A DNA stretch of 64,000 nt from Burkholderia sp. MS389 (lineage in GTDB: Bacteria > Pseudomonadota > Gammaproteobacteria > Burkholderiales > Burkholderiaceae), in contig NZ_CP045995.1 of the NCBI RefSeq assembly GCF_016899425.1, positions 2,232,001-2,296,000 on the forward strand, in the 5' to 3' direction. Shown here one piece after another: positions 1 to 64,000 of this stretch. The position numbers were made by a program, and so were the translations under genes. The notes beneath the pieces were generated by a model. The model ran no database searches. It was given only the letters and a program-made list of their open reading frames with translations, and was not told where the DNA came from. Position 1 is the stretch's first letter. Every line of letters begins with the position of its first letter.

Positions 1-659
1 CGGGTGGCCGGGTTCGCATCGACGCGCGCGACGTCGATCGCGATCGGGCCGCTCGCGGTCGGGAAGGTTTCCACGTGCCCGATGCGGCCGGTGACGGCCG
101 ACGGCAGCGCGGGCCCGGTCAGCCGGTAGCGCTGGCCGTCGAGCAGCGTCAGCTCGAAGCGCTCGCCTTCGAGCGGCCGGGGCACGTCGAAGCGCGCGAC
201 CGCGATCGCTTCCTCGCCCCACGCATAACCGCCGAACCCGAGGAGGCCGGGGTGCGCGAGGCCGGTGTTGAAACGCGACACGAAATCGCCGACCAGCGGA
301 AAGCGCTTCGGCTGCACGACGATGTAGCTGCGCAGCTCGTCGACGGCACGCGTGACGACGAGCCGCGACGCGAGAATCTGCGCTTCGGCCGCGGCGCTCG
401 ACTTGATGTCGAACAGCGACGACACGTCGCCGAGCATGCTGTTCGCGGCGGCTGGGTCGCCGCTGTCCTCGACCTGGAGCAGGATGTCGGCCTGGTATTG
501 CGGCGGGGCGAGAAATGCGTACAGCGTGCCGGCGCCGACGCAGGCGGCGGTTGCCAGCGCGATCAGCCAGCGTTGGGACACGAGCACGTCGACGACGCCG
601 GCGAGGTCGAGCTCGGCGCCGCGATCGTGCGATCGCTCGCGGGAAACAGGAGAGGTCAT
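1..659 (-). CDS. Polysaccharide biosynthesis tyrosine autokinase (Wzc/BceF type), N-terminal part
   Basis: Reading the minus strand from ATG at 659 gives about 219 residues open to the window edge. The protein begins with a short cytoplasmic segment, a membrane span near residues 30-50, then the Wzz-type periplasmic domain typical of Wzc/BceF/EpsB chain-length kinases. The second span and the kinase domain with its Walker motifs lie outside the window, so the kinase assignment rests on the Wzz part and on context. The start codon overlaps the stop of the phosphatase gene (ATGA), implying translational coupling in an EPS operon. Family role: an inner-membrane kinase cycling between phospho and dephospho states to control polymerisation and export through the Wza porin encoded two genes upstream. 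A plain Wzz protein without kinase domain cannot be excluded. Confidence 0.8.
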   Translation of the reverse strand, partial: MTSPVSRERSHDRGAELDLAGVVDVLVSQRWLIALATAACVGAGTLYAFLAPPQYQADILLQVEDSGDPAAANSMLGDVSSLFDIKSSAAAEAQILASRLVVTRAVDELRSYIVVQPKRFPLVGDFVSRFNTGLAHPGLLGFGGYAWGEEAIAVARFDVPRPLEGERFELTLLDGQRYRLTGPALPSAVTGRIGHVETFPTASGPIAIDVARVDANPAT

Positions 660-1135
660 CGATTCGGTCCGGAAAGCGGGGTGGAGGGGGAGGCGGCCGG
701 CGCGATGCGCGCGCACCACGCGTCGACACCGCGCTCGATGAGCCGCAGGCTGTGTTCGAACGACGCGCGCGGGCCGAGATACGGGTCGGGCACGTCGAAG
801 CCCTGACCGGTGCCGCCGAGGCGGAACACGCGGCCGCACAGGAACGGGTGGCGGCGCTCGAGCCAGCGCTTCTGCTCCAGGTCCATCGTCAGGATCAGGT
901 CGGCGCGTGCGGCGTGCCGTGACGACACCTGGCGCGCGCGGTGCGTGGCGAGGTCGAGGCCGCGCGCGCGCATCAGGTCGATGGCGTGCGGGTCGGCCGG
1001 CTGGCCGTCGAGCGCGCCGATCCCGGCCGACTGCACGTCGACGCCGGGCAGGCGCGCGCCGAGCAGCGCCTGCGCCATCGGGCTGCGGCAGACGTTGCCG
1101 ACGCACACGACGAGCAGCGTGGCGATGGCGCTCAT
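656..1135 (-). CDS. Low-molecular-weight protein-tyrosine phosphatase of the EPS operon
   Basis: 159 residues, normal for the LMW-PTP family (Wzb/BceD). The P-loop C11-VGNVC-R17-S is at the N terminus and the general-acid loop appears as VPDPY in the C-terminal half. Start ATG 1135 overlaps the TGA of the wza-like gene, and its own TGA overlaps the kinase ATG, so three genes are tightly coupled. A longer reading of this frame upstream of 1135 is antisense to nothing and simply overlaps the wza gene, so the short start is preferred. Known family role: dephosphorylates the cognate Wzc/BceF kinase in the cytoplasm. Function is very likely; whether the operon makes cepacian or another EPS is open. 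Confidence 0.93.
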   Translation of the reverse strand: MSAIATLLVVCVGNVCRSPMAQALLGARLPGVDVQSAGIGALDGQPADPHAIDLMRARGLDLATHRARQVSSRHAARADLILTMDLEQKRWLERRHPFLCGRVFRLGGTGQGFDVPDPYLGPRASFEHSLRLIERGVDAWCARIAPAASPSTPLSGPNR

Positions 1136-2298
1136 TTGACGGCGAGCGCCGCGGCGGCGCTGGTGCTGACGCCGGGCAGCAGCAGGCTCAGCACGCGGCT
1201 GAAGCGCACCAGGCCGTTGCCGTCGACGTAGACGATGTCCTTCGGCTGCAGCGCGAACTCGTTGGCGAGCACCATCGACACGGGGGAGCGCGCGTCGAGG
1301 TGGAACACCTGCGGATCGCTCGTCTGCGAGCCGCGGATCACGAACATCTGCGCGGCGTCGGCGGTATTGGCGTTCACGCTGCCGGCCTGCGACAGCGCGT
1401 CGGACAGCGTCAGCCGGCCGTCGCGCAGCGGTACCGCGAGCGACGGCTTGTTCACTTCGCCCATCACGTACACGCCGTAGTCGCTGCGTGCCGGCACGTG
1501 CAGCAGGTCGCCGGCGGCCAGCACGACGTCGGCGGGATTGCGGCCGTCGCGCAGCATGCGCGTCAGGTCGAGCGGATAGGACACGCCGTCGCGCACGAGC
1601 GTCATGCGGCTCTGGTCGGCGGCCGTGCCGAGCCCGCCCGCGCGGCCGAGCGCTTCGTAGAGCGTCATCGGCACGTCGTTGACGGGCTGCGCACCCGGCG
1701 TGCGGACTTCGCCGTCGATATAGACCTGCTGCGAGCGGAACGACGCAACGCGCAGCGTGACTTGCGGATTGCGATAGACGCGCGACAGCGCGGCGGCGAT
1801 GCGTGCCTGCGCGGCGTCGGCCGTGAGACCCGCGACCGGCACGCTGCCGGCGAACGGGAACGCCAGGTTGCCGTGCGAATCGACGACGAAGCCCGCGACC
1901 GGGTCGGCCGCGCGCGGCGCGTTCTGCTGCGCGGCGCCTTGCGCGGCGGCGAGTTCGGGGTGATCCCAGACGGTGATCTGCAGCACGTCGCCGGGGCCGA
2001 GGCGATAAGCGCCGGGCGCGGCCGCCAGCCGGTCGGATGGCAGGTGCTGTTGCTGCGCGGCCTGTGCGTCGAGTTGGCGAATCAGGCTGGCGTCGATCGT
2101 CGTGATCCGGAACGGAACGCTCCCGCCGGTGTTCGCGTGTCCGGCAGGCTGGCCGTCGGCGGCGGGGGGCGGTGCGCTCATCTGCATGCCGGGTGAGAAT
2201 GCACAGGCCGAGAGCGCGACGCTGACCGCTGCGGCCAGCAGCGTGCGCATGCGGTAGGGACGTGCGGATCCGGCCCGCTCGATCGTGGCGGAAGTCAT
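1132..2298 (-). CDS. Wza-like polysaccharide export outer-membrane lipoprotein
   Basis: 388 residues. A signal peptide ends in a lipobox (LSAC around residues 29-32), followed by a Pro/Ala-rich linker, a Poly_export domain near residues 95-215 (GAYRLGPGDVLQITVWDHPEL) and SLBB-type repeats to the C terminus. ATG 2298 is preceded by an AAGGA-like ribosome site. The Wza family forms the octameric outer-membrane channel for capsule or EPS working with the Wzc kinase. It sits between the priming glycosyltransferase (52-bp gap upstream) and the phosphatase (4-bp overlap). In the published cepacian cluster the order is bceB-C-D-E-F with a UDP-glucose dehydrogenase between; here that gene is absent, favouring a second, bep-like EPS cluster. 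Confidence 0.9.
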   Translation of the reverse strand: MTSATIERAGSARPYRMRTLLAAAVSVALSACAFSPGMQMSAPPPAADGQPAGHANTGGSVPFRITTIDASLIRQLDAQAAQQQHLPSDRLAAAPGAYRLGPGDVLQITVWDHPELAAAQGAAQQNAPRAADPVAGFVVDSHGNLAFPFAGSVPVAGLTADAAQARIAAALSRVYRNPQVTLRVASFRSQQVYIDGEVRTPGAQPVNDVPMTLYEALGRAGGLGTAADQSRMTLVRDGVSYPLDLTRMLRDGRNPADVVLAAGDLLHVPARSDYGVYVMGEVNKPSLAVPLRDGRLTLSDALSQAGSVNANTADAAQMFVIRGSQTSDPQVFHLDARSPVSMVLANEFALQPKDIVYVDGNGLVRFSRVLSLLLPGVSTSAAAALAVK

Positions 2299-2350
2299 CA
2301 GTCATCCTTATCGTGATGCGGCGACGCGCGGTGGCGGTGCCGCGTGCGTA

Positions 2351-3763
2351 TCAGTACGCGTTGCGGTGGGACCAGCCGCGCAGGGCGGTGGCCAGGACGA
2401 TGCGCATGTCGAGGGCGAACGACCAGTTGCGCAGGTAGTGGAGATCGGCTTCGACGCGGCGCTGCATCTTTTCCACGCGATCGGTCTCGCCGCGCAGGCC
2501 GTTGATCTGCGCCCACCCGGTGATGCCCGGCTTGACGCGGTAGCGGTGGATATAGCCGTCGACGATCTTCCGGTAGAGGTCGTCGTGCTCGAGCGCGTGC
2601 GGGCGCGGGCCGACGACCGACATCTCGCCGCGCAGCACGTTGAGGAACTGCGGCAGCTCGTCGAGGCTCGTGCGGCGCAGGAACGCGCCGACCCGTGTGA
2701 TGCGCGGATCGTCGCGCGTCGCCTGGTGCACTTCACTGCCCGTGTCGTGCAGCCGCATCGTGCGGAACTTGAAGATCGTGAACGCCTGGCCGTCCGCGCC
2801 CTTGCGTTGCTGGCGGAACAGGACGGGGCCGTGCGACGACAGCCGGACTGCTGCCGCGATCGCGAGCAGCAGCGGCGCCATGCCGACGAGGACGGTGGCC
2901 GCGAACACGCGATCGAAGATCGCCTTGTGCAGCAGCGCGCGCGACGACAGCGGCGACGCGACCAGGTTGATCGCTGGTGCACCGACGAGGTCGATCATTT
3001 CGCCGTCGAACATCGCGAGCTTGCTGACGTCCGGCATGAAGCGGATGTTGACGAGATCGTCGCGGAATGCATCGAGCACGGCCATCACGATGCGCGCCTC
3101 GCCGATCGGCAGCGCGAGCCAGACTTCGGGAATCGCGTGCGTGCGGACATGCTGTGCGAACGTATCGAGATCACGGAAGCGCGGCATGCCGCCCGGGCTC
3201 GTCGTATCGGCGCGGGCGATATCGAACATCGCCGCCGCGCGGAATCCGGCCGACGGCACACTGGCGATGCGGTCGAGCACGGCGTCGCGATGGGCGCCGG
3301 AGCCGACGATCGCGACGAGGCGATCGCTTTCCTGCGGGCTGCCGATCCGTTCGAGCGTCGTGCCGGCGACGACGCGCGACGCGACGAGCGCGATGCCGCT
3401 CGTTGCGGTCCAGAGCAGGTACCAGGGCAGCGGAATGGCGAGGGTCGGCGCGAGCGCCCGCATCACGAGCGCCGCGCCGGCCTGCGCGATCAGCCACGCG
3501 AACGCGATGAGCAGTGCGGTGCGGTGCCTGGCGGGGCGGGCCGGTGCGTGGTAGAGCCGGAGTGCGGGAAACAGCATCAGCGCGAAGGTCGCCGCGCAGG
3601 CGACGGCGGCCAGTTCGGACGAACGGTCGACGTTCGTGCCAGGCAACACGAGCGCGGCGGCCAGCGCGCCGAACGAAATCAGTGCGACGTCGGCAATGCG
3701 CGCGATCAGGCCGCCTGCGGCACGCGCTGCATGTGCGTGCCGTGGTTCGAATGAAGTATCCAT
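2351..3763 (-). CDS. Undecaprenyl-phosphate sugar-1-phosphate transferase (EPS priming glycosyltransferase)
   Basis: 470 residues from ATG 3763, chosen over an in-frame upstream start because AGGAGGG stands just before it. The N-terminal half has four or so hydrophobic spans and a Rossmann-like CoA-binding-type segment (VAIVGSG). The C-terminal third is a bacterial sugar transferase domain (PF02397): KAIFDR, FKFRTM, RRTSLDELPQ, SVVGPRP, KPGITGWAQ. This WbaP/WcaJ/BceB family places the first sugar phosphate on undecaprenyl phosphate at the inner membrane. It is the first gene of the visible EPS operon. The 580 bp upstream carry no convincing sigma-54 or sigma-70 promoter by eye. Confidence 0.93.
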   Translation of the reverse strand: MDTSFEPRHAHAARAAGGLIARIADVALISFGALAAALVLPGTNVDRSSELAAVACAATFALMLFPALRLYHAPARPARHRTALLIAFAWLIAQAGAALVMRALAPTLAIPLPWYLLWTATSGIALVASRVVAGTTLERIGSPQESDRLVAIVGSGAHRDAVLDRIASVPSAGFRAAAMFDIARADTTSPGGMPRFRDLDTFAQHVRTHAIPEVWLALPIGEARIVMAVLDAFRDDLVNIRFMPDVSKLAMFDGEMIDLVGAPAINLVASPLSSRALLHKAIFDRVFAATVLVGMAPLLLAIAAAVRLSSHGPVLFRQQRKGADGQAFTIFKFRTMRLHDTGSEVHQATRDDPRITRVGAFLRRTSLDELPQFLNVLRGEMSVVGPRPHALEHDDLYRKIVDGYIHRYRVKPGITGWAQINGLRGETDRVEKMQRRVEADLHYLRNWSFALDMRIVLATALRGWSHRNAY

Positions 3764-4342
3764 ATACCCTCCTGCTGCCGTTCTGATTGAGATGGACGCC
3801 CGTTGTCCCGATTGCGACGCGATATCGCACGCTCGGCCGGAGCGGAGCGTGACCGCTGTTTCCACTGCATGGGAAATGCATCGGGGAAGGAGGCGCTGCT
3901 GCGGTGGTGCCGGTCGGCCTGATGAGTTGCGACGGATCTTTTCGAGCTTGGCGCCATGAAGGGCGAATGCTTGCGAAACGTTGCGGCCGACTCGATGGGG
4001 TCAATTTTCAGGAAGCAGGGGCCTGATTTATATAGAACGCCTACTAAATTCCAGGGGAATGGATTAGTACGAGTACGAATCAGTGGAATTTCTGTCCGAA
4101 TGAACGAATGACGGAGTCGGACTTGACTTTAGAAAGACGTGCGATGCCGGGTCGTCGAGGTGGACGGATCGCAACAAGCGGAGCGCGGCGGGCGAAGAAG
4201 GGCGGGATTGTGGCAGCCGAAGAAATGGCGTGCGGGACGGCGGGCGCGTAGAGGGAGCCGCAGCAACGGTGAGCGGGGCGATTGCCGTGATCAACGCGCC
4301 GGCGCGCGACTCGTGGCACGCCGGCGTTTCATGTCAATCCGG
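3764..4342. other. Intergenic region upstream of the EPS operon
   Basis: No convincing gene on either strand. The stretch holds the presumed promoter and leader of the EPS operon and is AT-richer around 4010-4130 (TATATAGAA, TAAATTCC) than its surroundings. A TGGCAC-N5-TTGCW-like sigma-54 element, as reported for c-di-GMP-controlled EPS clusters in Burkholderia, was looked for on the minus strand and not found in a good form. Confidence 0.5.
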
Positions 4343-4456
4343 TCACCCGTTCCGGAAAATCTCGCTATACGCGCTCAACGCCGGCACGCCGCCGAGATGC
4401 GCATACAGCACCTTCGACCCCGGCTCGAATTCGCCGAGCCGGACCTTGTCGCGACA
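4343..4456 (-). pseudogene. acdS: ACC deaminase (acdS) C-terminal relic
   Basis: The minus strand encodes an uninterrupted C-terminal stretch, [19 protein letters not shown] followed by [14 protein letters not shown] and a stop at 4343. This matches the conserved end of 1-aminocyclopropane-1-carboxylate deaminase (typical end: [31 protein letters not shown]). Nothing recognisable as the preceding ~300 residues, including the PLP lysine, lies upstream; homology fades near 4456. This is therefore a 3' remnant. It lies on the same strand as and downstream of the 2-oxobutyrate-type dehydrogenase gene mdeB; ACC deaminase releases 2-oxobutyrate plus ammonia. D-cysteine desulfhydrase is the nearest alternative family, but the IFRNG ending favours AcdS. 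Confidence 0.75.
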
Positions 4457-4691
4457 GGTGCGCTCGTTCATGGTACTCAAGGAGATTCTTTCGACGCATG
4501 CGCTGCCGGTGTAGCGCATCGTGATGCGGCTGACCGCGCATGCTGTGTTGGCGGCGTGCGGGCAAAACGAAGTGAGCGCGATCGGCACACGGAGTCACAC
4601 CTGTTGCGCCGCACGACCACGGCCAACCTCCACGCGTTCGAACACGGCGGTAAAGGCATAGCCTCGCTCGTCGCCGTGACAAGTCGACGCG

Positions 4692-4862
4692 CTACCGCTT
4701 GCGCCGTGTCGGGTCGATGCCGTTTTGTTCGAGTAGCTTTCGCAGTCTTGTGTTATTGCCCCACAGCGTAGCGAAGGCTATCAACATCACGAGTTTTGTG
4801 GTCGCACCAAGCAATTCCGAGACCGTCGCATCCGGACCTAGCGTCTTTAGCGCGCCCATCAT
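4692..4862 (-). CDS. Possible small membrane protein, unrecognised
   Basis: A 56-codon minus-strand reading frame starts with two ATG codons at 4862 and 4859 and ends TAG at 4692. The product has a single hydrophobic stretch (LVMLIAFATLWG) and a basic C terminus (DPTRRKR). It lies between the acdS relic and the transposase relic. Codon use is less GC3-biased than that of neighbouring genes. I do not recognise it, and it may be chance or part of decayed mobile DNA. Confidence 0.25.
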   Translation of the reverse strand: MMGALKTLGPDATVSELLGATTKLVMLIAFATLWGNNTRLRKLLEQNGIDPTRRKR

Positions 4863-4884
4863 CTCAAATTGTGTGCTCGTGTTC

Positions 4885-4990
4885 CGCGACTATCTTGCGG
4901 GAAATGTGTCGAGTGGAGACTCGACGAAAATTCTTGAGACGGTTGAAAAAGCGCTCGACAACATTGCGTGTGCGCTCAGCGTTGCCACGG
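4885..4990 (-). pseudogene. IS5-family transposase C-terminal relic
   Basis: On the minus strand, in a frame different from mdeB, the sequence reads RGNAERTRNVVERFFNRLKN then FRRVSTR. This is the characteristic DDE-region signature of IS5/IS427-type transposases (RNVVERxFxRLKxFRxxATRY). Homology breaks down after ISRKI and the frame stops at 4864. The upstream edge overlaps the last codons of mdeB, so the terminal ~10 residues of MdeB may be read from transposon DNA. No intact transposase or inverted repeats remain. Confidence 0.65.
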
Positions 4991-7723
4991 CGCTCCGCCG
5001 GGCTGCCGCACCGTTTTTCCGAGCCGTTCGCGCGCCGTGTGCAGCATTGCCTCATCGAGTTCACCGTCATCCGCCAGCGCCTTCAACGCGGCGAGCACGA
5101 TGCTCGCTCGATCGACTTCGAAGAACGCGCGCAGCGCCTCGCGCGTATCGCTGCGGCCGAACCCGTCGGTGCCGAGCGTCACGTAGCGGCGCGGCACGTA
5201 TGCACGGATCAGCTCGGGCACCGCGCGCACGTAGTCGGTCGCCGCGATCACGGGGCCTTGCGTCGCGGCAAGCTGCTGCGTGACATAAGGCTCGGCCGCC
5301 GTGTCGCCGAGTCGCGACAGCCGTTCGGCTTCCATTCCGTCGCGTTGCAGTTCGCTGAAACTCGTGACGCTCCACACGGCGGCATCGATACCCCAGTCGT
5401 CCTTCAGCATCCGCTGCGCGGCGAGCACTTCGCCGAGGATCGCGCCCGCGCCGAGCAACTGCACGTGCGCCGTTGCGTTCGAACCGGACGGCAGCCGGTG
5501 CATGCCCTTCAGGATGCCTGCGCGTCGCGTGGCCGGATCGTCGTCGGGCATCGACGGCTGCGCGTAGTTCTCGTTCATCACCGTCACGTAATAGAACACG
5601 TCGCGCTGTTGCTCGACCATCTCGCGCATGCCGGCATCGACGATCGTCGCGACTTCGTACGCGAACGCCGGATCGTACGCGCGGCAGTTCGGGATCGTGG
5701 ACGCCGCAAGATGGCTGCTGCCGTCCTGGTGCTGCAGCCCCTCGCCGCCGAGCGTCGTGCGGCCCGATGTCGCGCCGACGAGGAAGCCGCGCGAGCGCTG
5801 GTCGGCGGCGGCCCAGATCAGGTCGCCGATGCGCTGGAACCCGAACATCGAGTAGTAGATGTAGAACGGCAGCATCGGCAGGTCGTGCACGCTGTACGCG
5901 GTCGCCGCGGCGATCCACGACGACACCGCGCCGGCCTCCGAGATGCCTTCCTCGAGGATCTGCCCGCGCGTGTCCTCGCGGTAGTAGAGCATCGAGCCGA
6001 GATCCTCCGGTTCGTAGCGCTGCCCGAGCGGCGAGTAGATGCCGACCTGCCGGAACAGGTTCGCCATGCCGAACGTGCGCGCTTCGTCCGCGACGATCGG
6101 CACGACGCGCGGGCCAAGCGCCGGATCCTTCAGCAGCGCGGCCAGCATGCGCACGAGCGCCATCGTCGTCGACATCTCGCGGCCCGCCGCATCCAGCGCG
6201 AACGCACCCCAGGCCGGTGTCGGCGGGACGGTGAGCCCCTCCGACGCCACCATCCGCCTTCTGGGCAGATAGCCGCCCAGGGCAGCCCGGCGAGCGTGCA
6301 GGTAGCGCATCTCGGGGCTGTCTTCGGCGGGTTTGTAGAACGTGAGCTGCTCGACGTCGAGATCCGACAGCGGCAGCCGGAAGCGGTCGCGGAACGCCTT
6401 CAGGTCGTCGACGTCGAGCTTCTTCTGCTGGTGGGTCGTCATCCGGCCCTGGCCGGCCGTGCCCATTCCGTAGCCCTTCATCGTTTTCGCGAGGATCACG
6501 GTCGGCTGGCCGCGATGCGCGAGTGCGCGCGCATACGCGGCGTGCAGCTTGCGTGCATCGTGGCCGCCGCGGCGCAGGCGATCGATTTCCGCGTCGGTGA
6601 GCTGCGCGGCGAGGGCGTCGAGCGCCGGGTCGCGGCTGAAGAAGCGCGCGCGGTTGTACGCGCCGTCGTTCGCGGAGAAGGTCTGGAACTGGCCGTCGAC
6701 GGTGTCGGCGAACGCGCGGGCGAGCGCGCCCGCATGGTCGCGCGCGAACAGCGGATCCCAGTCGGATCCCCACAACACCTTGATCACGTTCCAGCCGGCA
6801 CCGGCGAACAGCGCCTCGAGCTCGTCGATCACGCGGCCGTTGCCACGCACCGGGCCGTCGAGCCGCTGCAGGTTGCAGTTGATCACGAACACGAGGTTGT
6901 CGAGCCCCTCGCGCGCGGCGAGCGACAGCGCGCCGAGCGATTCGGGCTCGTCCATCTCGCCGTCGCCGAAGAAGCCCCACACCGTGCGCGCGGCCGTGTT
7001 CGCGAGGCCGCGATGCTGCAGGTAGCGCATGAAGCGCGCCTGGTAGATCGCGTTGATCGGGCCGATGCCCATCGAGCCGGTCGGGAACTGCCAGAAGTCG
7101 GGCATCAGCCACGGGTGCGGATACGAGCACAGGCCGGGCCCGGCGATCTCGCGGCGGTAGTGCTTCAGGTGCGCGTCGTCGAGGAAGCCTTCGAGATACG
7201 CGCGCGCATAGACGCCCGGCGACGAATGCGGCTGGAAGTAGACGAGGTCGCCGCCCGTGCCGCGTTCACCGTGTTCACCCTGTTCGCTGCTGCCGTCGGC
7301 CGCTGCCGCGCGGAAGAAATGGTTGAAGCCGACTTCGAACAGGTCGGATGCCGACGCGTAGCTCGCGATGTGGCCGCCGAGCTCGCCGTACGCGCGGTTC
7401 GCACGCACGACCATCGCGAGCGCGTTCCAGCGCAGCGCGGCGGACAGCCGCTCTTCGAGCTCGGCATCGCCCGGGTAGGGCGGCTGGTCGTGTGCGGCGA
7501 TCGTGTTCAGGTACGGCGTGACGGGCCCGCGCGCCGCCGCCAGGCCGCTCGCGTGCGCATGGGCGGCGAGCCGGTCGAGCAGGAACTGCGCGCGGTCCTT
7601 GCCGACGTGCGCGAGAACCGCGTCGAGCGCTTCGAGCCATTCGGCGGTTTCTTCCGGGTCGGCGTCGGCGTGCGCGAGGTTCGCGCGCCGCGTGGCGTCG
7701 AGTCCGTTCGACAGGTCCGTCAT
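4976..7723 (-). CDS. mdeB: Homodimeric 2-oxo acid dehydrogenase E1 component (MdeB/AceE type)
   Basis: 915 residues, close to the ~890 of homodimeric E1 subunits. The start ATG 7723 has GGGAGA upstream. The TPP-binding motif is GDGEMDEPES at residues 253-262 with the NCN end at 282-284. Further E1 hallmarks are HSSPGVYARAYLEG, AKTMKGYGMG and TLGGEGLQHQDGSSH. Reaction: thiamine-diphosphate-dependent decarboxylation of a 2-oxo acid and acetyl or propionyl transfer to E2 lipoyl. In Pseudomonas, mdeB next to an Lrp-type mdeR encodes a 2-oxobutyrate dehydrogenase E1, and the divergent Lrp gene here favours that over central pyruvate dehydrogenase. No E2/E3 genes are adjacent. The extreme C terminus (about PGGAPWQR) seems to be read out of transposase DNA. 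Confidence 0.9.
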   Translation of the reverse strand: MTDLSNGLDATRRANLAHADADPEETAEWLEALDAVLAHVGKDRAQFLLDRLAAHAHASGLAAARGPVTPYLNTIAAHDQPPYPGDAELEERLSAALRWNALAMVVRANRAYGELGGHIASYASASDLFEVGFNHFFRAAAADGSSEQGEHGERGTGGDLVYFQPHSSPGVYARAYLEGFLDDAHLKHYRREIAGPGLCSYPHPWLMPDFWQFPTGSMGIGPINAIYQARFMRYLQHRGLANTAARTVWGFFGDGEMDEPESLGALSLAAREGLDNLVFVINCNLQRLDGPVRGNGRVIDELEALFAGAGWNVIKVLWGSDWDPLFARDHAGALARAFADTVDGQFQTFSANDGAYNRARFFSRDPALDALAAQLTDAEIDRLRRGGHDARKLHAAYARALAHRGQPTVILAKTMKGYGMGTAGQGRMTTHQQKKLDVDDLKAFRDRFRLPLSDLDVEQLTFYKPAEDSPEMRYLHARRAALGGYLPRRRMVASEGLTVPPTPAWGAFALDAAGREMSTTMALVRMLAALLKDPALGPRVVPIVADEARTFGMANLFRQVGIYSPLGQRYEPEDLGSMLYYREDTRGQILEEGISEAGAVSSWIAAATAYSVHDLPMLPFYIYYSMFGFQRIGDLIWAAADQRSRGFLVGATSGRTTLGGEGLQHQDGSSHLAASTIPNCRAYDPAFAYEVATIVDAGMREMVEQQRDVFYYVTVMNENYAQPSMPDDDPATRRAGILKGMHRLPSGSNATAHVQLLGAGAILGEVLAAQRMLKDDWGIDAAVWSVTSFSELQRDGMEAERLSRLGDTAAEPYVTQQLAATQGPVIAATDYVRAVPELIRAYVPRRYVTLGTDGFGRSDTREALRAFFEVDRASIVLAALKALADDGELDEAMLHTARERLGKTVRQPGGAPWQR

Positions 7724-7846
7724 CGCAGGTCTCCCGCGCACCGGTTCGAAGCGGTGCGCAATCAGTGGCAATCGGTCGGATCATGCTACCCGCCGATCTG
7801 CAAAATATGCGTCTGATTTCATTGGGATTTCTCGTGCGGATAGTGT

Positions 7847-7882
7847 AAATATTCCGGTTATGGCCACTCTTCCGGAATATTT
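7847..7882. promoter_or_regulatory. Perfect 11-bp inverted repeat between mdeB and lrp-type gene
   Basis: AAATATTCCGG (7847-7857) and its exact reverse complement CCGGAATATTT (7872-7882) are separated by 14 bp and end five bases before the ATG of the Lrp-type gene. It lies in the 164-bp divergent promoter region. Lrp/AsnC regulators commonly bind such AT-flanked palindromes and autoregulate, so this is a strong operator candidate. It could also form an RNA hairpin over the ribosome-binding region, since no Shine-Dalgarno sequence is otherwise visible. Confidence 0.7.
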
Positions 7883-7887
7883 CGACC

Positions 7888-8415
7888 ATGAGCGCAAACC
7901 CGCGGCGGCTCGACCGCATCGACATCGGCATCCTGAACCAGCTTCAGCAGAACGCGCGGATCACGAACGCGGAACTCGCGCGCGCGGTGAACCTGTCGGC
8001 CACGCCCTGCTTCAACCGCGTGCGCGCGCTGGAGAAGCTCGGGCTGTTCCGGCAGCAGGTCACGCTGCTCGACCCGGAGCCGCTCGGGCTGCGGATCAAC
8101 GTGTTCATCCAGGTCAGCCTCGAGAAGCAGGTCGAGGATGCGCTGCAGCGCTTCGAGGAAGCGATCTCGCAGCGGCCCGAGGTGATGGAGTGCTACCTGA
8201 TGTCGGGCGACGCCGATTACCTGCTGCGTGTCGTGATGCCCGACATGCGCACGCTCGAGCGCTTCATCATCGAGCGGCTGACGACGATTCCCGGCGTGTC
8301 GAACATCCGGTCGAGCTTCGCGCTGAAGCAGGTGCGCTACAAGACCGCGCTGCCGCTGCCGGCGGCGGGGCTGACGCTGGTCGATCCGGACGAGTCGGCG
8401 TCCGACTGGAGCTGA
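7888..8415 (+). CDS. Lrp/AsnC family transcriptional regulator (MdeR/AcdR-like)
   Basis: 175 residues. The N-terminal AsnC-type helix-turn-helix spans about residues 8-60 ([34 protein letters not shown]). The RAM/AsnC ligand-binding domain follows at about 75-155 ([20 protein letters not shown]). Divergent from mdeB, so it probably controls that gene and itself via the palindrome at 7847-7882. In Burkholderia, Lrp-type AcdR regulates acdS; in Pseudomonas, MdeR regulates mdeAB. Both precedents fit, because an acdS relic sits beyond mdeB. The ATG at 7888 lacks a clear Shine-Dalgarno sequence. Confidence 0.92.
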
Positions 8416-8625
8416 ATGTGCGTCGGCGGGCGAAACCGCCGGCTTGCCGACGAAACGGCGACAGTCGCCCGACACCGCCGAAAGGGATCGAACGAAACGT
8501 GCGCAAGTGCGTTGCACGTTCACGACGCCTCGCGAAACGATCGCGTATGCTCGTCCGTTCCGTGGCACAGGAGGCCATCGGAGTCGGTTCATTCGTGTGA
8601 CGACCCATCAACGAGCGAGGGCACC

Positions 8626-10347
8626 ATGGCAAGACAGACGATGGCGGAATACCTGGCGAAGACGCTGGCGGCAGCGGGCGTCGAGCGCATCTGGGGCGTG
8701 ACGGGCGACAGCCTGAACGGCCTGTCGTTCAGCCTGAGCCAGATCGGCTCGATCCGCTGGATGCATACGCGGCACGAGGAAAGCGCCGCGTTCGCGGCCG
8801 GCGCGGACGCCGCGTCGACCGGGCGGCTCGCGGTGTGCGCGGGCAGCTGCGGCCCCGGCAACCTGCACCTGATCAACGGCTTGTACGACTGCCACCGCAA
8901 TCACCAGCCGGTGCTCGCGATCGCCGCGCACATTCCGTCGACCGAGATCGGTCTCGGCTACTTCCAGGAAACCCATCCGCAGGCGCTGTTCCGCGAATGC
9001 AGCCACTTCGCGGAGCTCGTGACCAACGCGTCGCAGTTCCCGCGCGTGCTCGCGCGGGCGATGCGCACGGCGATCGACGAGCGCGGCGTCGCGGTGATCG
9101 TGCTGCCGGGCGACATCGGGCTCGGCGACGGCCCGGAAGAGCCGCCGGCGTGGAGCGAATCGGCCCCGCCGTCGATCCTGCCGGCCGATGCCGATCTCGA
9201 CCGGCTCGCGGCACTGCTCAACGCGTCCGACGCAGTCACGCTGCTGTGCGGCAGCGGCACGCAGGGCGCGCACGACGAGGTGGTCGCGCTGGCCGACACG
9301 CTCGGCGCGCCGGTCGTGCACGCGCTGCGCGGCAAGCAGTTCGTCGAATGGGACAACCCGTTCGACGTCGGGATGACGGGGCTGATCGGCTTCAGCTCGG
9401 GCTACCACGCGATGGAATCGTGCGACACGCTGTTGATGCTCGGCACGGACTTCCCGTACCGGCCGTTCTATCCGTCGAACGCGAAGGTCGTGCAGATCGA
9501 CTGGAAGGGCTCGCAGCTCGGCCATCGCGCGCCGCTCGCGCTCGGGCTCGTCGGCACCGTGAAGGAAACGATCGCGGCGCTGCTGCCGCGCTTGACGCGC
9601 AAGACCCAGCGGCGCTTCCTCGAGAACGCGCTGAAGCACTACGCGGCCGCGCGCAAGGGGCTCGACGATCTCGCGGTGGCCGAGCCGCCGGGCCGCGCGA
9701 TCCATCCGCAATACCTGACGAAGATCGTCGACGAAGTCGCGGCGGAAGACGCGATCTTCACGGCCGACGTCGGCACGCCGACGCTGTGGGCCGCGCGCTA
9801 CCTGACGATGAACGGCAAGCGGCAACTGCACGGCTCGTTCAATCACGGGTCGATGGCGAATGCGATGCCGCAGGCGCTCGGCGCGCAGGGCGCGCATCCG
9901 GGGCGGCAGGTGGTGTCGCTGTCGGGCGACGGCGGGCTGTCGATGCTGCTCGGCGATCTGCTGACCGCACGCCAGCTCAAGCTGCCGATCAAGGTCGTCG
10001 TGTACAACAACAGCCTGCTCGGCTTCGTGTCGATGGAGCTGAAGGCGGCCGGCTATCTCGACACGAACGTCGACCTGAGCCCGACCGATTTCGCGGCGAT
10101 CGCGAAGGGCGCCGGTATCTTCAGCGTGCGCGTCGAGCATTCGGAGAACGTCGAGCAAGCGTTGCGCACGGCGTTCGAGCATGACGGGCCGGCGGTGGTC
10201 GATGTCGTCACGTCGAAGTACGAACTCGCGATGCCGCCGAAGATCGAGCTCGCGCATGCGAAGGGCTTCAGTCTGTTCATGCTGCGCGCGATCCTCAGCG
10301 GGCGCGGCGACGAAATCGTCGAACTGGCGAGAACCAACTTGCGGTGA
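8626..10347 (+). CDS. poxB: Ubiquinone-dependent pyruvate dehydrogenase (pyruvate oxidase)
   Basis: 573 residues, the usual PoxB length. Domains are TPP enzyme N (1-170), central (185-320) and TPP-binding C (380-535). The catalytic-side HEE is in [11 protein letters not shown]. The TPP motif GDGGLSML begins near residue 434 and closes at VVYNNS. A C-terminal tail of ~25 residues after the core would correspond to the membrane-binding peptide. Start ATG 8626 follows GAGGG. Reaction in the family: pyruvate to acetate plus CO2, passing electrons via FAD to the quinone pool at the membrane. It is monocistronic: 210 bp separate it from the Lrp gene and a hairpin follows. Related acetolactate synthase-like enzymes are the alternative, but the sequence is typical PoxB. 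Confidence 0.88.
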
Positions 10348-10390
10348 AGGTCGGTCGCGCGCCGTGTGGCGAGCATGGCGCGCGGTTCAC

Positions 10391-10429
10391 AGCCCGGGCC
10401 GTGCCGCCGGCTCTCGCACGGCTTGGGCT
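10391..10429. terminator. Hairpin downstream of poxB
   Basis: AGCCC-GG-GCCGTGC (10391-10404) pairs with GCACGGC-TT-GGGCT (10416-10429), giving 14 pairs including two G-U, with an 11-nt loop. No U-tract follows, so it may be an attenuating or Rho-assisted terminator rather than a classical intrinsic one. The remaining 10430-10684 region has no gene I can support. Confidence 0.5.
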
Positions 10430-10684
10430 GCCAACCTCCATGCGGCGGGCGGATAGTGGTTTGCGGGAGAGGGACATCGCGGGCCGAAGTCCCGACCCCA
10501 TTTGTGTCGCCGGGCGCTGACAGTCGACGATTTCGCGGAGACCCGGACGGCGCTGCAGCCGATCCGGCACGAATTAGTCAGGCAAATCAGGGTCAATCTT
10601 CACGTCACCTTAAGTTTGCGTTTCCTAGAATCGATTGACCGTCGCGCGTCCTGCGGCGGATCGATTCGCCCCAGGAGGATGCGC

Positions 10685-10774
10685 ATGAACCTTGCCCGTA
10701 TCGCCGTAGCCCTGTCCCGCGCAGTCGTCGGCCCGCCGCCGCTGACCGCGCAAGCGTTCGAGGCCCGCGTATGA
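10685..10774 (+). CDS. Small leader-like ORF coupled to methyltransferase
   Basis: 29 codons beginning ATG 10685, with CAGGAGG at 10672-10678 at a suitable distance. The TGA at 10772-10774 overlaps the ATG of the methyltransferase gene at 10771 (ATGA). The product starts MNLARIAVALSRAVVG and is weakly hydrophobic. The strong ribosome site and overlap suggest it is translated and couples translation to the next gene; conservation is unknown. An ATG at 10679 in the same frame is too close to the ribosome site. Confidence 0.5.
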   Translation: MNLARIAVALSRAVVGPPPLTAQAFEARV

Positions 10775-11358
10775 CGTGGCCGAACGCGTGGCGTGTCTCG
10801 GCACTGTTCGTGCGCGAGTGGGTCGGCCGGCCGGCTGCGGTGGGCGCGTTGTGCCCGAGTTCGCGGCATCTGGCGCGCGAGATGGCCGACACGGTGCCGG
10901 ACGGCGACGGGCTCGTCGTCGAACTCGGCGGCGGCACCGGCGCGATCACCGCGGCGCTGCTCGAACGCGGCGTTGCGCCGCGACGCCTCGTCGTGGTCGA
11001 ACGCTCGCCGGCGTTCGTGCGGCATCTGCGGCGACGCTTTCCCGGTATCTCGATCGTGTCGGGCGACGCGCGACAGCTCGAACGGTTGTTGCCGCCGGAC
11101 GCCACGGTCGACGCGATCGTGTCGTGCCTGCCGCTGCGCACGCTGCCGCGCGAGGACGTGACGGCGATCGTCGGTCAATGTCATCGCGTGCTGTCGGCCG
11201 CCGGCGTGATGATTCAATTCACCTACGACCTGCGCCCGCCCGGCCGTCACCCGCTGGGCGATTCGTCATTCGTCGCGTGCGACAGCCGGATCGTCTGGGC
11301 CAACCTGCCGCCCGCGCGCATCGTGACCGTGCGTTGCGCCGCCGCATACGCAGGCTGA
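10771..11358 (+). CDS. Class I SAM-dependent methyltransferase, PmtA-like
   Basis: 195 residues with SAM motif I VVELGGGTGAITAALLERG (about residues 44-62), motif II LVVVERSPAFVRHLRRRFP and an acidic motif III region. The opening FVREWVGRPAAVGALCPSSR resembles the amphipathic N terminus of phospholipid N-methyltransferases (PmtA) and rRNA dimethylase-like enzymes of proteobacteria. Membrane phospholipid methylation is a reasonable inference but the substrate is unproven. Start ATG 10771 is coupled to the small ORF. It converges on the acyltransferase gene, whose stop is at 11399. Confidence 0.7.
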   Translation: MTWPNAWRVSALFVREWVGRPAAVGALCPSSRHLAREMADTVPDGDGLVVELGGGTGAITAALLERGVAPRRLVVVERSPAFVRHLRRRFPGISIVSGDARQLERLLPPDATVDAIVSCLPLRTLPREDVTAIVGQCHRVLSAAGVMIQFTYDLRPPGRHPLGDSSFVACDSRIVWANLPPARIVTVRCAAAYAG

Positions 11359-11398
11359 CCGCGCCGGCTTCTGCTTTGCTCGCCGCCACCCGCAGGCG

Positions 11399-12538
11399 CT
11401 AGACGCGCGCGCTGTCCGTCACGTGCACCGCGGGCCGCGACGCAACCCGCTTGATGAAGCGGTCGAGCGGCGTCGCATAGCCGCGTGCGATGACCGCACT
11501 CAATGCTGCCGACAGCGCCAGATAGGCGACCAGCAGCGCGAGCTTGTCGTCGCCATGCGTGGCAGACGGCGGCCAGAACGTGCGCAGCGCGCCGAGCACG
11601 ATCAGATGGAACAGATACAGCTCGTAGCTGAGCCGGCCGCTCCAGCGCAGCGGCGCGAGCAGGCGGCCGTGAGCAGATGTGTGTTTCGCATGCGCGCCGA
11701 TCAGCAGCACGGCCGTGCCGAGCGCCATCGCGGATACGCCGAGCACGTGGCTTTCGGCGATCGGCCACGCGAGATAGAGCGCCGTCATCGCCGTTGCCGC
11801 GAGCCATTGCACGGGCGCGGCCGCGAGTCCCTGCCAGCGCGCGCGTTCGGCGAGCAGCGCGGTGCAGCAGCCGATCGCGATGCCGTCGAAGCACGCGAAG
11901 TACGCGTACAGGAAGCCGCCTTCGTCGCCGGGATGCGTGTAGCGATACACGGGACCGGTCGCGGCAATCAGCAGCCAGAACGCGAACAGCCGCGTGTCGC
12001 GACGCAGCGCGATGCACAGCAGCGGAAACGACAGGTAGAACACCTCTTCGACCGACAGCGACCACAACACGCCGAGCGCGTAGTTGACCCATCCGTATGC
12101 GCCGATCAACACGTTCATCCAGAACGTGAGCGACGCCAGGTTCACGAGCCAGTACGACACGGCGATGCCCTGCGGCGCATGGTTCGTGAAGATCGGCACG
12201 CCGGCCGCCGCGAGGCCGTCGACGAGCGCGAGCAGCAGAAGCAGGCACGGGACGATCCGCGCAATGCGCGACACGTAGAACGCACGCACGTCGAGCGCAC
12301 CGAGGCTGCCCCAGCGGCGGCGCGCATTGGACGCGATCAAGTAGCCCGAGATCGCGAAGAACATCGTCACGCCGTAGTTGCCGTTGCGCACGATTGCATG
12401 GACCGCGTCCCAGCCGAGCACGCGCGCGAGCGCGGTGTCGCGCAACGGATACGCGATGTTGAAGTGATGCAGCAGGACGAGCAGGATCGACACGCCGCGC
12501 AGCAGGTCGATGCGGGCATTGCGGGGACCGGCGCTCAT
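11399..12538 (-). CDS. Acyltransferase 3 family membrane protein (OafA/NodX-like)
   Basis: 379 residues with about ten hydrophobic spans. The N-terminal hallmark RIDLLRGVSILLVLLHH contains the Arg and catalytic-type His of acyltransferase family 3 (PF01757), and GYLIASNARRRW and WSLSVEEVFY are further family motifs. There is no C-terminal SGNH domain, so it is the membrane-only form. Start ATG 12538 overlaps the stop of the OXA beta-lactamase gene, implying co-transcription. Family members O-acylate cell-surface sugars from cytoplasmic acyl donors. The target here is unknown; pairing with a beta-lactamase might only reflect shared envelope context. Confidence 0.88.
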   Translation of the reverse strand: MSAGPRNARIDLLRGVSILLVLLHHFNIAYPLRDTALARVLGWDAVHAIVRNGNYGVTMFFAISGYLIASNARRRWGSLGALDVRAFYVSRIARIVPCLLLLLALVDGLAAAGVPIFTNHAPQGIAVSYWLVNLASLTFWMNVLIGAYGWVNYALGVLWSLSVEEVFYLSFPLLCIALRRDTRLFAFWLLIAATGPVYRYTHPGDEGGFLYAYFACFDGIAIGCCTALLAERARWQGLAAAPVQWLAATAMTALYLAWPIAESHVLGVSAMALGTAVLLIGAHAKHTSAHGRLLAPLRWSGRLSYELYLFHLIVLGALRTFWPPSATHGDDKLALLVAYLALSAALSAVIARGYATPLDRFIKRVASRPAVHVTDSARV

Positions 12539-13341
12539 TGTGGCCGGGCCGGTTCGGCGAGCGTCGGCAGCGCCGCGAGGAACGTGTCGCGCGAGCGCAG
12601 GCCCGCATTCGGCGTTTGCCGCTCGTCGTCCTGGATCAGGTTCGCGAACACCAGCGTGCGCGGCCCTTTCGTCGCCCAGCCGACGAACCAGCCGTACGCG
12701 TGCGCAGCATCGTACCTGGAGCCCGGCGAGCCGGTGCCGGTCTTGCCGTGCACGGTCCAGCCGCCCGGTTGCGCGTCGATCAGCGTGATGCGCTCGGTCA
12801 TGTCGTATGCGTGTGCGCTGACGGGCAGCGTCCGCTGCGCGATCTTGCGCATGAACGCGACCTGTTCGAGCGGCGAGATCCGTAGCGACGAATTGACCCA
12901 TGCGCCCATCACGCCGGGGAGTTCGCCCTGCTGGCTGGTGACGTCGGCGTTGCCGTAGCCGAATGCGCTCGTGTACTGCTGGAAGCGTCCTTGCCCGAGC
13001 GCCTGCGCGACCTGCTCCGAATACCAGAAGATCGACAGCTTCATCCAGCGCGCCGGGTCGGTCGGTTCGCGCCACGGCGCGCCGCCCCAGTCCGGGTAGC
13101 CGGCGTGGAAGTCGAGCGTGGGCGTGTGCGCGTCCTTCAGCACGCCGGCGTCGAAGCCCATCAGGCTGATGGCGACCTTGAACGTCGATGCCGGCGTCAC
13201 GCGAGTCGTGCAGTCGCCGTGCTGCACGAGCATCTTGCCGGTGGTCGCGTCGGCGACGACGGTGCAGACGGGATGGGCGTGAGAGGACGCGGCGGCCAGC
13301 AGGCCGGCGAAGACGAACAGCGTGTCGCGCCAGTGTTTCAA
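12535..13341 (-). CDS. Class D (OXA) beta-lactamase
   Basis: 268 residues if translation starts at the TTG at 13341, which has AAGGAG six bases upstream and gives a signal peptide beginning MKHWRDTLFVF, as in OXA enzymes of Burkholderia (MKFRH...). In-frame ATGs further upstream lack ribosome sites. Active-site motifs: STFK at 52-55, S-x-V within YSEQVA (108-111), YGN at 129-131, KTG at 200-202, and GWFVGW near 220. The enzyme acylates beta-lactams through Ser52 in the periplasm, with Lys55 as carbamylated base. No ampR-like regulator is adjacent. It resembles the OXA-42/57/59 intrinsic family; the spectrum cannot be read from sequence. Confidence 0.93.
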   Translation of the reverse strand: MKHWRDTLFVFAGLLAAASSHAHPVCTVVADATTGKMLVQHGDCTTRVTPASTFKVAISLMGFDAGVLKDAHTPTLDFHAGYPDWGGAPWREPTDPARWMKLSIFWYSEQVAQALGQGRFQQYTSAFGYGNADVTSQQGELPGVMGAWVNSSLRISPLEQVAFMRKIAQRTLPVSAHAYDMTERITLIDAQPGGWTVHGKTGTGSPGSRYDAAHAYGWFVGWATKGPRTLVFANLIQDDERQTPNAGLRSRDTFLAALPTLAEPARPQ

Positions 13342-13578
13342 GTGCAGCTCCTTGGAAAGCATGCGGAAGGTGTGCGGGATGGGCGGGAAGCGGGAGGAAG
13401 GCCCGTGCGCAATCGAAGCGACGGCCGGCATCGGAGATGAGGTCTATTGCAGCCGTCGGGATGGGCCACAGTGTATCGGCGGATCGCCGGCTGCTGACCT
13501 GTCATGGTTGACGGGGCACGCGTGCGGCCTTCGCCGTTACCGCGGCTGCGGTCAGGGGCTGCCCGTGGTTGCGACGCG
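13342..13578. other. Intergenic region between OXA gene and hypothetical gene
   Basis: This contains the upstream region of the beta-lactamase gene. No additional gene or clear operator recognised. Confidence 0.4.
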
Positions 13579-13932
13579 TTACTGGTCCGGCTCCAACCCG
13601 AAGTGCAGGAGCGTTTCCCGGCGACAACGTGCTTCCGCGTCGGCTACCGAGATGACGCTCAGCGTGCTCTTCGATCGGTCGATCGGCCCCACGTCGAAGA
13701 CTTTTCGTTGCGGTGGCGCAGGCGAGTGGAGAACCGGCAGGGTATCGCGCGCGACGGTAGCCGTATTTGAAGCATGCGTGTGTCCATCACGACGTTCGTG
13801 CGTGACGAGCCCGGCAATGAGTGGCTTGAACTGCGAGAAGCGAATGGGACGATTGGCGTTCGGCGCGCGACGGCGTCCGGCCGTGGGCTTCGTGATCCGG
13901 AATCCGGCGATTGAACGGTGTTTCTGAGTCAT
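13579..13932 (-). CDS. Hypothetical protein, second gene of an unknown pair
   Basis: 117 residues, basic, Arg/Thr/His-rich (GFRITKPTAGRRRAPNANRP), without signal peptide or membrane span. Its ATG at 13932 overlaps the stop of the upstream gene (ATGA), so the two form a coupled pair on the minus strand. I recognise no family. It ends with a more acidic stretch (VADAEARCRRETLLHFGLEP). Codon use is a little less GC3-biased than in core-type genes nearby, consistent with accessory DNA. Confidence 0.6.
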   Translation of the reverse strand: MTQKHRSIAGFRITKPTAGRRRAPNANRPIRFSQFKPLIAGLVTHERRDGHTHASNTATVARDTLPVLHSPAPPQRKVFDVGPIDRSKSTLSVISVADAEARCRRETLLHFGLEPDQ

Positions 13933-14687
13933 CCGTATATCCCTTTTTCGATCAAGTATCGTTGCAGCGCCAGGACGGACGCGCCATCAGGCACAACGTT
14001 GAACGTCATCACGCGATGCGATCCGGCCGCGCGCCAGAAGTCTCGCCCGGAGCGCGTCGCGTAAAGCGCACGCGGAGACCGAAGCGATCCGTCGGCCAGC
14101 CCGACCGGATAGCCCTGAAAATACTGGAACAATGCGGCCTCGTCGCCATGCGGGCCGGGAATGGGCGCATCGAAACCCAATCGTGGCCACGCGTAATACC
14201 CGCACAGCCGACGCCCACCGGGCTCGGGTGGCGCTTTACGGCCGCCTATTGCGAATGCGGTGATCCGCGCGATTTTCAACCTATCGCACGCCCTGACGAT
14301 CCGCCACGGCATCGCCGCACCGAGCCCGACGACAGCGTTATCGGCGAGATCGACGGCCCCGAGTTCGGGTAGGGACGCGTCGTGGGTTTGAAGCACGGAT
14401 ACGCGGTTCTCCGATCGGATCAGTCCCGGATGGGTGACGGAGAATGTCAGTCGATTCGTGCTATCGAGATACACCTGAATATCCGACCCGGCAGGTGTGC
14501 CGCACAGCGAAACCGGCAGTTCGTCCGGCACGTCGCCGTCCAGGCCGAGGCGCGCGGCGATATCCAGATCGTTGCGATCGACCGTGAGCCGATCGTCGAA
14601 GTACGGCATCTCGTATGGCAGGACGCGACTGAGATCGACACGCTGGACGATCATGGCTGCAGGCGACGAGTGGAAAGCACCCAGCAT
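13929..14687 (-). CDS. Hypothetical protein, first gene of an unknown pair
   Basis: About 252 residues if ATG 14687 is used; ATG 14654 (MIVQRVDLSRVLPYEMPYFD) is equally possible. The frame stays open to 14906, but the extra N terminus looks non-coding and would overlap the divergent promoter and gene. Conserved-looking blocks are PYFDDRLTVDRNDLDIAARL, FAIGGRKAPPEPGG and RRLCGYYAWPRLGFDAPIPG. The C-terminal block has YFQGYPVGLADGS and GRDFWRAAGSHRVMTFNVVP. Its pattern of aromatic and polar residues suggests a soluble enzyme or toxin-like fold, but no family is recognised. It is coupled to the downstream gene by ATGA. Neither start has a good ribosome site. Confidence 0.6.
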   Translation of the reverse strand: MLGAFHSSPAAMIVQRVDLSRVLPYEMPYFDDRLTVDRNDLDIAARLGLDGDVPDELPVSLCGTPAGSDIQVYLDSTNRLTFSVTHPGLIRSENRVSVLQTHDASLPELGAVDLADNAVVGLGAAMPWRIVRACDRLKIARITAFAIGGRKAPPEPGGRRLCGYYAWPRLGFDAPIPGPHGDEAALFQYFQGYPVGLADGSLRSPRALYATRSGRDFWRAAGSHRVMTFNVVPDGASVLALQRYLIEKGIYG

Positions 14688-14795
14688 ATCGCCGCGAATC
14701 CGGCGGGCCGAGTCCACCAAACGGCTGATCGGCGTCGAAGGGATTGCCCGACGGCGCAAGCGCGACGTGCGGGGCGCGATCCCTGCACATGCATG

Positions 14796-14830
14796 CCGTT
14801 TTTTGCACGACCGACCCGTTTTTTTGCACG
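14796..14830. repeat. Direct repeat CCG-T(6-7)-GCACG in divergent promoter region
   Basis: CCGTTTTTTGCACG (14796-14809) and CCGTTTTTTTGCACG (14816-14830) are nearly identical, and their GCACG cores are 21 bp apart, two helical turns. The second copy contains TTGCAC at 14825, which with TCTAAG at 14848-14853 (17-bp spacer) could be a promoter for the rightward gene at 14896. A dimeric activator or repressor site is plausible. Confidence 0.5.
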
Positions 14831-14895
14831 GCGTTGATACGGCCTCTTCTAAGCTGGGCATGTGTCGAACAGCCGAGACGGCCTCCGTCCGCGCC

Positions 14896-15246
14896 ATGAC
14901 GTTCATTCATCCCTTTCCCACGTTCGATGTCACCGGCCGCCGGTTGCGCGCCGGCGCGCCCGCCAACGTCGTGCCGTCCCCGCCGCCGCGCCCGCGCGTG
15001 CAACTGCCCGTCACGCTGACGGCCGACTCCGTCGACGCCGCGCACGCCCGGCTTGCCGCGTTGCTGCATTCCCCGCTCGGCGTGTACGTCGTCAGCGCCC
15101 GCGCCGTGCGCAACGTGATCCACGTGCAGTTCGACATCGCGCCGGAAGACCTGGATTTCGCGCTGCACACGCTGATCGCGCAGCAAGTCGACGCGGTGAT
15201 CGGGCCGGTCGCGCGTCGACTATGCGTCCGGCCCGCCGTCCGTTGA
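14896..15246 (+). CDS. Hypothetical protein, small soluble
   Basis: 116 residues starting MTFIHPFPTFDVTGRRLRAG. A Pro/Arg-rich linker (SPPPRPRVQ) follows, then a compact domain (VTLTADSVDAAHARLAALLH, VSARAVRNVIHVQFDIAPED) that reads like an ACT- or ferredoxin-fold beta-alpha-beta pattern. No signal peptide, no recognised family. It lies downstream of the 21-bp direct repeats and a possible promoter. 128 bp precede the next rightward gene, with which it may be co-transcribed. Confidence 0.55.
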   Translation: MTFIHPFPTFDVTGRRLRAGAPANVVPSPPPRPRVQLPVTLTADSVDAAHARLAALLHSPLGVYVVSARAVRNVIHVQFDIAPEDLDFALHTLIAQQVDAVIGPVARRLCVRPAVR

Positions 15247-15374
15247 ATCGGGAACGGCGATTGCTCGGCTAATCCGCCGCCGACTCGCCCGCCGCCGTGC
15301 TGTCCGCCGGCTGGCGACGGCGGACGTTTGTGCGCTGCGTCGAACGCGGCGCTACCCCTGAACAGGGAGGGCCT

Positions 15375-15926
15375 ATGTACCTTACGGAAGAAGTGCGTAT
15401 TGCGCGCCCGGCTGCCCGTCGCGCGCATACCGCGGCGTTGCCGTCGGGCAGGCAGCTTGCCCGGCAGTTGATGGTGACGGTTCGCGCGGCGGACGTGCTG
15501 CTGCGCCAAGCGATTCGCGTGCCCGATCGCCATCAGTGGTCGGTCGACGCCGAACGCGTCGATGCGGCCGGCGGGCCGCTTGCCGCGTGGGATTCCCACG
15601 TGACGTTCCGCATCGTCAAGGCATTCGCGCCGGCGTTCGATGCGGACGCGTGCGCGGCCGACCCCGATCAAGCGGCGGTCGAGATCCGATTGTTTCTTCC
15701 CGAACAGGCTTACGTCGCCGAGCGGCGCATCGGCGTCTTCGGCCGACGGCACGGCCAGCGGTTCAGCGCGACGCTGTCGGTCACGTCAGGCTCGCAGTGG
15801 GGCGGCCGGCGCAGCGAGCACGTTCCGCCGGCCGGGCGGTACGTGCACGGCGACACGCTGGAAGCGCTCGTCGATACGGTCGCCGGCATCGTCAATGCGG
15901 CGTTGCGCGCGGCCGGGCATGGGTGA
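15375..15926 (+). CDS. Hypothetical protein
   Basis: 183 residues from ATG 15375, with GGGAGG upstream. The N terminus is Arg/Ala-rich (ARPAARRAHTAALPSGRQLA) and the rest is soluble. The middle reads WDSHVTFRIVKAFAPAF and VEIRLFLPEQAYVAERRIGV, followed by SATLSVTSGSQWGGRRSEHV and an amphipathic C-terminal helix (TLEALVDTVAGIVNAALRAA). No signal peptide, membrane span or recognised family. It is possibly linked with the preceding small gene; converges on the LysR gene at 15954. Confidence 0.6.
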   Translation: MYLTEEVRIARPAARRAHTAALPSGRQLARQLMVTVRAADVLLRQAIRVPDRHQWSVDAERVDAAGGPLAAWDSHVTFRIVKAFAPAFDADACAADPDQAAVEIRLFLPEQAYVAERRIGVFGRRHGQRFSATLSVTSGSQWGGRRSEHVPPAGRYVHGDTLEALVDTVAGIVNAALRAAGHG

Positions 15927-15953
15927 CCTCGTGGCGAGCGGCCGCCGACGGGC

Positions 15954-16829
15954 TCACGCGTCGCCGGTCTGCCCGGTCTGCCGCTGCAGGTCTTCCATCA
16001 ACTGTTCGGCGAGGAAGTCGCACGGCGGCCGTTTCGACTTCGTGCTGCGCGCGAGAATCAGCTCGAGCGGCGGCAGGTCGGGCAGACCGTGCGAGCGGCC
16101 GAGCATCGACAGTTGCGCGGGGATCGCGCAGCGGGCGAGCGGCGCGACCGCGAGGCCGGCCTCGACCATGCTGAGCAGCCCGAGCAGGCTCGGGCTTTCA
16201 TACGACGTCCGGTACGGCACTTTCGCGCGTTCGAGGCTGCGGATCGCGTTCTCGCGCGCGACGCTGCCCGGCATGAACACCGCGATCGGCAGCGGCCGCT
16301 CCTCCCAGACGCGCGGCCCGTTCGTCATCGCGGCCCACGCCATCGGCTCGTGGCGGATGAAGTCGCCGGTGAGCCCCTTGATGCGCGTCCCGCAGACGAG
16401 ATCGACGGTGCCCTCCTTGATCAGCGGCGCGAGCGCGCTGCTCGGCAGCCCCATCACCTGGATCTCGACCTTCGGGTAGGTCGCGGAGAATTTCTTCAGC
16501 ACCGACGGCAGCAGCGACGACGCATAGTCGTCCGGCACGCCGATCACGACCTTGCCGGTCACTTCCGGCCGCACCACGGCCGCCCATGCCTCGTCACGCA
16601 GCGCCAGCATTCGCCTGGCGAACCCCAGCAACACCTCGCCCTCGCGCGTCAGCACGATGCTGCGCGGCTTGCGCACGAACAGCGGCCGGCCGATCGCGTC
16701 TTCCAGGCTCTTGATCTGCATGCTCACGGCCGACTGCGAGCGGTTCACGGCCTCGGCCGCGCGGGTCATGTTGCCGGTTTCCGCGACGGCGACGACGGTG
16801 GCCAGCACGTCGTGATCGAGCATCTTCAT
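15954..16829 (-). CDS. LysR family transcriptional regulator
   Basis: 291 residues. The N-terminal winged helix-turn-helix covers residues 4-63 (LATVVAVAETGNMTRAAEAV, SQSAVSMQIKSLEDAIGRPL) and a LysR substrate-binding domain covers 90-285. Two adjacent ATGs exist at 16829 and 16823; the first is used. It is divergent from the DUF3422 gene with 160 bp between, where CTGA-N9-TCAG at 16844-16860 is a possible half-site pair. The regulated pathway is not evident. Confidence 0.9.
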   Translation of the reverse strand: MKMLDHDVLATVVAVAETGNMTRAAEAVNRSQSAVSMQIKSLEDAIGRPLFVRKPRSIVLTREGEVLLGFARRMLALRDEAWAAVVRPEVTGKVVIGVPDDYASSLLPSVLKKFSATYPKVEIQVMGLPSSALAPLIKEGTVDLVCGTRIKGLTGDFIRHEPMAWAAMTNGPRVWEERPLPIAVFMPGSVARENAIRSLERAKVPYRTSYESPSLLGLLSMVEAGLAVAPLARCAIPAQLSMLGRSHGLPDLPPLELILARSTKSKRPPCDFLAEQLMEDLQRQTGQTGDA

Positions 16830-16989
16830 GGGTATCAGGAAAACTGAACGTAACGATCAGCATTATGCGTTTTTATTGTTGCTGTGTGTCTGCCATAGTG
16901 CGATCACGCTGGCGTTTCGCCCGAGGGGGCGCGGCGATCGGGCCGGACGATCCGGCGGGCGGGACTGAACAGGAAAGCGTGGTGAATCG

Positions 16990-18309
16990 ATGATGGACCA
17001 TCCGTTGCGCGCCGCACTGGCCGCGGAATTGCATGCCCGGCCGTTCCTGCGGCTCGCCGAAGCCGTGTCGCTCACGCATTACGCGATCTACGCGGACGGT
17101 CAGCCCGACATCCACGAAACGCTGCTGCACGCGCTGTGCCGCGAGACCGGCATCGACGCGCCGCACGAAGGCGCGACGCACTACGCGGTGCAGTCGCCGT
17201 GCGGCTGGCACCTGAAGTGGGAGCGCCACACCGAATTCTCGACCTTCACGTTCGTCGCGCCGCGTCGCGACACCGGTTATTTCGACGATCTCGCGATCGA
17301 CGGCATTCCGGCTGCGTGGTTCGCGCGGCTCGCCGGTATCCGGTTCGTCGCGGTGCGGATGGAACTGCTGTCCGGCGACGCCGCGCGGCGCGTGTGCGGC
17401 GACCTGCGCCGCTGGATCGACGGGCCCGCGCTCGTCGGCAGCAACGTGCTCGGCGGCGGCAAGGTGTTCTGCGACTGGCACGTGCGCGACGACGGCTTCA
17501 TGCGTTTTCTGGTGGTCGACGACGATTTCCGCGAGGAGCAGGGCGGCCGGCTGTTGCAGCGCCTGTACGAAATCGAAACCTACCGGATGATGGCGCTGCT
17601 GGCGTTGCCCGTCGCGCGCAGGATGAGCCGCGAGCTCGACGAGATCCATGCGGCGCTGCATGCATTGATGCAGCGGATGGACGCGAGCGGCGCCGATGGC
17701 GACGACACGGCGCTGCTCGTCAAGCTCACGCATCTCGCGGTGCGGGTCGAATCGTTGTCGGGATCGGGCGCGCGCTTCAGCGCGTCGCGCGCGTATGAAA
17801 AGCTCGTGCTGGCGCGCATCCACGAGTTGCGCGAGGAGCGTATCGAAGGGATGCCGACGATCGCCGAATTCATGGAGCGGCGCTTCGCGCCGGCGATGGA
17901 AACGTGCCGCAGCGTATGGGCGCGCCATGAACAGATCGCCGCGCGGATCGCACGCGCGGTCGACCTGTTGCGCACCCGCGTGAATCTCGCGCAGGAAAAG
18001 GACGTCACGCGGCTCTTGGCCGGCATGGAGCGCACCGCGCGCAACCAGCTTCATTTGCAGCACGCGGTCGAAGGGCTGTCGGTGGCCGCTATTTCGTACT
18101 ACGTGCTGTCGCTCGCGACGGCGGCGTTCAAGGCATTGCACGTAATGAACCTGCCGGTCGACCCGGAACTGGCGGAAGGGCTGCTGATCGCGCCGGTCGT
18201 GTTCGCGGTGATCCACATCACGCGGCGCACGCGTGCGCAGCTTGCGCGGTCCGAGGCGGCGCATGACGGCGCGCCGGTGCCTGCGGCGGCGTTGAAGCAG
18301 GCTGGCTAG
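16990..18309 (+). CDS. DUF3422 family protein with C-terminal membrane anchor
   Basis: 439 residues starting MMDHPLRAALAAELHARPFL, the recognisable opening of the DUF3422 family. Other family blocks are CGWHLKWERHTEFSTFTFVA, a conserved EIETYRMMALLALP and two C-terminal hydrophobic spans (AAISYYVLSLATAAFKAL and LLIAPVVFAVIHI). A long helical region at about 215-375 suggests a coiled coil. Family function is unknown; the architecture suggests an inner-membrane protein with a large cytoplasmic domain. Divergent from a LysR gene, which may control it. It is followed after 34 bp by a small gene. Confidence 0.85.
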   Translation: MMDHPLRAALAAELHARPFLRLAEAVSLTHYAIYADGQPDIHETLLHALCRETGIDAPHEGATHYAVQSPCGWHLKWERHTEFSTFTFVAPRRDTGYFDDLAIDGIPAAWFARLAGIRFVAVRMELLSGDAARRVCGDLRRWIDGPALVGSNVLGGGKVFCDWHVRDDGFMRFLVVDDDFREEQGGRLLQRLYEIETYRMMALLALPVARRMSRELDEIHAALHALMQRMDASGADGDDTALLVKLTHLAVRVESLSGSGARFSASRAYEKLVLARIHELREERIEGMPTIAEFMERRFAPAMETCRSVWARHEQIAARIARAVDLLRTRVNLAQEKDVTRLLAGMERTARNQLHLQHAVEGLSVAAISYYVLSLATAAFKALHVMNLPVDPELAEGLLIAPVVFAVIHITRRTRAQLARSEAAHDGAPVPAAALKQAG

Positions 18310-18343
18310 AACATCAACGACATATCAAGGCAAAGGAGTGGAG

Positions 18344-18547
18344 ATGACTTTTTCGCGGAATCAAGCGGGGTTTTACAGCGGTTTCGATGCCGTGTTCGAC
18401 GAGCCGGTGCCGAACGATGCCGGTGTGCCGGAAGCGGCGCGCGTGACGTCGTATCAGGCCGTGCTGCAGGAACCGATGACGTCGCTCGTCGGGAATACGC
18501 TCGATCGGCCGGAGGTCGCGGCGGTGGCGATTCTCGGGTACAACTGA
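18344..18547 (+). CDS. Small hypothetical protein downstream of DUF3422 gene
   Basis: 67 residues from ATG 18344, with AAAGGAG ending seven bases before it; an upstream GTG at 18338 overlaps the ribosome site. The sequence is acidic and soluble (MTFSRNQAGFYSGFDAVFDE ... AVAILGYN) without membrane span. The strong ribosome site and 34-bp spacing to the DUF3422 gene suggest co-transcription. Family not recognised. Confidence 0.6.
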   Translation: MTFSRNQAGFYSGFDAVFDEPVPNDAGVPEAARVTSYQAVLQEPMTSLVGNTLDRPEVAAVAILGYN

Positions 18548-18702
18548 CGCGCGTTTCGTTCGCATCGTTTCGACATAACGCCGGCGTGTCATTCGAGCGA
18601 AACGCCGGACGTCCGAGCGGAACGGCCTTGTCTTCCGTTCCGTGTGACTGCATTCAGCCGGACGCCTTTTGCGCGTCGCACGAGCGCTGCCTTCCCTCTT
18701 CG

Positions 18703-18845
18703 ATCTTTCCGCCCCTGTGCGAGCGCCAGTTCGACGAACGCACGCGCGGTCGCACTCCGATACGCGCCCTTGCGCTGCAACAGCACGGCCGTGACGATCG
18801 GCGTGATCGTCGTGAACCGGATGATGATTGCGCACGAGCGGTGCC
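18703..18845 (-). pseudogene. Possible LysR-type regulator C-terminal relic
   Basis: Within a minus-strand frame (18918-18589), the piece TPIVTAVLLQRKGAYRSATA followed by RAFVELALAQG resembles the C-terminal strand and helix of LysR effector domains (LRRGAYLSxxARAFIELA). No helix-turn-helix or remaining effector domain is present. The flanking residues look non-coding. It is treated as a decayed fragment at low confidence; the whole 18548-18995 interval has no intact gene. Confidence 0.3.
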
Positions 18846-18995
18846 GGATGGCCGACTTGAAGGCGACGTTCGCAGCGGCGCGAACGCATGACGCCCCGCG
18901 ATATCGAGCGACCATCACGCGTCGCCACGGAGCATGACGACGCGCTATAGTCGTGCGACGCCGGTCGCAGATGCCCCACGCCCGGTGGTCCTTTC

Positions 18996-19448
18996 ATGCA
19001 CGTGTTCGCCTCGATGACAGCCCATCCCGACGTTACCCTTCAATTGACCGACACCGAGCAACCGGCCGCCCGAGACTTCATCAGCCGCAAGCTCGGCGAA
19101 TTCAACCACGCGATGACGGGGCGCGCCGATACGGCGGCGCTCGACGTTTACGTGACCGACCCCGCGACCGGCGACGTATTGGGCGGTCTCACCGGCCGCA
19201 CGTCGCTCGGCCTGTTCTTTATCGATCTGTTCTATCTGCCCGAATCGCTGCGCGGCGGCGGCTTCGGCAGCCGATTGCTGCGCGAGGCCGAAGTGGAAGC
19301 GAAGCGGCGCGGTTGCGCGCGTGCGGTGCTGTACACGATCTCGTTCCAGGCGCCCGATTTCTATCGAAAGCACGGTTACGAGACGTTCGGCGAAGTGCCG
19401 TGCGAGCCGGAAGGCGCGGCGCGCGTGTTCATGGTCAAATTGCTTTGA
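18996..19448 (+). CDS. GNAT family N-acetyltransferase
   Basis: 150 residues (or 144 from ATG 19014). The acetyl-CoA binding motif A is visible as FIDLFYLPESLRGGGFGSRL followed by LREAEVEAKRRG, and motif B as APDFYRKHGYETFGEVP. Single-domain GNAT of the usual length; substrate unknown. It is monocistronic, with the tandem repeat and terminator hairpin directly downstream. Confidence 0.85.
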   Translation: MHVFASMTAHPDVTLQLTDTEQPAARDFISRKLGEFNHAMTGRADTAALDVYVTDPATGDVLGGLTGRTSLGLFFIDLFYLPESLRGGGFGSRLLREAEVEAKRRGCARAVLYTISFQAPDFYRKHGYETFGEVPCEPEGAARVFMVKLL

Positions 19449-19493
19449 AGCGGTTCGCGTTGCGCGGCAAGCACGCTCGCGCAGCGCGAAAGT

Positions 19494-19570
19494 CGGCATC
19501 CGGGCGTCGGCATCGGGCGTCGGCATCGGGCGTCGGCATCGGGCGTCGGCATCGGGCGTCGGCATCGGGC
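19494..19570. repeat. Tandem repeat, ~6 copies of a 13-bp unit CGGCATCGGGCGT
   Basis: From 19494, CGGCATCGGGCGT is repeated head to tail; the first copy has one extra C and the last merges into the terminator hairpin. The array lies between the convergent ends of the GNAT and PLP-enzyme genes. The 13-bp period keeps no single reading frame, so it is a non-coding minisatellite likely to vary in copy number. Confidence 0.9.
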
Positions 19571-19604
19571 GCGGGGCGGGCATCGCTGAATGCCCGCCCC
19601 GCGC
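19569..19604. terminator. Bidirectional hairpin terminator between convergent genes
   Basis: GCGCGGGGCGGGCAT (19569-19583) is followed by a six-base loop and its perfect complement ATGCCCGCCCCGCGC (19590-19604). The 15-bp GC-rich stem sits between the rightward GNAT gene and the leftward PLP gene. No U-tract, so termination strength is uncertain. Confidence 0.7.
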
Positions 19605-19654
19605 CGGCGGGGACCGGCCTCGTACGAACCCGCACGGGGCGCATGCCACGCGTA

Positions 19655-20938
19655 TCAGCAATGCTCCAGCGCGTACGACAGGTCGGCGATCAGGTCGTCC
19701 GGATGTTCGAGCCCGACCGACACGCGAATCAACCCTTCCGACACGCCCGCCGCTGCGCGCGCCTCGGCCGGCACGCCCGAATGCGTCGTCGACGCCGGAT
19801 GGCAGATCAGCGACTCCGTGCCGCCGAGACTGACCGCGGACTTGAAGAGCGTCAGGTGGTTGATGAACCTGAATGCCTGCTCGCGGCCGCCGTCGAGGAT
19901 GAACGCGAACGTCGAGCCGGGCCCGCTGCACTGACGCTGGTAGACGGCCTGGTAGGCCGGATCGTCGATGAGCTCGGGGTGCAGCACGCGCACCGGCCGA
20001 TGCGGATTGTCGGCGAGCCAGCGCGCGACGGCGCTGCCGCTGCGCGCGGCCTGCTGCATGCGCAGCACGAGCGTTTCCATCGAGCGCGTGATCATCCACG
20101 ACGAATGCGGGTCGAGCTGCGAGCCGAGCGTGCTGCGGAACGCGCGGATCTTCGTGATCAGGGCACGGGTGCCGGTGACGCCGCCGGCGACGAGGTCGCT
20201 ATGCCCGCCGATGTATTTCGTCAGCGAGTACACGCTCAGGTCGATGCCCTGGCGCGACGGCTTCTGGTACAGCGGCCCGAGCAGCGTGTTGTCGCAGACC
20301 GACAGCGGGCGATAGCCGTGGCGTGCCTCGAACGCATCGATCTCGCTGCGCAGCCCTTCGAGGTCGAACAGCGCGTTGGTCGGGTTGGCAGGCGTCTCGA
20401 TGTAGCACATCCGCACGTGCCCCTTCTGCACGGCGGCTTCGAGCGCGGCGCCGATCGCCCGGGTGGACAGCCCGTCGGCGATCACCTCGGAGCGAATGCC
20501 CCACTCGGGCAGGAACTTCGAGATCAGCGTTTCGGTGCCGCCGTATAGCGGCACGGACTGGACGACGCAGTCGCCCGGCCGCAGGAAGGTCAGCAGGATC
20601 GCGGCGATCGCGGACATGCCGCTCGACGTCACGACGGCGGCTTCGGAATCGTCGAGCAGCGCGAGGCGATCCTCGACGATCTCGAGGTTCGGGTGATTGA
20701 ACCGGCTGTAGACGAGGCCCGCGCTTTCACCTTCGGGCAAAGGCTTGCGCCCGGCCACGACGTCGAAGAATTCGGCGCCGTCCTCTGCGGTGCGGAACGC
20801 GAACGTCGACGTGAGGAACACGGGCGGCTTCACCGACCCTTCCGACAGGAAAGGATCGTAGCCGTACGACATCATCTGGGTTTCGGGATGGAGTTCCCGG
20901 TCTGCAATCTTGCGCTTGTGGTAGTTGCGATAGGCCAT
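19655..20938 (-). CDS. Cys/Met metabolism PLP-dependent enzyme (cystathionine gamma-synthase family)
   Basis: 427 residues. The N terminus MAYRNYHKRKIADRELHPET is an extension; the core includes SAGLVYSRFNHPNLEIVEDR, VTSSGMSAIAA, VPLYGGTETLI and the PLP lysine in SLTKYIGGHSD. It carries the family C terminus (GLEHPDDLIADL). It belongs with methionine gamma-lyase, cystathionine gamma-lyase or synthase enzymes. These catalyse gamma-elimination or replacement on sulfur amino acids, often releasing 2-oxobutyrate. The exact reaction cannot be read from motifs. A LysR gene lies 145 bp upstream on the same strand and is the probable regulator. Confidence 0.88.
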   Translation of the reverse strand: MAYRNYHKRKIADRELHPETQMMSYGYDPFLSEGSVKPPVFLTSTFAFRTAEDGAEFFDVVAGRKPLPEGESAGLVYSRFNHPNLEIVEDRLALLDDSEAAVVTSSGMSAIAAILLTFLRPGDCVVQSVPLYGGTETLISKFLPEWGIRSEVIADGLSTRAIGAALEAAVQKGHVRMCYIETPANPTNALFDLEGLRSEIDAFEARHGYRPLSVCDNTLLGPLYQKPSRQGIDLSVYSLTKYIGGHSDLVAGGVTGTRALITKIRAFRSTLGSQLDPHSSWMITRSMETLVLRMQQAARSGSAVARWLADNPHRPVRVLHPELIDDPAYQAVYQRQCSGPGSTFAFILDGGREQAFRFINHLTLFKSAVSLGGTESLICHPASTTHSGVPAEARAAAGVSEGLIRVSVGLEHPDDLIADLSYALEHC

Positions 20939-21083
20939 GCAGTGCTCCGTGCGGGGTGGTGAGGAACGGCCGTTGCAGCGGTGGCATGACGCGTGCGGCG
21001 CCGGGTAGGCACCGTTTGTCGCGACCGCGTGTGGCGATACTACCCCGAAGGCGCTGCTTCGTGACGCACCCCTGACACTATCG

Positions 21084-21974
21084 TCAGGGTGCGGCCCGCC
21101 CGACGATCATGTCGTAGAGCGCACGCGCCGCGGGCGACAGTTGCGCATTCCTGCGCGTGACAAGCACGAGCGTGCGCGACACCGACGGCTCGACGAGCTC
21201 GATCGTGCGGATCATCGGATACGCGTTCTTCTGGATCGCAAGCTTCGGCACGACGGCCGCGCCGAGCCCTTCCGCGACGAGCCCGAGCGCCGTCGAACTG
21301 CGCTGCACCTCGTAGAACGAATGCAGCGACACGCCGCTCGTCTTCAGCGCGCCCTCGAGCAGCCCGCGATTGCCGCTCACTTCGCCGGCGAAGATCAGCG
21401 GATGCGGCTGCAGCGCCGCCCAGCGGATGCGCCGCCGCTTCGCGAGCGGGTGATCGTCGCGGCACACAAGTACGTAAGGATCGTGCGTGAGCGGCACGCT
21501 GACGAGTTCCGGGTGCTGGTCGCCGGCGATGCTGATGCCGAATTCCGCCTCGCGCCGCAGCACGGCCTGCAGCACCGACGCCGACGCGTGATCGAGAATC
21601 TTCACGCGATCGTGCGGCCGGCGCCCGGAGAACGCGCGCAGGATACGCGGCAGGTACTGCACGCCGACCGTTGGCACGCACGCGATCGTGACGTCGCCGC
21701 GCTGGCTCAGGCCCGTCTCGCGGATTTCGGTCAGCGCGTCCGACAGTTCGTTCAGCAGCCGGCGCGCCTGCGGCAGGAAACGTCGGCCGATCTCGGTCAG
21801 CGTGGTGCGGCGCGTCGTGCGTTCGACCAGCGCGACGCCGAGATACGCTTCGAGCTTGCGCAGCCGCTGCGTGATCGCCGTTTGCGTGACGTGCAGCGTA
21901 TCGGCTGCCTGCCGGAAGCTGCCGCCGTCGGCGATCGCGACGAAAGCCTGGACACCGAGCGTATCGATCTTCAT
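21084..21974 (-). CDS. LysR family transcriptional regulator
   Basis: 296 residues. The helix-turn-helix covers residues 5-62 (VQAFVAIADGGSFRQAADTL, TQTAITQRLRKLEAYLGVAL) and the effector-binding domain follows (GDVTIACVPTVGVQYLPRIL). It is transcribed toward the PLP enzyme gene and divergently from the tam-like gene. The intervening 137 bp around 21975-22010 are AT-rich (TTTTGAATCAATC, ATATTAAATTC) and likely contain its operator. A role in sulfur amino acid catabolism is an inference from location. Confidence 0.9.
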   Translation of the reverse strand: MKIDTLGVQAFVAIADGGSFRQAADTLHVTQTAITQRLRKLEAYLGVALVERTTRRTTLTEIGRRFLPQARRLLNELSDALTEIRETGLSQRGDVTIACVPTVGVQYLPRILRAFSGRRPHDRVKILDHASASVLQAVLRREAEFGISIAGDQHPELVSVPLTHDPYVLVCRDDHPLAKRRRIRWAALQPHPLIFAGEVSGNRGLLEGALKTSGVSLHSFYEVQRSSTALGLVAEGLGAAVVPKLAIQKNAYPMIRTIELVEPSVSRTLVLVTRRNAQLSPAARALYDMIVGRAAP

Positions 21975-22111
21975 CAGAATTTTGAATCAATCACGATATT
22001 AAATTCATTTTACTGAAGGTCGCCGGCCGTCGCAGAATGCGCTGCATCGACGGCCCGTTGCATCTCGTGCGCGGATGCGCCGCCGCTCCCCTGTCGACAA
22101 GGAGATTCATC

Positions 22112-22897
22112 GTGACGCCCCCCCTCGATCAATATGCGAACCAGTACGTGCAGTTCGAGGACGAACGCACGCGGCCGGTGCGCGACCTGCTGGCTGCCGT
22201 GCCGAACACGCCGATCCACACCGCGATCGATATCGGTTGCGGGCCCGGCAATTCGACGGAAGCGCTGATCGCGCGCGCACCGGACGCGACGATCCATGGG
22301 ATCGACGCGTCGGCGGACATGATCGCGGCCGCGCGCAAGCGCCTGCCGGCGCTGCGTTTCGACCTTGCCGATGTCGCCGCCTGGGACGATCCGGGCGGCT
22401 ATGACCTGATCCTGTCGAATGCGGTGCTGCAATGGGTACCTGCGCACGACACGCTGTTCCCGATGCTCGTCGGCCGGCTCGCGCCGGGCGGCCATCTCGC
22501 GGTGCAGATGCCCGACAATCTCGACGAACCCGCGCACCGGCTGCTGCGCGAAGTCGCCGCGGCCGGGCCGTGGGCCGACAAGCTGAAAGGCGCGGCGCGC
22601 ACCGAGCGGTTCGATGCGCGCTATTACCATGCGCTACTCGCGCCGCTGTGTTCGCGTGTGGACGTGTGGCGCACGATCTATTACCACCCGCTGCGCGGCG
22701 GCGCGGAGGCGGTCGTCGAATGGTTCAAGGGCAGCGCGCTGCGGCCGTTTCTCGCGGCGCTCGACGCGTCGGAACGGCGCGCGTTCGTCGCACGCTATCG
22801 CGACGCGCTCGCCGGGCCGAACGGTTATCCGGTACAGGACGACGGCACGGTGCTGCTGCCGTTTCCGCGCCTGTTCATCGTGGCGACGCGCAAGTAA
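22112..22897 (+). CDS. tam: Trans-aconitate 2-methyltransferase
   Basis: 261 residues from GTG 22112, preceded by AAGGAG. Tam hallmarks: an early YxxFEDERTRPVRDLL segment, SAM motif I AIDIGCGPGNSTEAL, motif II IHGIDASADMIAAARKRLP, and LILSNAVLQWVPAH. The C-terminal half includes DYYHPLRGG-like and GTVLLPFPRLFIVA blocks. Length matches E. coli Tam (252). It monomethylates trans-aconitate in the cytoplasm, relieving inhibition of aconitase. It stands alone, divergent from a LysR gene. Confidence 0.88.
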   Translation: MTPPLDQYANQYVQFEDERTRPVRDLLAAVPNTPIHTAIDIGCGPGNSTEALIARAPDATIHGIDASADMIAAARKRLPALRFDLADVAAWDDPGGYDLILSNAVLQWVPAHDTLFPMLVGRLAPGGHLAVQMPDNLDEPAHRLLREVAAAGPWADKLKGAARTERFDARYYHALLAPLCSRVDVWRTIYYHPLRGGAEAVVEWFKGSALRPFLAALDASERRAFVARYRDALAGPNGYPVQDDGTVLLPFPRLFIVATRK

Positions 22898-22938
22898 CGC
22901 GGCAATGCCCCAGCATTGACGCGACGGATCGCGGTGCG

Positions 22939-23529
22939 TCAGCGCACCGGCTGCACCGATGCCGGGTCGACCGTGCGGCTTCGCGCGATCTGCCCGTCGC
23001 GCAGGTCCTTGTACCAGAACAGTGCGACTTCCCCGGCATGCTCGCCACCGGCGTACAGGAAGCGATCGTGGCCGCCGAGCGCGAAGCCCGCGCGCGCATA
23101 CGTCGAGCACGCGGCGACGTTGTTCGCCTGCGTTTCGAGCCGCATGAAGCCGAACCCGTAGCTGCGCGCCCACGCTTGCGCGGCCGCGAGCAGGAGCTGC
23201 CCGATGCCCTGGCGCCGGCAGTGGCGGTCGACGGCCAGTTCCGCGATCTCGGCCATGCCGTTCCAGCTTTCCTCGATCGCGACGAACCCGGCGAGCCGTT
23301 CGCCGGCCGTCGCGCGAAAGAGCGCCGTTCGGCCCGACGCTTCGCTCGCCCAGCCGGCCGGATCGAAGCCGTAGTCCTTGCGCCGCGCCGGCAGTGCGCG
23401 AAGATCGAGCAAGTCCTGATACGGCGGGTTCAATTCCCATGCGATGTCGAACGAGAAATCACAGCCGTCCAGTTCGTCGGCGGCAAGCGCGATCGCCGGT
23501 TCGATGCTGATGTGTTCGGCTTGATCCAT
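22939..23529 (-). CDS. GNAT acetyltransferase, streptothricin acetyltransferase-like
   Basis: 196 residues from ATG 23529. An upstream in-frame extension to 23634 looks non-coding. The GNAT core includes AEIAELAVDRHCRRQGIGQL and RLETQANNVAACSTYARAGF, followed by ALGGHDRFLYAGG and ALFWYKDL. This pattern (RLETQ-NNV-AC-YA-GF-LGG-D) matches Sat-type streptothricin acetyltransferases. Whether streptothricin or another amine is the substrate is unproven. It converges on tam, whose stop lies 42 bp away. Confidence 0.78.
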   Translation of the reverse strand: MDQAEHISIEPAIALAADELDGCDFSFDIAWELNPPYQDLLDLRALPARRKDYGFDPAGWASEASGRTALFRATAGERLAGFVAIEESWNGMAEIAELAVDRHCRRQGIGQLLLAAAQAWARSYGFGFMRLETQANNVAACSTYARAGFALGGHDRFLYAGGEHAGEVALFWYKDLRDGQIARSRTVDPASVQPVR

Positions 23530-23664
23530 AGGTCGGTGTCCTGTCTTCGCCGGGATGGCGTGATGGTATCCGTGATGCAATCGTCGGTGCGATGAATACG
23601 CGCCGCATCGCGTCCTTGTCGTTGCTTCGTTCATTGCGCCGGGACGCCGACGCAGCGGCTCGGG

Positions 23665-24591
23665 TCAGCGCGGGATGGCCGGCGGTGCGCCACCGTTGTG
23701 CGATCCGGCGGCGGGGAGCACGGCGGTGGCCGAACTCCACGCGGCGAGTTCGCGCTTCGTGCGTACGCCGAGCTTCGCGAATGCGCGCTTCACGTACGAC
23801 TCGGCCGACGCGACGCGCACGCCGAGAATGTCGGCGGTTTCCGGCACGGTCTTGCCGGAGAGCAGATGCTTGCAGGTTTCGTATTCGCGTTTCGACAGCT
23901 TCACGCCGTCGGCCGCGAGCCGCGCATCGAATTGCGCGAGCGGATGGACGTCGGGCGTCGCGTGCGCGATGCGCCGCGCGGCGGTGGTCGACGCATGCAG
24001 TTCGAGCAGCGGAAACAGCATGTCGCTGATGCTGCGGAAGCGGTTCATCTCGGCGAGCGTGAAAGGCGGCCGGTCGCGGCCGCGCTCCAGCGCGATCGAA
24101 TGCTGCGAATAGCGGGTGCCGCGTGCGAGCACGCATTCATGCCCGATATGCACGTCGTCGAACAGCCGCTGGCGGAATTCGCCGGGCGGGATCGCCGCGA
24201 TGTCGCGCACGACGAGCATCGTGCCGGTCTTGCCGCGCAGCCCCGCGAACAGCGGGTCGCTGTCGAGAAAGCGCTCGTAGTAGAGCGTCATCACGTCGGA
24301 GATTTCGGTGGACGCGGCGCCGATGCCGCTGCTGCCGATCCATTCGCAACGGTAGCCGGTGGGCATCGTGCCGTCGACGCGCGAGCGTTCGACGTGCGCG
24401 ACGTCGAGCGGCACGATGTCGTTCAGCAGTTGCGTGAGGCGCGGCACGAAGTGCGGCGTGCCGACCGTCTCGATCAGGTCGCCCAATGCCTTGAACGACA
24501 CGTTGAGGCAATCGTCGTCGCGATGGATGGAGTTCACGTTGAGCAGCATGCGGTTCCGAAGGGCCTGTTCCGCCCGTGACGCGCGTTCCAT
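23665..24591 (-). CDS. LuxR family transcriptional regulator
   Basis: 308 residues from ATG 24591 (ATG 24549 is an alternative). A C-terminal LuxR helix-turn-helix lies at about 232-290: LSKREYETCKHLLSGKTVPE, LGVRVASAESYVKRAFAKLG and VRTKRELAA. The N-terminal ~200 residues contain no receiver or autoinducer domain that I recognise. It lies downstream of an MFS transporter gene on the same strand (137-bp gap), which may be its target or partner. Confidence 0.82.
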   Translation of the reverse strand: MERASRAEQALRNRMLLNVNSIHRDDDCLNVSFKALGDLIETVGTPHFVPRLTQLLNDIVPLDVAHVERSRVDGTMPTGYRCEWIGSSGIGAASTEISDVMTLYYERFLDSDPLFAGLRGKTGTMLVVRDIAAIPPGEFRQRLFDDVHIGHECVLARGTRYSQHSIALERGRDRPPFTLAEMNRFRSISDMLFPLLELHASTTAARRIAHATPDVHPLAQFDARLAADGVKLSKREYETCKHLLSGKTVPETADILGVRVASAESYVKRAFAKLGVRTKRELAAWSSATAVLPAAGSHNGGAPPAIPR

Positions 24592-24728
24592 TGATACGAA
24601 AAAAGAAGGTGTTGGGCGACCATGGGAAGGGCCATCCGTTCGCTCCGTAGAACGTCGCGTGTCACCCCGAAGCGGGCATACCGGGGAAGTGTAAACGAGT
24701 CACTGGCCTTCGCCGTTTCCGCGTGCGC

Positions 24729-26132
24729 CTACGCGTCGATACGCTCCACCTTGCCGACGAGCAGCCCGTACGACAGACTGCCCGCGAGCGCCATCGCGGC
24801 GATGTACGTGATCGCGCGCGAGAAGTCCGCGCCGTCGACCAGCAGCCCGATCACGATCGGCGTTGCGATCGCGGACAGGTTGCCGATCAGGTTGAACACG
24901 CCGCCCGTGAGGCCGATGAGCCGCGCGGGCGCGAGCCCCGACACGAGCGACCACGTGATCGACGCGAAGCCGTTGCCGAAGAACGCGATCGTCATGAACG
25001 CGATCACCCAGCCGGTGGAGCTCACGTAGTTCGCGCCGACGATGCAGGTCGAGATCAGCAGCCCCGAGATGATCGGCAGCTTGCGCGCGAAGCCTTGCGA
25101 GGCGCCGCGCCGCATCAGCCGGTCCGACAGCACGCCCGAGCTGAGTACGCCGACGAACGCGGCGAGGAACGGCAGCGACGCGAGGAAGCCCGACTTGATG
25201 AAGTCCATCCCGCGATACTTGACGAGGTAGGTCGGGAACCACGTGAGGAAGAACCACAGCGTCGAGTTCAGCGCGAACTGGCCGAGGTAGATGCCCCACA
25301 GCTTGCGCCGGCCGAGCACGACGCCGAGGTCGCGCCACGTCGACGGTGCGCGTTCGGTGCGCGCCGCGATGCGGTCCTCGAGATCGACGAGGCCGCCGCC
25401 GTCGCGGATCAGCGCGATTTCGGCCGCATTGACGCCGCGCAACGCGCGCGGCTCGCGATACACCGCATACCAGATCGCGGCCCATGCGATCCCGGCGAGG
25501 CCGGTCGCGACGAACACCATCTGCCAGCCGAGATGCGCCTGCAGCCACGCGAGCACCGGCGTGAGGAACGCGAGGCCGACGAACTGGCCCGACGTATAGC
25601 CGCCGATCGCGCTCGCGCGTTCGCGGGTCGGAAACCACGTCGTCACCACGCGGTTGTTGATCGGGTAGGCCGGCGCTTCCAGCGCGCCGACCGCGAGACG
25701 CAGCACGATCAGCCCGACGAACGAACCGGCGAAACCGAGCAGCAGCGTCGCGGCCGACCACAGCGCGAGCGCCCCCGCATACAGCACGCGCGGCGACACC
25801 TTGTCGACGAGCCAGCCGCCCGGAATCTGCATCAGCGCATAGGTCCAGCCGAACGCGGAGAACACGAGGCCCGCGCGGACCGGATCGATGTGCAGTTCCT
25901 TGAACAGCTCGGGCGCCGCGATCGACAGATTGCTGCGGTCGAGATAGTTGATCACGACCGTGACGAACAGCAGCGCGAGGATCAGCAGCCGTTTGCGGCT
26001 CGGCGGCGTGGCCGGGGCTGTGGCCGCGGCTGCAGTCGCGCGGGCGGCGGATAGGGATTCGGACGAGGCGCCGACATGCGCGGATGGCCGCTCCGGCGGG
26101 TGGGCATGGGTGCGTGACGTGGATTGGGCCAC
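24729..26132 (-). CDS. MFS transporter, anion:cation symporter (ACS) family
   Basis: 467 residues starting at GTG 26132, which has AGGAG upstream. A ~45-residue Ala/Thr/Pro-rich cytoplasmic extension precedes 12 predicted spans. ACS-family signatures are NYLDRSNLSIAAPEL in span 1 and GWTYALMQIPGGWLVDKVSP in the loop 2-3 region, with LTWFPTYLVKYRGM after the central loop. The family takes up sugar acids and related organic anions (glucarate, galactonate, phthalate). No catabolic gene is adjacent, so the substrate is unknown. It may be co-transcribed with the LuxR gene downstream. Confidence 0.87.
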   Translation of the reverse strand: MAQSTSRTHAHPPERPSAHVGASSESLSAARATAAAATAPATPPSRKRLLILALLFVTVVINYLDRSNLSIAAPELFKELHIDPVRAGLVFSAFGWTYALMQIPGGWLVDKVSPRVLYAGALALWSAATLLLGFAGSFVGLIVLRLAVGALEAPAYPINNRVVTTWFPTRERASAIGGYTSGQFVGLAFLTPVLAWLQAHLGWQMVFVATGLAGIAWAAIWYAVYREPRALRGVNAAEIALIRDGGGLVDLEDRIAARTERAPSTWRDLGVVLGRRKLWGIYLGQFALNSTLWFFLTWFPTYLVKYRGMDFIKSGFLASLPFLAAFVGVLSSGVLSDRLMRRGASQGFARKLPIISGLLISTCIVGANYVSSTGWVIAFMTIAFFGNGFASITWSLVSGLAPARLIGLTGGVFNLIGNLSAIATPIVIGLLVDGADFSRAITYIAAMALAGSLSYGLLVGKVERIDA

Positions 26133-26345
26133 GGTCGTCTCCTGTGTTCTATGCGCCGGCCGGCGCTCGCGAACGAGGCAGCCGGATCGAATGGCGTTGG
26201 GGCGAACGTTAGAGCCGTGGCGCGGCGTGCGTCAACATCTGGACAGGCATCCCTATTAATGGGAAGTTGGGCGTTCAGTATGTGGGAATGAGTGCAGGCG
26301 GTCCGGGGGTAGCGTCGTGGCGAAGGACAACGAGCGGACGGTCGG

Positions 26346-26714
26346 TCAGCCGTGCGTGCTGTCGTCACGATAGCCGTTCTTGCCGACGAAGATCTCCTTC
26401 AGCGCGGCGCGCAGCGTGACCGGATCGTATAGACCGGGCGCGAGATGGATCACGTAACGCGTCTGGCCGTCGAGACGCGCGGCGACGCCGGGCTCGATCT
26501 CGACGTCGATCGTATCGTCGGTCAGCCGCACCGACAGATCCTTGACGCGTACGTTGAGCTGGTCGCGCACCATCACTTCGATCAGCGTGTCGTCCGGAAA
26601 GCGCGACAGCGCGAAGCAATAGTCCTGTTCCGCATCGTGACAGTAGATGTTGGCGAAGCTTTCGTCGTCGTCGAGGTCGGACGTGGCCGCGCCGACGGTA
26701 GCGTGAAGTTCCAT
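26346..26714 (-). CDS. Hypothetical acidic protein
   Basis: 122 residues from ATG 26714 (AGGA upstream; earlier in-frame starts look non-coding). The sequence is acidic and soluble: SDLDDDESFANIYCHDAEQD, then FALSRFPDDTLIEVMVRDQL, a beta-rich middle (LSVRLTDDTIDVEIEPGVAA) and a C-terminal helix. No recognised family. It lies 22 bp downstream of the HxlR gene stop on the same strand, suggesting one transcript. Confidence 0.65.
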   Translation of the reverse strand: MELHATVGAATSDLDDDESFANIYCHDAEQDYCFALSRFPDDTLIEVMVRDQLNVRVKDLSVRLTDDTIDVEIEPGVAARLDGQTRYVIHLAPGLYDPVTLRAALKEIFVGKNGYRDDSTHG

Positions 26715-26736
26715 GAACGTGGTTCCTGCTGAAGGG

Positions 26737-27117
26737 TTATTTGTGAGCGTGCATCGTCGTTTCGGGTGCAGCCGCGGTGTCGGGTATCGCATCGGCCAGC
26801 ACATCGCGCGCCTTCAGCCACAGCCCGAATTCGCGCATCACGTCGACCACCGGCCGCAGCCGGTCGCCGTCGGCGGTGAGATCGTACTCGACGCGCACCG
26901 GCACTTCCGGATAGACGGTGCGTCGCACGAGCCCCGCGTCTTCCAGCGCGCGCAGGTCGAGCGTCAGCATGCGCTGCGAGATGCCCGGCATGTCGCGCCG
27001 CAGGTCGCTGAAGCGGCGCGGCCCGTCGAGCAGATACGACACCAGCAGCAGCCGCCAGCGGCCGCCGAGCAGGCGCATCGCTTCTTCAACGGAACATCCT
27101 GTCGCACTCGTTTTCAT
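26737..27117 (-). CDS. HxlR family transcriptional regulator
   Basis: 126 residues. The HxlR winged-helix domain covers residues 7-100: CSVEEAMRLLGGRWRLLLVS, DGPRRFSDLRRDMPGISQRM, LDLRALEDAGLVRRTVYPEV and RVEYDLTADGDRL. The N-terminal Cys8 is placed as in redox- or quinone-sensing HxlR proteins (HypR, QorR). ATG 27117 has AGGA upstream. It is divergent from a glutathione transferase gene, and a palindrome at 27144-27162 in between is a likely operator. A sensor of electrophiles controlling the transferase is a reasonable inference. Confidence 0.9.
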   Translation of the reverse strand: MKTSATGCSVEEAMRLLGGRWRLLLVSYLLDGPRRFSDLRRDMPGISQRMLTLDLRALEDAGLVRRTVYPEVPVRVEYDLTADGDRLRPVVDVMREFGLWLKARDVLADAIPDTAAAPETTMHAHK

Positions 27118-27143
27118 CGAGCTGGTTCCTGGTCGGTAAATTT

Positions 27144-27162
27144 TTTGTGACTACGGCACAAA
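27144..27162. promoter_or_regulatory. TTTGTG-N7-CACAAA palindrome, candidate HxlR operator
   Basis: TTTGTG (27144-27149) and CACAAA (27157-27162) form a perfect six-base inverted repeat with a seven-base spacer in the 136-bp divergent region. It begins 27 bp before the HxlR start. Its size and position suit a dimeric winged-helix repressor. Confidence 0.55.
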
Positions 27163-27253
27163 CGACTGCCGTCTTCTCAGCGCTGCGCCGATGCGAGATA
27201 TTAGCGCCCGCGTCGCGGCGAATCGATACCTGGACAACCCACGAAGGACACGC

Positions 27254-27886
27254 ATGAAGCTCTATCACGCTCCCGGCAGCTGTTCGCAGGCGATCTGCAT
27301 CGTACTGCGCGAAGGCGGATTCGACGCGGAGATCGTCAAGGTCGACGCGCGCAAGCATGTCGTCGATGGCGGCCGCGATTACTACGACGTGACCGAACTC
27401 GGCTACGTGCCGCTGCTCGAACTCGACGACGGCACGATGCTGCGCGAAGGGCCGGTGATCGCCCAGTATCTCGCGGACCAGCGCCCGGAAGCCGCGCTTG
27501 CGCCCGCTTACGGCACACTCGCGCGCTACCGGCTGATGGAATGGCTGAACTTTCTCGGCACCGAGATCCACAAGGGCTTCATCCCGCTGTTGTATGCGGT
27601 GCAGGCGGGGAAGTACGTCGAGCCCGTGCGGCAGAAGCTCGATGGCCGCTTCGCGTGGATCGACCGCCAGCTCGACGGCAGGACGTTCGTCACCGGCGAC
27701 ACGTTCACCGTCGCCGATGCGTACCTGTTCGCGCTGACCGGCTGGGGCAAGGCCGACTGGATGCGCTCGGTGTACAACGCGGAAATCGACCTGAGCCGGC
27801 ATGCGCATCTGCGTGCGTGGTACGAGCGGGTGCGCGCGCGGCCGGCGGTGCAGGCCGTGCTGGCGGCGGACAACCTGCTGCGATGA
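27254..27886 (+). CDS. Glutathione S-transferase family protein
   Basis: 210 residues. The N-terminal thioredoxin-like domain (1-80) reads MKLYHAPGSCSQAICIVLRE, with SxA/S10 typical of beta-class GSTs and the cis-Pro in YVPLLEL, then the glutathione-contacting EGPVIAQYLAD. The C-terminal helical domain ends with FTVADAYLFALTGWGK. This is the bacterial beta-class GstA-like type, cytosolic, conjugating or reducing electrophiles. Divergent from an HxlR regulator. Confidence 0.9.
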   Translation: MKLYHAPGSCSQAICIVLREGGFDAEIVKVDARKHVVDGGRDYYDVTELGYVPLLELDDGTMLREGPVIAQYLADQRPEAALAPAYGTLARYRLMEWLNFLGTEIHKGFIPLLYAVQAGKYVEPVRQKLDGRFAWIDRQLDGRTFVTGDTFTVADAYLFALTGWGKADWMRSVYNAEIDLSRHAHLRAWYERVRARPAVQAVLAADNLLR

Positions 27887-27933
27887 CGCGCGACGGCCGT
27901 GGCGACGCAGCGCCATGCCGCAACAGCCCGCGC

Positions 27934-27939
27934 TATAAT
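27934..27939 (+). promoter_or_regulatory. TATAAT -10 element just before the copper upstream ORF
   Basis: A perfect TATAAT ends eight bases before the ATG at 27947, so transcription from it would begin at or near the start codon, giving a leaderless or nearly leaderless mRNA. No good -35 is seen 17 bp upstream, suggesting activator dependence. Confidence 0.45.
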
Positions 27940-27946
27940 CGCCGCC

Positions 27947-28333
27947 ATGAAACTGCTTCGGACCTTCATCCTGCTGCTGCTGTGCGCGGTGCTGCCCATC
28001 ACTGGGCTGGCAGCCAGCGGCCTGACCGGCGAATGTCCGATGCAGCAGACGATGTCGATGGAGGCGGACACCGGCATGAAGATGGCCATGTCCGCCGACA
28101 TGCGCGGCTGCGATTCGATGCAGCCGTCATCCGCCGATCACGCGAAGGCCAAAGCCAAGGGCACGGCCTGCAAGGTGACGGCCCAATGCCAGTTCGGCAG
28201 TCTCTACCACCCGGCAGCCCGCGCCGACGTCAGCCGTCCCGCCGCATTCGCCAGCACGATCGTCTTCCACTACACGCAGTCCGTCCCGGCGCGCGACCCG
28301 AGCGGGTTGTGGCGCCCCCCACGCTTCAGCTGA
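27947..28333 (+). CDS. Copper-operon upstream ORF, DUF2946/CutF/CruR-like exported small protein
   Basis: 128 residues. A signal peptide covers residues 1-23 (LLRTFILLLLCAVLPITGLA). A Met/His-containing middle with GECPMQQTMSMEADTGMKMA follows, then C75-x5-C81-x-FGS at 75-85 and a tail ending LWRPPRFS. The protein at 41401 in the second copper operon shares exactly C-x5-C-x-FGS and RPPR. Small exported Cys proteins of this kind with proline-rich ends (CruR in Bordetella, CutF in Rhodobacter) act as nascent-chain copper sensors controlling the next gene's translation. It is the first gene before cusC-B-A and is followed by hairpins at 28371-28424. A simple periplasmic copper-binding protein is the alternative. 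Confidence 0.7.
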   Translation: MKLLRTFILLLLCAVLPITGLAASGLTGECPMQQTMSMEADTGMKMAMSADMRGCDSMQPSSADHAKAKAKGTACKVTAQCQFGSLYHPAARADVSRPAAFASTIVFHYTQSVPARDPSGLWRPPRFS

Positions 28334-28370
28334 TCCCGATTTGACCGGTTCGCCGCGCACGCGGTGAGGT

Positions 28371-28424
28371 TCGTCCTGTGCGCAGGACGGGGAATCCCTT
28401 TGGGTTCCGATTTGGGGTTACACC
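28371..28424 (+). promoter_or_regulatory. Stem-loop leader before cusC with alternative pairings over the ribosome site
   Basis: Hairpin 1: GTCCTG (28373-28378), loop TGCG, CAGGAC (28383-28388), extendable by one or two pairs outward. Hairpin 2: GGAA-T-CCC (28391-28398) with GGGTTCC (28402-28408) and a TTT loop. The same AATCCC (28393-28398) can instead pair with GGGGTT (28414-28419), which holds the only Shine-Dalgarno-like sequence before ATG 28425. The two pairings exclude each other, as expected for a translational switch. Folding was done by eye. Confidence 0.5.
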
Positions 28425-29717
28425 ATGTCATTCGCTTGCCGCACGCCGCGCATGCCGCGTGCATGTCGGCGCGCGCCCGTACCGTGGGCCGCGCTGCTGA
28501 TGGCGGGCGCCGTTCACGCGCAGCAGTCGCCGCTGACGCTGGACGCCGCGCTGCAGTCCGCCACCGATCGTTCCGCGTCGATGCAGGCCGCGCAGGCTTC
28601 CGTGCTCGCGCGTTCCGAAGCGGCCGTCAAGGCCGGCCAGTTGCCGGACCCGATGCTCAAGGCCGGCATCGACAACCTGCCAATCAACGGCGGGCAGCGC
28701 TTCACCGTCGGCCAGGATTTCATGACGATGCGCCGCATCGGCATCGAGCAGGAATGGGTGTCCGGAGACAAGCGGCGGCTGCGTACCGCGCTCGCCGACG
28801 AACAGGTCGGCCGCGAGCGCGCCGGCTATCTCGTGCAACTGGCGGCCGTACGCCGGCAGACCGCGACGGCGTGGCTCGATGCCATCTATGCGAAGCAGGC
28901 GCTCGCGCTTCAGCAGGCGCTGCTCGGTCACATGAACCATGAACTCGACGCGACGCAGGCGTCGTATCGCGGCGCGAAGGCGAGCGCGGCCGATGTCGTC
29001 CAGGCGCGGGCCATGCTCGCGCAGACGCAGGATCAACTGCTGAAGGCGCAGCAGGTCTACCAGACCGCGCTCATTGCGTTGTCGCGCTGGACCGCCGTGC
29101 CCGTCGACGATGTCGCGGGCACGCCGCCCGCACCGGTGTCGTTCGTGTCGTCGTTGCCGCCCGATGAATTGCGGCTGTCGCAGCCGGCGCTCATCACGGC
29201 CGCGGACGATATCGCCGTCGCCGAGGCCGATACGGCCGTCGCGAACAGCGAGCGCAGCCCGAACTGGACGTGGGAAGTCGCGTACCAGCAGCGCGGCGGC
29301 GCGTATTCGAACATGGTGTCCATCGGCGTGACGATCCCGCTGCCGCTCGATCGCAAGAATCGCCAGAACCGCGACGTGGCCGAGAAAGCCGCGCTCGCGA
29401 CGAAGGCGCGCCTGACGTACGAGGACACGCTGCGCCAGGTGCAGGCCGATATCCGCACGCAGTCCGCGACGCTCGCGAGCGGTCGCGCGCGCATCGCGCA
29501 TCTCGGCGACGCGTTGCTACCGGCCGCCGATCAGCGCGTGCAGCTCGCGGCGGCGGCATACCGCGCCGGCACGGGGTCGCTCGCCGACACGTTCGCCGCG
29601 CGGCGTGCACAACTCGACGCGCAGTTGCAGGTGCTCGATCTCAGGCGCGAGGTCTCGCAGACCTGGGCGCAACTCGAATATCAGGTCGTGCCGTCGGCGA
29701 CGGCCGCCGCGCAGTGA
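28425..29717 (+). CDS. cusC: TolC-family outer-membrane component of the Cu/Ag RND efflux system (CusC/CzcC-like)
   Basis: 430 residues with a signal peptide ending AGAVHAQ. Two outer-membrane efflux protein (OEP) repeats follow with the helical DATQASYRGAKASAADVVQA and GVTIPLPLDRKNRQN segments. There is no lipobox Cys, unlike E. coli CusC. It forms the trimeric outer-membrane tunnel with the CusB adaptor and CusA pump encoded directly downstream (11-bp gap to cusB). Translation may be controlled by the leader hairpins at 28371-28424. Confidence 0.88.
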   Translation: MSFACRTPRMPRACRRAPVPWAALLMAGAVHAQQSPLTLDAALQSATDRSASMQAAQASVLARSEAAVKAGQLPDPMLKAGIDNLPINGGQRFTVGQDFMTMRRIGIEQEWVSGDKRRLRTALADEQVGRERAGYLVQLAAVRRQTATAWLDAIYAKQALALQQALLGHMNHELDATQASYRGAKASAADVVQARAMLAQTQDQLLKAQQVYQTALIALSRWTAVPVDDVAGTPPAPVSFVSSLPPDELRLSQPALITAADDIAVAEADTAVANSERSPNWTWEVAYQQRGGAYSNMVSIGVTIPLPLDRKNRQNRDVAEKAALATKARLTYEDTLRQVQADIRTQSATLASGRARIAHLGDALLPAADQRVQLAAAAYRAGTGSLADTFAARRAQLDAQLQVLDLRREVSQTWAQLEYQVVPSATAAAQ

Positions 29718-29728
29718 AGGAGACGCTC

Positions 29729-31252
29729 ATGACAAGGCAATCACTGATGCGTGCGGCGCTGATCGCGTTCGCCGGCGCGGCGCTCGCCGGCGCCGGCTAT
29801 TTCGCGGGCGTTCGCCATGCGACGCGCGGCGCGGCGACGGCCGCCATGCCCGCCGCCGCGCCGTCGGGCGTGCCGGCTCAGCAGGCCTCGCGCAAGGTGC
29901 TGTACTGGCATGACCCGATGGTGCCGAACCAGCACTTCGACAAACCGGGCAAATCGCCGTTCATGGACATGCAGTTGCAGCCCGTCTATGCGGACGAAGG
30001 CGGTGCCGCGGCGGGCATCCGGATCGATCCGGGCCTGCAGCAGAACCTCGGCATTCGCTATGCGACCGTGCGCCGGCAGCAGACGGCGGCCGGCTTCGAC
30101 GCGGTGGGCACCACGCAGTTCGACGAAGCGCGCGCGGCGGTCGTGCAGTCGCGCGTGACGGGCTACATCGATCGTCTGTATGCGCGTGCGCCGATGCAGC
30201 GCATTGCGAAGGGCGCGCCGGTCGCATCGCTGTTCGTGCCCGACTGGCTCGCGCCGCAGGAGGAGTATCTCGCGCTGAAGCGCGGCGGGATGGACGGCAG
30301 CCTGCTCGATGCGGCGCGCGCACGGATGCGGGCGCTATCGATCCCGGACGCGATGATCGCGGCCCTCGATCGCACCGGCCGCGCGCAGACGCACGTCGTG
30401 CTGAGCGCGCCGGAGAGCGGCGTCGTCAGCGAGCTGAACGTGCGCGACGGCGCGATGGTCGCGCCCGGCCAGACACTCGCGAAGATCGCCGGGCTGTCGA
30501 CGCTGTGGCTGATCGTCGAGGTGCCGGAAGCGCTCGCCTTGAACGTGCAGCCGGGGATGTCGGTCGACGCGACGTTCGCCGTCGATCCGGCCCGGCATTT
30601 CAGCGGCCGCATCCGCGAAGTGCTGCCCGGCATCAGCACGGGCAGCCGTACGTTGCAGGCGCGCGTGGAGATCGACAACGCGTCGCTGAAGCTCACGCCC
30701 GGCATGCTGATGCGCGTGAAGGTCGCCGCGCAGGAGAAGGCGTCGCGCCTGCTCGTGCCGTCCGAGGCGGTAATCGCGACCGGCCGGCGCACGATCGTCA
30801 TCGCGAAGCACGGCGACGGCCGGCTGCAGCCGGTGTCGGTGACGGTCGGCAACGACGTCGGCGGCGACACGGAAGTGCTCGGCGGGCTGAACGAAGGCGA
30901 CACGGTCGTCGCGTCGGGGCAGTTCCTGATCGATTCGGAAGCCAGCCTGAAAAGCGTGCTGCCGCGGCTGGAGCGGGCGGCAGGCACAAGCGCGGCCGCC
31001 TCATCCGCGACGGCAACCGCGCCGGCTTACGAAACCACCGGCAAGGTGGAGAACGTCACGGCCGACGACATCACGTTCTCGCATCAACCGGTGCCGGCGC
31101 TTGGCTGGGGCGCGATGACGATGGCGTTCGGCAAGCCGTCGGCACACGCGTTTCCGGACGTGAAGCCGGGCCAGACCGTGCGTTTCGCGTTCACGCAGAC
31201 CGATGACGGTTACCGACTGACGAAGGTCGAGCCGCAGGGAGGCGAGCGATGA
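29729..31252 (+). CDS. cusB: CusB-like periplasmic adaptor with a C-terminal CusF-like domain
   Basis: 507 residues from ATG 29729 (GAAGGAGA upstream). Order: N-terminal anchor ([19 protein letters not shown]), a heavy-metal-binding motif variant [20 protein letters not shown] with [14 protein letters not shown] near residues 55-90, then the lipoyl/barrel-sandwich and beta-barrel domains ([20 protein letters not shown]). From about residue 435 there is a fused CusF-type OB domain with [20 protein letters not shown] and the metal-binding core WGAMTMAF. In many systems CusF is a separate gene; here one copy is fused and another follows cusA. It overlaps cusA (ATGA). Confidence 0.92.
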
Positions 31253-34200
31253 TCACGCGCATCATTCACTGGTCCGTCCATCACCGGTTTCTGGTGCTGC
31301 TGGCCACCGTGCTGCTCGCGGCATGGGGCGTGCAGTCGCTGCGACAGACGCCGCTCGACGCGTTACCCGACCTGTCGGACACGCAGGTGATCGTGAAGGC
31401 GTCGTATCCGGGCAAGGCGCCGCAGGTCGTCGAGGATCAGGTGACCTATCCGCTGACGACGACGCTGCTCGGCGTGCCGGGCGCGAAAACCGTGCGCGCG
31501 TACTCGTCGTTCGGCGACGCGTTCGTCTACGTGCTGTTCGACGACCGCACCGATCCGTACTGGGCGCGTTCGCGCGTGCTCGAATACCTGAGCCAGGTGC
31601 AGAGCCGCCTGCCGGCGGGCGCGACCGTGTCGCTCGGGCCGGATGCGACCGGCGTCGGCTGGGTATACGAATACGCGCTCGTCGATCGCACCGGTCACCA
31701 CGATGCCGGGCAACTGCGCGCGCTCAACGACTGGTTCCTGAAGTTCGAGCTGAAGGCCGTGCCGGACGTATCGGAAGTGGCGAGCATCGGCGGCATGGTG
31801 CGCCAGTACCAGGTCGTGCTCGATCCGGACAAGCTGCGCGCGTACGGCATCACGCAGGCGACGGTCGCGGAGGCGCTCGGCAAGGCCAACCAGGCCTCCG
31901 GCGGCTCGGTCGTCGAGCTGGCCGAGTCGGAGTACATGGTGCGCTCGTCCGGCTACCTGCGCACGCTCGACGATTTCCGTCACGTCGTGCTGCGCACCGA
32001 CGACACCGGCACGCCGGTCCTGCTCGGCGACGTCGCGCGCATCCAGGTCGGCCCGGCGACGCGGCGCGGGATCGCGGAGCTGAACGGGCAGGGCGAGGTG
32101 ACGGGCGGTGTCGTCGTGATGCGTTCGGGCAAGAACGCGCTGACGACGATCGACGCGGTGAAGGCGAAGCTCGCCAACCTGAAGCGCTCGCTGCCGCCCG
32201 GCGTCGAGATCGTCACGACGTACGACCGCTCGCAGCTGATCGAACGCGCGGTGGACAACCTCAGGGACAAGCTGATCGAGGAATTCGTGATCGTCGGGAT
32301 CGTGTGCGCGGTGTTCCTGTTCCATCTGCGCAGCGCGTTCGTCGCGATCCTGTCGCTGCCGCTCGGCGTGCTGGCGGCGTTCATCGTGATGCGCTACCAG
32401 GGCGTGAACGCGAACCTGATGTCGCTCGGCGGAATCGCGATCGCGATCGGCGCGATGATCGACGCGGCGATCGTGATGATCGAGAACGCGCACAAGCATC
32501 TGGAAGCATACGACCGCGCGCATCCCGGCGAGCCGATCACCACTGCGCGCCGTTGGGAAATCGTCGCGGCGTCGGCCGCGGAGGTCGGGCCGGCACTGTT
32601 CTTCTCGTTGCTGATCATCACGCTGTCGTTCGTTCCGGTGTTTTCGCTGGAAGGGCAGGAGGGCAAGCTGTTCGCGCCGCTCGCGTTCACGAAGACCTAT
32701 ACGATCGCGGCCGCCGCCGGGCTGTCGGTGACGCTGGTGCCGGTGCTGATGGGCTATCTGGTACGCGGCCGCATTCCGCCCGAGCACGCGAACCCGATCA
32801 ACCGCGCGCTGATTCGCCTGTACCGGCCGCTGCTCGAAGCGACCCTGCGGCGCCCGTGGGCCGCGATCGGCGTCGCGGTCGTCGCGCTCGTGCTGACCGC
32901 CGTGCCGTTGTCGCGGCTCGGCAGCGAATTCATGCCGCCGCTCGACGAAGGCGATTTGCTGTACATGCCGACCGCGCTGCCGGGCATCTCGGCGGACAAG
33001 GCGAGCGAGTTGCTGCAGCAGACCGACCGGCTGATCAAGACCGTGCCGGAGGTCGACACCGTGTTCGGCAAGTCGGGCCGCGCCGATACCGCGACCGACC
33101 CGGCGCCGCTCGAGATGTTCGAGACGACGATCCGCTTCAAGCCGCGCAGCGCGTGGCGGCCGGGCATGACGCCGGAGAAGCTCGTCGACGAACTCGACCG
33201 GACGGTGAAGGTGCCGGGCTTGTCGAACGTATGGGTGCCGCCGATCCGCAACCGGCTCGACATGCTGTCCACCGGGATCAAGACGCCGGTCGGCGTGAAG
33301 ATTTCCGGGCCGGACCTGGCGGGGATCGACGCGATCGCGACGCAGGTCGAGGCAGCCGTGAAGCGCGTGCCGGGCGTGACGTCCGCGCTCGCGGAACGGC
33401 TGAACGGCGGCCGCTACATCGACGTCGACATCGACCGGCTCGCCGCCGCGCGTTACGGGCTGTCGGTGGCCGATATCCAGTCGGTCGTGTCGTCGGCGAT
33501 CGGCGGCGAGGACGTCGGCGAAGTGATCGCCGGGCGCGAGCGCTTCCCGATCAACATCCGCTATCCGCGCGAGATCCGCGATTCGCTCGAGAACCTGCGG
33601 CAACTGCCGATCGTCACCGCGCGCGGCGCGCAGATCCGCCTCGGCGACGTCGCGCACGTCGCGATCGCCGACGGGCCGCCGATGATCCGCAGCGAAAACG
33701 CGCGGCTGTCCGGCTACGTGTACGTCGATCTCCGCGGTATCGATCTCAGCACGGCCGTCCGTGCGATGCAGCAGACCGTCGCGCAACAGGTCGCGTTGGC
33801 GCCCGGCTATTCGATCGCGTGGTCGGGTCAGTTCGAGTACCTCGAACGCGCGGCGGCGACGCTCCGCACCGTCGTGCCTGTCACGCTCGTCGTGATCTTC
33901 GTGTTGTTGTTCGTCACGTTCGATTCGGCGGCCGACGCGTTGCTGCTGATGTCGACGGTCCCGTTCGCGCTGGTCGGCGGGTTCTGGCTCGTGTGGGCGC
34001 TCGGCCATGCGGTGTCCGTCGCGACGTCGGTCGGTTTCATCGCACTGGCCGGCGTGGCCGCCGAATTCGGCGTCGTGATGCTGCTGTACCTGAAGGGCGC
34101 GCTGCAGCGCCGGCTCGATGCCGGCGAACCGCTGACCGATGCGTTGCTGCTCGACGCGATTCGCGAAGGCGCGGTGTTGCGCGTGCGGCCGAAGGCGATG

Positions 34201-34455
34201 ACGGTCGCCGTCGTGCTCGCCGGGCTCGTGCCGATCATGATCGGCCACGGCGCCGGCTCCGAAGTCATGCAGCGCATCGCCGCGCCGATGGTCGGCGGCA
34301 TGGTCACGGCGCCGCTCTTGTCGATGTTCGTCATTCCCGCCGCGTGGCTTCTGCTTCAGCGCCGTCGTGCGCGAAGCGCGGGCCGCGCGCGGCATTCCGA
34401 TGCAGTTCCTTCCGGCACGAACGTGCCATCTATCCCAACCGGAGAATCACGTTGA
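31249..34455 (+). CDS. cusA: CusA/CzcA heavy-metal RND efflux pump
   Basis: 1068 residues, the expected RND size, with spans 1, 2-6, 7 and 8-12 and two large periplasmic loops. The HME-RND signature region reads [20 protein letters not shown] with the proton-relay Asp in span 4. The opening [20 protein letters not shown] and porter-domain blocks ([20 protein letters not shown]) match CusA/SilA/CzcA. Context with CusF-type domains indicates monovalent Cu/Ag rather than Zn/Co/Cd. The start overlaps cusB. It exports Cu(I)/Ag(I) from the periplasm or cytoplasm using proton motive force. Confidence 0.95.
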
Positions 34456-34457
34456 AG

Positions 34458-34820
34458 ATGAATCAATTGATCGCTACTGCCACCGCTGTCGTCGCGCTGA
34501 GTGCGTTCGCGGTACCGGCGTTCGCCGCCGGCGAGATGTCGGGCATGGACATGTCCGGCATGAAGATGTCGTCGGACGGTGCGGCGGAATCGAATGCCGC
34601 GCTGACGGACGCCGAAGTGAAGAAGGTCGATGCCGCGAGCGGCAAGATCACGCTGAAGCACGGCGCGCTGGAGAACGTCGGGATGCCGCCGATGACGATG
34701 GCGTTCAAGGCGAAGGACGCGGCGATGCTTGCTCAAGCGCATGCGGGCGACAAGGTCAGGGTGCGGATCGAGAAGGTCGACGGTACGTTGACGATCGTCA
34801 AACTCGTCAAGGGTTCCTGA
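34458..34820 (+). CDS. cusF: CusF-like periplasmic copper-binding protein
   Basis: 120 residues from ATG 34458; the TTG at 34452, overlapping the cusA stop, has better spacing to GGAGA (34441-34445) and would add two residues. The signal peptide ends AVPAFA, followed by a Met-rich linker (GEMSGMDMSGMKMSSD) and an OB-fold CusF domain with KITLKHGALENVGMPPMTMA. The usual CusF tryptophan that caps the metal is absent; His and the Met pair are kept. Its role is to hand Cu(I)/Ag(I) to CusB. Last gene of the operon; followed by a hairpin. Confidence 0.88.
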   Translation: MNQLIATATAVVALSAFAVPAFAAGEMSGMDMSGMKMSSDGAAESNAALTDAEVKKVDAASGKITLKHGALENVGMPPMTMAFKAKDAAMLAQAHAGDKVRVRIEKVDGTLTIVKLVKGS

Positions 34821-34827
34821 TCGTCCG

Positions 34828-34854
34828 GATGCGGGCGTTGCCGTCGCCCGCGTC
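34828..34854. terminator. Hairpin after cusF
   Basis: GATGCGGGCG (34828-34837) pairs with CGCCCGCGTC (34845-34854) around a seven-base loop, including one G-U. It lies between the rightward cus operon and the leftward exchanger gene, so it may serve both. No U-run. Confidence 0.55.
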
Positions 34855-34912
34855 GGGTGCCATGAAACGCGCCGCGCCGACGTGTTCGTCGGCCGGCGCG
34901 CCCGACCGGCAT

Positions 34913-35923
34913 TCAGCGCGTCAGCGTCACCACCAGATACCCCGCATACCCCGCGCCGTTCGCGAGCAACGCCCAGATCGCGAGCCCGCGCGTGCGTGCA
35001 TTGACGCGCAGCCAGGCCGCCGCCGCGAGCGTGACGATCACGCCGGTCAGCACTTCGGGGCGCGGCTCCCACGGCGTCAGCATGATGCCGATCGCCGGCA
35101 GCAGCGTGCCCTGGAACACCATCGCGCCGGTGATGTTGCCGAACGCGAGCGTGTCCTTCCCGCGGCGAATCCACAGCACGCTGTTGACCTTCTCCGGCAG
35201 TTCCGTCGCGATCGGCACGATGATCAGCGACAGCAGCAACGCCGACACGCCGAGCGCGTGCGACACGCCTTCCACACCGTGAATGAAGCCCTTCGCGCCG
35301 CCGACCAGCAGCGCGACGCCGATCAGCAGTTGCAGCAAGATCGTCGACAGGTTGGTCGGCAGGCCGACGCGCGACAGGAACATTGCGTGCGGCGCCTCGG
35401 TGCCGTGACCGGCGTCGACGAGCCCGGTCGACGCGCGGAACGTCAGCACGACGTACACCACGTAGAGGCCGACCAGCATCGCGGCGAGCAGCGCGCGCAC
35501 GGTCCAGTTGTGATGCGGGACGAACATCGCGACGGTCGCCAGCGAGAATGCGGCGAGGAAGGTGTTCATGTCGCGCACGAAGCCCGTGCGTTCGGGCGCG
35601 ATCGTGCCGCGCAGCCCGCGCGAGCGGATCACGGCGAGCGCCATCAGGAGCGTGGTGAGCGTCGCGAGCATCAGCGGCGCGCCGAGAATCGCGCCGACGC
35701 CGATCTCCTCGTTCACGGCCTGGTTCGACGTGCCGCCGGCCAGCGCGAGCAGCGGCACCATCGTTTCGGGCAACGCGGTGCCGACGGCCGCGAACAGCGA
35801 GCCGGTCACGCCTTCGGAAATCTTCAGGCGTTCGCCGAGATGTTCGAGCGCATTGGTGAAGACTTCGGCGGCGATGAGGATGACGATCAGCATGAACGCC
35901 AGTTCGACGAACATGAAGGTCAT
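34913..35923 (-). CDS. CaCA-superfamily sodium/calcium exchanger-type membrane protein
   Basis: 336 residues from ATG 35923, with GGAGGT upstream. About ten spans arranged as two inverted halves. The alpha-repeat motifs are VTGSLFAAVGTALPETMVPL (first half, GTALPE) and LIIVPIATELPEKVNSVLWI (second half, ATELPE). These acidic E-containing motifs mark cation/H+ or Na+/Ca2+ exchangers of the YrbG/CaCA group. Ion specificity is not readable; its location between copper and cobalt/nickel systems suggests a metal-cation role. Divergent from dmeR with ~350 bp between. Confidence 0.82.
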   Translation of the reverse strand: MTFMFVELAFMLIVILIAAEVFTNALEHLGERLKISEGVTGSLFAAVGTALPETMVPLLALAGGTSNQAVNEEIGVGAILGAPLMLATLTTLLMALAVIRSRGLRGTIAPERTGFVRDMNTFLAAFSLATVAMFVPHHNWTVRALLAAMLVGLYVVYVVLTFRASTGLVDAGHGTEAPHAMFLSRVGLPTNLSTILLQLLIGVALLVGGAKGFIHGVEGVSHALGVSALLLSLIIVPIATELPEKVNSVLWIRRGKDTLAFGNITGAMVFQGTLLPAIGIMLTPWEPRPEVLTGVIVTLAAAAWLRVNARTRGLAIWALLANGAGYAGYLVVTLTR

Positions 35924-36206
35924 GCGGCACCTCCGCGGGCAGCGGTGGCGTGAGGGAGACGAGCGGGAAGGAACATGGGGACTCCGTGGTCGGACGCTGA
36001 CGAACCATGACACATCCGCCGGCGTCCGACCAGGAACGACGCGATGTGCCGATGGTCTCGCCAAGCCGATCAGGCCGAACGCGCCACGGCCGCGGGCCGA
36101 GTGTGTTGACGCGCTCGCTTTCCGGTGACGGAAAGCAGGCTACTCCCCAAAGACGAAAACCAGTCTAGCCGAGCGGTTTTCGTTCGACAAGCCTTCGTCT
36201 CGAAAA

Positions 36207-36263
36207 ATATACCCCTCCGTCCTATAGGGGAAAGCGTCCGGAGATATACTCCCCTACCCTATA
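36207..36263. promoter_or_regulatory. Twin RcnR/CsoR-type operators upstream of dmeR
   Basis: Two related C-tract elements flanked by TATA-like sequence lie directly before dmeR. Site 1 (36207-36230) has ATATACCCCT, then AGGGG as an inverted CCCCT/AGGGG pair. Site 2 (36244-36263) is ATATACTCCCCTACCCTATA. DmeR/RcnR regulators bind G/C-tracts bordered by AT inverted repeats of this appearance. Site 2 would also include the -10 region of the promoter. Confidence 0.7.
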
Positions 36264-36275
36264 CAGGAGCCATCG

Positions 36276-36551
36276 ATGAGTCATACCGTTCGCGAGAAAC
36301 AGAAGCTGCTGAACCGCGTGCGCCGTATCAAGGGGCAGGTCGAAGCGATCGAGCGCGCGCTGGAGGAAGAGCGCGGCTGCAACGACGTGCTGCAACGGAT
36401 CACGAGCTGCCGCGGCGCGATGAACGGCTTGCTGGCCGTCGTGCTGGAAGACCACATCCGGTCGCATCTCGTCGATGCGGATACGCCCGACGCACACGAA
36501 GGCAGCGCGACCGAGCAGTTGATCGAGGTCGTGCACAGCTATTTCAAGTAA
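36276..36551 (+). CDS. dmeR: DmeR/RcnR-like metal-sensing repressor (CsoR/FrmR family)
   Basis: 91 residues, all-helical DUF156 family. MSHTVREKQKLLNRVRRIKG has His3 near the N terminus as in RcnR. Cys35 in ERGCNDVLQRI, followed by SCRGAMNGLLAVVLEDHIR, provides the family Cys/His metal site. ATG 36276 is preceded by AGGAG. It is followed after 16 bp by a CDF exporter, the known dmeRF arrangement. It represses until Co(II)/Ni(II) binds. Confidence 0.92.
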   Translation: MSHTVREKQKLLNRVRRIKGQVEAIERALEEERGCNDVLQRITSCRGAMNGLLAVVLEDHIRSHLVDADTPDAHEGSATEQLIEVVHSYFK

Positions 36552-36567
36552 GTCACCGGATCGAAAC

Positions 36568-37563
36568 ATGAACGAATTCAACGGCGCGGCGGCGGGCGGC
36601 GCGCACAGCCACGCGTTCCTGGGCGCCGCACATGCGCGCAACGAGCGGAAGACGTGGATGGTCATCGGCCTGTGCACGGCGATGATGATCGCCGAGATCG
36701 TCGGCGGCACGCTGTTCGGCTCGCTGGCGCTGGTCGCCGACGGGCTGCACATGTCGACGCACGCGGGCGCGATGCTGATCGCGGCGCTGGCCTATACCTA
36801 TGCGCGCCGGCACGCCGACGATCCGCGCTTCGTGTTCGGCACCGGGAAGCTCGGCGACCTGGCCGGCTTCACGAGCGCGATCGTGCTCGCGATGATCGCG
36901 TTGCTGATCGGCTATGAGGCGATCGCGCGCCTGCTGGCGCCGGTGCCGATCCAGTTCGGCGAAGCGATTCCGATTGCGGTGCTGGGGCTTGCGGTGAATC
37001 TCGCGAGCGTGTGGCTGCTGAGCGGCGATCATCATCACGCGCATGGGCACGGCCACCACGATGACCGTGATCATGACCACGACGACGCGCACCACGCGCA
37101 TCATGCTCACGGTTCGCACTCGGCCGCGCATCGCGACCACAACATCCAGTCGGCCTACGTTCACGTGATCGCCGATGCGGCCGTGTCGGTGCTGGCGATC
37201 GTCGGCCTGCTGCTCGCGCGCGCGTTCGGATGGGTCTGGATGGACCCGCTCGCGGGCATCGTCGGCGCGCTGGTGATCGCCAACTGGGCGTATGGGCTGA
37301 TGCGCGATACGGGCGGGATCCTGCTCGACGTCAACGTCGACCGCAGGCTGACGGACAACGTGCGCCGCGCGATCGAGGCGCTCGGCGACAAGGTCAACGA
37401 CCTCCATGTATGGCGCGTGGGCCCCGGGCACATGAGTGCGATCGTGTCGGTCGAATCGGGCGACGCCGCGCGCGACGCGCGTTTCTACCATGCGCTGCTC
37501 GCGCGCTTCGACGGCGTGTCGCACGTGACCGTCGAAGTGATGACGCGTGGGAAGGCTGCCTGA
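36568..37563 (+). CDS. dmeF: DmeF cation diffusion facilitator (Co/Ni exporter)
   Basis: 331 residues. Six spans. Metal-site motifs in span 2 (LVADGLHMSTHAGAMLIAAL) and span 5 (AYVHVIADAAVSVLAIVGLL) show HxxxH/D variants typical of DmeF. A long His-rich loop (about residues 151-195, HHHAHGHGHHDDRDHDHDDA) sits between spans 4 and 5. The N-terminal HSHAFLGAAHARNERKTW is also DmeF-typical. The C-terminal cytoplasmic domain includes NDLHVWRVGPGHMSAIV. It exports cobalt and nickel from the cytoplasm and is controlled by the adjacent DmeR. Confidence 0.92.
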   Translation: MNEFNGAAAGGAHSHAFLGAAHARNERKTWMVIGLCTAMMIAEIVGGTLFGSLALVADGLHMSTHAGAMLIAALAYTYARRHADDPRFVFGTGKLGDLAGFTSAIVLAMIALLIGYEAIARLLAPVPIQFGEAIPIAVLGLAVNLASVWLLSGDHHHAHGHGHHDDRDHDHDDAHHAHHAHGSHSAAHRDHNIQSAYVHVIADAAVSVLAIVGLLLARAFGWVWMDPLAGIVGALVIANWAYGLMRDTGGILLDVNVDRRLTDNVRRAIEALGDKVNDLHVWRVGPGHMSAIVSVESGDAARDARFYHALLARFDGVSHVTVEVMTRGKAA

Positions 37564-37565
37564 TC

Positions 37566-37844
37566 GTGGCCGTGAAATCGCCGTGTATCGGGCTGTGCGC
37601 GTTCGACGGCCGCACGGGCTTTTGTGTCGGCTGCTTGCGCACGCGCGACGAGGCGCGCGACTGGAAGAAGCTGACCGATCATCGCCGACACCAGATACTG
37701 AACGATCGTACGCGGCGGCAGGCGAAGCTGCGGCGCGACGCGGCGCGACGCGGCGCGATAGCAAGCGCGCACGCGTGCCTCGGTCTGCGATCAGGGTTGC
37801 GAGCATGCGGTAGCATCACAGGCATTCGGCATCACGATGCCTGA
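37566..37844 (+). CDS. DUF1289 family small Cys-rich protein
   Basis: 92 residues from GTG 37566, two bases after the dmeF stop. The DUF1289 signature is SPCIGLCAFDGRTGFCVGCL, with four Cys (C-x3-C-x8-C-x2-C), then RTRDEARDWKKLTDHRRHQI. The Arg-rich tail past residue 60 is longer than usual. Family proteins are thought to bind an Fe-S cluster or zinc; function unknown. The position inside the dmeRF operon suggests a link to metal stress. Confidence 0.85.
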   Translation: MAVKSPCIGLCAFDGRTGFCVGCLRTRDEARDWKKLTDHRRHQILNDRTRRQAKLRRDAARRGAIASAHACLGLRSGLRACGSITGIRHHDA

Positions 37845-37858
37845 ACCGGGAGCGATCC

Positions 37859-39067
37859 ATGCAGACCGACGCACCGACCGGCATTCTTCGGCAGATTCCG
37901 CGCAGCGTGTGGGTGCTCGGCTGCGTCAGCCTGCTGATGGACGTGTCGTCCGAAATCATCCACAGCCTGTTGCCGATGTTCCTGATGGCGGGCCTTGGCG
38001 CGAGCGCGACGACGATTGGCGTGATCGAAGGGATCGCCGAGGCGACGTCGCCGGTCGTCAAGGTGTTCTCCGGCACGCTGAGCGACTACCTGCGCAATCG
38101 CAAATGGCTCGCGGTCGCCGGCTACGCGCTCGGCGCGCTCAGCAAGCCGCTGTTCGCGATCGCGCCGACGATCGGCGTCGTGGTGACCGCGCGGATCGTC
38201 GACCGCATCGGCAAGGGGATTCGCGGCGCGCCGCGCGACGCGCTCGTCGCCGACGTCACGCCCGTTCACCTGCGCGGCGCCGCGTACGGGTTGCGCCAGT
38301 CGCTCGACACGGTGGGCGCGTTCCTTGGGCCGCTGCTGGCCGTCGTCATCATGCTGGTGTGGCGCGACGATTTCCGCCTCGCGTTCTGGCTGGCCGTGAT
38401 TCCCGGCGTGCTGGCCGTGGCGCTGCTCGCGTTCGGCATCGACGAGCCGGCGCGTGCGCCGGGCGAGAAGCGCGTGAACCCGATCCGCCGCGCGGTCGTC
38501 GCGCAACTCGGCGCCCGCTACTGGTGGGTCGTCGCCGTCGGCGGCGTGTTCGCGCTCGCGCGTTTCAGCGAAGCGTTCCTGGTGCTGCGCGCGATGGGCA
38601 GCGGCGTGCCCGTCGCGCTCGTGCCGCTCGTGATGGTCGCGATGAACGTCGTGTATGCATTGTCCGCTTACCCGTTCGGCAAGCTCGCCGATACGACGAG
38701 CCACACGAAACTGATGGTGATCGGGCTCGTGCTGCTGATTGCCGCCGACATCGTGCTGGCGCACGGCGCGCATTGGCCGGCCGTACTCGTCGGCGTCGCG
38801 CTGTGGGGACTCCATATGGGGATGACCCAAGGGCTGCTCGCGACGATGGTCGCGCAGGCCGCGCCGGCCGAATTGCGAGGCACGGCGTTCGGCGTGTTCA
38901 ACCTGATCAGCGGCATCGTGACGCTCGTATCGAGCGTCGTCGCGGGCATGCTGTGGGATCGGGCGGGCGCCGCGGCCACGTTCTACGCGGGGGCTATCTT
39001 CAGCGCGGCGACCATCGTGCTGCTCGTGTGCGTTCGTACGTCGTTCGCCGCCGCGCAGGAACGCTAG
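37859..39067 (+). CDS. MFS transporter of unknown substrate in the dmeRF operon
   Basis: 402 residues with 12 predicted spans and GGGAG before ATG 37859. Motifs include LLMDVSSEIIHSLLPMFLMA in span 1 and FSGTLSDYLRNRKWLAVAGY between spans 2 and 3. RIVDRIGKGIRGAPRDALVA follows, a motif recurring in a metal/organic-acid associated MFS subgroup. Fourteen bases separate it from the DUF1289 gene, so a four-gene dmeR-dmeF-DUF1289-MFS transcript is likely. The substrate is not deducible; efflux of a metal complex is a guess from context. Confidence 0.85.
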   Translation: MQTDAPTGILRQIPRSVWVLGCVSLLMDVSSEIIHSLLPMFLMAGLGASATTIGVIEGIAEATSPVVKVFSGTLSDYLRNRKWLAVAGYALGALSKPLFAIAPTIGVVVTARIVDRIGKGIRGAPRDALVADVTPVHLRGAAYGLRQSLDTVGAFLGPLLAVVIMLVWRDDFRLAFWLAVIPGVLAVALLAFGIDEPARAPGEKRVNPIRRAVVAQLGARYWWVVAVGGVFALARFSEAFLVLRAMGSGVPVALVPLVMVAMNVVYALSAYPFGKLADTTSHTKLMVIGLVLLIAADIVLAHGAHWPAVLVGVALWGLHMGMTQGLLATMVAQAAPAELRGTAFGVFNLISGIVTLVSSVVAGMLWDRAGAAATFYAGAIFSAATIVLLVCVRTSFAAAQER

Positions 39068-39090
39068 CGCCGAGCGCGGCGGCGCGTCGT

Positions 39091-40500
39091 CTAACTATCG
39101 GTGTCGCGCGGAAAGTAGAGCGCGAACGTCGTGCGCCCGTCGCGGCTCGCGACTTCCACCTTGCCGCGATGCAGCTCCATGATCGACTTCACGATCGCGA
39201 GCCCGAGCCCCGCGTTGCGCGCCGCGCCGTGCCGCGACGAATCGATCCGGTAGAAGCGCTCGAAGATCCGTTCGACCTGTTCGGGCGGAATCGCAACGCC
39301 GCGATTCGTGACTTCGACGACCGCGTAACCGCATTGGGTCGACACGGCCAGCTCGATCGTCGATGCGGCTTCCGCGTGTTCGAGCGCATTCGACGCGAGA
39401 TTGCTCACCGCGCGCCGGAACAGCGTCGCGTCCGCGACGACCGGCGCTTCGCCATGCACGTCGATGCGCACGCCGGCTTCGTCGGCCAGCGCCTGGAAAT
39501 ACGACGCGAGCCGGCGCAATTCGCTGCCCGCGTCGAGTTCGGCGGCCTTCAGGTGCTGCCGCGCGTTGTCGGTGCGGGCGAGAAACAGCATGTTCTCGAT
39601 CATCCGCTGCAGCCGTTCGCATTCCTCGATGTTCGATTCGATCAGCGCTTCGTATTCGTCGGCCGTGCGGGCACGCGACAGCGTGATCTGCGACGAGCTG
39701 ATCACGTTCGCAAGCGGCGTGCGCATGTCATGCGCGAGATCCGACGAGAACTGCGACAGCCGCACGAACGCGCGTTCGAGGCGGTCGAGCATCCGGTTCA
39801 CCGACGTGGCGAGCTCGCGCAATTCGACCGGGCCGCCGCGCGCGTCGAGGCGTGCGTTCAGGTTGTGCGCCTCGATGCGCGACGTCTGCCGGCCGAGGCT
39901 TTCGACCGGGCGCAGGCCGCGCGACGCGACCGCGTAGCCGAGCGCGCCGACCAGCAGCGCGCCGACGGCCGCCGCGAGCCAGATATCGACGCGATAGCTT
40001 TCGAGCAGCGATTGCCGATCGGTCGCCGTGCGTGCGAGTGCGACCTGGATCGTTTCGCCGGACGGCAGTGTCTCGCGTGCGGACACGCAGCGCGACGTGC
40101 CGATGCCGGGCGGCGCGCAGGTGAACGGGCCGTCGGCGCTGCCTGCCCGATGCGATGCGGCGATCACCGACGCGAGCGTGTTGCCGGCTTCGTCGGAATG
40201 CTCGACGAGCGGACGGTTTTGCGCATCGTAGATGCCGAGGTAGACGCCCGGATGCGACAGCAGCACGTCGTGGAACACGGCCGGGTCGGCGCGTAGCGCG
40301 GCCGTCGATCCGCTGGCGCGCGCGAGCTGCAGGAACTGGTTGAGCTTGCCGGAGATCTCGATGTCGTCGCGCCGCGTCAGCTCGGCGGACAGCGACCGGT
40401 ACAGATACGCGCCGGTCAGCGCGAACACGAGCGCCGCGACCGCGGCGAACGCGAGCGTCAGGCGTCGCAGCAGCGAATACGAAGCGGCGTGTGCGGTCAC
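39091..40500 (-). CDS. Heavy-metal sensor histidine kinase (CusS/IrlS-like)
   Basis: 469 residues. Span 1 lies at about 12-32 and span 2 at about 170-190, bounding a ~135-residue periplasmic sensor domain with two Cys ([18 protein letters not shown]). A HAMP segment follows, then the H-box [21 protein letters not shown]-box [14 protein letters not shown] boxes [20 protein letters not shown] and the terminal ATPase lobe. It matches the heavy-metal kinase subfamily. Its start overlaps the stop of the response-regulator gene (ATGA). Confidence 0.92.
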
Positions 40501-41168
40501 GAACGATCCTCGAGCACGTAGCCCATCCCGCGGATCGTGTGGATCAGCTTCTTCTCGTACGCGTTGTCGATCTTCGCGCGCAGGCGCTTGATCGCCGCGT
40601 CGACGACGTTCGTGTCGCTGTCGAAATTCATGTCCCAGATCTGCGACGTGATGAAGGTGCGCGTCAGCACCTCGCCCTCGCGTTCCGCGAGCAGTTGCAG
40701 CAGCGCGAATTCCTGCGCGGTGAGGTCGATGCGGGTGTCGGCGCGCCGCACGCGGCGCTTGAGCAGATCGATTTCGAGATCGGCGACGTGCAGGATGTCG
40801 CGCACGTTGCGCGGCGCACGCCGCAGCAGCGAGCGGATGCGCGCGAGGAACTCGGCATACGCGAACGGCTTGAGCAGGTAATCATCGGCGCCGAGCTCGA
40901 GCCCGGCGACCTTGTCCTCGATCGCGTCGCGGGCCGTGAGCAGCAGCACGGGCGTCTGCTTCTGCGCGCGCAGCCGCTTGAGCACCTCGAAGCCGTCCAG
41001 TTCCGGCAGCATCACGTCGAGCACGACGAGATCGAAATCCTCGTGCAGCGCGAGGAACAGCCCGTCCTGGCCGTTTTCCGCGACATCGACCGTGTAGCTC
41101 GCCTCCATCAAGCCCTTCCGGAGGTAGGACGCCATCTTGGGTTCGTCTTCGACTATCAGTATCCGCAT
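40497..41168 (-). CDS. Heavy-metal response regulator (CusR/CopR/IrlR-like)
   Basis: 223 residues. The receiver domain covers 1-120 with phospho-acceptor D51 ([13 protein letters not shown]), T in LLLTARD and K in LLKPFAYAE. The OmpR-type winged helix follows, containing [20 protein letters not shown]. It is upstream of and coupled to the kinase gene. Divergent from the second copper operon, with the palindrome ATGACGGAATTGTCAT between them as probable binding site. Metal specificity is inferred as copper from that context. Confidence 0.93.
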
Positions 41169-41253
41169 GGTGAGGCAGGCCGTCCGTGATTCCAGCCGGT
41201 CAGTGTAACGCCAGAGCGTACGGCGCCGCGCGTGCGCGAACGATGATCGGCGG

Positions 41254-41269
41254 ATGACGGAATTGTCAT
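41254..41269. promoter_or_regulatory. Copper-box-like palindrome between response regulator and copper operon
   Basis: ATGACGGAATTGTCAT has ATGAC/GTCAT arms around GGAATT. It resembles the CusR/PcoR/CopR copper box (TGACAA-N2-TTGTCA), with one half matching fully. It lies 85 bp before the regulator start and 131 bp before the operon's first ATG, suitable for both autoregulation and activation. Confidence 0.7.
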
Positions 41270-41400
41270 GAAAGGCCGGTCATGTTTCGGCCATGTCGTC
41301 GTCACCGCGGCGGCGATAAGCTGCGGCCGTCTTGTCCCCGGAGCGTGCCGTCGTGCGACGCGCCGGCCCTAACGATCATTGCCTGCCTGATTTCGCATCC

Positions 41401-41748
41401 ATGTCGTACTGGCGCACCTTCCTCGTCGTCGTGTTGCTGGCGCTGAGCCTGCCGATCCAGTCGTTCGCGGCTGTTTCGATGCCGTGCGCGGGCGCTGCCG
41501 TGCCGCATGAGGACCAAGCGCTGCACACGATGCCGACCGCGCAGGACGGCCATCACGATCACGCGCGGCATGCGTCGTCATGTGCCGCGTGCGTGTCCTG
41601 CTGCTTCGGCTCCGCAATGCCGGGCGCGCTCGAGGCGCCGGCCGCGGCGAGCGTCGGCGTCACGACCGTCGCGCCGCCGCGTTCGGCCGGGGACGTGTCG
41701 TTCCTGACCGGCGGCATCGACCGGCCGCCTCGCAGGATGCCCGTCTAG
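41401..41748 (+). CDS. Second copper-operon upstream ORF, DUF2946/CutF/CruR-like exported small protein
   Basis: 115 residues from ATG 41401. A signal peptide covers residues 1-23 (TFLVVVLLALSLPIQSFA). A His-rich stretch (DGHHDHARHASS) leads into C61-AAC-VSC-C-FGS, matching the DUF2946 Cys core. The end reads FLTGGIDRPPRRMPV. Shared with the product at 27947: C-x5-C-x-FGS and RPPR close to the stop. It is the first gene behind the copper-box palindrome. An 83-bp spacer with a hairpin precedes the next gene. Probably a copper-responsive nascent-chain regulator; a periplasmic copper binder is the alternative. Confidence 0.72.
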   Translation: MSYWRTFLVVVLLALSLPIQSFAAVSMPCAGAAVPHEDQALHTMPTAQDGHHDHARHASSCAACVSCCFGSAMPGALEAPAAASVGVTTVAPPRSAGDVSFLTGGIDRPPRRMPV

Positions 41749-41787
41749 TTCCTGTCCGCGGCCGACCCGCCGCGATCCGCTATTTGC

Positions 41788-41815
41788 TCCGGCCACCGCA
41801 TCACGCTGCGCCGGA
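41788..41815 (+). promoter_or_regulatory. Stem-loop in the spacer after the second upstream ORF
   Basis: TCCGGC (41788-41793) pairs perfectly with GCCGGA (41810-41815) around a 16-base loop, ending 16 bases before ATG 41832. The next gene has only a weak ribosome site (ACGAG). The arrangement parallels the leader before cusC, although here the stem does not directly cover the ribosome site. Confidence 0.4.
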
Positions 41816-41831
41816 CGACTTACGACGAGAC

Positions 41832-42119
41832 ATGTTCATGCGATTGATCATTGCGGCGCTGTGGGGCGCGGCGGCCCTCGTGCCGTCGCTCGCGCCCGCG
41901 CAAACCGCGTTTCCCGACCCGGCGGACGCCGCCGCGTCGGTGCCGGACGTCACCGTGACGTCCGCGTTCGATGGCTACCAGCGGTATGAGGACGACGCAG
42001 GCCCGGGCTGGAAGCAACTGAACCGGGAGGTGGTGGAGCGACCTGCGAAAGGGCGCACGAGCGGCGGCGCGGCCGGCAACGGCGCCGCCCATTCGACGCA
42101 CGGAGGGGCCACGCGATGA
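41832..42119 (+). CDS. Small periplasmic protein of the copper operon
   Basis: 95 residues. A signal peptide (MRLIIAALWGAAALVPSLAP, cut near PAQT) is followed by a short acidic domain with PDVTVTSAFDGYQRYEDDAG and a Gly/His-rich tail (NGAAHSTHGGATR). No family recognised. Its stop overlaps the start of the OMF lipoprotein gene (ATGA), so the two are coupled. A periplasmic metal-binding accessory role is inferred from context only. Confidence 0.65.
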   Translation: MFMRLIIAALWGAAALVPSLAPAQTAFPDPADAAASVPDVTVTSAFDGYQRYEDDAGPGWKQLNREVVERPAKGRTSGGAAGNGAAHSTHGGATR

Positions 42120-43618
42120 CGACGCTCGCGATATCGCCTCGGATCGGCGCGGCCGCGGTCGTGCTGACGCTCCTCGCGGGCTGCACGACGTTTTCGAAGG
42201 ACGGCGGGTTCGACGCCGTGTCGTCGGTCGCATCGGAACGCATCGGGAAGGACGCGGTAGTGGTGCGGACCGACGCCGACCGCGAAGCGGTCGACCGGCG
42301 GACACGGGAATTGCTGGCGAAACCGCTGTCGATGGGCGACGCGGTGCAGGTCGCGCTGCTGAACAACCGCGGGCTGCAGGCGTCGTACGCGGAACTCGGG
42401 CTGTCGGAGGCCGACCTCGTGCAGGCCGGCCGGCTGCCGAACCCGCGCTTCGCGTTCAGCCGCACGCGTGCCGGCGACGGCGAGCTGACGCTCGGCCGCA
42501 CGTTCTCGGCGAACGTGTTCGCGCTGCTGACGATGCCGCTCGCGACGAAGATCGAACGCCGCCGCTTCGAGCAGACCAAGCTCGAAACGGCCGACGCGAT
42601 GCTGAAGGTCGCGGCCGATGCGCGCCGCGCCTACGTGGAAGCGGTCGCCGCCGAGCAGGCCGCGAACTATGCGCAGCAGGTGCGCGACGCCGCGAGCGCG
42701 GCCGCCGAACTCGCGCTGCGCATGCGGCAGGCCGGCAACTTCAGCCGGCTCGACTACGCACGCGAGCAGGCGTTTCATGCCGATGCGGTCGCCCAGTACG
42801 CGAAGGCGCGCCAGCAGGCCGTCGCCGCCCGCGAGAAGCTCACGCGCGCGATGGGGCTGTGGGGCGAACGCACGCGATACGCGCTACCCGAACGCTTGCC
42901 GGATTTACCGAAGGCGCGCCCGGACCTGCCGGATCTCGAACGCTTCGCGATGAGCAACCGCCTCGACATCCAGGCGGCGAAGCTGCAGACGCAGGGCGTC
43001 GCGTCGTCGCTCGGCCTGAGCAAGGCCACGCGCTTCGTCAACGCGGTCGAACTCGGCTACGTGAATGACTACGAAACCGGCAAGGGCCACGAGCACGGCT
43101 ACGAGATCAGCGTCGAGATTCCGCTGTTCGACTGGGGCGGAGCGAAGGTCGCGCGCGCCGAGGCGATCTACATGCAGTCCGCGAACCGGCTCGCGAAAAC
43201 CGCCATCGATGCGCGCTCCGAAGTGCGCGAATCGTACGCGGCTTACGTCACCAGCTACGACGTCGCCACGCACTACCGCGACGAAGTCGTGCCGCTGCGC
43301 AAGACGATCTCCGACGAACTGCTGCTGCGCTACAACGGGATGCTCGCGAGCGTGTTCGAGCTGCTGACCGATGCGCGAGAACAGGTCGGCGCGGTCAACG
43401 GCTACATCGACGCGCTGAAGGACTACTGGCTCGCGGAAACCGATCTGCAGATGGCGGTCGGCGGCCGGTTGCCGTCGTCGGGTGCTACGCCGCGCGCGAC
43501 GAACTCCGCCGAATCAGCACCCGAATCCGCTTCGAAGGCCGACGCTGCGCCGCAGCCGGCTTCCCCTCCAGCGGCGCCGCCGGCGCCCGCCACGCAACCG
43601 CATCCGGAAGGTCATTGA
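42116..43618 (+). CDS. TolC-family outer-membrane efflux lipoprotein without an RND partner
   Basis: 500 residues. A lipobox LLAGC lies near residues 19-23, OEP-type helical repeats span 60-460 (ADAVAQYAKARQQAVAAREK, SVEIPLFDWGGAKVARAEAI), and an unusual Pro/Ala-rich C-terminal tail of ~45 residues ends HPEGH. It resembles CopB/CusC-type outer-membrane factors. No adaptor or pump gene follows; instead a multicopper oxidase gene begins two bases after the stop. It might work with the CusBA pump encoded 11 kb away or with another partner. Confidence 0.82.
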   Translation: MTTLAISPRIGAAAVVLTLLAGCTTFSKDGGFDAVSSVASERIGKDAVVVRTDADREAVDRRTRELLAKPLSMGDAVQVALLNNRGLQASYAELGLSEADLVQAGRLPNPRFAFSRTRAGDGELTLGRTFSANVFALLTMPLATKIERRRFEQTKLETADAMLKVAADARRAYVEAVAAEQAANYAQQVRDAASAAAELALRMRQAGNFSRLDYAREQAFHADAVAQYAKARQQAVAAREKLTRAMGLWGERTRYALPERLPDLPKARPDLPDLERFAMSNRLDIQAAKLQTQGVASSLGLSKATRFVNAVELGYVNDYETGKGHEHGYEISVEIPLFDWGGAKVARAEAIYMQSANRLAKTAIDARSEVRESYAAYVTSYDVATHYRDEVVPLRKTISDELLLRYNGMLASVFELLTDAREQVGAVNGYIDALKDYWLAETDLQMAVGGRLPSSGATPRATNSAESAPESASKADAAPQPASPPAAPPAPATQPHPEGH

Positions 43619-43619
43619 C

Positions 43620-44915
43620 ATGGTGTCCCGTCGACAATTTCTCAGCGGCTCGGGCGCCGCGCTGCTCGGTGCGGCGATGGTCAGCAAGGCCGGCGCCGCG
43701 TCGCTGCCCGAAGCGCCCACGATGGCGAAAACCGGCACGCAGCCGCCGCTCGTGCCGCCGAACGGCCGCCCGTACACGCCCGTCGCGACGCTGAACGGCT
43801 GGTCGCTGCCGTGGCGGATGAAGAACGGCTGGAAGGAATTCCACCTGACGGCCGAGCCCGTCGTGCGCGAGATGGCGCCCGGCATGAACGCGAACCTGTG
43901 GGGCTACAACGGCCAGTCGCCGGGCCCGACGATCGAGGCCGTCGAAGGCGACAAGGTCCGGATCTTCGTGACCAACCGGCTGCCCGAGCACACGACGATC
44001 CACTGGCACGGGCTGCGGCTGCCGAACGGGATGGACGGCGTCGGCGGCCTCACGCAGCCGCACATTCCGCCCGGCAAGACCTTCGTCTACGAGTTCCAGC
44101 TCGAAGCGCACGGCACGTTCATGTATCACCCGCACGCCGACGAGATGGTACAGATGGCGATGGGGATGATGGGCATGTTCATCGTGCATCCGAAGGATCG
44201 CGGCACGATGCCGGTCGATCGCGATTTCGTGTTCCTGCTCGCCGCGTACGACATCGACCCGGGCAGCTACACGCCGCGCGTGAACGAGATGACCGATTTC
44301 AACATGTGGACCTTCAACTCGCGCGTGTTTCCGGGCATCGATCCGCTGCCGGTGCGCGCCGGCGACCGCGTCCGGATTCGTTTCGGCAACCTGACGATGA
44401 CGAATCACCCGATCCACCTGCACGGCTACAGCTTCGAGGTCGCGGGCACCGACGGCGGCTGGATTCCGCCGGCCGCGCGCTGGCCCGAAGTGACGGCCGA
44501 TGTCGCGGTCGGCCAGATGCGCGCGATCGAGTTCACCGCCGATCGTCCGGGCGACTGGGCGTTCCATTGCCACAAGTCGCATCACACGATGAATGCGATG
44601 GGCCACCAGGTGCCGAACCTGATCGGCGTGCCGCAGAAGGATCTCGCGAAGCGGATCGGCAAGCTCGTGCCCGACTACATGGCGATGGGCAGCACGGGCG
44701 GCGCGATGGGCGGCATGGAGATGCCGCTGCCCGACAACACGCTGCCGATGATGACCGGCACGGGCCCGTTCGGGCCGCTGGAGATGGGCGGCATGTTCAC
44801 GGTGCTCAAGGTGCGGCAGGGGCTCGGCCGCAACGACTATCGCGATCCGGGCTGGTTCCGGCATCCGAAGGGCACGGTCGCGCACGAATACACCGGCGAA
44901 TTGCCGGACGGCTGA
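43620..44915 (+). CDS. Periplasmic multicopper oxidase (copper resistance)
   Basis: 431 residues. The Tat signal is SRRQFLSGSGAALLGAA. The four copper-ligand motifs are complete: HWHG, HPHAD, HPIHLHG and HCHKSHHTMNAM (HCH-x3-H-x4-M), giving one T1 and a trinuclear site. The Met-rich segment MGSTGGAMGGMEMPLPDNTL lies late in the protein. It is shorter than CopA/PcoA (~600) and CueO (~516), closer to two-to-three domain oxidases. Likely role: oxidising Cu(I) to Cu(II) in the periplasm after Tat export of the folded enzyme. Second position in a copper operon with CusF-like, CopC and CopD proteins. Confidence 0.92.
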   Translation: MVSRRQFLSGSGAALLGAAMVSKAGAASLPEAPTMAKTGTQPPLVPPNGRPYTPVATLNGWSLPWRMKNGWKEFHLTAEPVVREMAPGMNANLWGYNGQSPGPTIEAVEGDKVRIFVTNRLPEHTTIHWHGLRLPNGMDGVGGLTQPHIPPGKTFVYEFQLEAHGTFMYHPHADEMVQMAMGMMGMFIVHPKDRGTMPVDRDFVFLLAAYDIDPGSYTPRVNEMTDFNMWTFNSRVFPGIDPLPVRAGDRVRIRFGNLTMTNHPIHLHGYSFEVAGTDGGWIPPAARWPEVTADVAVGQMRAIEFTADRPGDWAFHCHKSHHTMNAMGHQVPNLIGVPQKDLAKRIGKLVPDYMAMGSTGGAMGGMEMPLPDNTLPMMTGTGPFGPLEMGGMFTVLKVRQGLGRNDYRDPGWFRHPKGTVAHEYTGELPDG

Positions 44916-44981
44916 AGCAGCACGCGGCGGCCGCACCGATGCGGCCGTCGATTTCCATTCACTCACACGGGAGTCGACACG

Positions 44982-45329
44982 ATGAAGAAAGGACTGGTTC
45001 TGATGTCGACGGGGTGCGCGCTGGCGTTCTCGGCCGCGTCGTACGCGGTCGGCGACATGGCCGGCATGGACATGAGCGGCGGCGCGAAGCAGGGCGCCGC
45101 GGCGGCGCAGCGCATGTCGCACGGCGAGATTCGCAAGATCGACATGGCCGCCGGCAAGCTGACGATCAAGCACGGTCCGCTGGAGAACCTCGGGATGGAT
45201 GCGATGACGATGGTGTTCAAGGTCAAGGACCCGGCGATGCTGTCGCAGGTCAAGGTGGGCGATACGATCGACTTCGTCGCCGAGGACGTGAACGGCGCGC
45301 TGACCGTCGTCGAACTGAAGAAGCCGTGA
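44982..45329 (+). CDS. CusF-like periplasmic copper-binding protein (second copy)
   Basis: 115 residues. The signal peptide ends AASYAVG, then a Met-rich linker MAGMDMSGGAKQ and a CusF-type OB domain with KLTIKHGPLENLGMDAMTMV. It is about 50% similar by eye to the protein at 34458 and likewise lacks the capping Trp. Its stop overlaps the copC start (TGATG). It probably passes copper between the oxidase and CopC/D. Confidence 0.87.
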   Translation: MKKGLVLMSTGCALAFSAASYAVGDMAGMDMSGGAKQGAAAAQRMSHGEIRKIDMAAGKLTIKHGPLENLGMDAMTMVFKVKDPAMLSQVKVGDTIDFVAEDVNGALTVVELKKP

Positions 45330-45724
45330 TGCGGAGCGCGAACATGACCAGCACGATTTCCGGAGGGCTCGCCGCGTTCGCCGCGGCGGCCGCCCTCTTC
45401 GCGATGGCACCGGCCGCGGCTTCGGCCCACGGCAAGCTCGAAGGCGCGGTGCCAGCGGCCGGCGGCACGGTCGACGCGGCGCCCGATACGGTGCGGCTCA
45501 CGTTCAACGAAGATCTCGAACCGGCGTTCAGCTCGGTGAAGGTGTCCGACGCGAGCGGCAACGCCGTCACGCAGGACAAGGCGAAGGTCGATGCGTCGAA
45601 TCCGCGCGTGATGACCGTCGCGATACCGAAGCTTGCGGCCGGCGCATACACGGTGCAGTGGGTGGCGATGACGGCCGATGCGCATCGCACGAAGGGCACG
45701 TATACGTTCCGGGTGAAGGGATGA
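45329..45724 (+). CDS. copC: CopC-like periplasmic copper-binding protein
   Basis: 131 residues. The signal peptide is cut after AASA so that His becomes the mature N terminus (HGKLEGAVPAAG), as in Cu(II)-binding CopC proteins. The beta-barrel motif VRLTFNEDLEPAFSSVKVSD follows, then the C-terminal VQWVAMTADAHRTKGTYTFR containing the second His ligand. The Met-rich Cu(I) loop of classical CopC is absent, so it is the Cu(II)-only type. Overlaps copD by four bases. Confidence 0.92.
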   Translation: MRSANMTSTISGGLAAFAAAAALFAMAPAAASAHGKLEGAVPAAGGTVDAAPDTVRLTFNEDLEPAFSSVKVSDASGNAVTQDKAKVDASNPRVMTVAIPKLAAGAYTVQWVAMTADAHRTKGTYTFRVKG

Positions 45725-46662
45725 ACGACGGCATCGTCGGCCTGCTGCGGCTCGTGTCAGTGGCGATCCAGAACGCCGGGTTCGCGGTCGTCGTCGGCGC
45801 GTTGCTCGGCCGGCACTGGCTCGCGCGCGGCGCATCGGTGTGGCAACACGATGTCGGGCGGCGACTCGTCGCGACGCTGCGCAGCGCGTCCGTCGTATCG
45901 CTGCTCGCGAGCGTCACCGCGTTCTGGGCGCACTGCGCGCTGATGAGCGAAGTGTCGCTGTTCGACGCGGGGCCGGCGGTTTATTCGATGCTCGCGGGCA
46001 CCGGGTTCGGCCATGCGTGGCTGGCCGGCACCGCATTCATGCTCGTCGTCGTGCTGCTGTCGTTCGTCTCGCATGCGAACGACACGCGGTTTCCGTTCGC
46101 GATGGTGGCCGCGCTCGCCGGTGTCGCGCTCGCTCGCAGCAACGGCGGGCATCCGGTGGACGCCGGGCCGTTCAGCGTCCCCGTGTGGGCCGACTGGCTG
46201 CATCTGCTGGCGATCAGCGCGTGGGTCGGGCTCGTGCTCGTGACGGCGTTCGGCGTGATGCCGCGGCTCGTCCGCATGCCGGCGAGCGAACGCGCGACGG
46301 GCGCATCGTTCGTGCAGTCGCTGTCCGATGCGTCCACTTACGCGCTGGTCGTACTGTTCGCGACCGGCACGTACAACGGCTGGCGCGGTGTCGATACGCC
46401 CGCCAACCTGTTCGCGTCGACGTACGGGCAGATCCTGCTGCTGAAGCTCGTGCTCGTGCTGATTGCCGCGATGCTCGGCGGACACAACCGGTTCTTCGGG
46501 ATGCCGAAGCTGCTCGCCGCGTTGCAGGACCCGGCCGTCGCGATGCCGGCCGGCGCGTTGAAGCGGTTCGGCACGGTGCTGCGCGTCGAGGCGGTCGTGC
46601 TCGGCGGCGTGCTGATGGTGGCGGCCGTGCTCGTGTCGAGCGCGTTGCCGGGGACGGTCTAG
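45721..46662 (+). CDS. copD: CopD-like copper transport membrane protein
   Basis: 313 residues, about eight spans. The CopD domain is in the C-terminal half, with WADWLHLLAISAWVGLVLVT, then LFATGTYNGWRGVDT and LLKLVLVLIAAMLGGHNRFF. Conserved His occur in HLL and GGHNR. Start ATG 45721 overlaps the copC stop. CopCD import or buffer copper across the inner membrane. Last gene of the operon; no clear intrinsic terminator follows. Confidence 0.9.
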   Translation: MNDGIVGLLRLVSVAIQNAGFAVVVGALLGRHWLARGASVWQHDVGRRLVATLRSASVVSLLASVTAFWAHCALMSEVSLFDAGPAVYSMLAGTGFGHAWLAGTAFMLVVVLLSFVSHANDTRFPFAMVAALAGVALARSNGGHPVDAGPFSVPVWADWLHLLAISAWVGLVLVTAFGVMPRLVRMPASERATGASFVQSLSDASTYALVVLFATGTYNGWRGVDTPANLFASTYGQILLLKLVLVLIAAMLGGHNRFFGMPKLLAALQDPAVAMPAGALKRFGTVLRVEAVVLGGVLMVAAVLVSSALPGTV

Positions 46663-46830
46663 CGCGGCGTTTTTTCGGCGGAGGATTCGCGGCATGAGCG
46701 ACGCGCGGCAGTACGACGCATGGCGATCACGGCATGATGACGACAATTACATCGGCCTGTCTGCCGATTACCAAAAACTGTCACCGAGCGCCGCTAAGCT
46801 TTCGCCACCCTCACAACCGGGATTCCCGCC

Positions 46831-48645
46831 ATGCGTTCGACAATCCGCCTGTTTGCCCCGCTATTGCTGCTCCCGACGCTCGCCGCGCCGGTATTTGCCG
46901 CCACTGCCGCGCCCGTCAGCGCGAACTGCGGCGGCAGCACGACGCCGATCGCCGATATCCAGGGCCCGGGCGCGCCGTCGCCGCTCGCCGGTCAGAACAC
47001 GTCGATCGAAGCCGTCGTCACTGCCGATTTCGGCGGCACGGACGGCTTCGGCGGCTTCTTCGTCCAGCAGGCAGACGCGCAGCGCCGCAACCAGCCGGGC
47101 GTGTCCGAAGGCCTGTTCGTCTATGCGCCGAAGGTGCGTGCGAAGGCCGGCGATCTCGTGCACGTGACGGGCAAGGTCGAGGAGAAATACGGGCAGACGC
47201 AGCTCACGCTGGCGGGCGCGATCGCGGTGTGCGCGAACGGCCAGACGGTCACGCCCGCGACGCTCACGCTGCCGGTCGACAGCCCGAACGCGTTCGCCGC
47301 GTACGAAGGGATGCGCGTGCGCCTGCCGCAGACGCTGAGCGTCACCGACAACTACGAGCTCGGCCGCTACGGCAGCGTGATGCTGAGCAACGGCCGCCTG
47401 CGTACGCCGACGAGCGTCGTGGCGCCCGCGCAGGCCCGGACGCAGATCGATGCGAACGCACGCAACCGCCTGATCCTCGACGACGGCTCGAACAAGCAGA
47501 ACCCCGCGACCGTGCCGTATCCGGCGCCGGGCCTCGCGGCCGCGAACACGCTGCGCGCGGGCTACACCGTGCGCGACGTCGAAGGCGTGCTCGAAGTGCG
47601 TTACGGCGCATGGCGCGTACAGCCGATGCCCGGCGCGGCCGTGCCGGCGTTCGACAAGCGCGAGAACCCGCGCACGAACGCACCGGCGCGCGATCCGAAA
47701 TCGAACCTGCGCGTCGCGTCGTTCAACGTGCTCAACTACTTCAACGGCAACGGTCTCGGCGGCGGCTTCGACGATCCGGACAACCGCGGCGCGAAGACGT
47801 TCGAGGAATTCCAGCGCCAGGAAGCGAAGATCGTCAGCGCGCTGAAGGCGATCGATGCCGACGTGATCGGCCTGATGGAAATCCAGAACAACGGCTACGG
47901 CGAACTGAGCGCGGTGCGCCAGCTCGCGGCGAAGCTCGGTGCCCAATGGCGCGTGGTCGATCCGGGCACGTCGCGGCTCGGCGGCGACGCGATCTCGGTC
48001 GCGATGATCTACGACAGCCGCAAGGTCGAACCGGTCGGCCGCGCGGCGACGCTCGCGATCGACGACAAGAACCGCCAGCCGCTCGCGCAGTCGTTCCGGC
48101 TGGTCGGCGGCAACAAGCAGGCGCTGACGGTGGCCGTGAACCACCTGAAGTCGAAGAACTGCCCGGATGCCACGAACGACGATCTCGACCAGGGCGATGG
48201 TCAGGGCTGCTGGAATCCGACGCGCACGCGCGCGGCGGCGAAGGTCGCCGACTGGCTGGCCGGCAACCCGACGGGCGTCAAGAGCCAGGGCGTGCTGCTG
48301 ATCGGCGACTTCAACAGCTACACGTACGAAGACCCGATCCGCGCGCTCGAATCGCGCGGCTACCGCAACCTCGTCGCGCGCTGGATCGGCGCGAATGCGT
48401 ACAGCTACGTGTACAACGGCGAAGCCGGCTATCTCGACCACGCGCTCGCGACGCTGCCGCTCGCGTCGCACGTGAAGGCCGTGCACGAATGGCACATCAA
48501 CGCGGACGAGCCGCTCGCGCTGCAGTACACGCTCGCGTACAAGTCGGCCGAGCAGCAGAAGACGTTCTACGCGGCCGATGCGTATCGTTCGTCGGATCAC
48601 GATCCGGTGCTGATCGATATCGCGCTGCCGGGCGGCGGGAAGTGA
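46831..48645 (+). CDS. Secreted ExeM/NucH-type endonuclease
   Basis: 604 residues. The signal peptide ends VFAATA. An N-terminal OB/lamin-like segment with TTPIADIQGPGAPSPLAGQN and VTADFGGTDGFGGFFVQQAD follows, then an endonuclease/exonuclease/phosphatase domain from ~residue 290. Catalytic-type motifs are RVASFNVLNYF, VIGLMEIQNNG, NHLKSKNC, GDFNSY and the C-terminal SSDHDPV. This is the complete ExeM/NucH family set for a divalent-metal DNase. It lacks the LTD and C-terminal membrane anchor found in some members. Likely extracellular, degrading DNA for phosphate or biofilm remodelling. Monocistronic. Confidence 0.92.
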   Translation: MRSTIRLFAPLLLLPTLAAPVFAATAAPVSANCGGSTTPIADIQGPGAPSPLAGQNTSIEAVVTADFGGTDGFGGFFVQQADAQRRNQPGVSEGLFVYAPKVRAKAGDLVHVTGKVEEKYGQTQLTLAGAIAVCANGQTVTPATLTLPVDSPNAFAAYEGMRVRLPQTLSVTDNYELGRYGSVMLSNGRLRTPTSVVAPAQARTQIDANARNRLILDDGSNKQNPATVPYPAPGLAAANTLRAGYTVRDVEGVLEVRYGAWRVQPMPGAAVPAFDKRENPRTNAPARDPKSNLRVASFNVLNYFNGNGLGGGFDDPDNRGAKTFEEFQRQEAKIVSALKAIDADVIGLMEIQNNGYGELSAVRQLAAKLGAQWRVVDPGTSRLGGDAISVAMIYDSRKVEPVGRAATLAIDDKNRQPLAQSFRLVGGNKQALTVAVNHLKSKNCPDATNDDLDQGDGQGCWNPTRTRAAAKVADWLAGNPTGVKSQGVLLIGDFNSYTYEDPIRALESRGYRNLVARWIGANAYSYVYNGEAGYLDHALATLPLASHVKAVHEWHINADEPLALQYTLAYKSAEQQKTFYAADAYRSSDHDPVLIDIALPGGGK

Positions 48646-49340
48646 TCGTGGCGTGAGTCATCGCAACGGGCGACGTGCGGCGATGCCGTACGTCGCCGTG
48701 CGCACGGCAAAGCCGTTCGAATGCCGGGTAAATAATTCCTCGAAATATTAATCGAACCGGTATTTTATGGATGACGCAGTGCACACCGGAACTGCAATTG
48801 AAGCGTGATCGAAGCGAATCGAATCGCTGAATGGCATATATGTCGCGGCATCGCATTAATCGATCGGCGATAATAAAAATGAAAGAAATGCCCGCTCGAT
48901 CCGAAGGCCTTGGATGCGCCGCGTCAATACAGGAAAGGCTGCTGCTTTGCGCGAGAAAGGCAAAATACTCGACGCGGCAATGCCGATAACGCGTACCTTG
49001 CACGAATAATTCCGTTTTCTTTCAAATTCCAGACACTGTCCGCCCTTCGCATCATTGCGGGAATTTTAATATCCGAATGATCTTTGACAACGCGGCGCGG
49101 CACCGCCTATTTTTGTGGTGTCGTAAATTTTAGTCATATAAAAGTTGGCCAAACTGCAGGGGGCGCGTCCGAGCACCATTCTCGCCAGCAGTTTGCTGTG
49201 TCTGTATCAAGTTCAGTCTCTGAGAAGTCCCATCCCCAATCGCCGACTGCCGACCGTGCAACGCGAGTGGCGGGTCGGCCTGCGCGTGTCGCAGGCGTTG
49301 GCGGCCTTTGTGACGCGGTATCCGAAGCCAAAGGAAAGAG
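48646..49340. other. Long AT-rich intergenic region upstream of the carboxypeptidase gene
   Basis: About 695 bp without a credible gene. The 48720-49140 part is clearly lower in GC than the rest of the window (AATAATTCC, AATATTAATCG, GATAATAAAAATG). TATAAA near 49138, with TTGTGG about 17-20 bp upstream, could be the promoter for the gene at 49341. The low GC suggests acquired or H-NS-silenced regulatory DNA. Confidence 0.5.
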
Positions 49341-51188
49341 ATGAAACCAGACAGGAGCAGTACCGGCAGCCGCCGTGTTCGTCGCGGCCGGCTGGCCGGG
49401 CTAGGCGCATTGACCTTCATGACACTGGCGCTCGCGGCGTGCGGCGGCGACGATTCGTCGTCCGTCGGCGCGTCGAGCCTCGCGCAGGCCACCGCGAGCC
49501 GGCAGGCCAGCGCGCAGGCGGCCGGTACGCAGGCGCCGGCCGCCAACCAGCCGTACGTCGACCCGGTCGCGTACTCGATGAACGCGACCGACGGCCTCGC
49601 GCCGTCGCAGGTGTCCGAGAAGGCGGCCGTCATGCATTACCAGTGGACCGGCGGCGGCAAGACGATCGACTACACGACGACCACCGGCCACCTGACCGCG
49701 CAGGACGCTAACGGCAATGCGGAAGCGTCGATGTCGTATGTCGCGTACACCGCGCCCAGCACGAACGGCAAGCCGCGCCCGGTCACGTTCGTCTACAACG
49801 GCGGGCCTGGTTCGTCGTCGATCTGGCTGCGGCTCGGCTCGTTCGCGCCGACCCGCGTGGCCACGCCCGACCCGCTGTTCGGCAACAACTGGCCGAACTA
49901 TCCGCTCGTCGACAATGCGGAGAGCCTGATCGACACCACCGACCTCGTGTTCATCGACCCGCCCGGCACCGGGCTGTCGGAAGCCGTGTTGCCGAACACC
50001 AACCAGAAGTACTGGGGTTCCGACGTGGACGTGAACATCATGCGCGACTTCATTCAGCGCTACCTGAACGTCAACGGCCGCGGCACGTCGCCGATCTACC
50101 TGTACGGAGAATCGTACGGCACGCCGCGTACCGACATGCTCGCGCTCGCGCTCGAATCGGCCGGCGTGCACCTGACGGGGATCGTGCTGCAGTCGGCGAT
50201 CCTGAACTACTTCGCGGATGCAGTGGAAGCGGTGGCGATCACGCAGTCGACCGAAGGGCTGCTGCTCGATACCGATACGGTGGCCGGCTATCTGCCCGGC
50301 TATGCGGCGGTCGCCGCGTACTTCAACCAGGTGTCGCCGGCGCCGGTGAACCAGGATCTGTACGCACTCCAGACGGAACTGTTCACGACGCTGATCTACA
50401 GCCAGTTGCAGAAGTACTCGCAGTCGTGGGTATTGAGCCAGCTCGGCATTCCGGATGCGCTCGGCACGCCGGTGTTCCCGAGCGATGCGACGCTGAGGCT
50501 GTGGTCGATCCCGTCGAGTCTCACGCAGCAGGCGCTGCGCGACTACTTCAACGCGAATCCGTTCGGCACGAGCCTCGTGCCCGGCACGACGATCGGCCGG
50601 TATGACGGGCGCGTGTCGCTGCCGAATTCCGACCCGCGGCTGCAGAACGACGGCGATCCGTCCGACATCCTGATCTCGCAGCCGTTCACGAACGCGCTCG
50701 CGACGCAGATGCCGGACTACCTCGGCTATACGGCCCCGAACGCGACGTACCTGCCGCTGAACGACGACATCATCGGCGTCTGGGACTTCTCGCACGACGG
50801 CCAGCCGATGCCGGACACGATCCCCGATCTGCTCGGTGCGCTGCAGCTCAACCCGAAGCTTCGCGTGCTCGCGGAGAACGGCTACCACGATCTCGCGACG
50901 CCGTTCTTCAACACCGAGAAGCAGCTCGCGCGGCTGCAGACGGTGAAGGGCCTGCATCCGAAGCTGCAGGTGAATTTCTTCCAGGGCGGTCACATGATCT
51001 ATCTGGACGACGTCGCCCGTCCGCTGATGAAGCGGGATTTGCAGACGTTCTACAAGGGCGCGCGGATTCCGACGGCGCTGACGCTGCACATGCTGCCGCC
51101 GCCGTGGCCGGATGAAAACCCGCCGAGCGTACCGACCGGCAGCGCGCCGGGTGCGACGACGGCGACCACGCTGGCGGCCGCCCCTTGA
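49341..51188 (+). CDS. S10-family serine carboxypeptidase-like lipoprotein
   Basis: 615 residues from ATG 49341 (AAAGGAAAGAG upstream). The lipobox is LALAACGGDD near residues 29-38, followed by a Ser/Ala/Gln-rich linker. The peptidase S10 fold shows VTFVYNGGPGSSSIWLRLGS with the oxyanion NGGPGSSS, DPPGTGLSEA, and nucleophile Ser in YLYGESYGTPR. The late Asp/His regions are LAENGYHDLATP and QGGHMIYL. Bacterial S10 homologues are less common than eukaryotic ones; this type recurs in Burkholderia. Probably a surface or periplasmic acid carboxypeptidase. It is followed by the EF-hand gene 43 bp downstream. Confidence 0.88.
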   Translation: MKPDRSSTGSRRVRRGRLAGLGALTFMTLALAACGGDDSSSVGASSLAQATASRQASAQAAGTQAPAANQPYVDPVAYSMNATDGLAPSQVSEKAAVMHYQWTGGGKTIDYTTTTGHLTAQDANGNAEASMSYVAYTAPSTNGKPRPVTFVYNGGPGSSSIWLRLGSFAPTRVATPDPLFGNNWPNYPLVDNAESLIDTTDLVFIDPPGTGLSEAVLPNTNQKYWGSDVDVNIMRDFIQRYLNVNGRGTSPIYLYGESYGTPRTDMLALALESAGVHLTGIVLQSAILNYFADAVEAVAITQSTEGLLLDTDTVAGYLPGYAAVAAYFNQVSPAPVNQDLYALQTELFTTLIYSQLQKYSQSWVLSQLGIPDALGTPVFPSDATLRLWSIPSSLTQQALRDYFNANPFGTSLVPGTTIGRYDGRVSLPNSDPRLQNDGDPSDILISQPFTNALATQMPDYLGYTAPNATYLPLNDDIIGVWDFSHDGQPMPDTIPDLLGALQLNPKLRVLAENGYHDLATPFFNTEKQLARLQTVKGLHPKLQVNFFQGGHMIYLDDVARPLMKRDLQTFYKGARIPTALTLHMLPPPWPDENPPSVPTGSAPGATTATTLAAAP

Positions 51189-51231
51189 GCGACGGAGTCC
51201 TTATCAAAGGAACCTTCTATTCATCCATTGA

Positions 51232-51663
51232 ATGCGAGCGATCATGTCCCTAATCCAATTGATGCGGCGTATGTCTCCGTTGATCGTGCTCGGCGCCGTG
51301 ATGAGCACTGCCTACGCGTTGCCGCCGCAGGCGGTGGCGCCGGTGAAGCTGCCGCACGGCGGGCGCGGTGTCGACGGTCCGTTCTTTCCGGCCACGCGGG
51401 CGGCGCCGGTGTTGCCGTCGACCGGCGCGACGTTGCAGCAGCAGGCGCAGCAGCGCGTCGACGCGCGGCTCGGCGGCAACACCGTGCTGAGCAACGGCGC
51501 GGCCGTGACGAAGGCGCAGGCGCAGAGCAGCGGGCTCGGTTTCGTGTCGAAGCACTTCGACGAGATCGACGCGAAGCACACCGGCCGCGTGACGATGAGC
51601 GATGTGCGGCAGTTCATCCGGCAGCGGCAGGTGCAGGTGCAGCAGGAACAGCAGGACGAGTGA
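51232..51663 (+). CDS. Secreted EF-hand domain protein
   Basis: 143 residues from ATG 51232; ATGs at 51244 and 51262 are alternatives and none has a clear ribosome site. The signal peptide ends AYAL. A Pro/Gly-rich mature N terminus and a Gln-rich helix follow. Then comes one EF-hand-like loop DAKHTGRVTMSD within FVSKHFDEIDAKHTGRVTMS, and a Gln/Glu-rich C terminus (QRQVQVQQEQQDE). A calcium-binding periplasmic role is likely but the partner is unknown. It is probably co-transcribed with the S10 gene. Confidence 0.7.
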   Translation: MRAIMSLIQLMRRMSPLIVLGAVMSTAYALPPQAVAPVKLPHGGRGVDGPFFPATRAAPVLPSTGATLQQQAQQRVDARLGGNTVLSNGAAVTKAQAQSSGLGFVSKHFDEIDAKHTGRVTMSDVRQFIRQRQVQVQQEQQDE

Positions 51664-51755
51664 TGTAGCAGGCAGGGTGGCGGCCGGCGCGGCTTTCCGT
51701 CGCGCGGGCCGGCTTCGTGCGTGAACGCAGGGGGGCGGGTGTAGTGGCGGGCGGT

Positions 51756-53234
51756 TTACGCCGTGCGTCGTTCGGACAGCCGATTCCACAGCATGCCGGA
51801 GCGGCTGCCGCTGCGGCAATACGCGAGCACCGGCTTCGGCAGCGTGTCGACCAGTGCGCCGAACGCGTCGACTTCCGCGTCGCCGATGCGATCGCGCTCG
51901 ACCGGCAGATAGCGCGCATCCATCCCGAGTTCGCGCGCGGCCGCGGCGATTTCCTCGAACGCCGGCTGGTCGTCGCCTTCGCCGTCCGGCCGGTTGCAGA
52001 TCACCGCACGGAAACCGGCATTGCGGATCGCCTTCAGGTCGGCCGGCGTGATCTGCCGCGACGCGGTGAAGCCGGTCGCCGCCGCCGCCCGACATTGCTC
52101 GATCGCCCGCGCGAAACAGGCGACCGCGAAGTCGACGTCCTGTTCCGTCGTGAAACGCCCGAAACTGATGCGCACGGTGCGGCCGGCCGTTTCCGCATCG
52201 AGACCGATCGCGGTCAGCACGTGGGACGGCGCGCCGCTGGTCGAATTGCAGGCGGAGGTGGACGACACGGCAAGCGCTTCGCCGAGCATGAACGGGAAAA
52301 AGCCCGGCGCATGTACCGTCAGGCTCAGCGTGTGCGGGATGCGGCGGGCCGCGGCTGCGTTCTGCGTGACGTCGCCGAGCGTGGACAGTGCGCTGGTGAG
52401 CCGCGCGCCGAGCGCCGCGATCCGTGCGGCTTCGCCGTCGAGTTTGTCGGCGGCGAGTTCGCACGCGACGCCCATACCGACGATCTGATGCGTGGCGAGC
52501 GTGCCCGAACGCAGCCCGCGCTCGTGGCCGCCGCCGTGAATCTGCGGTGCGATCCGGCTCGCGATCTCGCGGCGGACGAACAGTGCGCCGATCCCCTTCG
52601 GGCCGTACACCTTGTGGGCGGACATCGACATCATGTCGATGCCGAGTGCGCGTACGTCGATCGGCGTCTTGCCGAGCGCCTGCGCGGCGTCGACGTGGAG
52701 CAGCGCGCCGGCGGCGTGGACGATGCGGGCGATCGCGCCGATGTCGGTCAGCGTGCCGATCTCATTGTTCACGAGCATCAGCGACACGAGGCCGGTGTCG
52801 GGGCCGATCGCGGCCGCCACGGCGTCGGCGGTGATTTCGCCGTTCGCGTCGGGCGTCAGGAAGGTGACCGGCATGCCGTGCTTCGACAGGTTCGCCATCG
52901 TGTCGAGAATGGCCTTGTGCTCGAGGCGGCTCGTGATCAGATGGCGCTTGCCGGTCGCGTTTTCCGCATAGCCCTTCAGCGCGAGGTTGTTCGATTCGGT
53001 GGCGCCTGACGTCCAGACGATCTCGTCGGCATCCGCGCCGATGAGGGCGGCGACCTGCGCGCGGGCGTGCTCGACCTTGTCTTTCGCGAGCCGGCCGGCG
53101 GCGTGCGAGCTGGATGCGGGGTTGCCGAAGATGCCGTCGAAGCCGAGACAGGCCGTCATCGCTTCGATCACGCGGGGATCGGCGGGGGTCGTGGCTGCGT
53201 AGTCGAGGTAGTGCAGCGGGGGGGTGTCGCTCAT
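51756..53234 (-). CDS. Cysteine desulfurase fused to a DUF442 (BLH-type phosphatase/rhodanese-like) domain
   Basis: 492 residues. Residues 1-385 form a NifS/IscS-like desulfurase: YLDYAATTPADPRV, TSGATESNN, PLP lysine K208 in SAHKVYGPKG, HERGLRSGTL, and active-site Cys329 in STSACNSTSG. Residues ~388-490 are a DUF442 domain with the signatures ITPADLKAIRNAGFRAVICN, NRPDGE and CRSGSRS (Cys473). DUF442 domains occur in Blh proteins fused to sulfur dioxygenases or SQR and are linked to sulfide/persulfide chemistry. The enzyme would release sulfur from cysteine, perhaps passing a persulfide to Cys473. Start ATG 53234; the frame open to 53300 lacks a better start. No isc/suf genes nearby. Confidence 0.9.
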   Translation of the reverse strand: MSDTPPLHYLDYAATTPADPRVIEAMTACLGFDGIFGNPASSSHAAGRLAKDKVEHARAQVAALIGADADEIVWTSGATESNNLALKGYAENATGKRHLITSRLEHKAILDTMANLSKHGMPVTFLTPDANGEITADAVAAAIGPDTGLVSLMLVNNEIGTLTDIGAIARIVHAAGALLHVDAAQALGKTPIDVRALGIDMMSMSAHKVYGPKGIGALFVRREIASRIAPQIHGGGHERGLRSGTLATHQIVGMGVACELAADKLDGEAARIAALGARLTSALSTLGDVTQNAAAARRIPHTLSLTVHAPGFFPFMLGEALAVSSTSACNSTSGAPSHVLTAIGLDAETAGRTVRISFGRFTTEQDVDFAVACFARAIEQCRAAAATGFTASRQITPADLKAIRNAGFRAVICNRPDGEGDDQPAFEEIAAAARELGMDARYLPVERDRIGDAEVDAFGALVDTLPKPVLAYCRSGSRSGMLWNRLSERRTA

Positions 53235-53400
53235 GTCCGTCTCTTGCTGATTGCGTAGTGACGGAAATGATACGGGGGACAGAAGGGAAAAAGGATCCAA
53301 AGTTGGCTGAGGATTCAGCTCTAAGTGGAATTAATTTTTCTTTGCATGGGAAGTGGGGGGATTAGTTTCTCCACCGGTTCGCTGGCCGGAATCGTCGCGA

Positions 53401-53733
53401 TTACGTCGCCCCATCGAGGCCGGGTTGGGTCGATAACCGGTGCGCATCCCGTACCCATGCCAGCAGCGCCTGCTCGTACCTCGACGGAATCGTGACCGTG
53501 AGCGTCGTGAGGCGGGCGGCGTTGCATGGCAGATCGAGATAGCGTCGCCAGGCTTTTCGCACAAGTTGCGACATCGCGGAGTGCGTCATGCCGAGTTCGG
53601 CGGCCAGCGCCCGTTGTGATCGGCCCTTCACGAAAATCTCGTGCAAGGCCCACTGGTTCAGCGGCTTGATCCGCGTATCCTGCATCCGCAACAGCCGAAA
53701 CTGTTCGTCGGTCATGCGTCGGGGCGTCGGCAT
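53401..53733 (-). CDS. TrfB/KorA-like DNA-binding protein in T6SS cluster
   Basis: 110 residues. MTDEQFRLLRMQDTRIKPLN precedes a helix-turn-helix, RSQRALAAELGMTHSAMSQL, characteristic of the KorA/TrfB plasmid repressor family. The C terminus (RYEQALLAWVRDAH) is helical. Its ATG directly abuts the stop of the PAAR gene, so it ends the T6SS effector operon. A regulator of the cluster is the simplest inference. Confidence 0.75.
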   Translation of the reverse strand: MPTPRRMTDEQFRLLRMQDTRIKPLNQWALHEIFVKGRSQRALAAELGMTHSAMSQLVRKAWRRYLDLPCNAARLTTLTVTIPSRYEQALLAWVRDAHRLSTQPGLDGAT

Positions 53734-53991
53734 TCAGACCCGCCCCGAATGTTGAAGCGACGAGATCAATTCCGCGCCGCACGAAGTCTTGTGGCCGTCG
53801 AACGCGGCGGCCCCGCCTTCGATGTCGAAGGCCGGGTCGCCTTCGGCAATCGTGCAGGCGCCATGAATCGGACACGAGCACGCGTCGCCGATACGAGCGA
53901 CCGCGCGCCCCATCACCGTGCTTTTTCGGGCGCCGGATTCGACCCGGCCGCCGTGGGTGTGCGTATCTTCTACCCGGATAATTCCCCGCAT
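53734..53991 (-). CDS. PAAR-domain T6SS spike-tip protein
   Basis: 85 residues from ATG 53991, with GGAGGA upstream. It is an entire single PAAR domain: VESGARKSTVMGRAVARIGD, ACSCPIHGACTIAEGDPAFD and IEGGAAAFDGHKTSCGAELI. Conserved His/Cys residues would hold the tip zinc. No effector extension, so it is a stand-alone tip for the VgrG encoded at the head of the cluster. Confidence 0.9.
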   Translation of the reverse strand: MRGIIRVEDTHTHGGRVESGARKSTVMGRAVARIGDACSCPIHGACTIAEGDPAFDIEGGAAAFDGHKTSCGAELISSLQHSGRV

Positions 53992-54070
53992 GGGATTCCG
54001 TCCTCCAAATGGTTTGAGGTCTGACGCGGGGATCACGTTCGGACGAAGCGATTTGCCGCGCCGGTGTGCG

Positions 54071-55552
54071 TCACCATGAATAGCCCTGCATGCCGTAATT
54101 TGTGTCGTGTCGGCGGCCCCACCACGGCAGGTAGGCATTGTTGCCGCCGCGTGCGCGGAACCAGTCCTTGTCGGGGTCGATCGTCGTGAGCTTCGACGGT
54201 GGCCGGACAACGACCGCGACGGGATGCTCGGGATCGGTCGTGCCGGCGACGAGTGCGTTGCCGCCGAAATGGTTGATCCGGCCGATGGCGAGCGCGACAT
54301 CTGTCAGTGCGCTGCCGGTTCCCATGTCGCCAAGTAGGGCGGCCGTGTTGAATGTCTGTTTGCGGTGGTCGTATTCGGGGAGGGTTTCGGTCAACGTCTG
54401 CGCGAGGGTGGCAAGGCGCGCCGACGATGCGTCGCTGCCTTTACCTGCGTCGTGAACGATGTAGTTGACGCCGGTTGCCGCGATGCCGGCATTGCGCGCC
54501 GCTTGCTCGAGGGTCGCCTTCCACGCCTGCACGGCGCGTGTTGTGCCGACCTTCTGCGGAAAATCATGCGTGTTGCCGGTTGCGGCTTTGCCGATCCAGG
54601 CGAGCGGTTCGCGCTCGGTATTGAAGGTCGGACCGGCGAGGAAGAGCGTGACAAGGTTCTCGTTGATCTGTGCATCCGTGGGCGGGAAGTTAGGTGCGTC
54701 CCAGTTCACTACCCAGACGCTCTTGTCGGGGTTCGCCTGCAAATAGTCCAACGCGTTGTTCAGGGATGTGAATCCGGCGTTCGCGCCGCCTCGCGTGATT
54801 TGTACGTCGGGAGGCGTGTCGCGGCTCCACAAAGTCTTGGGTGACGGCGGGCCGATTTCGAAGTATTCGACAATCTCCTTGGTCAGGATAGCTTTGGCAT
54901 AACCCGGTTCGAGCCTGACGGGTATGGCGAGTTCGACGTGAACTCCGGCGAGTTCGCGCCAGTCTTTTGAATTGTCAGGATTAACTGTGTAGAAGTACTT
55001 TGCGTTTGTCGCGTAACGCGTATGCATCAATCCAAGCGCCTCATTGATGTACTTGTGATAAAAACCTTTAAACGTCTCTTCCCCTTCATTGCCATATGCA
55101 ACACCTGCTACTGATTGCAGCGTTGTGAACGACTTCGGATCGGTTCGTACCATGTCATCGTTCTTGTTCGGTGCGGCGAGTCCTTGGGTCCACAATAATT
55201 GCCATTGAGTCGGGTAGTCTTTACGCTCCAATGGATTTAACCAGATTAGCCCAACGACCTGTGCGACGAACGGCTTCACTGCTTCTTCCGCAGAGGATCC
55301 CGCATGCGTTACGGGTTCCGTTGCCGGTGCCGCGTGCGCCGGCCGTACCGTGGCCGTGGTGAACAGGAGCACCATGAGTGCCGCCAGGCTGGGCACGACG
55401 AAGAATCGTTTCATCCAATCCCCTATTTCCAGTTGTATCGGGTCCGGTTGTTCTACCTGCGCCATCAACGACGCCATGAGTACGGCCGCGATCATCCATG
55501 CCGCGACCGCAACGGCGGCACGTCTAGGCCATGTAGCGATCAGTGCCTTCAT
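54071..55552 (-). CDS. tla3: DUF2875 protein, Tla3-like T6SS lipase adaptor
   Basis: 493 residues. There are two hydrophobic N-terminal segments (AAVAVAAWMIAAVLMASLMA; FFVVPSLAALMVLLF). The DUF2875 region follows: FVAQVVGLIWLNPLERKDYP, WQLLWTQGLAAPN, ELAGVHVELAIPVRLEPGYA and, at the end, DWFRARGGNNAYLPWWGR. DUF2875 proteins travel with DUF3274 phospholipases; in Pseudomonas aeruginosa Tla3 loads Tle3 onto VgrG. The ribosome site CGGAG survives just upstream. An IS element now separates it from tle3, so it may have lost operon transcription. The membrane segments leave open an immunity role. Confidence 0.85.
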   Translation of the reverse strand: MKALIATWPRRAAVAVAAWMIAAVLMASLMAQVEQPDPIQLEIGDWMKRFFVVPSLAALMVLLFTTATVRPAHAAPATEPVTHAGSSAEEAVKPFVAQVVGLIWLNPLERKDYPTQWQLLWTQGLAAPNKNDDMVRTDPKSFTTLQSVAGVAYGNEGEETFKGFYHKYINEALGLMHTRYATNAKYFYTVNPDNSKDWRELAGVHVELAIPVRLEPGYAKAILTKEIVEYFEIGPPSPKTLWSRDTPPDVQITRGGANAGFTSLNNALDYLQANPDKSVWVVNWDAPNFPPTDAQINENLVTLFLAGPTFNTEREPLAWIGKAATGNTHDFPQKVGTTRAVQAWKATLEQAARNAGIAATGVNYIVHDAGKGSDASSARLATLAQTLTETLPEYDHRKQTFNTAALLGDMGTGSALTDVALAIGRINHFGGNALVAGTTDPEHPVAVVVRPPSKLTTIDPDKDWFRARGGNNAYLPWWGRRHDTNYGMQGYSW

Positions 55553-55564
55553 CAGTTGCTCCGA

Positions 55565-56710
55565 GAAACCCCGTCCTTCAGGACGGGGAGGAAAGGCGTG
55601 CTGTTAACAGGCAGCTTTTCCCACGGGTTAGGATCACCGGCATGATTCTTGTCTACCGCTACCGGGTGAAATCGCTCAACGGACTGCTTAACAAGCAGAG
55701 CCGTGCGGTGAACTACGTCTGGAACTTCTGCAACGACACGCAGAAGCACGCGCTCAAGTGGAACAAGAAGTGGCCGACCGGTTTCGACTTGAATGTGCTC
55801 ACGACCGGCAGCAGCAAGGCGCTCGGCATCCACTCCGGCACGATCAACGCGACGTGCGAGCAATACGCGAAGTCGCGCAGTCAGCACCGTCGCCCGTACC
55901 TGCGTTATCGCGGCAGGAAGTCGCTGGGCTGGGTGCCGCTGAAGGGCCGCGACCTGAAGCGCGAGGGCGACGCGTTTCGCTTTGCCGGCAACACGTTTCG
56001 CGTGTTCAACAGCTGGCCGCTTCCCGAAGGCAAGATCAAGGACGGGACGAACTTTGCGCAGGATGCACGCGGTAATTGGTTCTTGAACATCGTGATCGAG
56101 ATGCCCGATGTGCAGGCTCGTCCGATCCGTTCCGGTGTCGGCATCGATCTCGGCCTGAAAGACTTCGCCACACTTTCGACCGGCGAGAAGCTGCCAAATG
56201 ACCGGTTCGGCAGGCGCGCGGTGGATAAGCTGGGGAAAGCTCAGCGGGCGCGAAAGCACAAACGACATATCGCGAAGCTGCACGCCAAGGTGGCGAACGC
56301 CCGTGCCGATTTCCAGCACAAGCTCGCGCTCGATCTGGTGCGGCGCTTCGATTACATCGCGGTCGGCAACGTGTCGGCCGCAAAACTCGCCAGAACCAGG
56401 ATGGCGAAGAGCGTCTACGACGCGTCCTGGTCGTCCTTCCGGAACAAGCTCCGCTATAAAGCGATCGCGCACGGGGCCACGTTCGAGGAAGTCGACGAAA
56501 GCGGTTCGACCCAGTCCTGTTCGTCGTGCGAGCCGAAAGACAGCACGACGCGGCCGAAAGGTATCGCGGGACTGAGAATAAGAGAGTGGACCTGCAGTGA
56601 CTGTGGTGCCGAGCATGATCGAGATACCAACGCTGCGTTGAACATTCTCCGATGCGGACGTGCATCGCCAGGTGTGGGAATCCTCTCCCTTTAGGGAGTG
56701 GAGGACGTCA
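55565..56710 (+). mobile_element. IS200/IS605-family (IS1341-type) TnpB-only element
   Basis: The left end contains a perfect 8-bp hairpin CCCCGTCC-TTCA-GGACGGGG (55569-55588), typical of IS605-group ends. The right end has CTCCC-TTTA-GGGAG (56685-56698), then GGAGGACGTCA, resembling the usual GAGGATGTCAA terminus. There is no tnpA, so it depends on a helper for movement. The right boundary falls on the tle3 stop codon and the left boundary ~12-15 bp before the tla3 start. Exact ends are approximate. Orientation is opposite to the interrupted operon. Confidence 0.82.
55642..56694 (+). CDS. tnpB: TnpB (OrfB) RNA-guided nuclease of IS200/IS605 family
   Basis: 350 residues, apparently intact. 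The N-terminal RVKSLNGLLNKQSRAVNYVW is the usual start. RuvC-I Asp169 is in GVGIDLGLKDFATL. The canonical RuvC-II Glu position is Gly242 (FDYIAVGNV), with a possible replacement Glu in FEEVDESGSTQSC (282-286), as in TnpBs with a rearranged catalytic site. The zinc finger is C293-x2-C296 and C318-x2-C321, and RuvC-III Asp328 is in HDRDTNAALNIL. Family role: omegaRNA-guided cleavage that keeps the IS in place. The 3' end of the gene and the right end would encode the omegaRNA scaffold. Confidence 0.9.
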   Translation: MILVYRYRVKSLNGLLNKQSRAVNYVWNFCNDTQKHALKWNKKWPTGFDLNVLTTGSSKALGIHSGTINATCEQYAKSRSQHRRPYLRYRGRKSLGWVPLKGRDLKREGDAFRFAGNTFRVFNSWPLPEGKIKDGTNFAQDARGNWFLNIVIEMPDVQARPIRSGVGIDLGLKDFATLSTGEKLPNDRFGRRAVDKLGKAQRARKHKRHIAKLHAKVANARADFQHKLALDLVRRFDYIAVGNVSAAKLARTRMAKSVYDASWSSFRNKLRYKAIAHGATFEEVDESGSTQSCSSCEPKDSTTRPKGIAGLRIREWTCSDCGAEHDRDTNAALNILRCGRASPGVGILSL

Positions 56711-59020
56711 AATCGCTCCCCCGACCTTCAGATAGAACTGACCTTCTCGTTCATCCACGATCGTACCGGGCATGTTTCCTTCGCTGTTTTCAGCGTGGAC
56801 CCATTCATACAACGGCAATCTATCAAGCTCTCCTTTTGTGAAATAGATTGCATATTTCCCGTTTGGATTGTCTTCTGGGATACCCGTGCCCATCCGCCAA
56901 TCCGCCTCAATCCGTAGCGCTTTCATTTGCTTGGGCGTCAGATAGCAAACCCCGATCGCCACATCGTACGCAAGCGCCTTTTCGGCATGCTCCGGATTGG
57001 TCATCGTCGTGGAGTGATTTGTCGGGCTGTTGGTCGAGCCACGATCTAGCCAATCGACAATCTGCTGATCGCGCCATTCCTTGTAGCCTTCCGGCATTTC
57101 GCTCTTGCCGTCCTCGCCGATCACGTGGCCATCACCATCGAGCCATTCCGTATTCAGCGTTCGCCGCGCCTCCATCCGCATCAGCGCGCGATCCTCATAA
57201 CGCTGTCCGGCTTCGCTCTCTGCCGTACCTTGCGCGACGCTGTCATTGTTCTTCGCCTTGTACTGATCGTAGGGATCATCAGCGCGCTTGTCGGCGTCTG
57301 TCTTGCTTGCGTCGCGCCATGCGGCCGGCGGATCGTTGCCTTCGTTGAAGTCGCTTGTCGCATTGCCGTCCTTCGTTTCGATGGGCTTGCCGAACCGCAA
57401 CGCCTTCGGCGGGAACGGTTCGTCGAGTGCCGGAGCGTCCGCCACCACGCTCCAGCCCTTCGGCGGATTGGCGTTCACGCGGAACATATTCAATGCCGAG
57501 CTGATCTGGGTCACGAAAAACATGATCGGCGCGGATGCAAGCGTGGCCGCCACCCCGAACACGGACTCGTTTCCCTTGAGTGCACCGATGAGATTGAACT
57601 TGGCCGGCGGCGAAGGCGGATACCAGAATCCCGACGTCGTTCCCTCTTTGCCATGCCGCCAGTCATCCTCCCGATACCGATAGCGTTTCTGTACGCCAAC
57701 CTTGAAGCCGGAGGCAAAGACGCGCTGCGTCAGCACGCCGGGGACACTGATATCGTTCAGCTCGTTCTCGTCGATGCCGCGCCAGCCGATGCCTTGAACC
57801 GTGACCGCCGAAATCACCTGATCGTGCGGACAGCAATACGCGGTGACGCGACCATACGTCGATCCGTTCAGGCCGTGGCGAATCCGATCCTCTTGCGCCG
57901 AATAAGACCGCTTGCTGGTCGGCGATACCCGTTCGTTGGCCATGTCTTCATCGATCTTGTCGGTGGAAAGTTCGTATGCCTTACGAGTGCCGATGATCGA
58001 CAGAAACTTGCCGAATGTTTTCGTGCGCGCGGCGTAGGTCTGCCGTCCGCGACGACCGCTGCCGTCCCTGGTCGCGCGTTGCGACCAGGTATCCATGAAC
58101 GTATCGGATGGATTTGGGCCATCTGCGCGCGCAAGACTGTACGGCGCATTAGCCAGTACGTAGGCATCCGCCACGCAATGCCCGCTACGTCCCCACGGAT
58201 CTTCGACATCGGGCAGTGCATCGCCGAAGAACGCCGCCGTCAGGCCCACGATGTTGCCCTGGCTATGGCATACGACGGTAATCGGCACGTCGGCCTGCAT
58301 GCGGCGAATCGACTCGATCAGCCTCGCGAGGCGCAACGCCGCGAGCACGCCATATGCGCGGGGCGGCGCGCGATACAGCGGCCGGTTGGTCGGGTTGATC
58401 CCCTGGACGGTCAACCACCCGGCCGCGCGGTCGTCGAGGCCGCCGTGCCAGAGATCGGGCAGACTCGCGCAACCGTTCGTGAACGGGCCGCCGCCCCAAT
58501 AGTCCTTCTCGTTCAGGAAAATCTTGTCGCCGTACTCTTTCAGCTCTGCGGCGGTTGCCCGATAGCCCCATCGGAAATGAATGACGGGAGAGAAGGACGG
58601 GTCAGATTTGATGTAATTGCCGGACCAAAGCTTCGGATTCAGAAACCCGTCCGGCGTCACGCTTTCCGTGTACTTCGCCGGCACCAATTGCCCGGCGTCG
58701 ATGCCGTGATACATCAATTGATCGTCCAGCCGCCCAAGCCGGCGATTCAGGCCATCGCACAGCCCTTGCTCGGCGGCTTCAAACCATTCGCCTTCGGAGT
58801 TCACGCCATGGACGAAGATGACGACACCAGGCAACGGCATTTGCTTGATACAGATCAGCCGGGTGTCTTTCGTCCACATCGAGACTCCGTCGCTCCGACC
58901 GACGACGATCTGAGGTGGCTCCGGGCGCGACGCAGCCGCGTCGGGCACATCGGCCCGCGAGGCGTGCTCGTCGGTGCGTGCGTCCTCTTCCGGCCGAGGA
59001 TCGAGAGATGAATCAATCAT
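56708..59020 (-). CDS. tle3: Tle3-type T6SS phospholipase effector (alpha/beta hydrolase, DUF3274)
   Basis: 770 residues from ATG 59020, with CAGGAG six bases upstream (ATG 59047 overlaps the vgrG stop and is poorer). The alpha/beta hydrolase part shows VVIFVHGVNSEGEWFE (residues 66-81) and nucleophile Ser253 in VVCHSQGNIVG. A DUF3274 region follows, and a hydrophobic stretch near 510-540 (ESVFGVAATLASAPIMFFVT). The C-terminal part is charged (DASKTDADKRADDPYDQYKA). It is delivered on the VgrG/PAAR spike to hydrolyse target-cell phospholipids. Directly downstream of vgrG (19-bp gap). The IS right end touches the stop codon without altering the product much. Confidence 0.9.
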   Translation of the reverse strand: MIDSSLDPRPEEDARTDEHASRADVPDAAASRPEPPQIVVGRSDGVSMWTKDTRLICIKQMPLPGVVIFVHGVNSEGEWFEAAEQGLCDGLNRRLGRLDDQLMYHGIDAGQLVPAKYTESVTPDGFLNPKLWSGNYIKSDPSFSPVIHFRWGYRATAAELKEYGDKIFLNEKDYWGGGPFTNGCASLPDLWHGGLDDRAAGWLTVQGINPTNRPLYRAPPRAYGVLAALRLARLIESIRRMQADVPITVVCHSQGNIVGLTAAFFGDALPDVEDPWGRSGHCVADAYVLANAPYSLARADGPNPSDTFMDTWSQRATRDGSGRRGRQTYAARTKTFGKFLSIIGTRKAYELSTDKIDEDMANERVSPTSKRSYSAQEDRIRHGLNGSTYGRVTAYCCPHDQVISAVTVQGIGWRGIDENELNDISVPGVLTQRVFASGFKVGVQKRYRYREDDWRHGKEGTTSGFWYPPSPPAKFNLIGALKGNESVFGVAATLASAPIMFFVTQISSALNMFRVNANPPKGWSVVADAPALDEPFPPKALRFGKPIETKDGNATSDFNEGNDPPAAWRDASKTDADKRADDPYDQYKAKNNDSVAQGTAESEAGQRYEDRALMRMEARRTLNTEWLDGDGHVIGEDGKSEMPEGYKEWRDQQIVDWLDRGSTNSPTNHSTTMTNPEHAEKALAYDVAIGVCYLTPKQMKALRIEADWRMGTGIPEDNPNGKYAIYFTKGELDRLPLYEWVHAENSEGNMPGTIVDEREGQFYLKVGGAI

Positions 59021-59039
59021 CCGGACTCCTGCGCTTGCG

Positions 59040-61802
59040 TTAAACATTCTTCTTGGCGAACTGCACCGCCAGCCTCTCGAACCGGTCGGTATCGACCGCC
59101 GGCAGTTCCCCGGCCGTGTCGGTCGTCAAACTCGACAGCGTTCCCGATGCCTTTCGAATCTGTCCTTCGAATCCCGGCGCCGCGTTACCGTCCGTTGGCC
59201 GAATCAGCTTCGGGACGCGGCCGAGCGGACTTTGATCGAATGTCGGCAGGTCGACGCTCATGCTGGCGGGGCCGTCCCACGCATGCCCATCGGATTTCAC
59301 GGTGAACTTGCCGGGGCATCCCAGTTCGATATCGCCGCCATGCAGCTTGAGATACGCGCCGCCGGACGTGACGAATACGACTTCGTCGCTTGCCGTGCCG
59401 GCAAGCTTGCCGTCGGCCGCGGTCAACTGGATGTTTTTGCCGGACTCGATTTGCGTGTCGTCGTTCTGCGATTGCAGGGCCACTTTCCCGTGGTTCGCAA
59501 TCGCCGATACGCCGTCGCCGTGCGCGAACATCGCGACGCCATGCCCGGCATGCAGATTGATTCGCTCGCCGCTCGTGATTTGCATGTGCTGCTGCGCGAT
59601 CTGATCGATGTTCTCGCCCGCATACGTGACGTGCGTTTTCGGCGTGACGTTCAGCGACCCCGCTTGCGCGCCGAACGCCATGAACGCGGATGCGTCGTCT
59701 GTCACGCCGGATTCCGACCGGCCGGGTTTCCAGTGACGGAAAGCATTGGCGATGTTGTCCTGGCCGGCCGTGTCGGCGGATTGCCCGCCATGCTCGCCGG
59801 CGTGATCGCCGAGTGACTTGAACAGCGCCGTGCATTGATCGAGCAAGTGAATCAGTTCTTCGCGATCGAGCTGACCGCCGGTTGCGTGCGAACGCGCATA
59901 GGTCGTCAGCAGCATGCCTTGGGCGGCGCGCAACGCCGCAGCGGCGTCGGTGCGCAGCTCCGCGCCTTCGCCTCGATCGTCCCCGTGTCCGTCCACGCGC
60001 GGCTGCGTCAGGTAGCCGAGATTCAACTGGGTATGCGCATGTTCGCTTGCCAACTGCGCGGAGATTTGCGACGGCGTATCGTCCAGGCGAAGCTGGTTGT
60101 GCCGGCGGCCCTTGACTTCCCGCGTCTTGATCCCGGACACGTAGCGATTGCCCGGCAGCCCGCCGGTATGGCTGAAAGTCGCGGGTGGGTTCGCGCCGTT
60201 GCTCAACACGCCGATGATCACCAGACGGTCCGGATCGCCCGACAGGCTCCCCAGCAGGACCTCCATGCCGACGCGCGGCAGGAACAGCGCGCCGAAATAC
60301 TCGCCCGCGAGACTCGCCGCGACGCGAATCGGCGCGCTGTCGCCGGCCAGGCCGTTCGTGCCGGCGCCTTGCGCGTGAGCATGGTCCGCCGGATCCAGCC
60401 CGTGAATCTGCACCCGCACGCGGCCGGCCTTGTCGCAAAACACCTCTTCGCCCTGCGTGCCGACGATCGTGCCGGTCAGCAGGTGAACCGGCGGCACGTC
60501 GATCGCCGGATCGTAGGCGGGCTTCAGCGGCACACCGCGCTGCACGCACGTGAAACTGTTCTCGTAGCGCGTGTCCGTTGATCCCGATGCATCGGGCGGC
60601 GGGGCGGTCGGCGTCAGGTTGCGGCTTGCCGCGAATAGTCCGCTTGTGCGGCCCGACAGGTCTTTCGGCAGGTTGTTCCAGATGGCGTGTCGAATCGACG
60701 TGACGACGAACCGACGGCGATCGATCGACTTCATATCCAGCTCGGGGTCGCCGGCCAGCGTGAACCCGTGCCCCACCAGCATGTCGCGTACGGTGCCGAT
60801 GCCTTCGAAGCGCGCGGCCGCGAACTGGTGGGCCAGCATCCGGTCGTGCGCGATGCGCGCGTGATCGTTCCACGAGTCGCCGACGTGCGGGATGTCGATC
60901 GCGACGTCGGTCAGCAGGCGCGCAAGATCGTTCCCCGACTCGCCCTGGTCGAGGCCGGTGACGGCCTCGAAGTCGTCCATGCGAGCGGTCTTGTAATCCC
61001 ACGACGGGCGGCGGACCTTGCCGGGCGACAGGCTCTGGTCGTACGCAAAGAGGGTGACGGTGTCACGTTGCTCGACGCCGGCGTCGCGCGGGTGAAGGCG
61101 TACGATACCGGCCGGCGCGTCCGGCAGACGATGCGGATCGTCGCAGAACACGAGCGTGTGAATCGGGCGCTCATCGGCCACGCCGCGTCTTCCGTCGACC
61201 GGCGCGGCCTTTGCAAAGACCGTGATGCCTTCCCGGCGCAGCAGACGCCGGATGAAGCGTGCGTCGGATTCGTTGACTTGCCGCGTCAGCTCGCGTGCCG
61301 GATACCGATCGGCCCGCAATGCCGACAGGTCGAAATCGAACGCTCGCGCGAGTGCGGGGCTACGCTGTTTCCACTCGTTCATCAGCGTCGCCAGAATGTC
61401 CGGCACGCTGCGCGAGCGGAACAGGCGGGCGTTCGTACGACGGTCCATCAGTGAAAGGGCGTCGCACACATGCAGCTGATAGACGGTCAGTTCGCCGTCG
61501 GATTGACCGGCTCGCACTTCGCGCACGATCGCGTTGATCGCCTGGATGTTGCCCCGATCGGTCGTCAGCCGGACCGATACGGGCAAACCGAGAAACAGCG
61601 CAGGCGGCAGATGATCGTAGGTCGACACGCAGGTCAGTTGCCCTTCGATGCCCGACATCAGTCCCTCGCGGATATCGGCGTGATGGAGCGCCAGCAGATG
61701 GCCGACTGCGCGTTGCGCCTGCCCGAAATGCAGGGAGACTGGACGCTTGTTCAGGTCGACCAGACCCGACGCAAAGTTTCTAAAAGTTGCTGCGATCGAC
61801 AT
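59040..61802 (-). CDS. vgrG: VgrG T6SS spike protein with DUF2345 extension
   Basis: 920 residues. gp27-like domain 1-~400 (QLTCVSTYDHLPPALFLGLP, RRLLRREGITVF). gp5 OB fold at ~450-560 with HLLTGTIVGTQGEEVFCDKA, then GRVRVQIHGLDPADH and LPRVGMEVLLGSLSGDPDRL. SHTGGLPGNRYVSGIKTREV leads into a DUF2345 beta-helix (INLHAGHGVAMFAHGDGVSA). It forms the trimeric spike that carries Tle3. It heads the minus-strand effector cluster; no structural T6SS genes are in the window, so it is an orphan vgrG island. A hairpin overlaps its start codon. Confidence 0.95.
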   Translation of the reverse strand: MSIAATFRNFASGLVDLNKRPVSLHFGQAQRAVGHLLALHHADIREGLMSGIEGQLTCVSTYDHLPPALFLGLPVSVRLTTDRGNIQAINAIVREVRAGQSDGELTVYQLHVCDALSLMDRRTNARLFRSRSVPDILATLMNEWKQRSPALARAFDFDLSALRADRYPARELTRQVNESDARFIRRLLRREGITVFAKAAPVDGRRGVADERPIHTLVFCDDPHRLPDAPAGIVRLHPRDAGVEQRDTVTLFAYDQSLSPGKVRRPSWDYKTARMDDFEAVTGLDQGESGNDLARLLTDVAIDIPHVGDSWNDHARIAHDRMLAHQFAAARFEGIGTVRDMLVGHGFTLAGDPELDMKSIDRRRFVVTSIRHAIWNNLPKDLSGRTSGLFAASRNLTPTAPPPDASGSTDTRYENSFTCVQRGVPLKPAYDPAIDVPPVHLLTGTIVGTQGEEVFCDKAGRVRVQIHGLDPADHAHAQGAGTNGLAGDSAPIRVAASLAGEYFGALFLPRVGMEVLLGSLSGDPDRLVIIGVLSNGANPPATFSHTGGLPGNRYVSGIKTREVKGRRHNQLRLDDTPSQISAQLASEHAHTQLNLGYLTQPRVDGHGDDRGEGAELRTDAAAALRAAQGMLLTTYARSHATGGQLDREELIHLLDQCTALFKSLGDHAGEHGGQSADTAGQDNIANAFRHWKPGRSESGVTDDASAFMAFGAQAGSLNVTPKTHVTYAGENIDQIAQQHMQITSGERINLHAGHGVAMFAHGDGVSAIANHGKVALQSQNDDTQIESGKNIQLTAADGKLAGTASDEVVFVTSGGAYLKLHGGDIELGCPGKFTVKSDGHAWDGPASMSVDLPTFDQSPLGRVPKLIRPTDGNAAPGFEGQIRKASGTLSSLTTDTAGELPAVDTDRFERLAVQFAKKNV

Positions 61803-61819
61803 AACGACAATCTCGTTAT
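61801..61819 (-). promoter_or_regulatory. Perfect 7-bp hairpin overlapping the vgrG start
   Basis: ATAACGA (61801-61807), loop CAATC, TCGTTAT (61813-61819). In the vgrG mRNA the stem would contain part of the AUG and the only Shine-Dalgarno-like bases (GAGA) sit at the stem-loop junction. This could limit vgrG translation. The 61803-62160 region upstream is AT-rich. Confidence 0.5.
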
Positions 61820-62564
61820 TTTTTGTTCCGGATTCGGATGGGTTCGAATCCGCCTCTCAGGGTGGCAATGCAACGGCACTTGGGATTTCGGTGCGAAGAA
61901 TAGCAAGCTATTTCTAGCTTTAATTAATATTTTTATTTTGAGATGGGAAATATTTTCTTTTGAAACAATGGTTAATATTTGGTTGGTTTGAGTAGTGTTT
62001 TTGTTTGGATGAGAATGTGTCGAGTAGATTGTTCTGGATTGGTATTTGTCGTGCCTCGTTTTCCCATATCGTCGAAATGGGGGCTTTTTTGTCAGGACAC
62101 GATTGAATTGGAGGTTGAAGATTCGGAATTGTCCTGAATCAAAATGAGCAACGACACGTCACGCTATTGAAATCGGTGCGAGCGGGGCTTGTGCACCGGC
62201 GCGCGGTGTGTAAGCCCGCCGATCGGATGCCGGAAAAGGCATCTTTCAACATACAAATTCGCCGCCGGATGGTTCGGTGGCGCACGTGAATGGCGGGCTG
62301 GATTCGGACGGAATCCGCGAGTCAGGCGATGGCGCGGGACGCGTTTGCGGATGGCCGATGGGCGCCGCTGCTCGCTTTCCGTCGGTTGTTGTCGCCAAGG
62401 CAACACGGTAGTGTTGTGTTGGCCGTTGACGTGCCGCCGGGCCGACAAGGAGCCTATGGCGAGGCGTGCCGGCATCGGCGAATTTCAAGCGGCGGGTGCG
62501 TTGCCGATCGTTCCGCCCTATAGTGCTCGTCGTTTATCGATCCGCAAGCAATCGGGAGTTCGTC
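61820..62564. other. Intergenic region between vgrG and the next rightward gene
   Basis: About 745 bp with no convincing gene. 61820-62160 is markedly AT-rich (TTAATTAATATTTTTATTTT around 61920) and presumably contains the vgrG promoter. 62160-62560 returns to high GC. A hairpin with a T-run at 62061-62090 is described separately. Confidence 0.5.
62061..62090 (+). terminator. Rightward intrinsic-terminator-like hairpin
   Basis: TTCCCAT (62061-62067) can pair with ATGGGGG (62077-62083), five Watson-Crick and two G-U pairs, followed by C and six T (62085-62090). It would end rightward transcription, yet no rightward gene precedes it, since vgrG runs leftward. It may mark the 3' end of a small RNA from the AT-rich region. 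Confidence 0.5.
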
Positions 62565-63377
62565 GTGTTTCACCGGAAATTCAAATTGGGTTGTTCGCGC
62601 TTCGCGTGCATCGTCGCCGTGACGACGATGCTGGCGCCCGTCGCGGCGCGTGCGGAGGGGGAGGCCGTCGGCGGCGCGACGCACGTCGCGTCGGCTGTCG
62701 ATCACGACACGTCCCCGGCACGACCGATTGTCGGCGACGATCCGGTTGCCATCCGGGAGGCGCTGCAGAAGGTGCACGCCAGCACGCTCGCGCCTTCGTT
62801 GCGTGACCGGGTTCGCGGCGCCGTCGCCGGTGCCGCCGGCCGGCACGGCGCGAATCCCGACCTGGCGGCCGTCGGTCTGGACCGTGACGTGACCTTCGTG
62901 GTGCCGGTGCGGTACGGGCTGAGATACCGGTCGCGGCGGCAGTTGCTGACGCTGGATGTCGACCTGTTCGATGCGGAGCGCGACGGCCGGGACGGCATCC
63001 TGCTCAGCAAGGTGACGAAGGGGCCGCGCGGGCGCGGGCTCGTGATTGCTCCGGAAGCGAAGGCGAAAGGGTACGTCCAGCACGTCGACATCATCGAGCT
63101 CGACGCCGGACAAGGCAAAAAGACCACGGTTCGGAGCCGCATGCACCTTTCGCCCGCCGAGTACGCGCAAACGCATGGCGACTTCGCGCTGGTTTTTTCC
63201 GGACGCCTGGTTCGGCCTTACCTGACCGAACAAACCGAACATGCCGACCCGAGTATCGAGGAGCCGACGGACATTTCGACGCGGATCTCCACGGTGCACA
63301 TGGATCTTCGTGATATCTCGCTGGTGAGTCCGTCGAGCGGCGTCGTGGTGTCGAAGAAGCTGCGGTTGTCGAAGTAG
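62565..63377 (+). CDS. Hypothetical secreted protein
   Basis: 270 residues from GTG 62565, with GGGAG at 62554-62558. An earlier in-frame ATG would add an unlikely basic stretch. The signal peptide FACIVAVTTMLAPVAARA is followed by an acidic mature N terminus. The beta-rich body includes AVGLDRDVTFVVPVRYGLRY, QLLTLDVDLFDAERDGRDGI and VQHVDIIELDAGQGKKTTVR, ending SSGVVVSKKLRLSK. No Cys-rich or catalytic motif recognised. Likely periplasmic; possibly linked with the MipA-type gene 123 bp downstream. Confidence 0.65.
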   Translation: MFHRKFKLGCSRFACIVAVTTMLAPVAARAEGEAVGGATHVASAVDHDTSPARPIVGDDPVAIREALQKVHASTLAPSLRDRVRGAVAGAAGRHGANPDLAAVGLDRDVTFVVPVRYGLRYRSRRQLLTLDVDLFDAERDGRDGILLSKVTKGPRGRGLVIAPEAKAKGYVQHVDIIELDAGQGKKTTVRSRMHLSPAEYAQTHGDFALVFSGRLVRPYLTEQTEHADPSIEEPTDISTRISTVHMDLRDISLVSPSSGVVVSKKLRLSK

Positions 63378-63500
63378 GGGGCGGGCGGGTCGTGCAGGCG
63401 CGCGGAGAGGCCTTGGACGATATTTTTCCTGGTAAGTGAGCGGTAAGTCGACTGGTCCTACAGTAGCCCCGGTTTCCACCCTCGACACCAGGAAACGATT

Positions 63501-64000
63501 GTGAAAATTGCCTCTCGCCGCGCCCGCCCGTTATGGCTGATTGCCGCTTCATTCGCACTTTCATCTGCTTCCGCGTGGGCGGACGACGGCAGGAGCCCGC
63601 CCGATCCCGACAATACAGGGCTGACCATCCTCAACAACGCGACCAACGTCACGCATTGGGGATTGGGCGCGGGCGTCGGCATCGAGCCGTCGGCCTACAG
63701 GGGCGACGGCACCCGCGTATTGCCTTTTCCGCTGGTCTACTTCGACAACAAATGGGTGCAGGCCATCGGCACCACGGTCGATCTGAAAATCGGCAACTGG
63801 AGCGGCGTCAATGTCGCGCTGCGTGGCCAGTTTTCGCTGTTCGATGGATACAGCGGCTCGGATGCCCCGATCCTGAACGGCATGGAAAAGCGCAAGGGCG
63901 CGTTGTGGTATGGGCCCGCACTGTCATGGAGCACCGGCTTCGGCACGTTGTCGGGTAGCTTCCTGCTCGGCGGAAACAAGGGCGAGCGCGCGAAAATCGG
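63501..64000 (+). CDS. MipA/OmpV family outer-membrane protein, N-terminal part
   Basis: At least 166 residues from GTG 63501 (AGGAAA upstream), open to the window edge. The signal peptide is PLWLIAASFALSSASAWADD. Mature sequence shows MipA/OmpV blocks: THWGLGAGVGIEPSAYRGDG, TRVLPFPLVYFDNKWVQAIG and GALWYGPALSWSTGFGTLSG, alternating beta-strands of an outer-membrane barrel. MipA scaffolds the lytic transglycosylase MltA in E. coli, while OmpV-type members act as porins. The role here is not resolved. Confidence 0.85.
   Translation, partial: MKIASRRARPLWLIAASFALSSASAWADDGRSPPDPDNTGLTILNNATNVTHWGLGAGVGIEPSAYRGDGTRVLPFPLVYFDNKWVQAIGTTVDLKIGNWSGVNVALRGQFSLFDGYSGSDAPILNGMEKRKGALWYGPALSWSTGFGTLSGSFLLGGNKGERAKI

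Follow-up and report, generated by a model that had tools for sequence, protein, structure and literature searches.

A conserved upstream ORF and leader RNA before cusC in Burkholderia as a candidate CutF-like translational gate

The cus operon of Burkholderia sp. MS389 opens with a small gene of its own, and the question is whether this upstream ORF (uORF) only supplies a protein or whether its translation also controls cusC, the next gene. The usual account of how copper RND pumps are regulated is transcription control by two-component systems. A translational gate before cusC, if real, would be a fast layer reading the metal during protein synthesis at the membrane, and it would assign a role to a gene which is often annotated as hypothetical or not annotated at all. 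The source genome is a 7.75 Mb Burkholderia genome of three contigs. The whole stretch analyzed, 64,000 nt of contig NZ_CP045995.1, is called the window, and coordinates refer to it.

An initial annotation of the window described an exported first gene of 128 residues with an RPPR motif close to its stop codon, followed by cusCBA, and these three points were confirmed. The ORF encodes 128 AA with C75-x5-C81-Q-FGS and the C-terminus ...GLWRPPRFS, and its N-terminus is, by eye, hydrophobic and of the export type. RPPR is formed by residues 123-126, two residues ahead of the stop. The features of the operon are:

27947..28333, + strand: uORF, 128 AA, exported-type, with a Met-rich middle, C75/C81 and a W122-R-P-P-R end
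28313..28324, + strand: codons of Arg123-Pro-Pro-Arg126, a putative arrest motif judged from its conservation (Pro codons 28316-28321)
28425..29717, + strand: cusC-type outer-membrane factor, the presumed target (PF02321, OEP family, E 6.6e-38)
29729..31252, + strand: cusB-type adaptor, taken from the ORF list
31249..34455, + strand: cusA-type RND pump (TIGR00914, CusA/CzcA family, 1320 bits)
about 34458-34820: CusF-like ORF, taken from the ORF list

The spacer between uORF and cusC is 91 nt in the window and 91-93 nt in 78 of 107 distinct leaders. From this leader set, L071, L072, L073 and L124 were dropped for want of a CusC match, and L022 and L089 for want of a start candidate. A small FrmR/RcnR/RicR-type metal-sensing repressor gene (NCBIfam and Pfam PF02583) lies 3' of the cus operon at 36276-36551 (+).

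The upstream gene and its relatives

Judged by its conservation, the uORF is a real gene. The nearest named homologues are found in B. anthina, B. arboris and B. cenocepacia. Among 112 distinct proteins, a set which omits the fragment L073 and the window copy, the residues W122, P124, P125, C81, M32, L16, P17, L21 and A22 are invariant, R123 is present in 103, and C75 is absent from one (L121). With L121 set aside, 110 of 111 proteins have a distance of 41 residues from C81 to W122 and the remaining one has 42, and exactly three residues follow Pro-Pro in all 111. The length from Met1 to C81 ranges from 70 to 96 among homologues. In each of 14 distant loci, the Trp lies 38-41 residues C-terminal of one of the last cysteines, and the protein ends two or three residues after the prolines; additional cysteines closer to the C-terminus are present in L175 and L179. 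For the 13 sequences which share the length of the window protein, pN/pS is 0.58 overall, 0.24 for the Cys motif, 0.29 for the C-terminus and 0.77 for the Met-rich middle. The signal-peptide region, residues 1-24 (MKxLRTxxLLLLCAxLPxSGLAASG), is unusually conserved with pN/pS 0.37, where such regions usually drift, and is perhaps part of sensing.

In its geometry, the uORF looks like a nascent-chain sensor. For CruR, 45 residues between CXXC and RAPP are described, and five added residues strongly reduce the copper response (PMC9426467); for CutF, 45 residues from the metal site to the end motif are given (PMC9973294). A Met- and Cys-rich sequence of the exported type would also suit an ordinary exported copper-binding protein, i.e., a chaperone or buffer, in which case hairpins and helix merely lower the yield of cusC compared to the first gene and nothing is sensed; CusD has been described as a copper-binding lipoprotein (PMC10304878). 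This explanation appears rather improbable, since a chaperone would require neither a constant spacing of 41 residues up to an invariant Trp-x-Pro-Pro, itself placed exactly three residues before the stop, nor a leader preserved in several families, and since the Met-rich middle is the least constrained part of the uORF in the 13 sequences.

Relatives of the uORF were found in 42 of 65 genomes of the genus and 100 of 398 of the family (own genome counted in both), as well as in 7 of 369 genomes of the class and 16 of 398 of the phylum. In 131 of 135 loci, with the window counted and some genomes entered twice, the uORF is followed on its own strand by a CusC relative. For the homologues L071, L072 and L124, no CusC match was found in the stretch examined; they may act on other genes or sit in rearranged loci. 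Using tblastn, the uORF was detected on 52 plasmid records, 19 of which are typed conjugative. In the seven plasmid loci inspected, the genes which follow it encode a TolC-family protein and an RND adaptor; six of the annotations call it hypothetical and one omits it.

An arrest uORF of this kind might sense something other than copper, either export status in the manner of SecM or a disulfide between the cysteines. The very conserved signal region, with residues 16, 17, 21 and 22 invariant, and the paired cysteines would fit such a cue. Little probability is given to it, as a copper-type pump lies downstream in the 131 loci counted above and relatives in the CutF-like network are described as sitting mostly ahead of copper genes (PMC9973294).

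By profile matches, the uORF is a distant CopL-family relative of the published CutF-like copper uORFs. The model CopL_fam NF033807 (NCBIfam) matches 31 of 48 uORF homologues at E ≤ 0.01 (best 1.1e-6). The window protein aligns with almost the entire profile but, at 27.2 bits (E 4.8e-6), stays below the curated cut-off of 40 bits. Kinship with DUF2946, which the initial annotation had suggested, was not borne out by profile searches of the window protein and its homologues or by profile-profile comparison. A Pfam search with the window protein gave nothing at E ≤ 10, PF11162 (DUF2946) matched only 1 of 48 homologues (E 0.02), and the comparison with 12 DUF2946 sequences of the genus aligned 12 N-terminal columns (Prob 0.2, E 0.27). 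As a control, four other loci in the same genome exceed the DUF2946 Pfam cut-off. These CruR-type loci are C2:1280452, C2:2810568, C1:1053992 and C2:2316091, the last barely above it (23.7 bits). The CruR motif pattern, CXXC and RAPP about 45 residues apart, does not describe the uORF, in which C-x5-C and WRPP are 41 residues apart; the layout is similar and the motifs are different.

CutF-like genes are defined by a length of < 150 AA, a signal peptide, PP within the last 15 residues and a gene on the same strand within ≤ 1000 nt (PMC9973294). The uORF has 128 AA, PP at 124-125, cusC 91 nt further on and, by eye, a signal peptide. RNA structure over the next Shine-Dalgarno site, a further trait of CutF-like genes, is indicated here by prediction and leader comparison. 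The CutF-like network, as published, contains the labels CopL, CruR, CusD and SilD, and outer-membrane efflux genes are its commonest downstream neighbours (PMC9973294). Thus, the kind of uORF is already known, as CutF-like genes before cusC-type genes have been published as a class; added here are the RNA device, the predicted leaderless start and the fixed Cys-Trp spacing. No stop-codon/Shine-Dalgarno helix before cusC was found in the literature searched, a search with most subscription journals outside its scope.

From a conserved TATAMT box, the uORF looks leaderless. In the window, the box is:

27934..27939, + strand: TATAAT, predicted -10 element of a leaderless transcript, ending 7 nt 5' of the uORF start

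Of 107 distinct leaders, 87 have a box which ends exactly 7 nt ahead of the uORF start and 92 have one at 6-8 nt, although mean identity at positions -60 to -21 is only 30%. None of 64 background gene starts has TATAMT at this distance, and GGAG, GAGG or AGGA precedes the uORF start in just 1 of 107 leaders. TANANT occurs 6-8 nt before the start in 9 of the 13 distant loci (of 14) with assigned starts. Within 27850-28500, a consensus scan detected no -35/-10 pair, and no intrinsic terminator was found. A TA-rich box directly upstream has been reported to mark leaderless transcripts in B. cenocepacia J2315 (PMC4603805).

The leader RNA and the partner of the cusC site

Folding of 28325-28445 yielded three hairpins inside a helix which joins UGAUCCCGA and the letters around UUGGGGUUA. 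The spacer folds locally, as had been annotated, but into three hairpins instead of two and with a long-range helix in addition. The elements, with the share of alignment cells paired, are:

28331..28339, + strand: stop-codon segment UGAUCCCGA, made up of the uORF stop codon plus the six bases after it and forming the 5' strand of the long-range helix
28350..28367, + strand: hairpin 1, 99.2% of cells paired, double changes in 3 of 7 pairs
28372..28389, + strand: hairpin 2, 95.2% of cells paired, double changes in 3 of 7 pairs
28391..28408, + strand: hairpin 3, with AATCCC (28393-28398) in its 5' arm, 94.4% of cells paired, double changes in 3 of 8 pairs
28412..28420, + strand: UUGGGGUUA, 3' strand of the long-range helix, covering the presumed cusC Shine-Dalgarno sequence GGGG (28414-28417; not the canonical GGAGG)

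The significance of this structure derives from the comparison across leaders and not from single-sequence energy, which is unexceptional (z -1.05, 27 of 200 shuffles equally good). For the alignment, 91 leaders (90 distinct rows) were used; 16 of the 107 were excluded, having a spacer outside 86-105 nt or a non-ATG start. Across the 90 distinct leaders, the four-helix structure has 96.6% standard pairs, and 11 of its 29 pairs show at least one double change (77 double-changed cells). These scores were reached by 0 of 500 shuffles, and slid versions of the structure gave 37.5-52.9% pairs. RNAalifold recovered the same four helices from the alignment alone. In our own tree-based null, summed covariation gave p 0.023 for hairpin 1, p 0.002 for hairpin 2 and p 0.21 for hairpin 3 as a whole (best pair 0.009). 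The tree null for pairing gave p ≤ 0.015 for all four helices, but it does not discriminate, because rejected alternatives also have low values (0.040 and 0.019).

No covariance model of Rfam 15 matched 27800-28600 at E ≤ 1. The RNA model of the leader has 45 matches in 41 of 65 genus genomes (59 candidates scored per genome, so that further matches may exist), each adjoining a uORF when coordinates were compared by eye; a match is absent at the uORF copies in G028 and G050 contig 382 and at the fragment in G029. Three loci with spacers called as 181-199 nt (L129, L132, L141) contain an insert of about 90 nt between the stop codon and hairpin 1; by eye, they seem to keep the hairpins and the G-rich string before cusC.

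In the initial annotation, AATCCC was the moving part of a switch, leaving its local partner to pair with GGGGTT before cusC. The letters are indeed present at 28393-28398 and 28414-28419 and the pairing can be drawn, being possible in 91.3% of cells, but shuffles reach the same 91.3%, no pair is altered on both sides and covariation has p 0.89. Instead, AATCCC forms the 5' arm of hairpin 3. Under a cover over the stop-codon segment, the mean probability that letters of hairpin 3 pair with the cusC site is 0.32 over the 91 leaders, but in the covered window hairpin 3 takes just 0.04 of the site. This switch is given next to no credence. Pairing of the stop segment with the 3' arm of hairpin 3 was likewise rejected (76.2% paired, 0 of 90 rows fully paired).

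By the leader comparison, it is the stop-codon segment of the uORF (28331-28339) whose pairing with the cusC site is conserved. This helix is 97.9% paired in the 90 leaders. Within Burkholderiaceae, it is conserved more than covarying, with two double changes (4 of 500 shuffles) and a tree-null covariation p of 0.42. Its strength is not rare in a GC-rich genome, as 10 of 64 background gene pairs have a duplex as strong as that of the window. For the background comparison, those 100 of the 107 leaders were used which have an ATG start and a spacer of up to 130 nt. A shuffle p < 0.05 for the stop/start duplex was obtained for 17 of these 100 Burkholderiaceae leaders vs 7.8% of background pairs, and the mean duplex value is -10.4 in leaders, which are mutually related, vs -7.8 in the background.

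Better support for the stop-codon helix comes from outside Burkholderiaceae, where stop and start regions have changed together. Examples are UGAUUCC/GGAAUCA (L175, L216), UAGUUCCC/GGGAGCUA (L178), GAUUCCUCU/AGAGGAAUC (L202) and UGAUUCCUGU/ACAGGAAUCG (Pseudomonas plasmid L215). Of 14 distant cus-type loci, eight have shuffle p < 0.05 (Fisher 1.6e-10), five of these eight being Pseudomonas plasmid loci of few types; the starts of L174, L175, L179, L202 and L219 were set by hand. For Burkholderiaceae representatives, 3 of 10 have p < 0.05. Across other CopL-type loci, complementarity at p < 0.05 was found in just 1 of 16 (L182, p 0.003; Fisher 0.055). The counts of this comparison retain L107 (start wrong, a far GTG) and L205 and L210 (starts doubtful). 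In L182, the CopL-type stop segment ACUUCCUUUC is complementary without mismatch, over 10 bp, to GAAAGGAAGU, which covers the Shine-Dalgarno site of the next gene; this gene was read as copper-oxidase type from its Tat-like start.

A proposed gate at the end of the uORF

The reading we lean towards, with a modest degree of confidence, is that a CutF-like nascent-chain uORF gates cusC translation and that a paused ribosome frees the cusC site. The nascent-chain uORF with a leader, as originally proposed, keeps the fixed Cys-Pro spacing, the invariant end and the conserved structure, and loses the DUF2946 kinship and the AATCCC switch. The transcript would be leaderless and start at or beside the uORF ATG, as the box suggests. 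After the ribosome ends the uORF and departs, 28331-28339 would pair with 28412-28420, closing a three-hairpin junction which the comparison supports, and the closed junction would silence cusC. The cysteines, which at about 41 residues from Trp-Arg-Pro-Pro would have just left the ribosome or be within the export channel, would bind a metal, most likely Cu(I). The ribosome would pause at the uORF end, cover the stop-codon segment and expose the cusC site. In the off state, untranslated cusC might additionally allow Rho to terminate transcription. That the signal is copper, and that copper turns cusC on, is what we infer from the operon content and from CutF.

The thermodynamics of a ribosome-opened site are suggestive only. 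For RNA ending just past the cusC start codon, the site has a predicted openness of 0.014, and of 0.468 under a cover of the uORF end up to stop+13; with this cover, a rise of > 0.2 is predicted in 87 of 91 leaders vs 9 of 91 for a control mask. Cover to stop+2, the geometry of a Pro-Pro stall, yields an openness of 0.074. With 21 nt of cusC included, the effect is weaker, the openness changing from 0.064 to 0.296 (52 of 91 leaders vs 11 of 91 in the control), and for the window it is small, from 0.277 to 0.387, and matched by the control with 0.388. With 30 nt of cusC at 30°C and 100 leaders, the values are 0.065 and 0.256, with 0.175 in the control.

The usual toeprint distance is 15-16 nt, and by this rule a ribosome stalled at Pro-Pro, its P and A sites occupied by 28316-28321, would extend to about 28331-28332, i.e., to the first bases of the stop codon. 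Because such a stall would reach no further and the stop+2 cover opens little, folding speaks more for a pause at or close to the stop codon than for one at the Pro-Pro bond; alternatively, the ribosome edge would have to melt the adjacent helix. For the CruR stall, two Pro codons in the ribosomal P and A sites are reported (PMC12992588).

A bolder version, which we regard as possible but doubtful, makes the stop codon itself the switch. The metal-bound chain would block termination and the ribosome would be held with the stop codon in the A site, not at the Pro-Pro bond. In TnaC, the ribosome is held at the stop codon with tryptophan. Only a pause at the stop codon would uncover the cusC site, since this codon is built into the sequestering helix. 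The helix, re-made in other letters (UAA/UUA, UGA/UCA, UAG/CUA), would be a recurring and often leaderless device of copper efflux in Proteobacteria, and would explain CusD and SilD.

Control through Rho would place the regulation at transcription. A C-rich, G-poor stretch at 28205-28282 (37 C and 17 G in 78 nt) ranks in the top 0.2% of windows within 27001-30000, and C-over-G bubbles are larger in uORFs than in the first 384 nt of cusC (mean 15.9 vs 11.1). CruR is reported to act through Rho (PMC9426467), and the difference between cusD and cusC in C. metallidurans is described as one of RNA level (PMC10304878, PMC7563307). However, Rho leaves the conserved pairing over the cusC start region unexplained, and the CruR spacer is long with 162 nt, whereas spacers here are mostly 91-93 nt; this explanation is considered unlikely. 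The favoured translational gate, if it operates, would make the uORF a compact model of a metal-bound nascent chain altering ribosome behaviour, and it predicts the exact codon of the ribosome's pause and the exact bases required to pair.

Comparison with known systems

CzcI of Cupriavidus metallidurans is, like the uORF, a small gene before an RND pump operon, suggested as a metal-sensing regulator (PMC9973294). By description, it differs in its C-terminal proline motif, which is said to be absent in the passages on CzcI in PMC9973294.

CopL of Xanthomonas/Stenotrophomonas is linked to the uORF through the NF033807 matches to its homologues and is reported to act in cis only (PMC9973294). The uORF differs in scoring below the curated cut-off and in its Trp-Arg-Pro-Pro end; stop/Shine-Dalgarno complementarity is clear in only one of the 16 other CopL-type loci.

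CruR of Bordetella pertussis shares with the uORF a Cys motif and a proline end motif at fixed spacing, and the first position in a copper operon (PMC9426467). CruR belongs to DUF2946, to which no similarity of the uORF was found; it lowers expression with copper via Rho and has the 162-nt spacer (PMC9426467). The WRPP of the uORF also differs from the RAPP or RGPP of arrest peptides.

CutF of Rhodobacter capsulatus (cutFOG) is likewise described as an exported protein with cysteines and a proline-rich end, encoded at the head of a copper operon, with structure over the next Shine-Dalgarno sequence and about 45 residues from metal site to end motif (PMC9973294). The uORF is set apart by description: it ends in Trp-Arg-Pro-Pro with exactly three residues to the stop, targets cusCBA and has a predicted leaderless start. 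Its leader of about 91 nt forms three hairpins and the stop-codon helix, whereas a stem-loop in a 40-bp spacer is reported for CutF (PMC8456105).

CusD and SilD of Cupriavidus metallidurans CH34 are, like the uORF, small exported-type Cys proteins directly before a TolC-family gene:

L221:10024-10419: SilD
L226:2001-2390: CusD

The cusD stop region is complementary to the region of the cusC start (E -17.5, shuffle p 0.001) when the start preceded by GGAGG is taken; this start was chosen among three candidates, of which the other two give p 0.21 and 0.48. The SilD stop region complements the next start region (-14.9, p 0.023). CusD contains RAPP, and the proline motif lies further from the stop than in the uORF; no BLASTP similarity was found between SilD and the uORF. 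CopRS has been suggested as regulator and CusD read as a copper-binding lipoprotein (PMC10304878). For silDCBA, no change with copper is reported (PMC7563307). Judging from their stop/start complementarity, CusD and SilD may be arrest uORFs instead of chaperones. Without metal, only cusD is reported to be expressed in C. metallidurans (PMC10304878), and within cusDCBAF cusD is the one gene reported not to rise with copper (PMC7563307). A first gene expressed at all times, with control exerted between cusD and cusC, would be expected to give this pattern.
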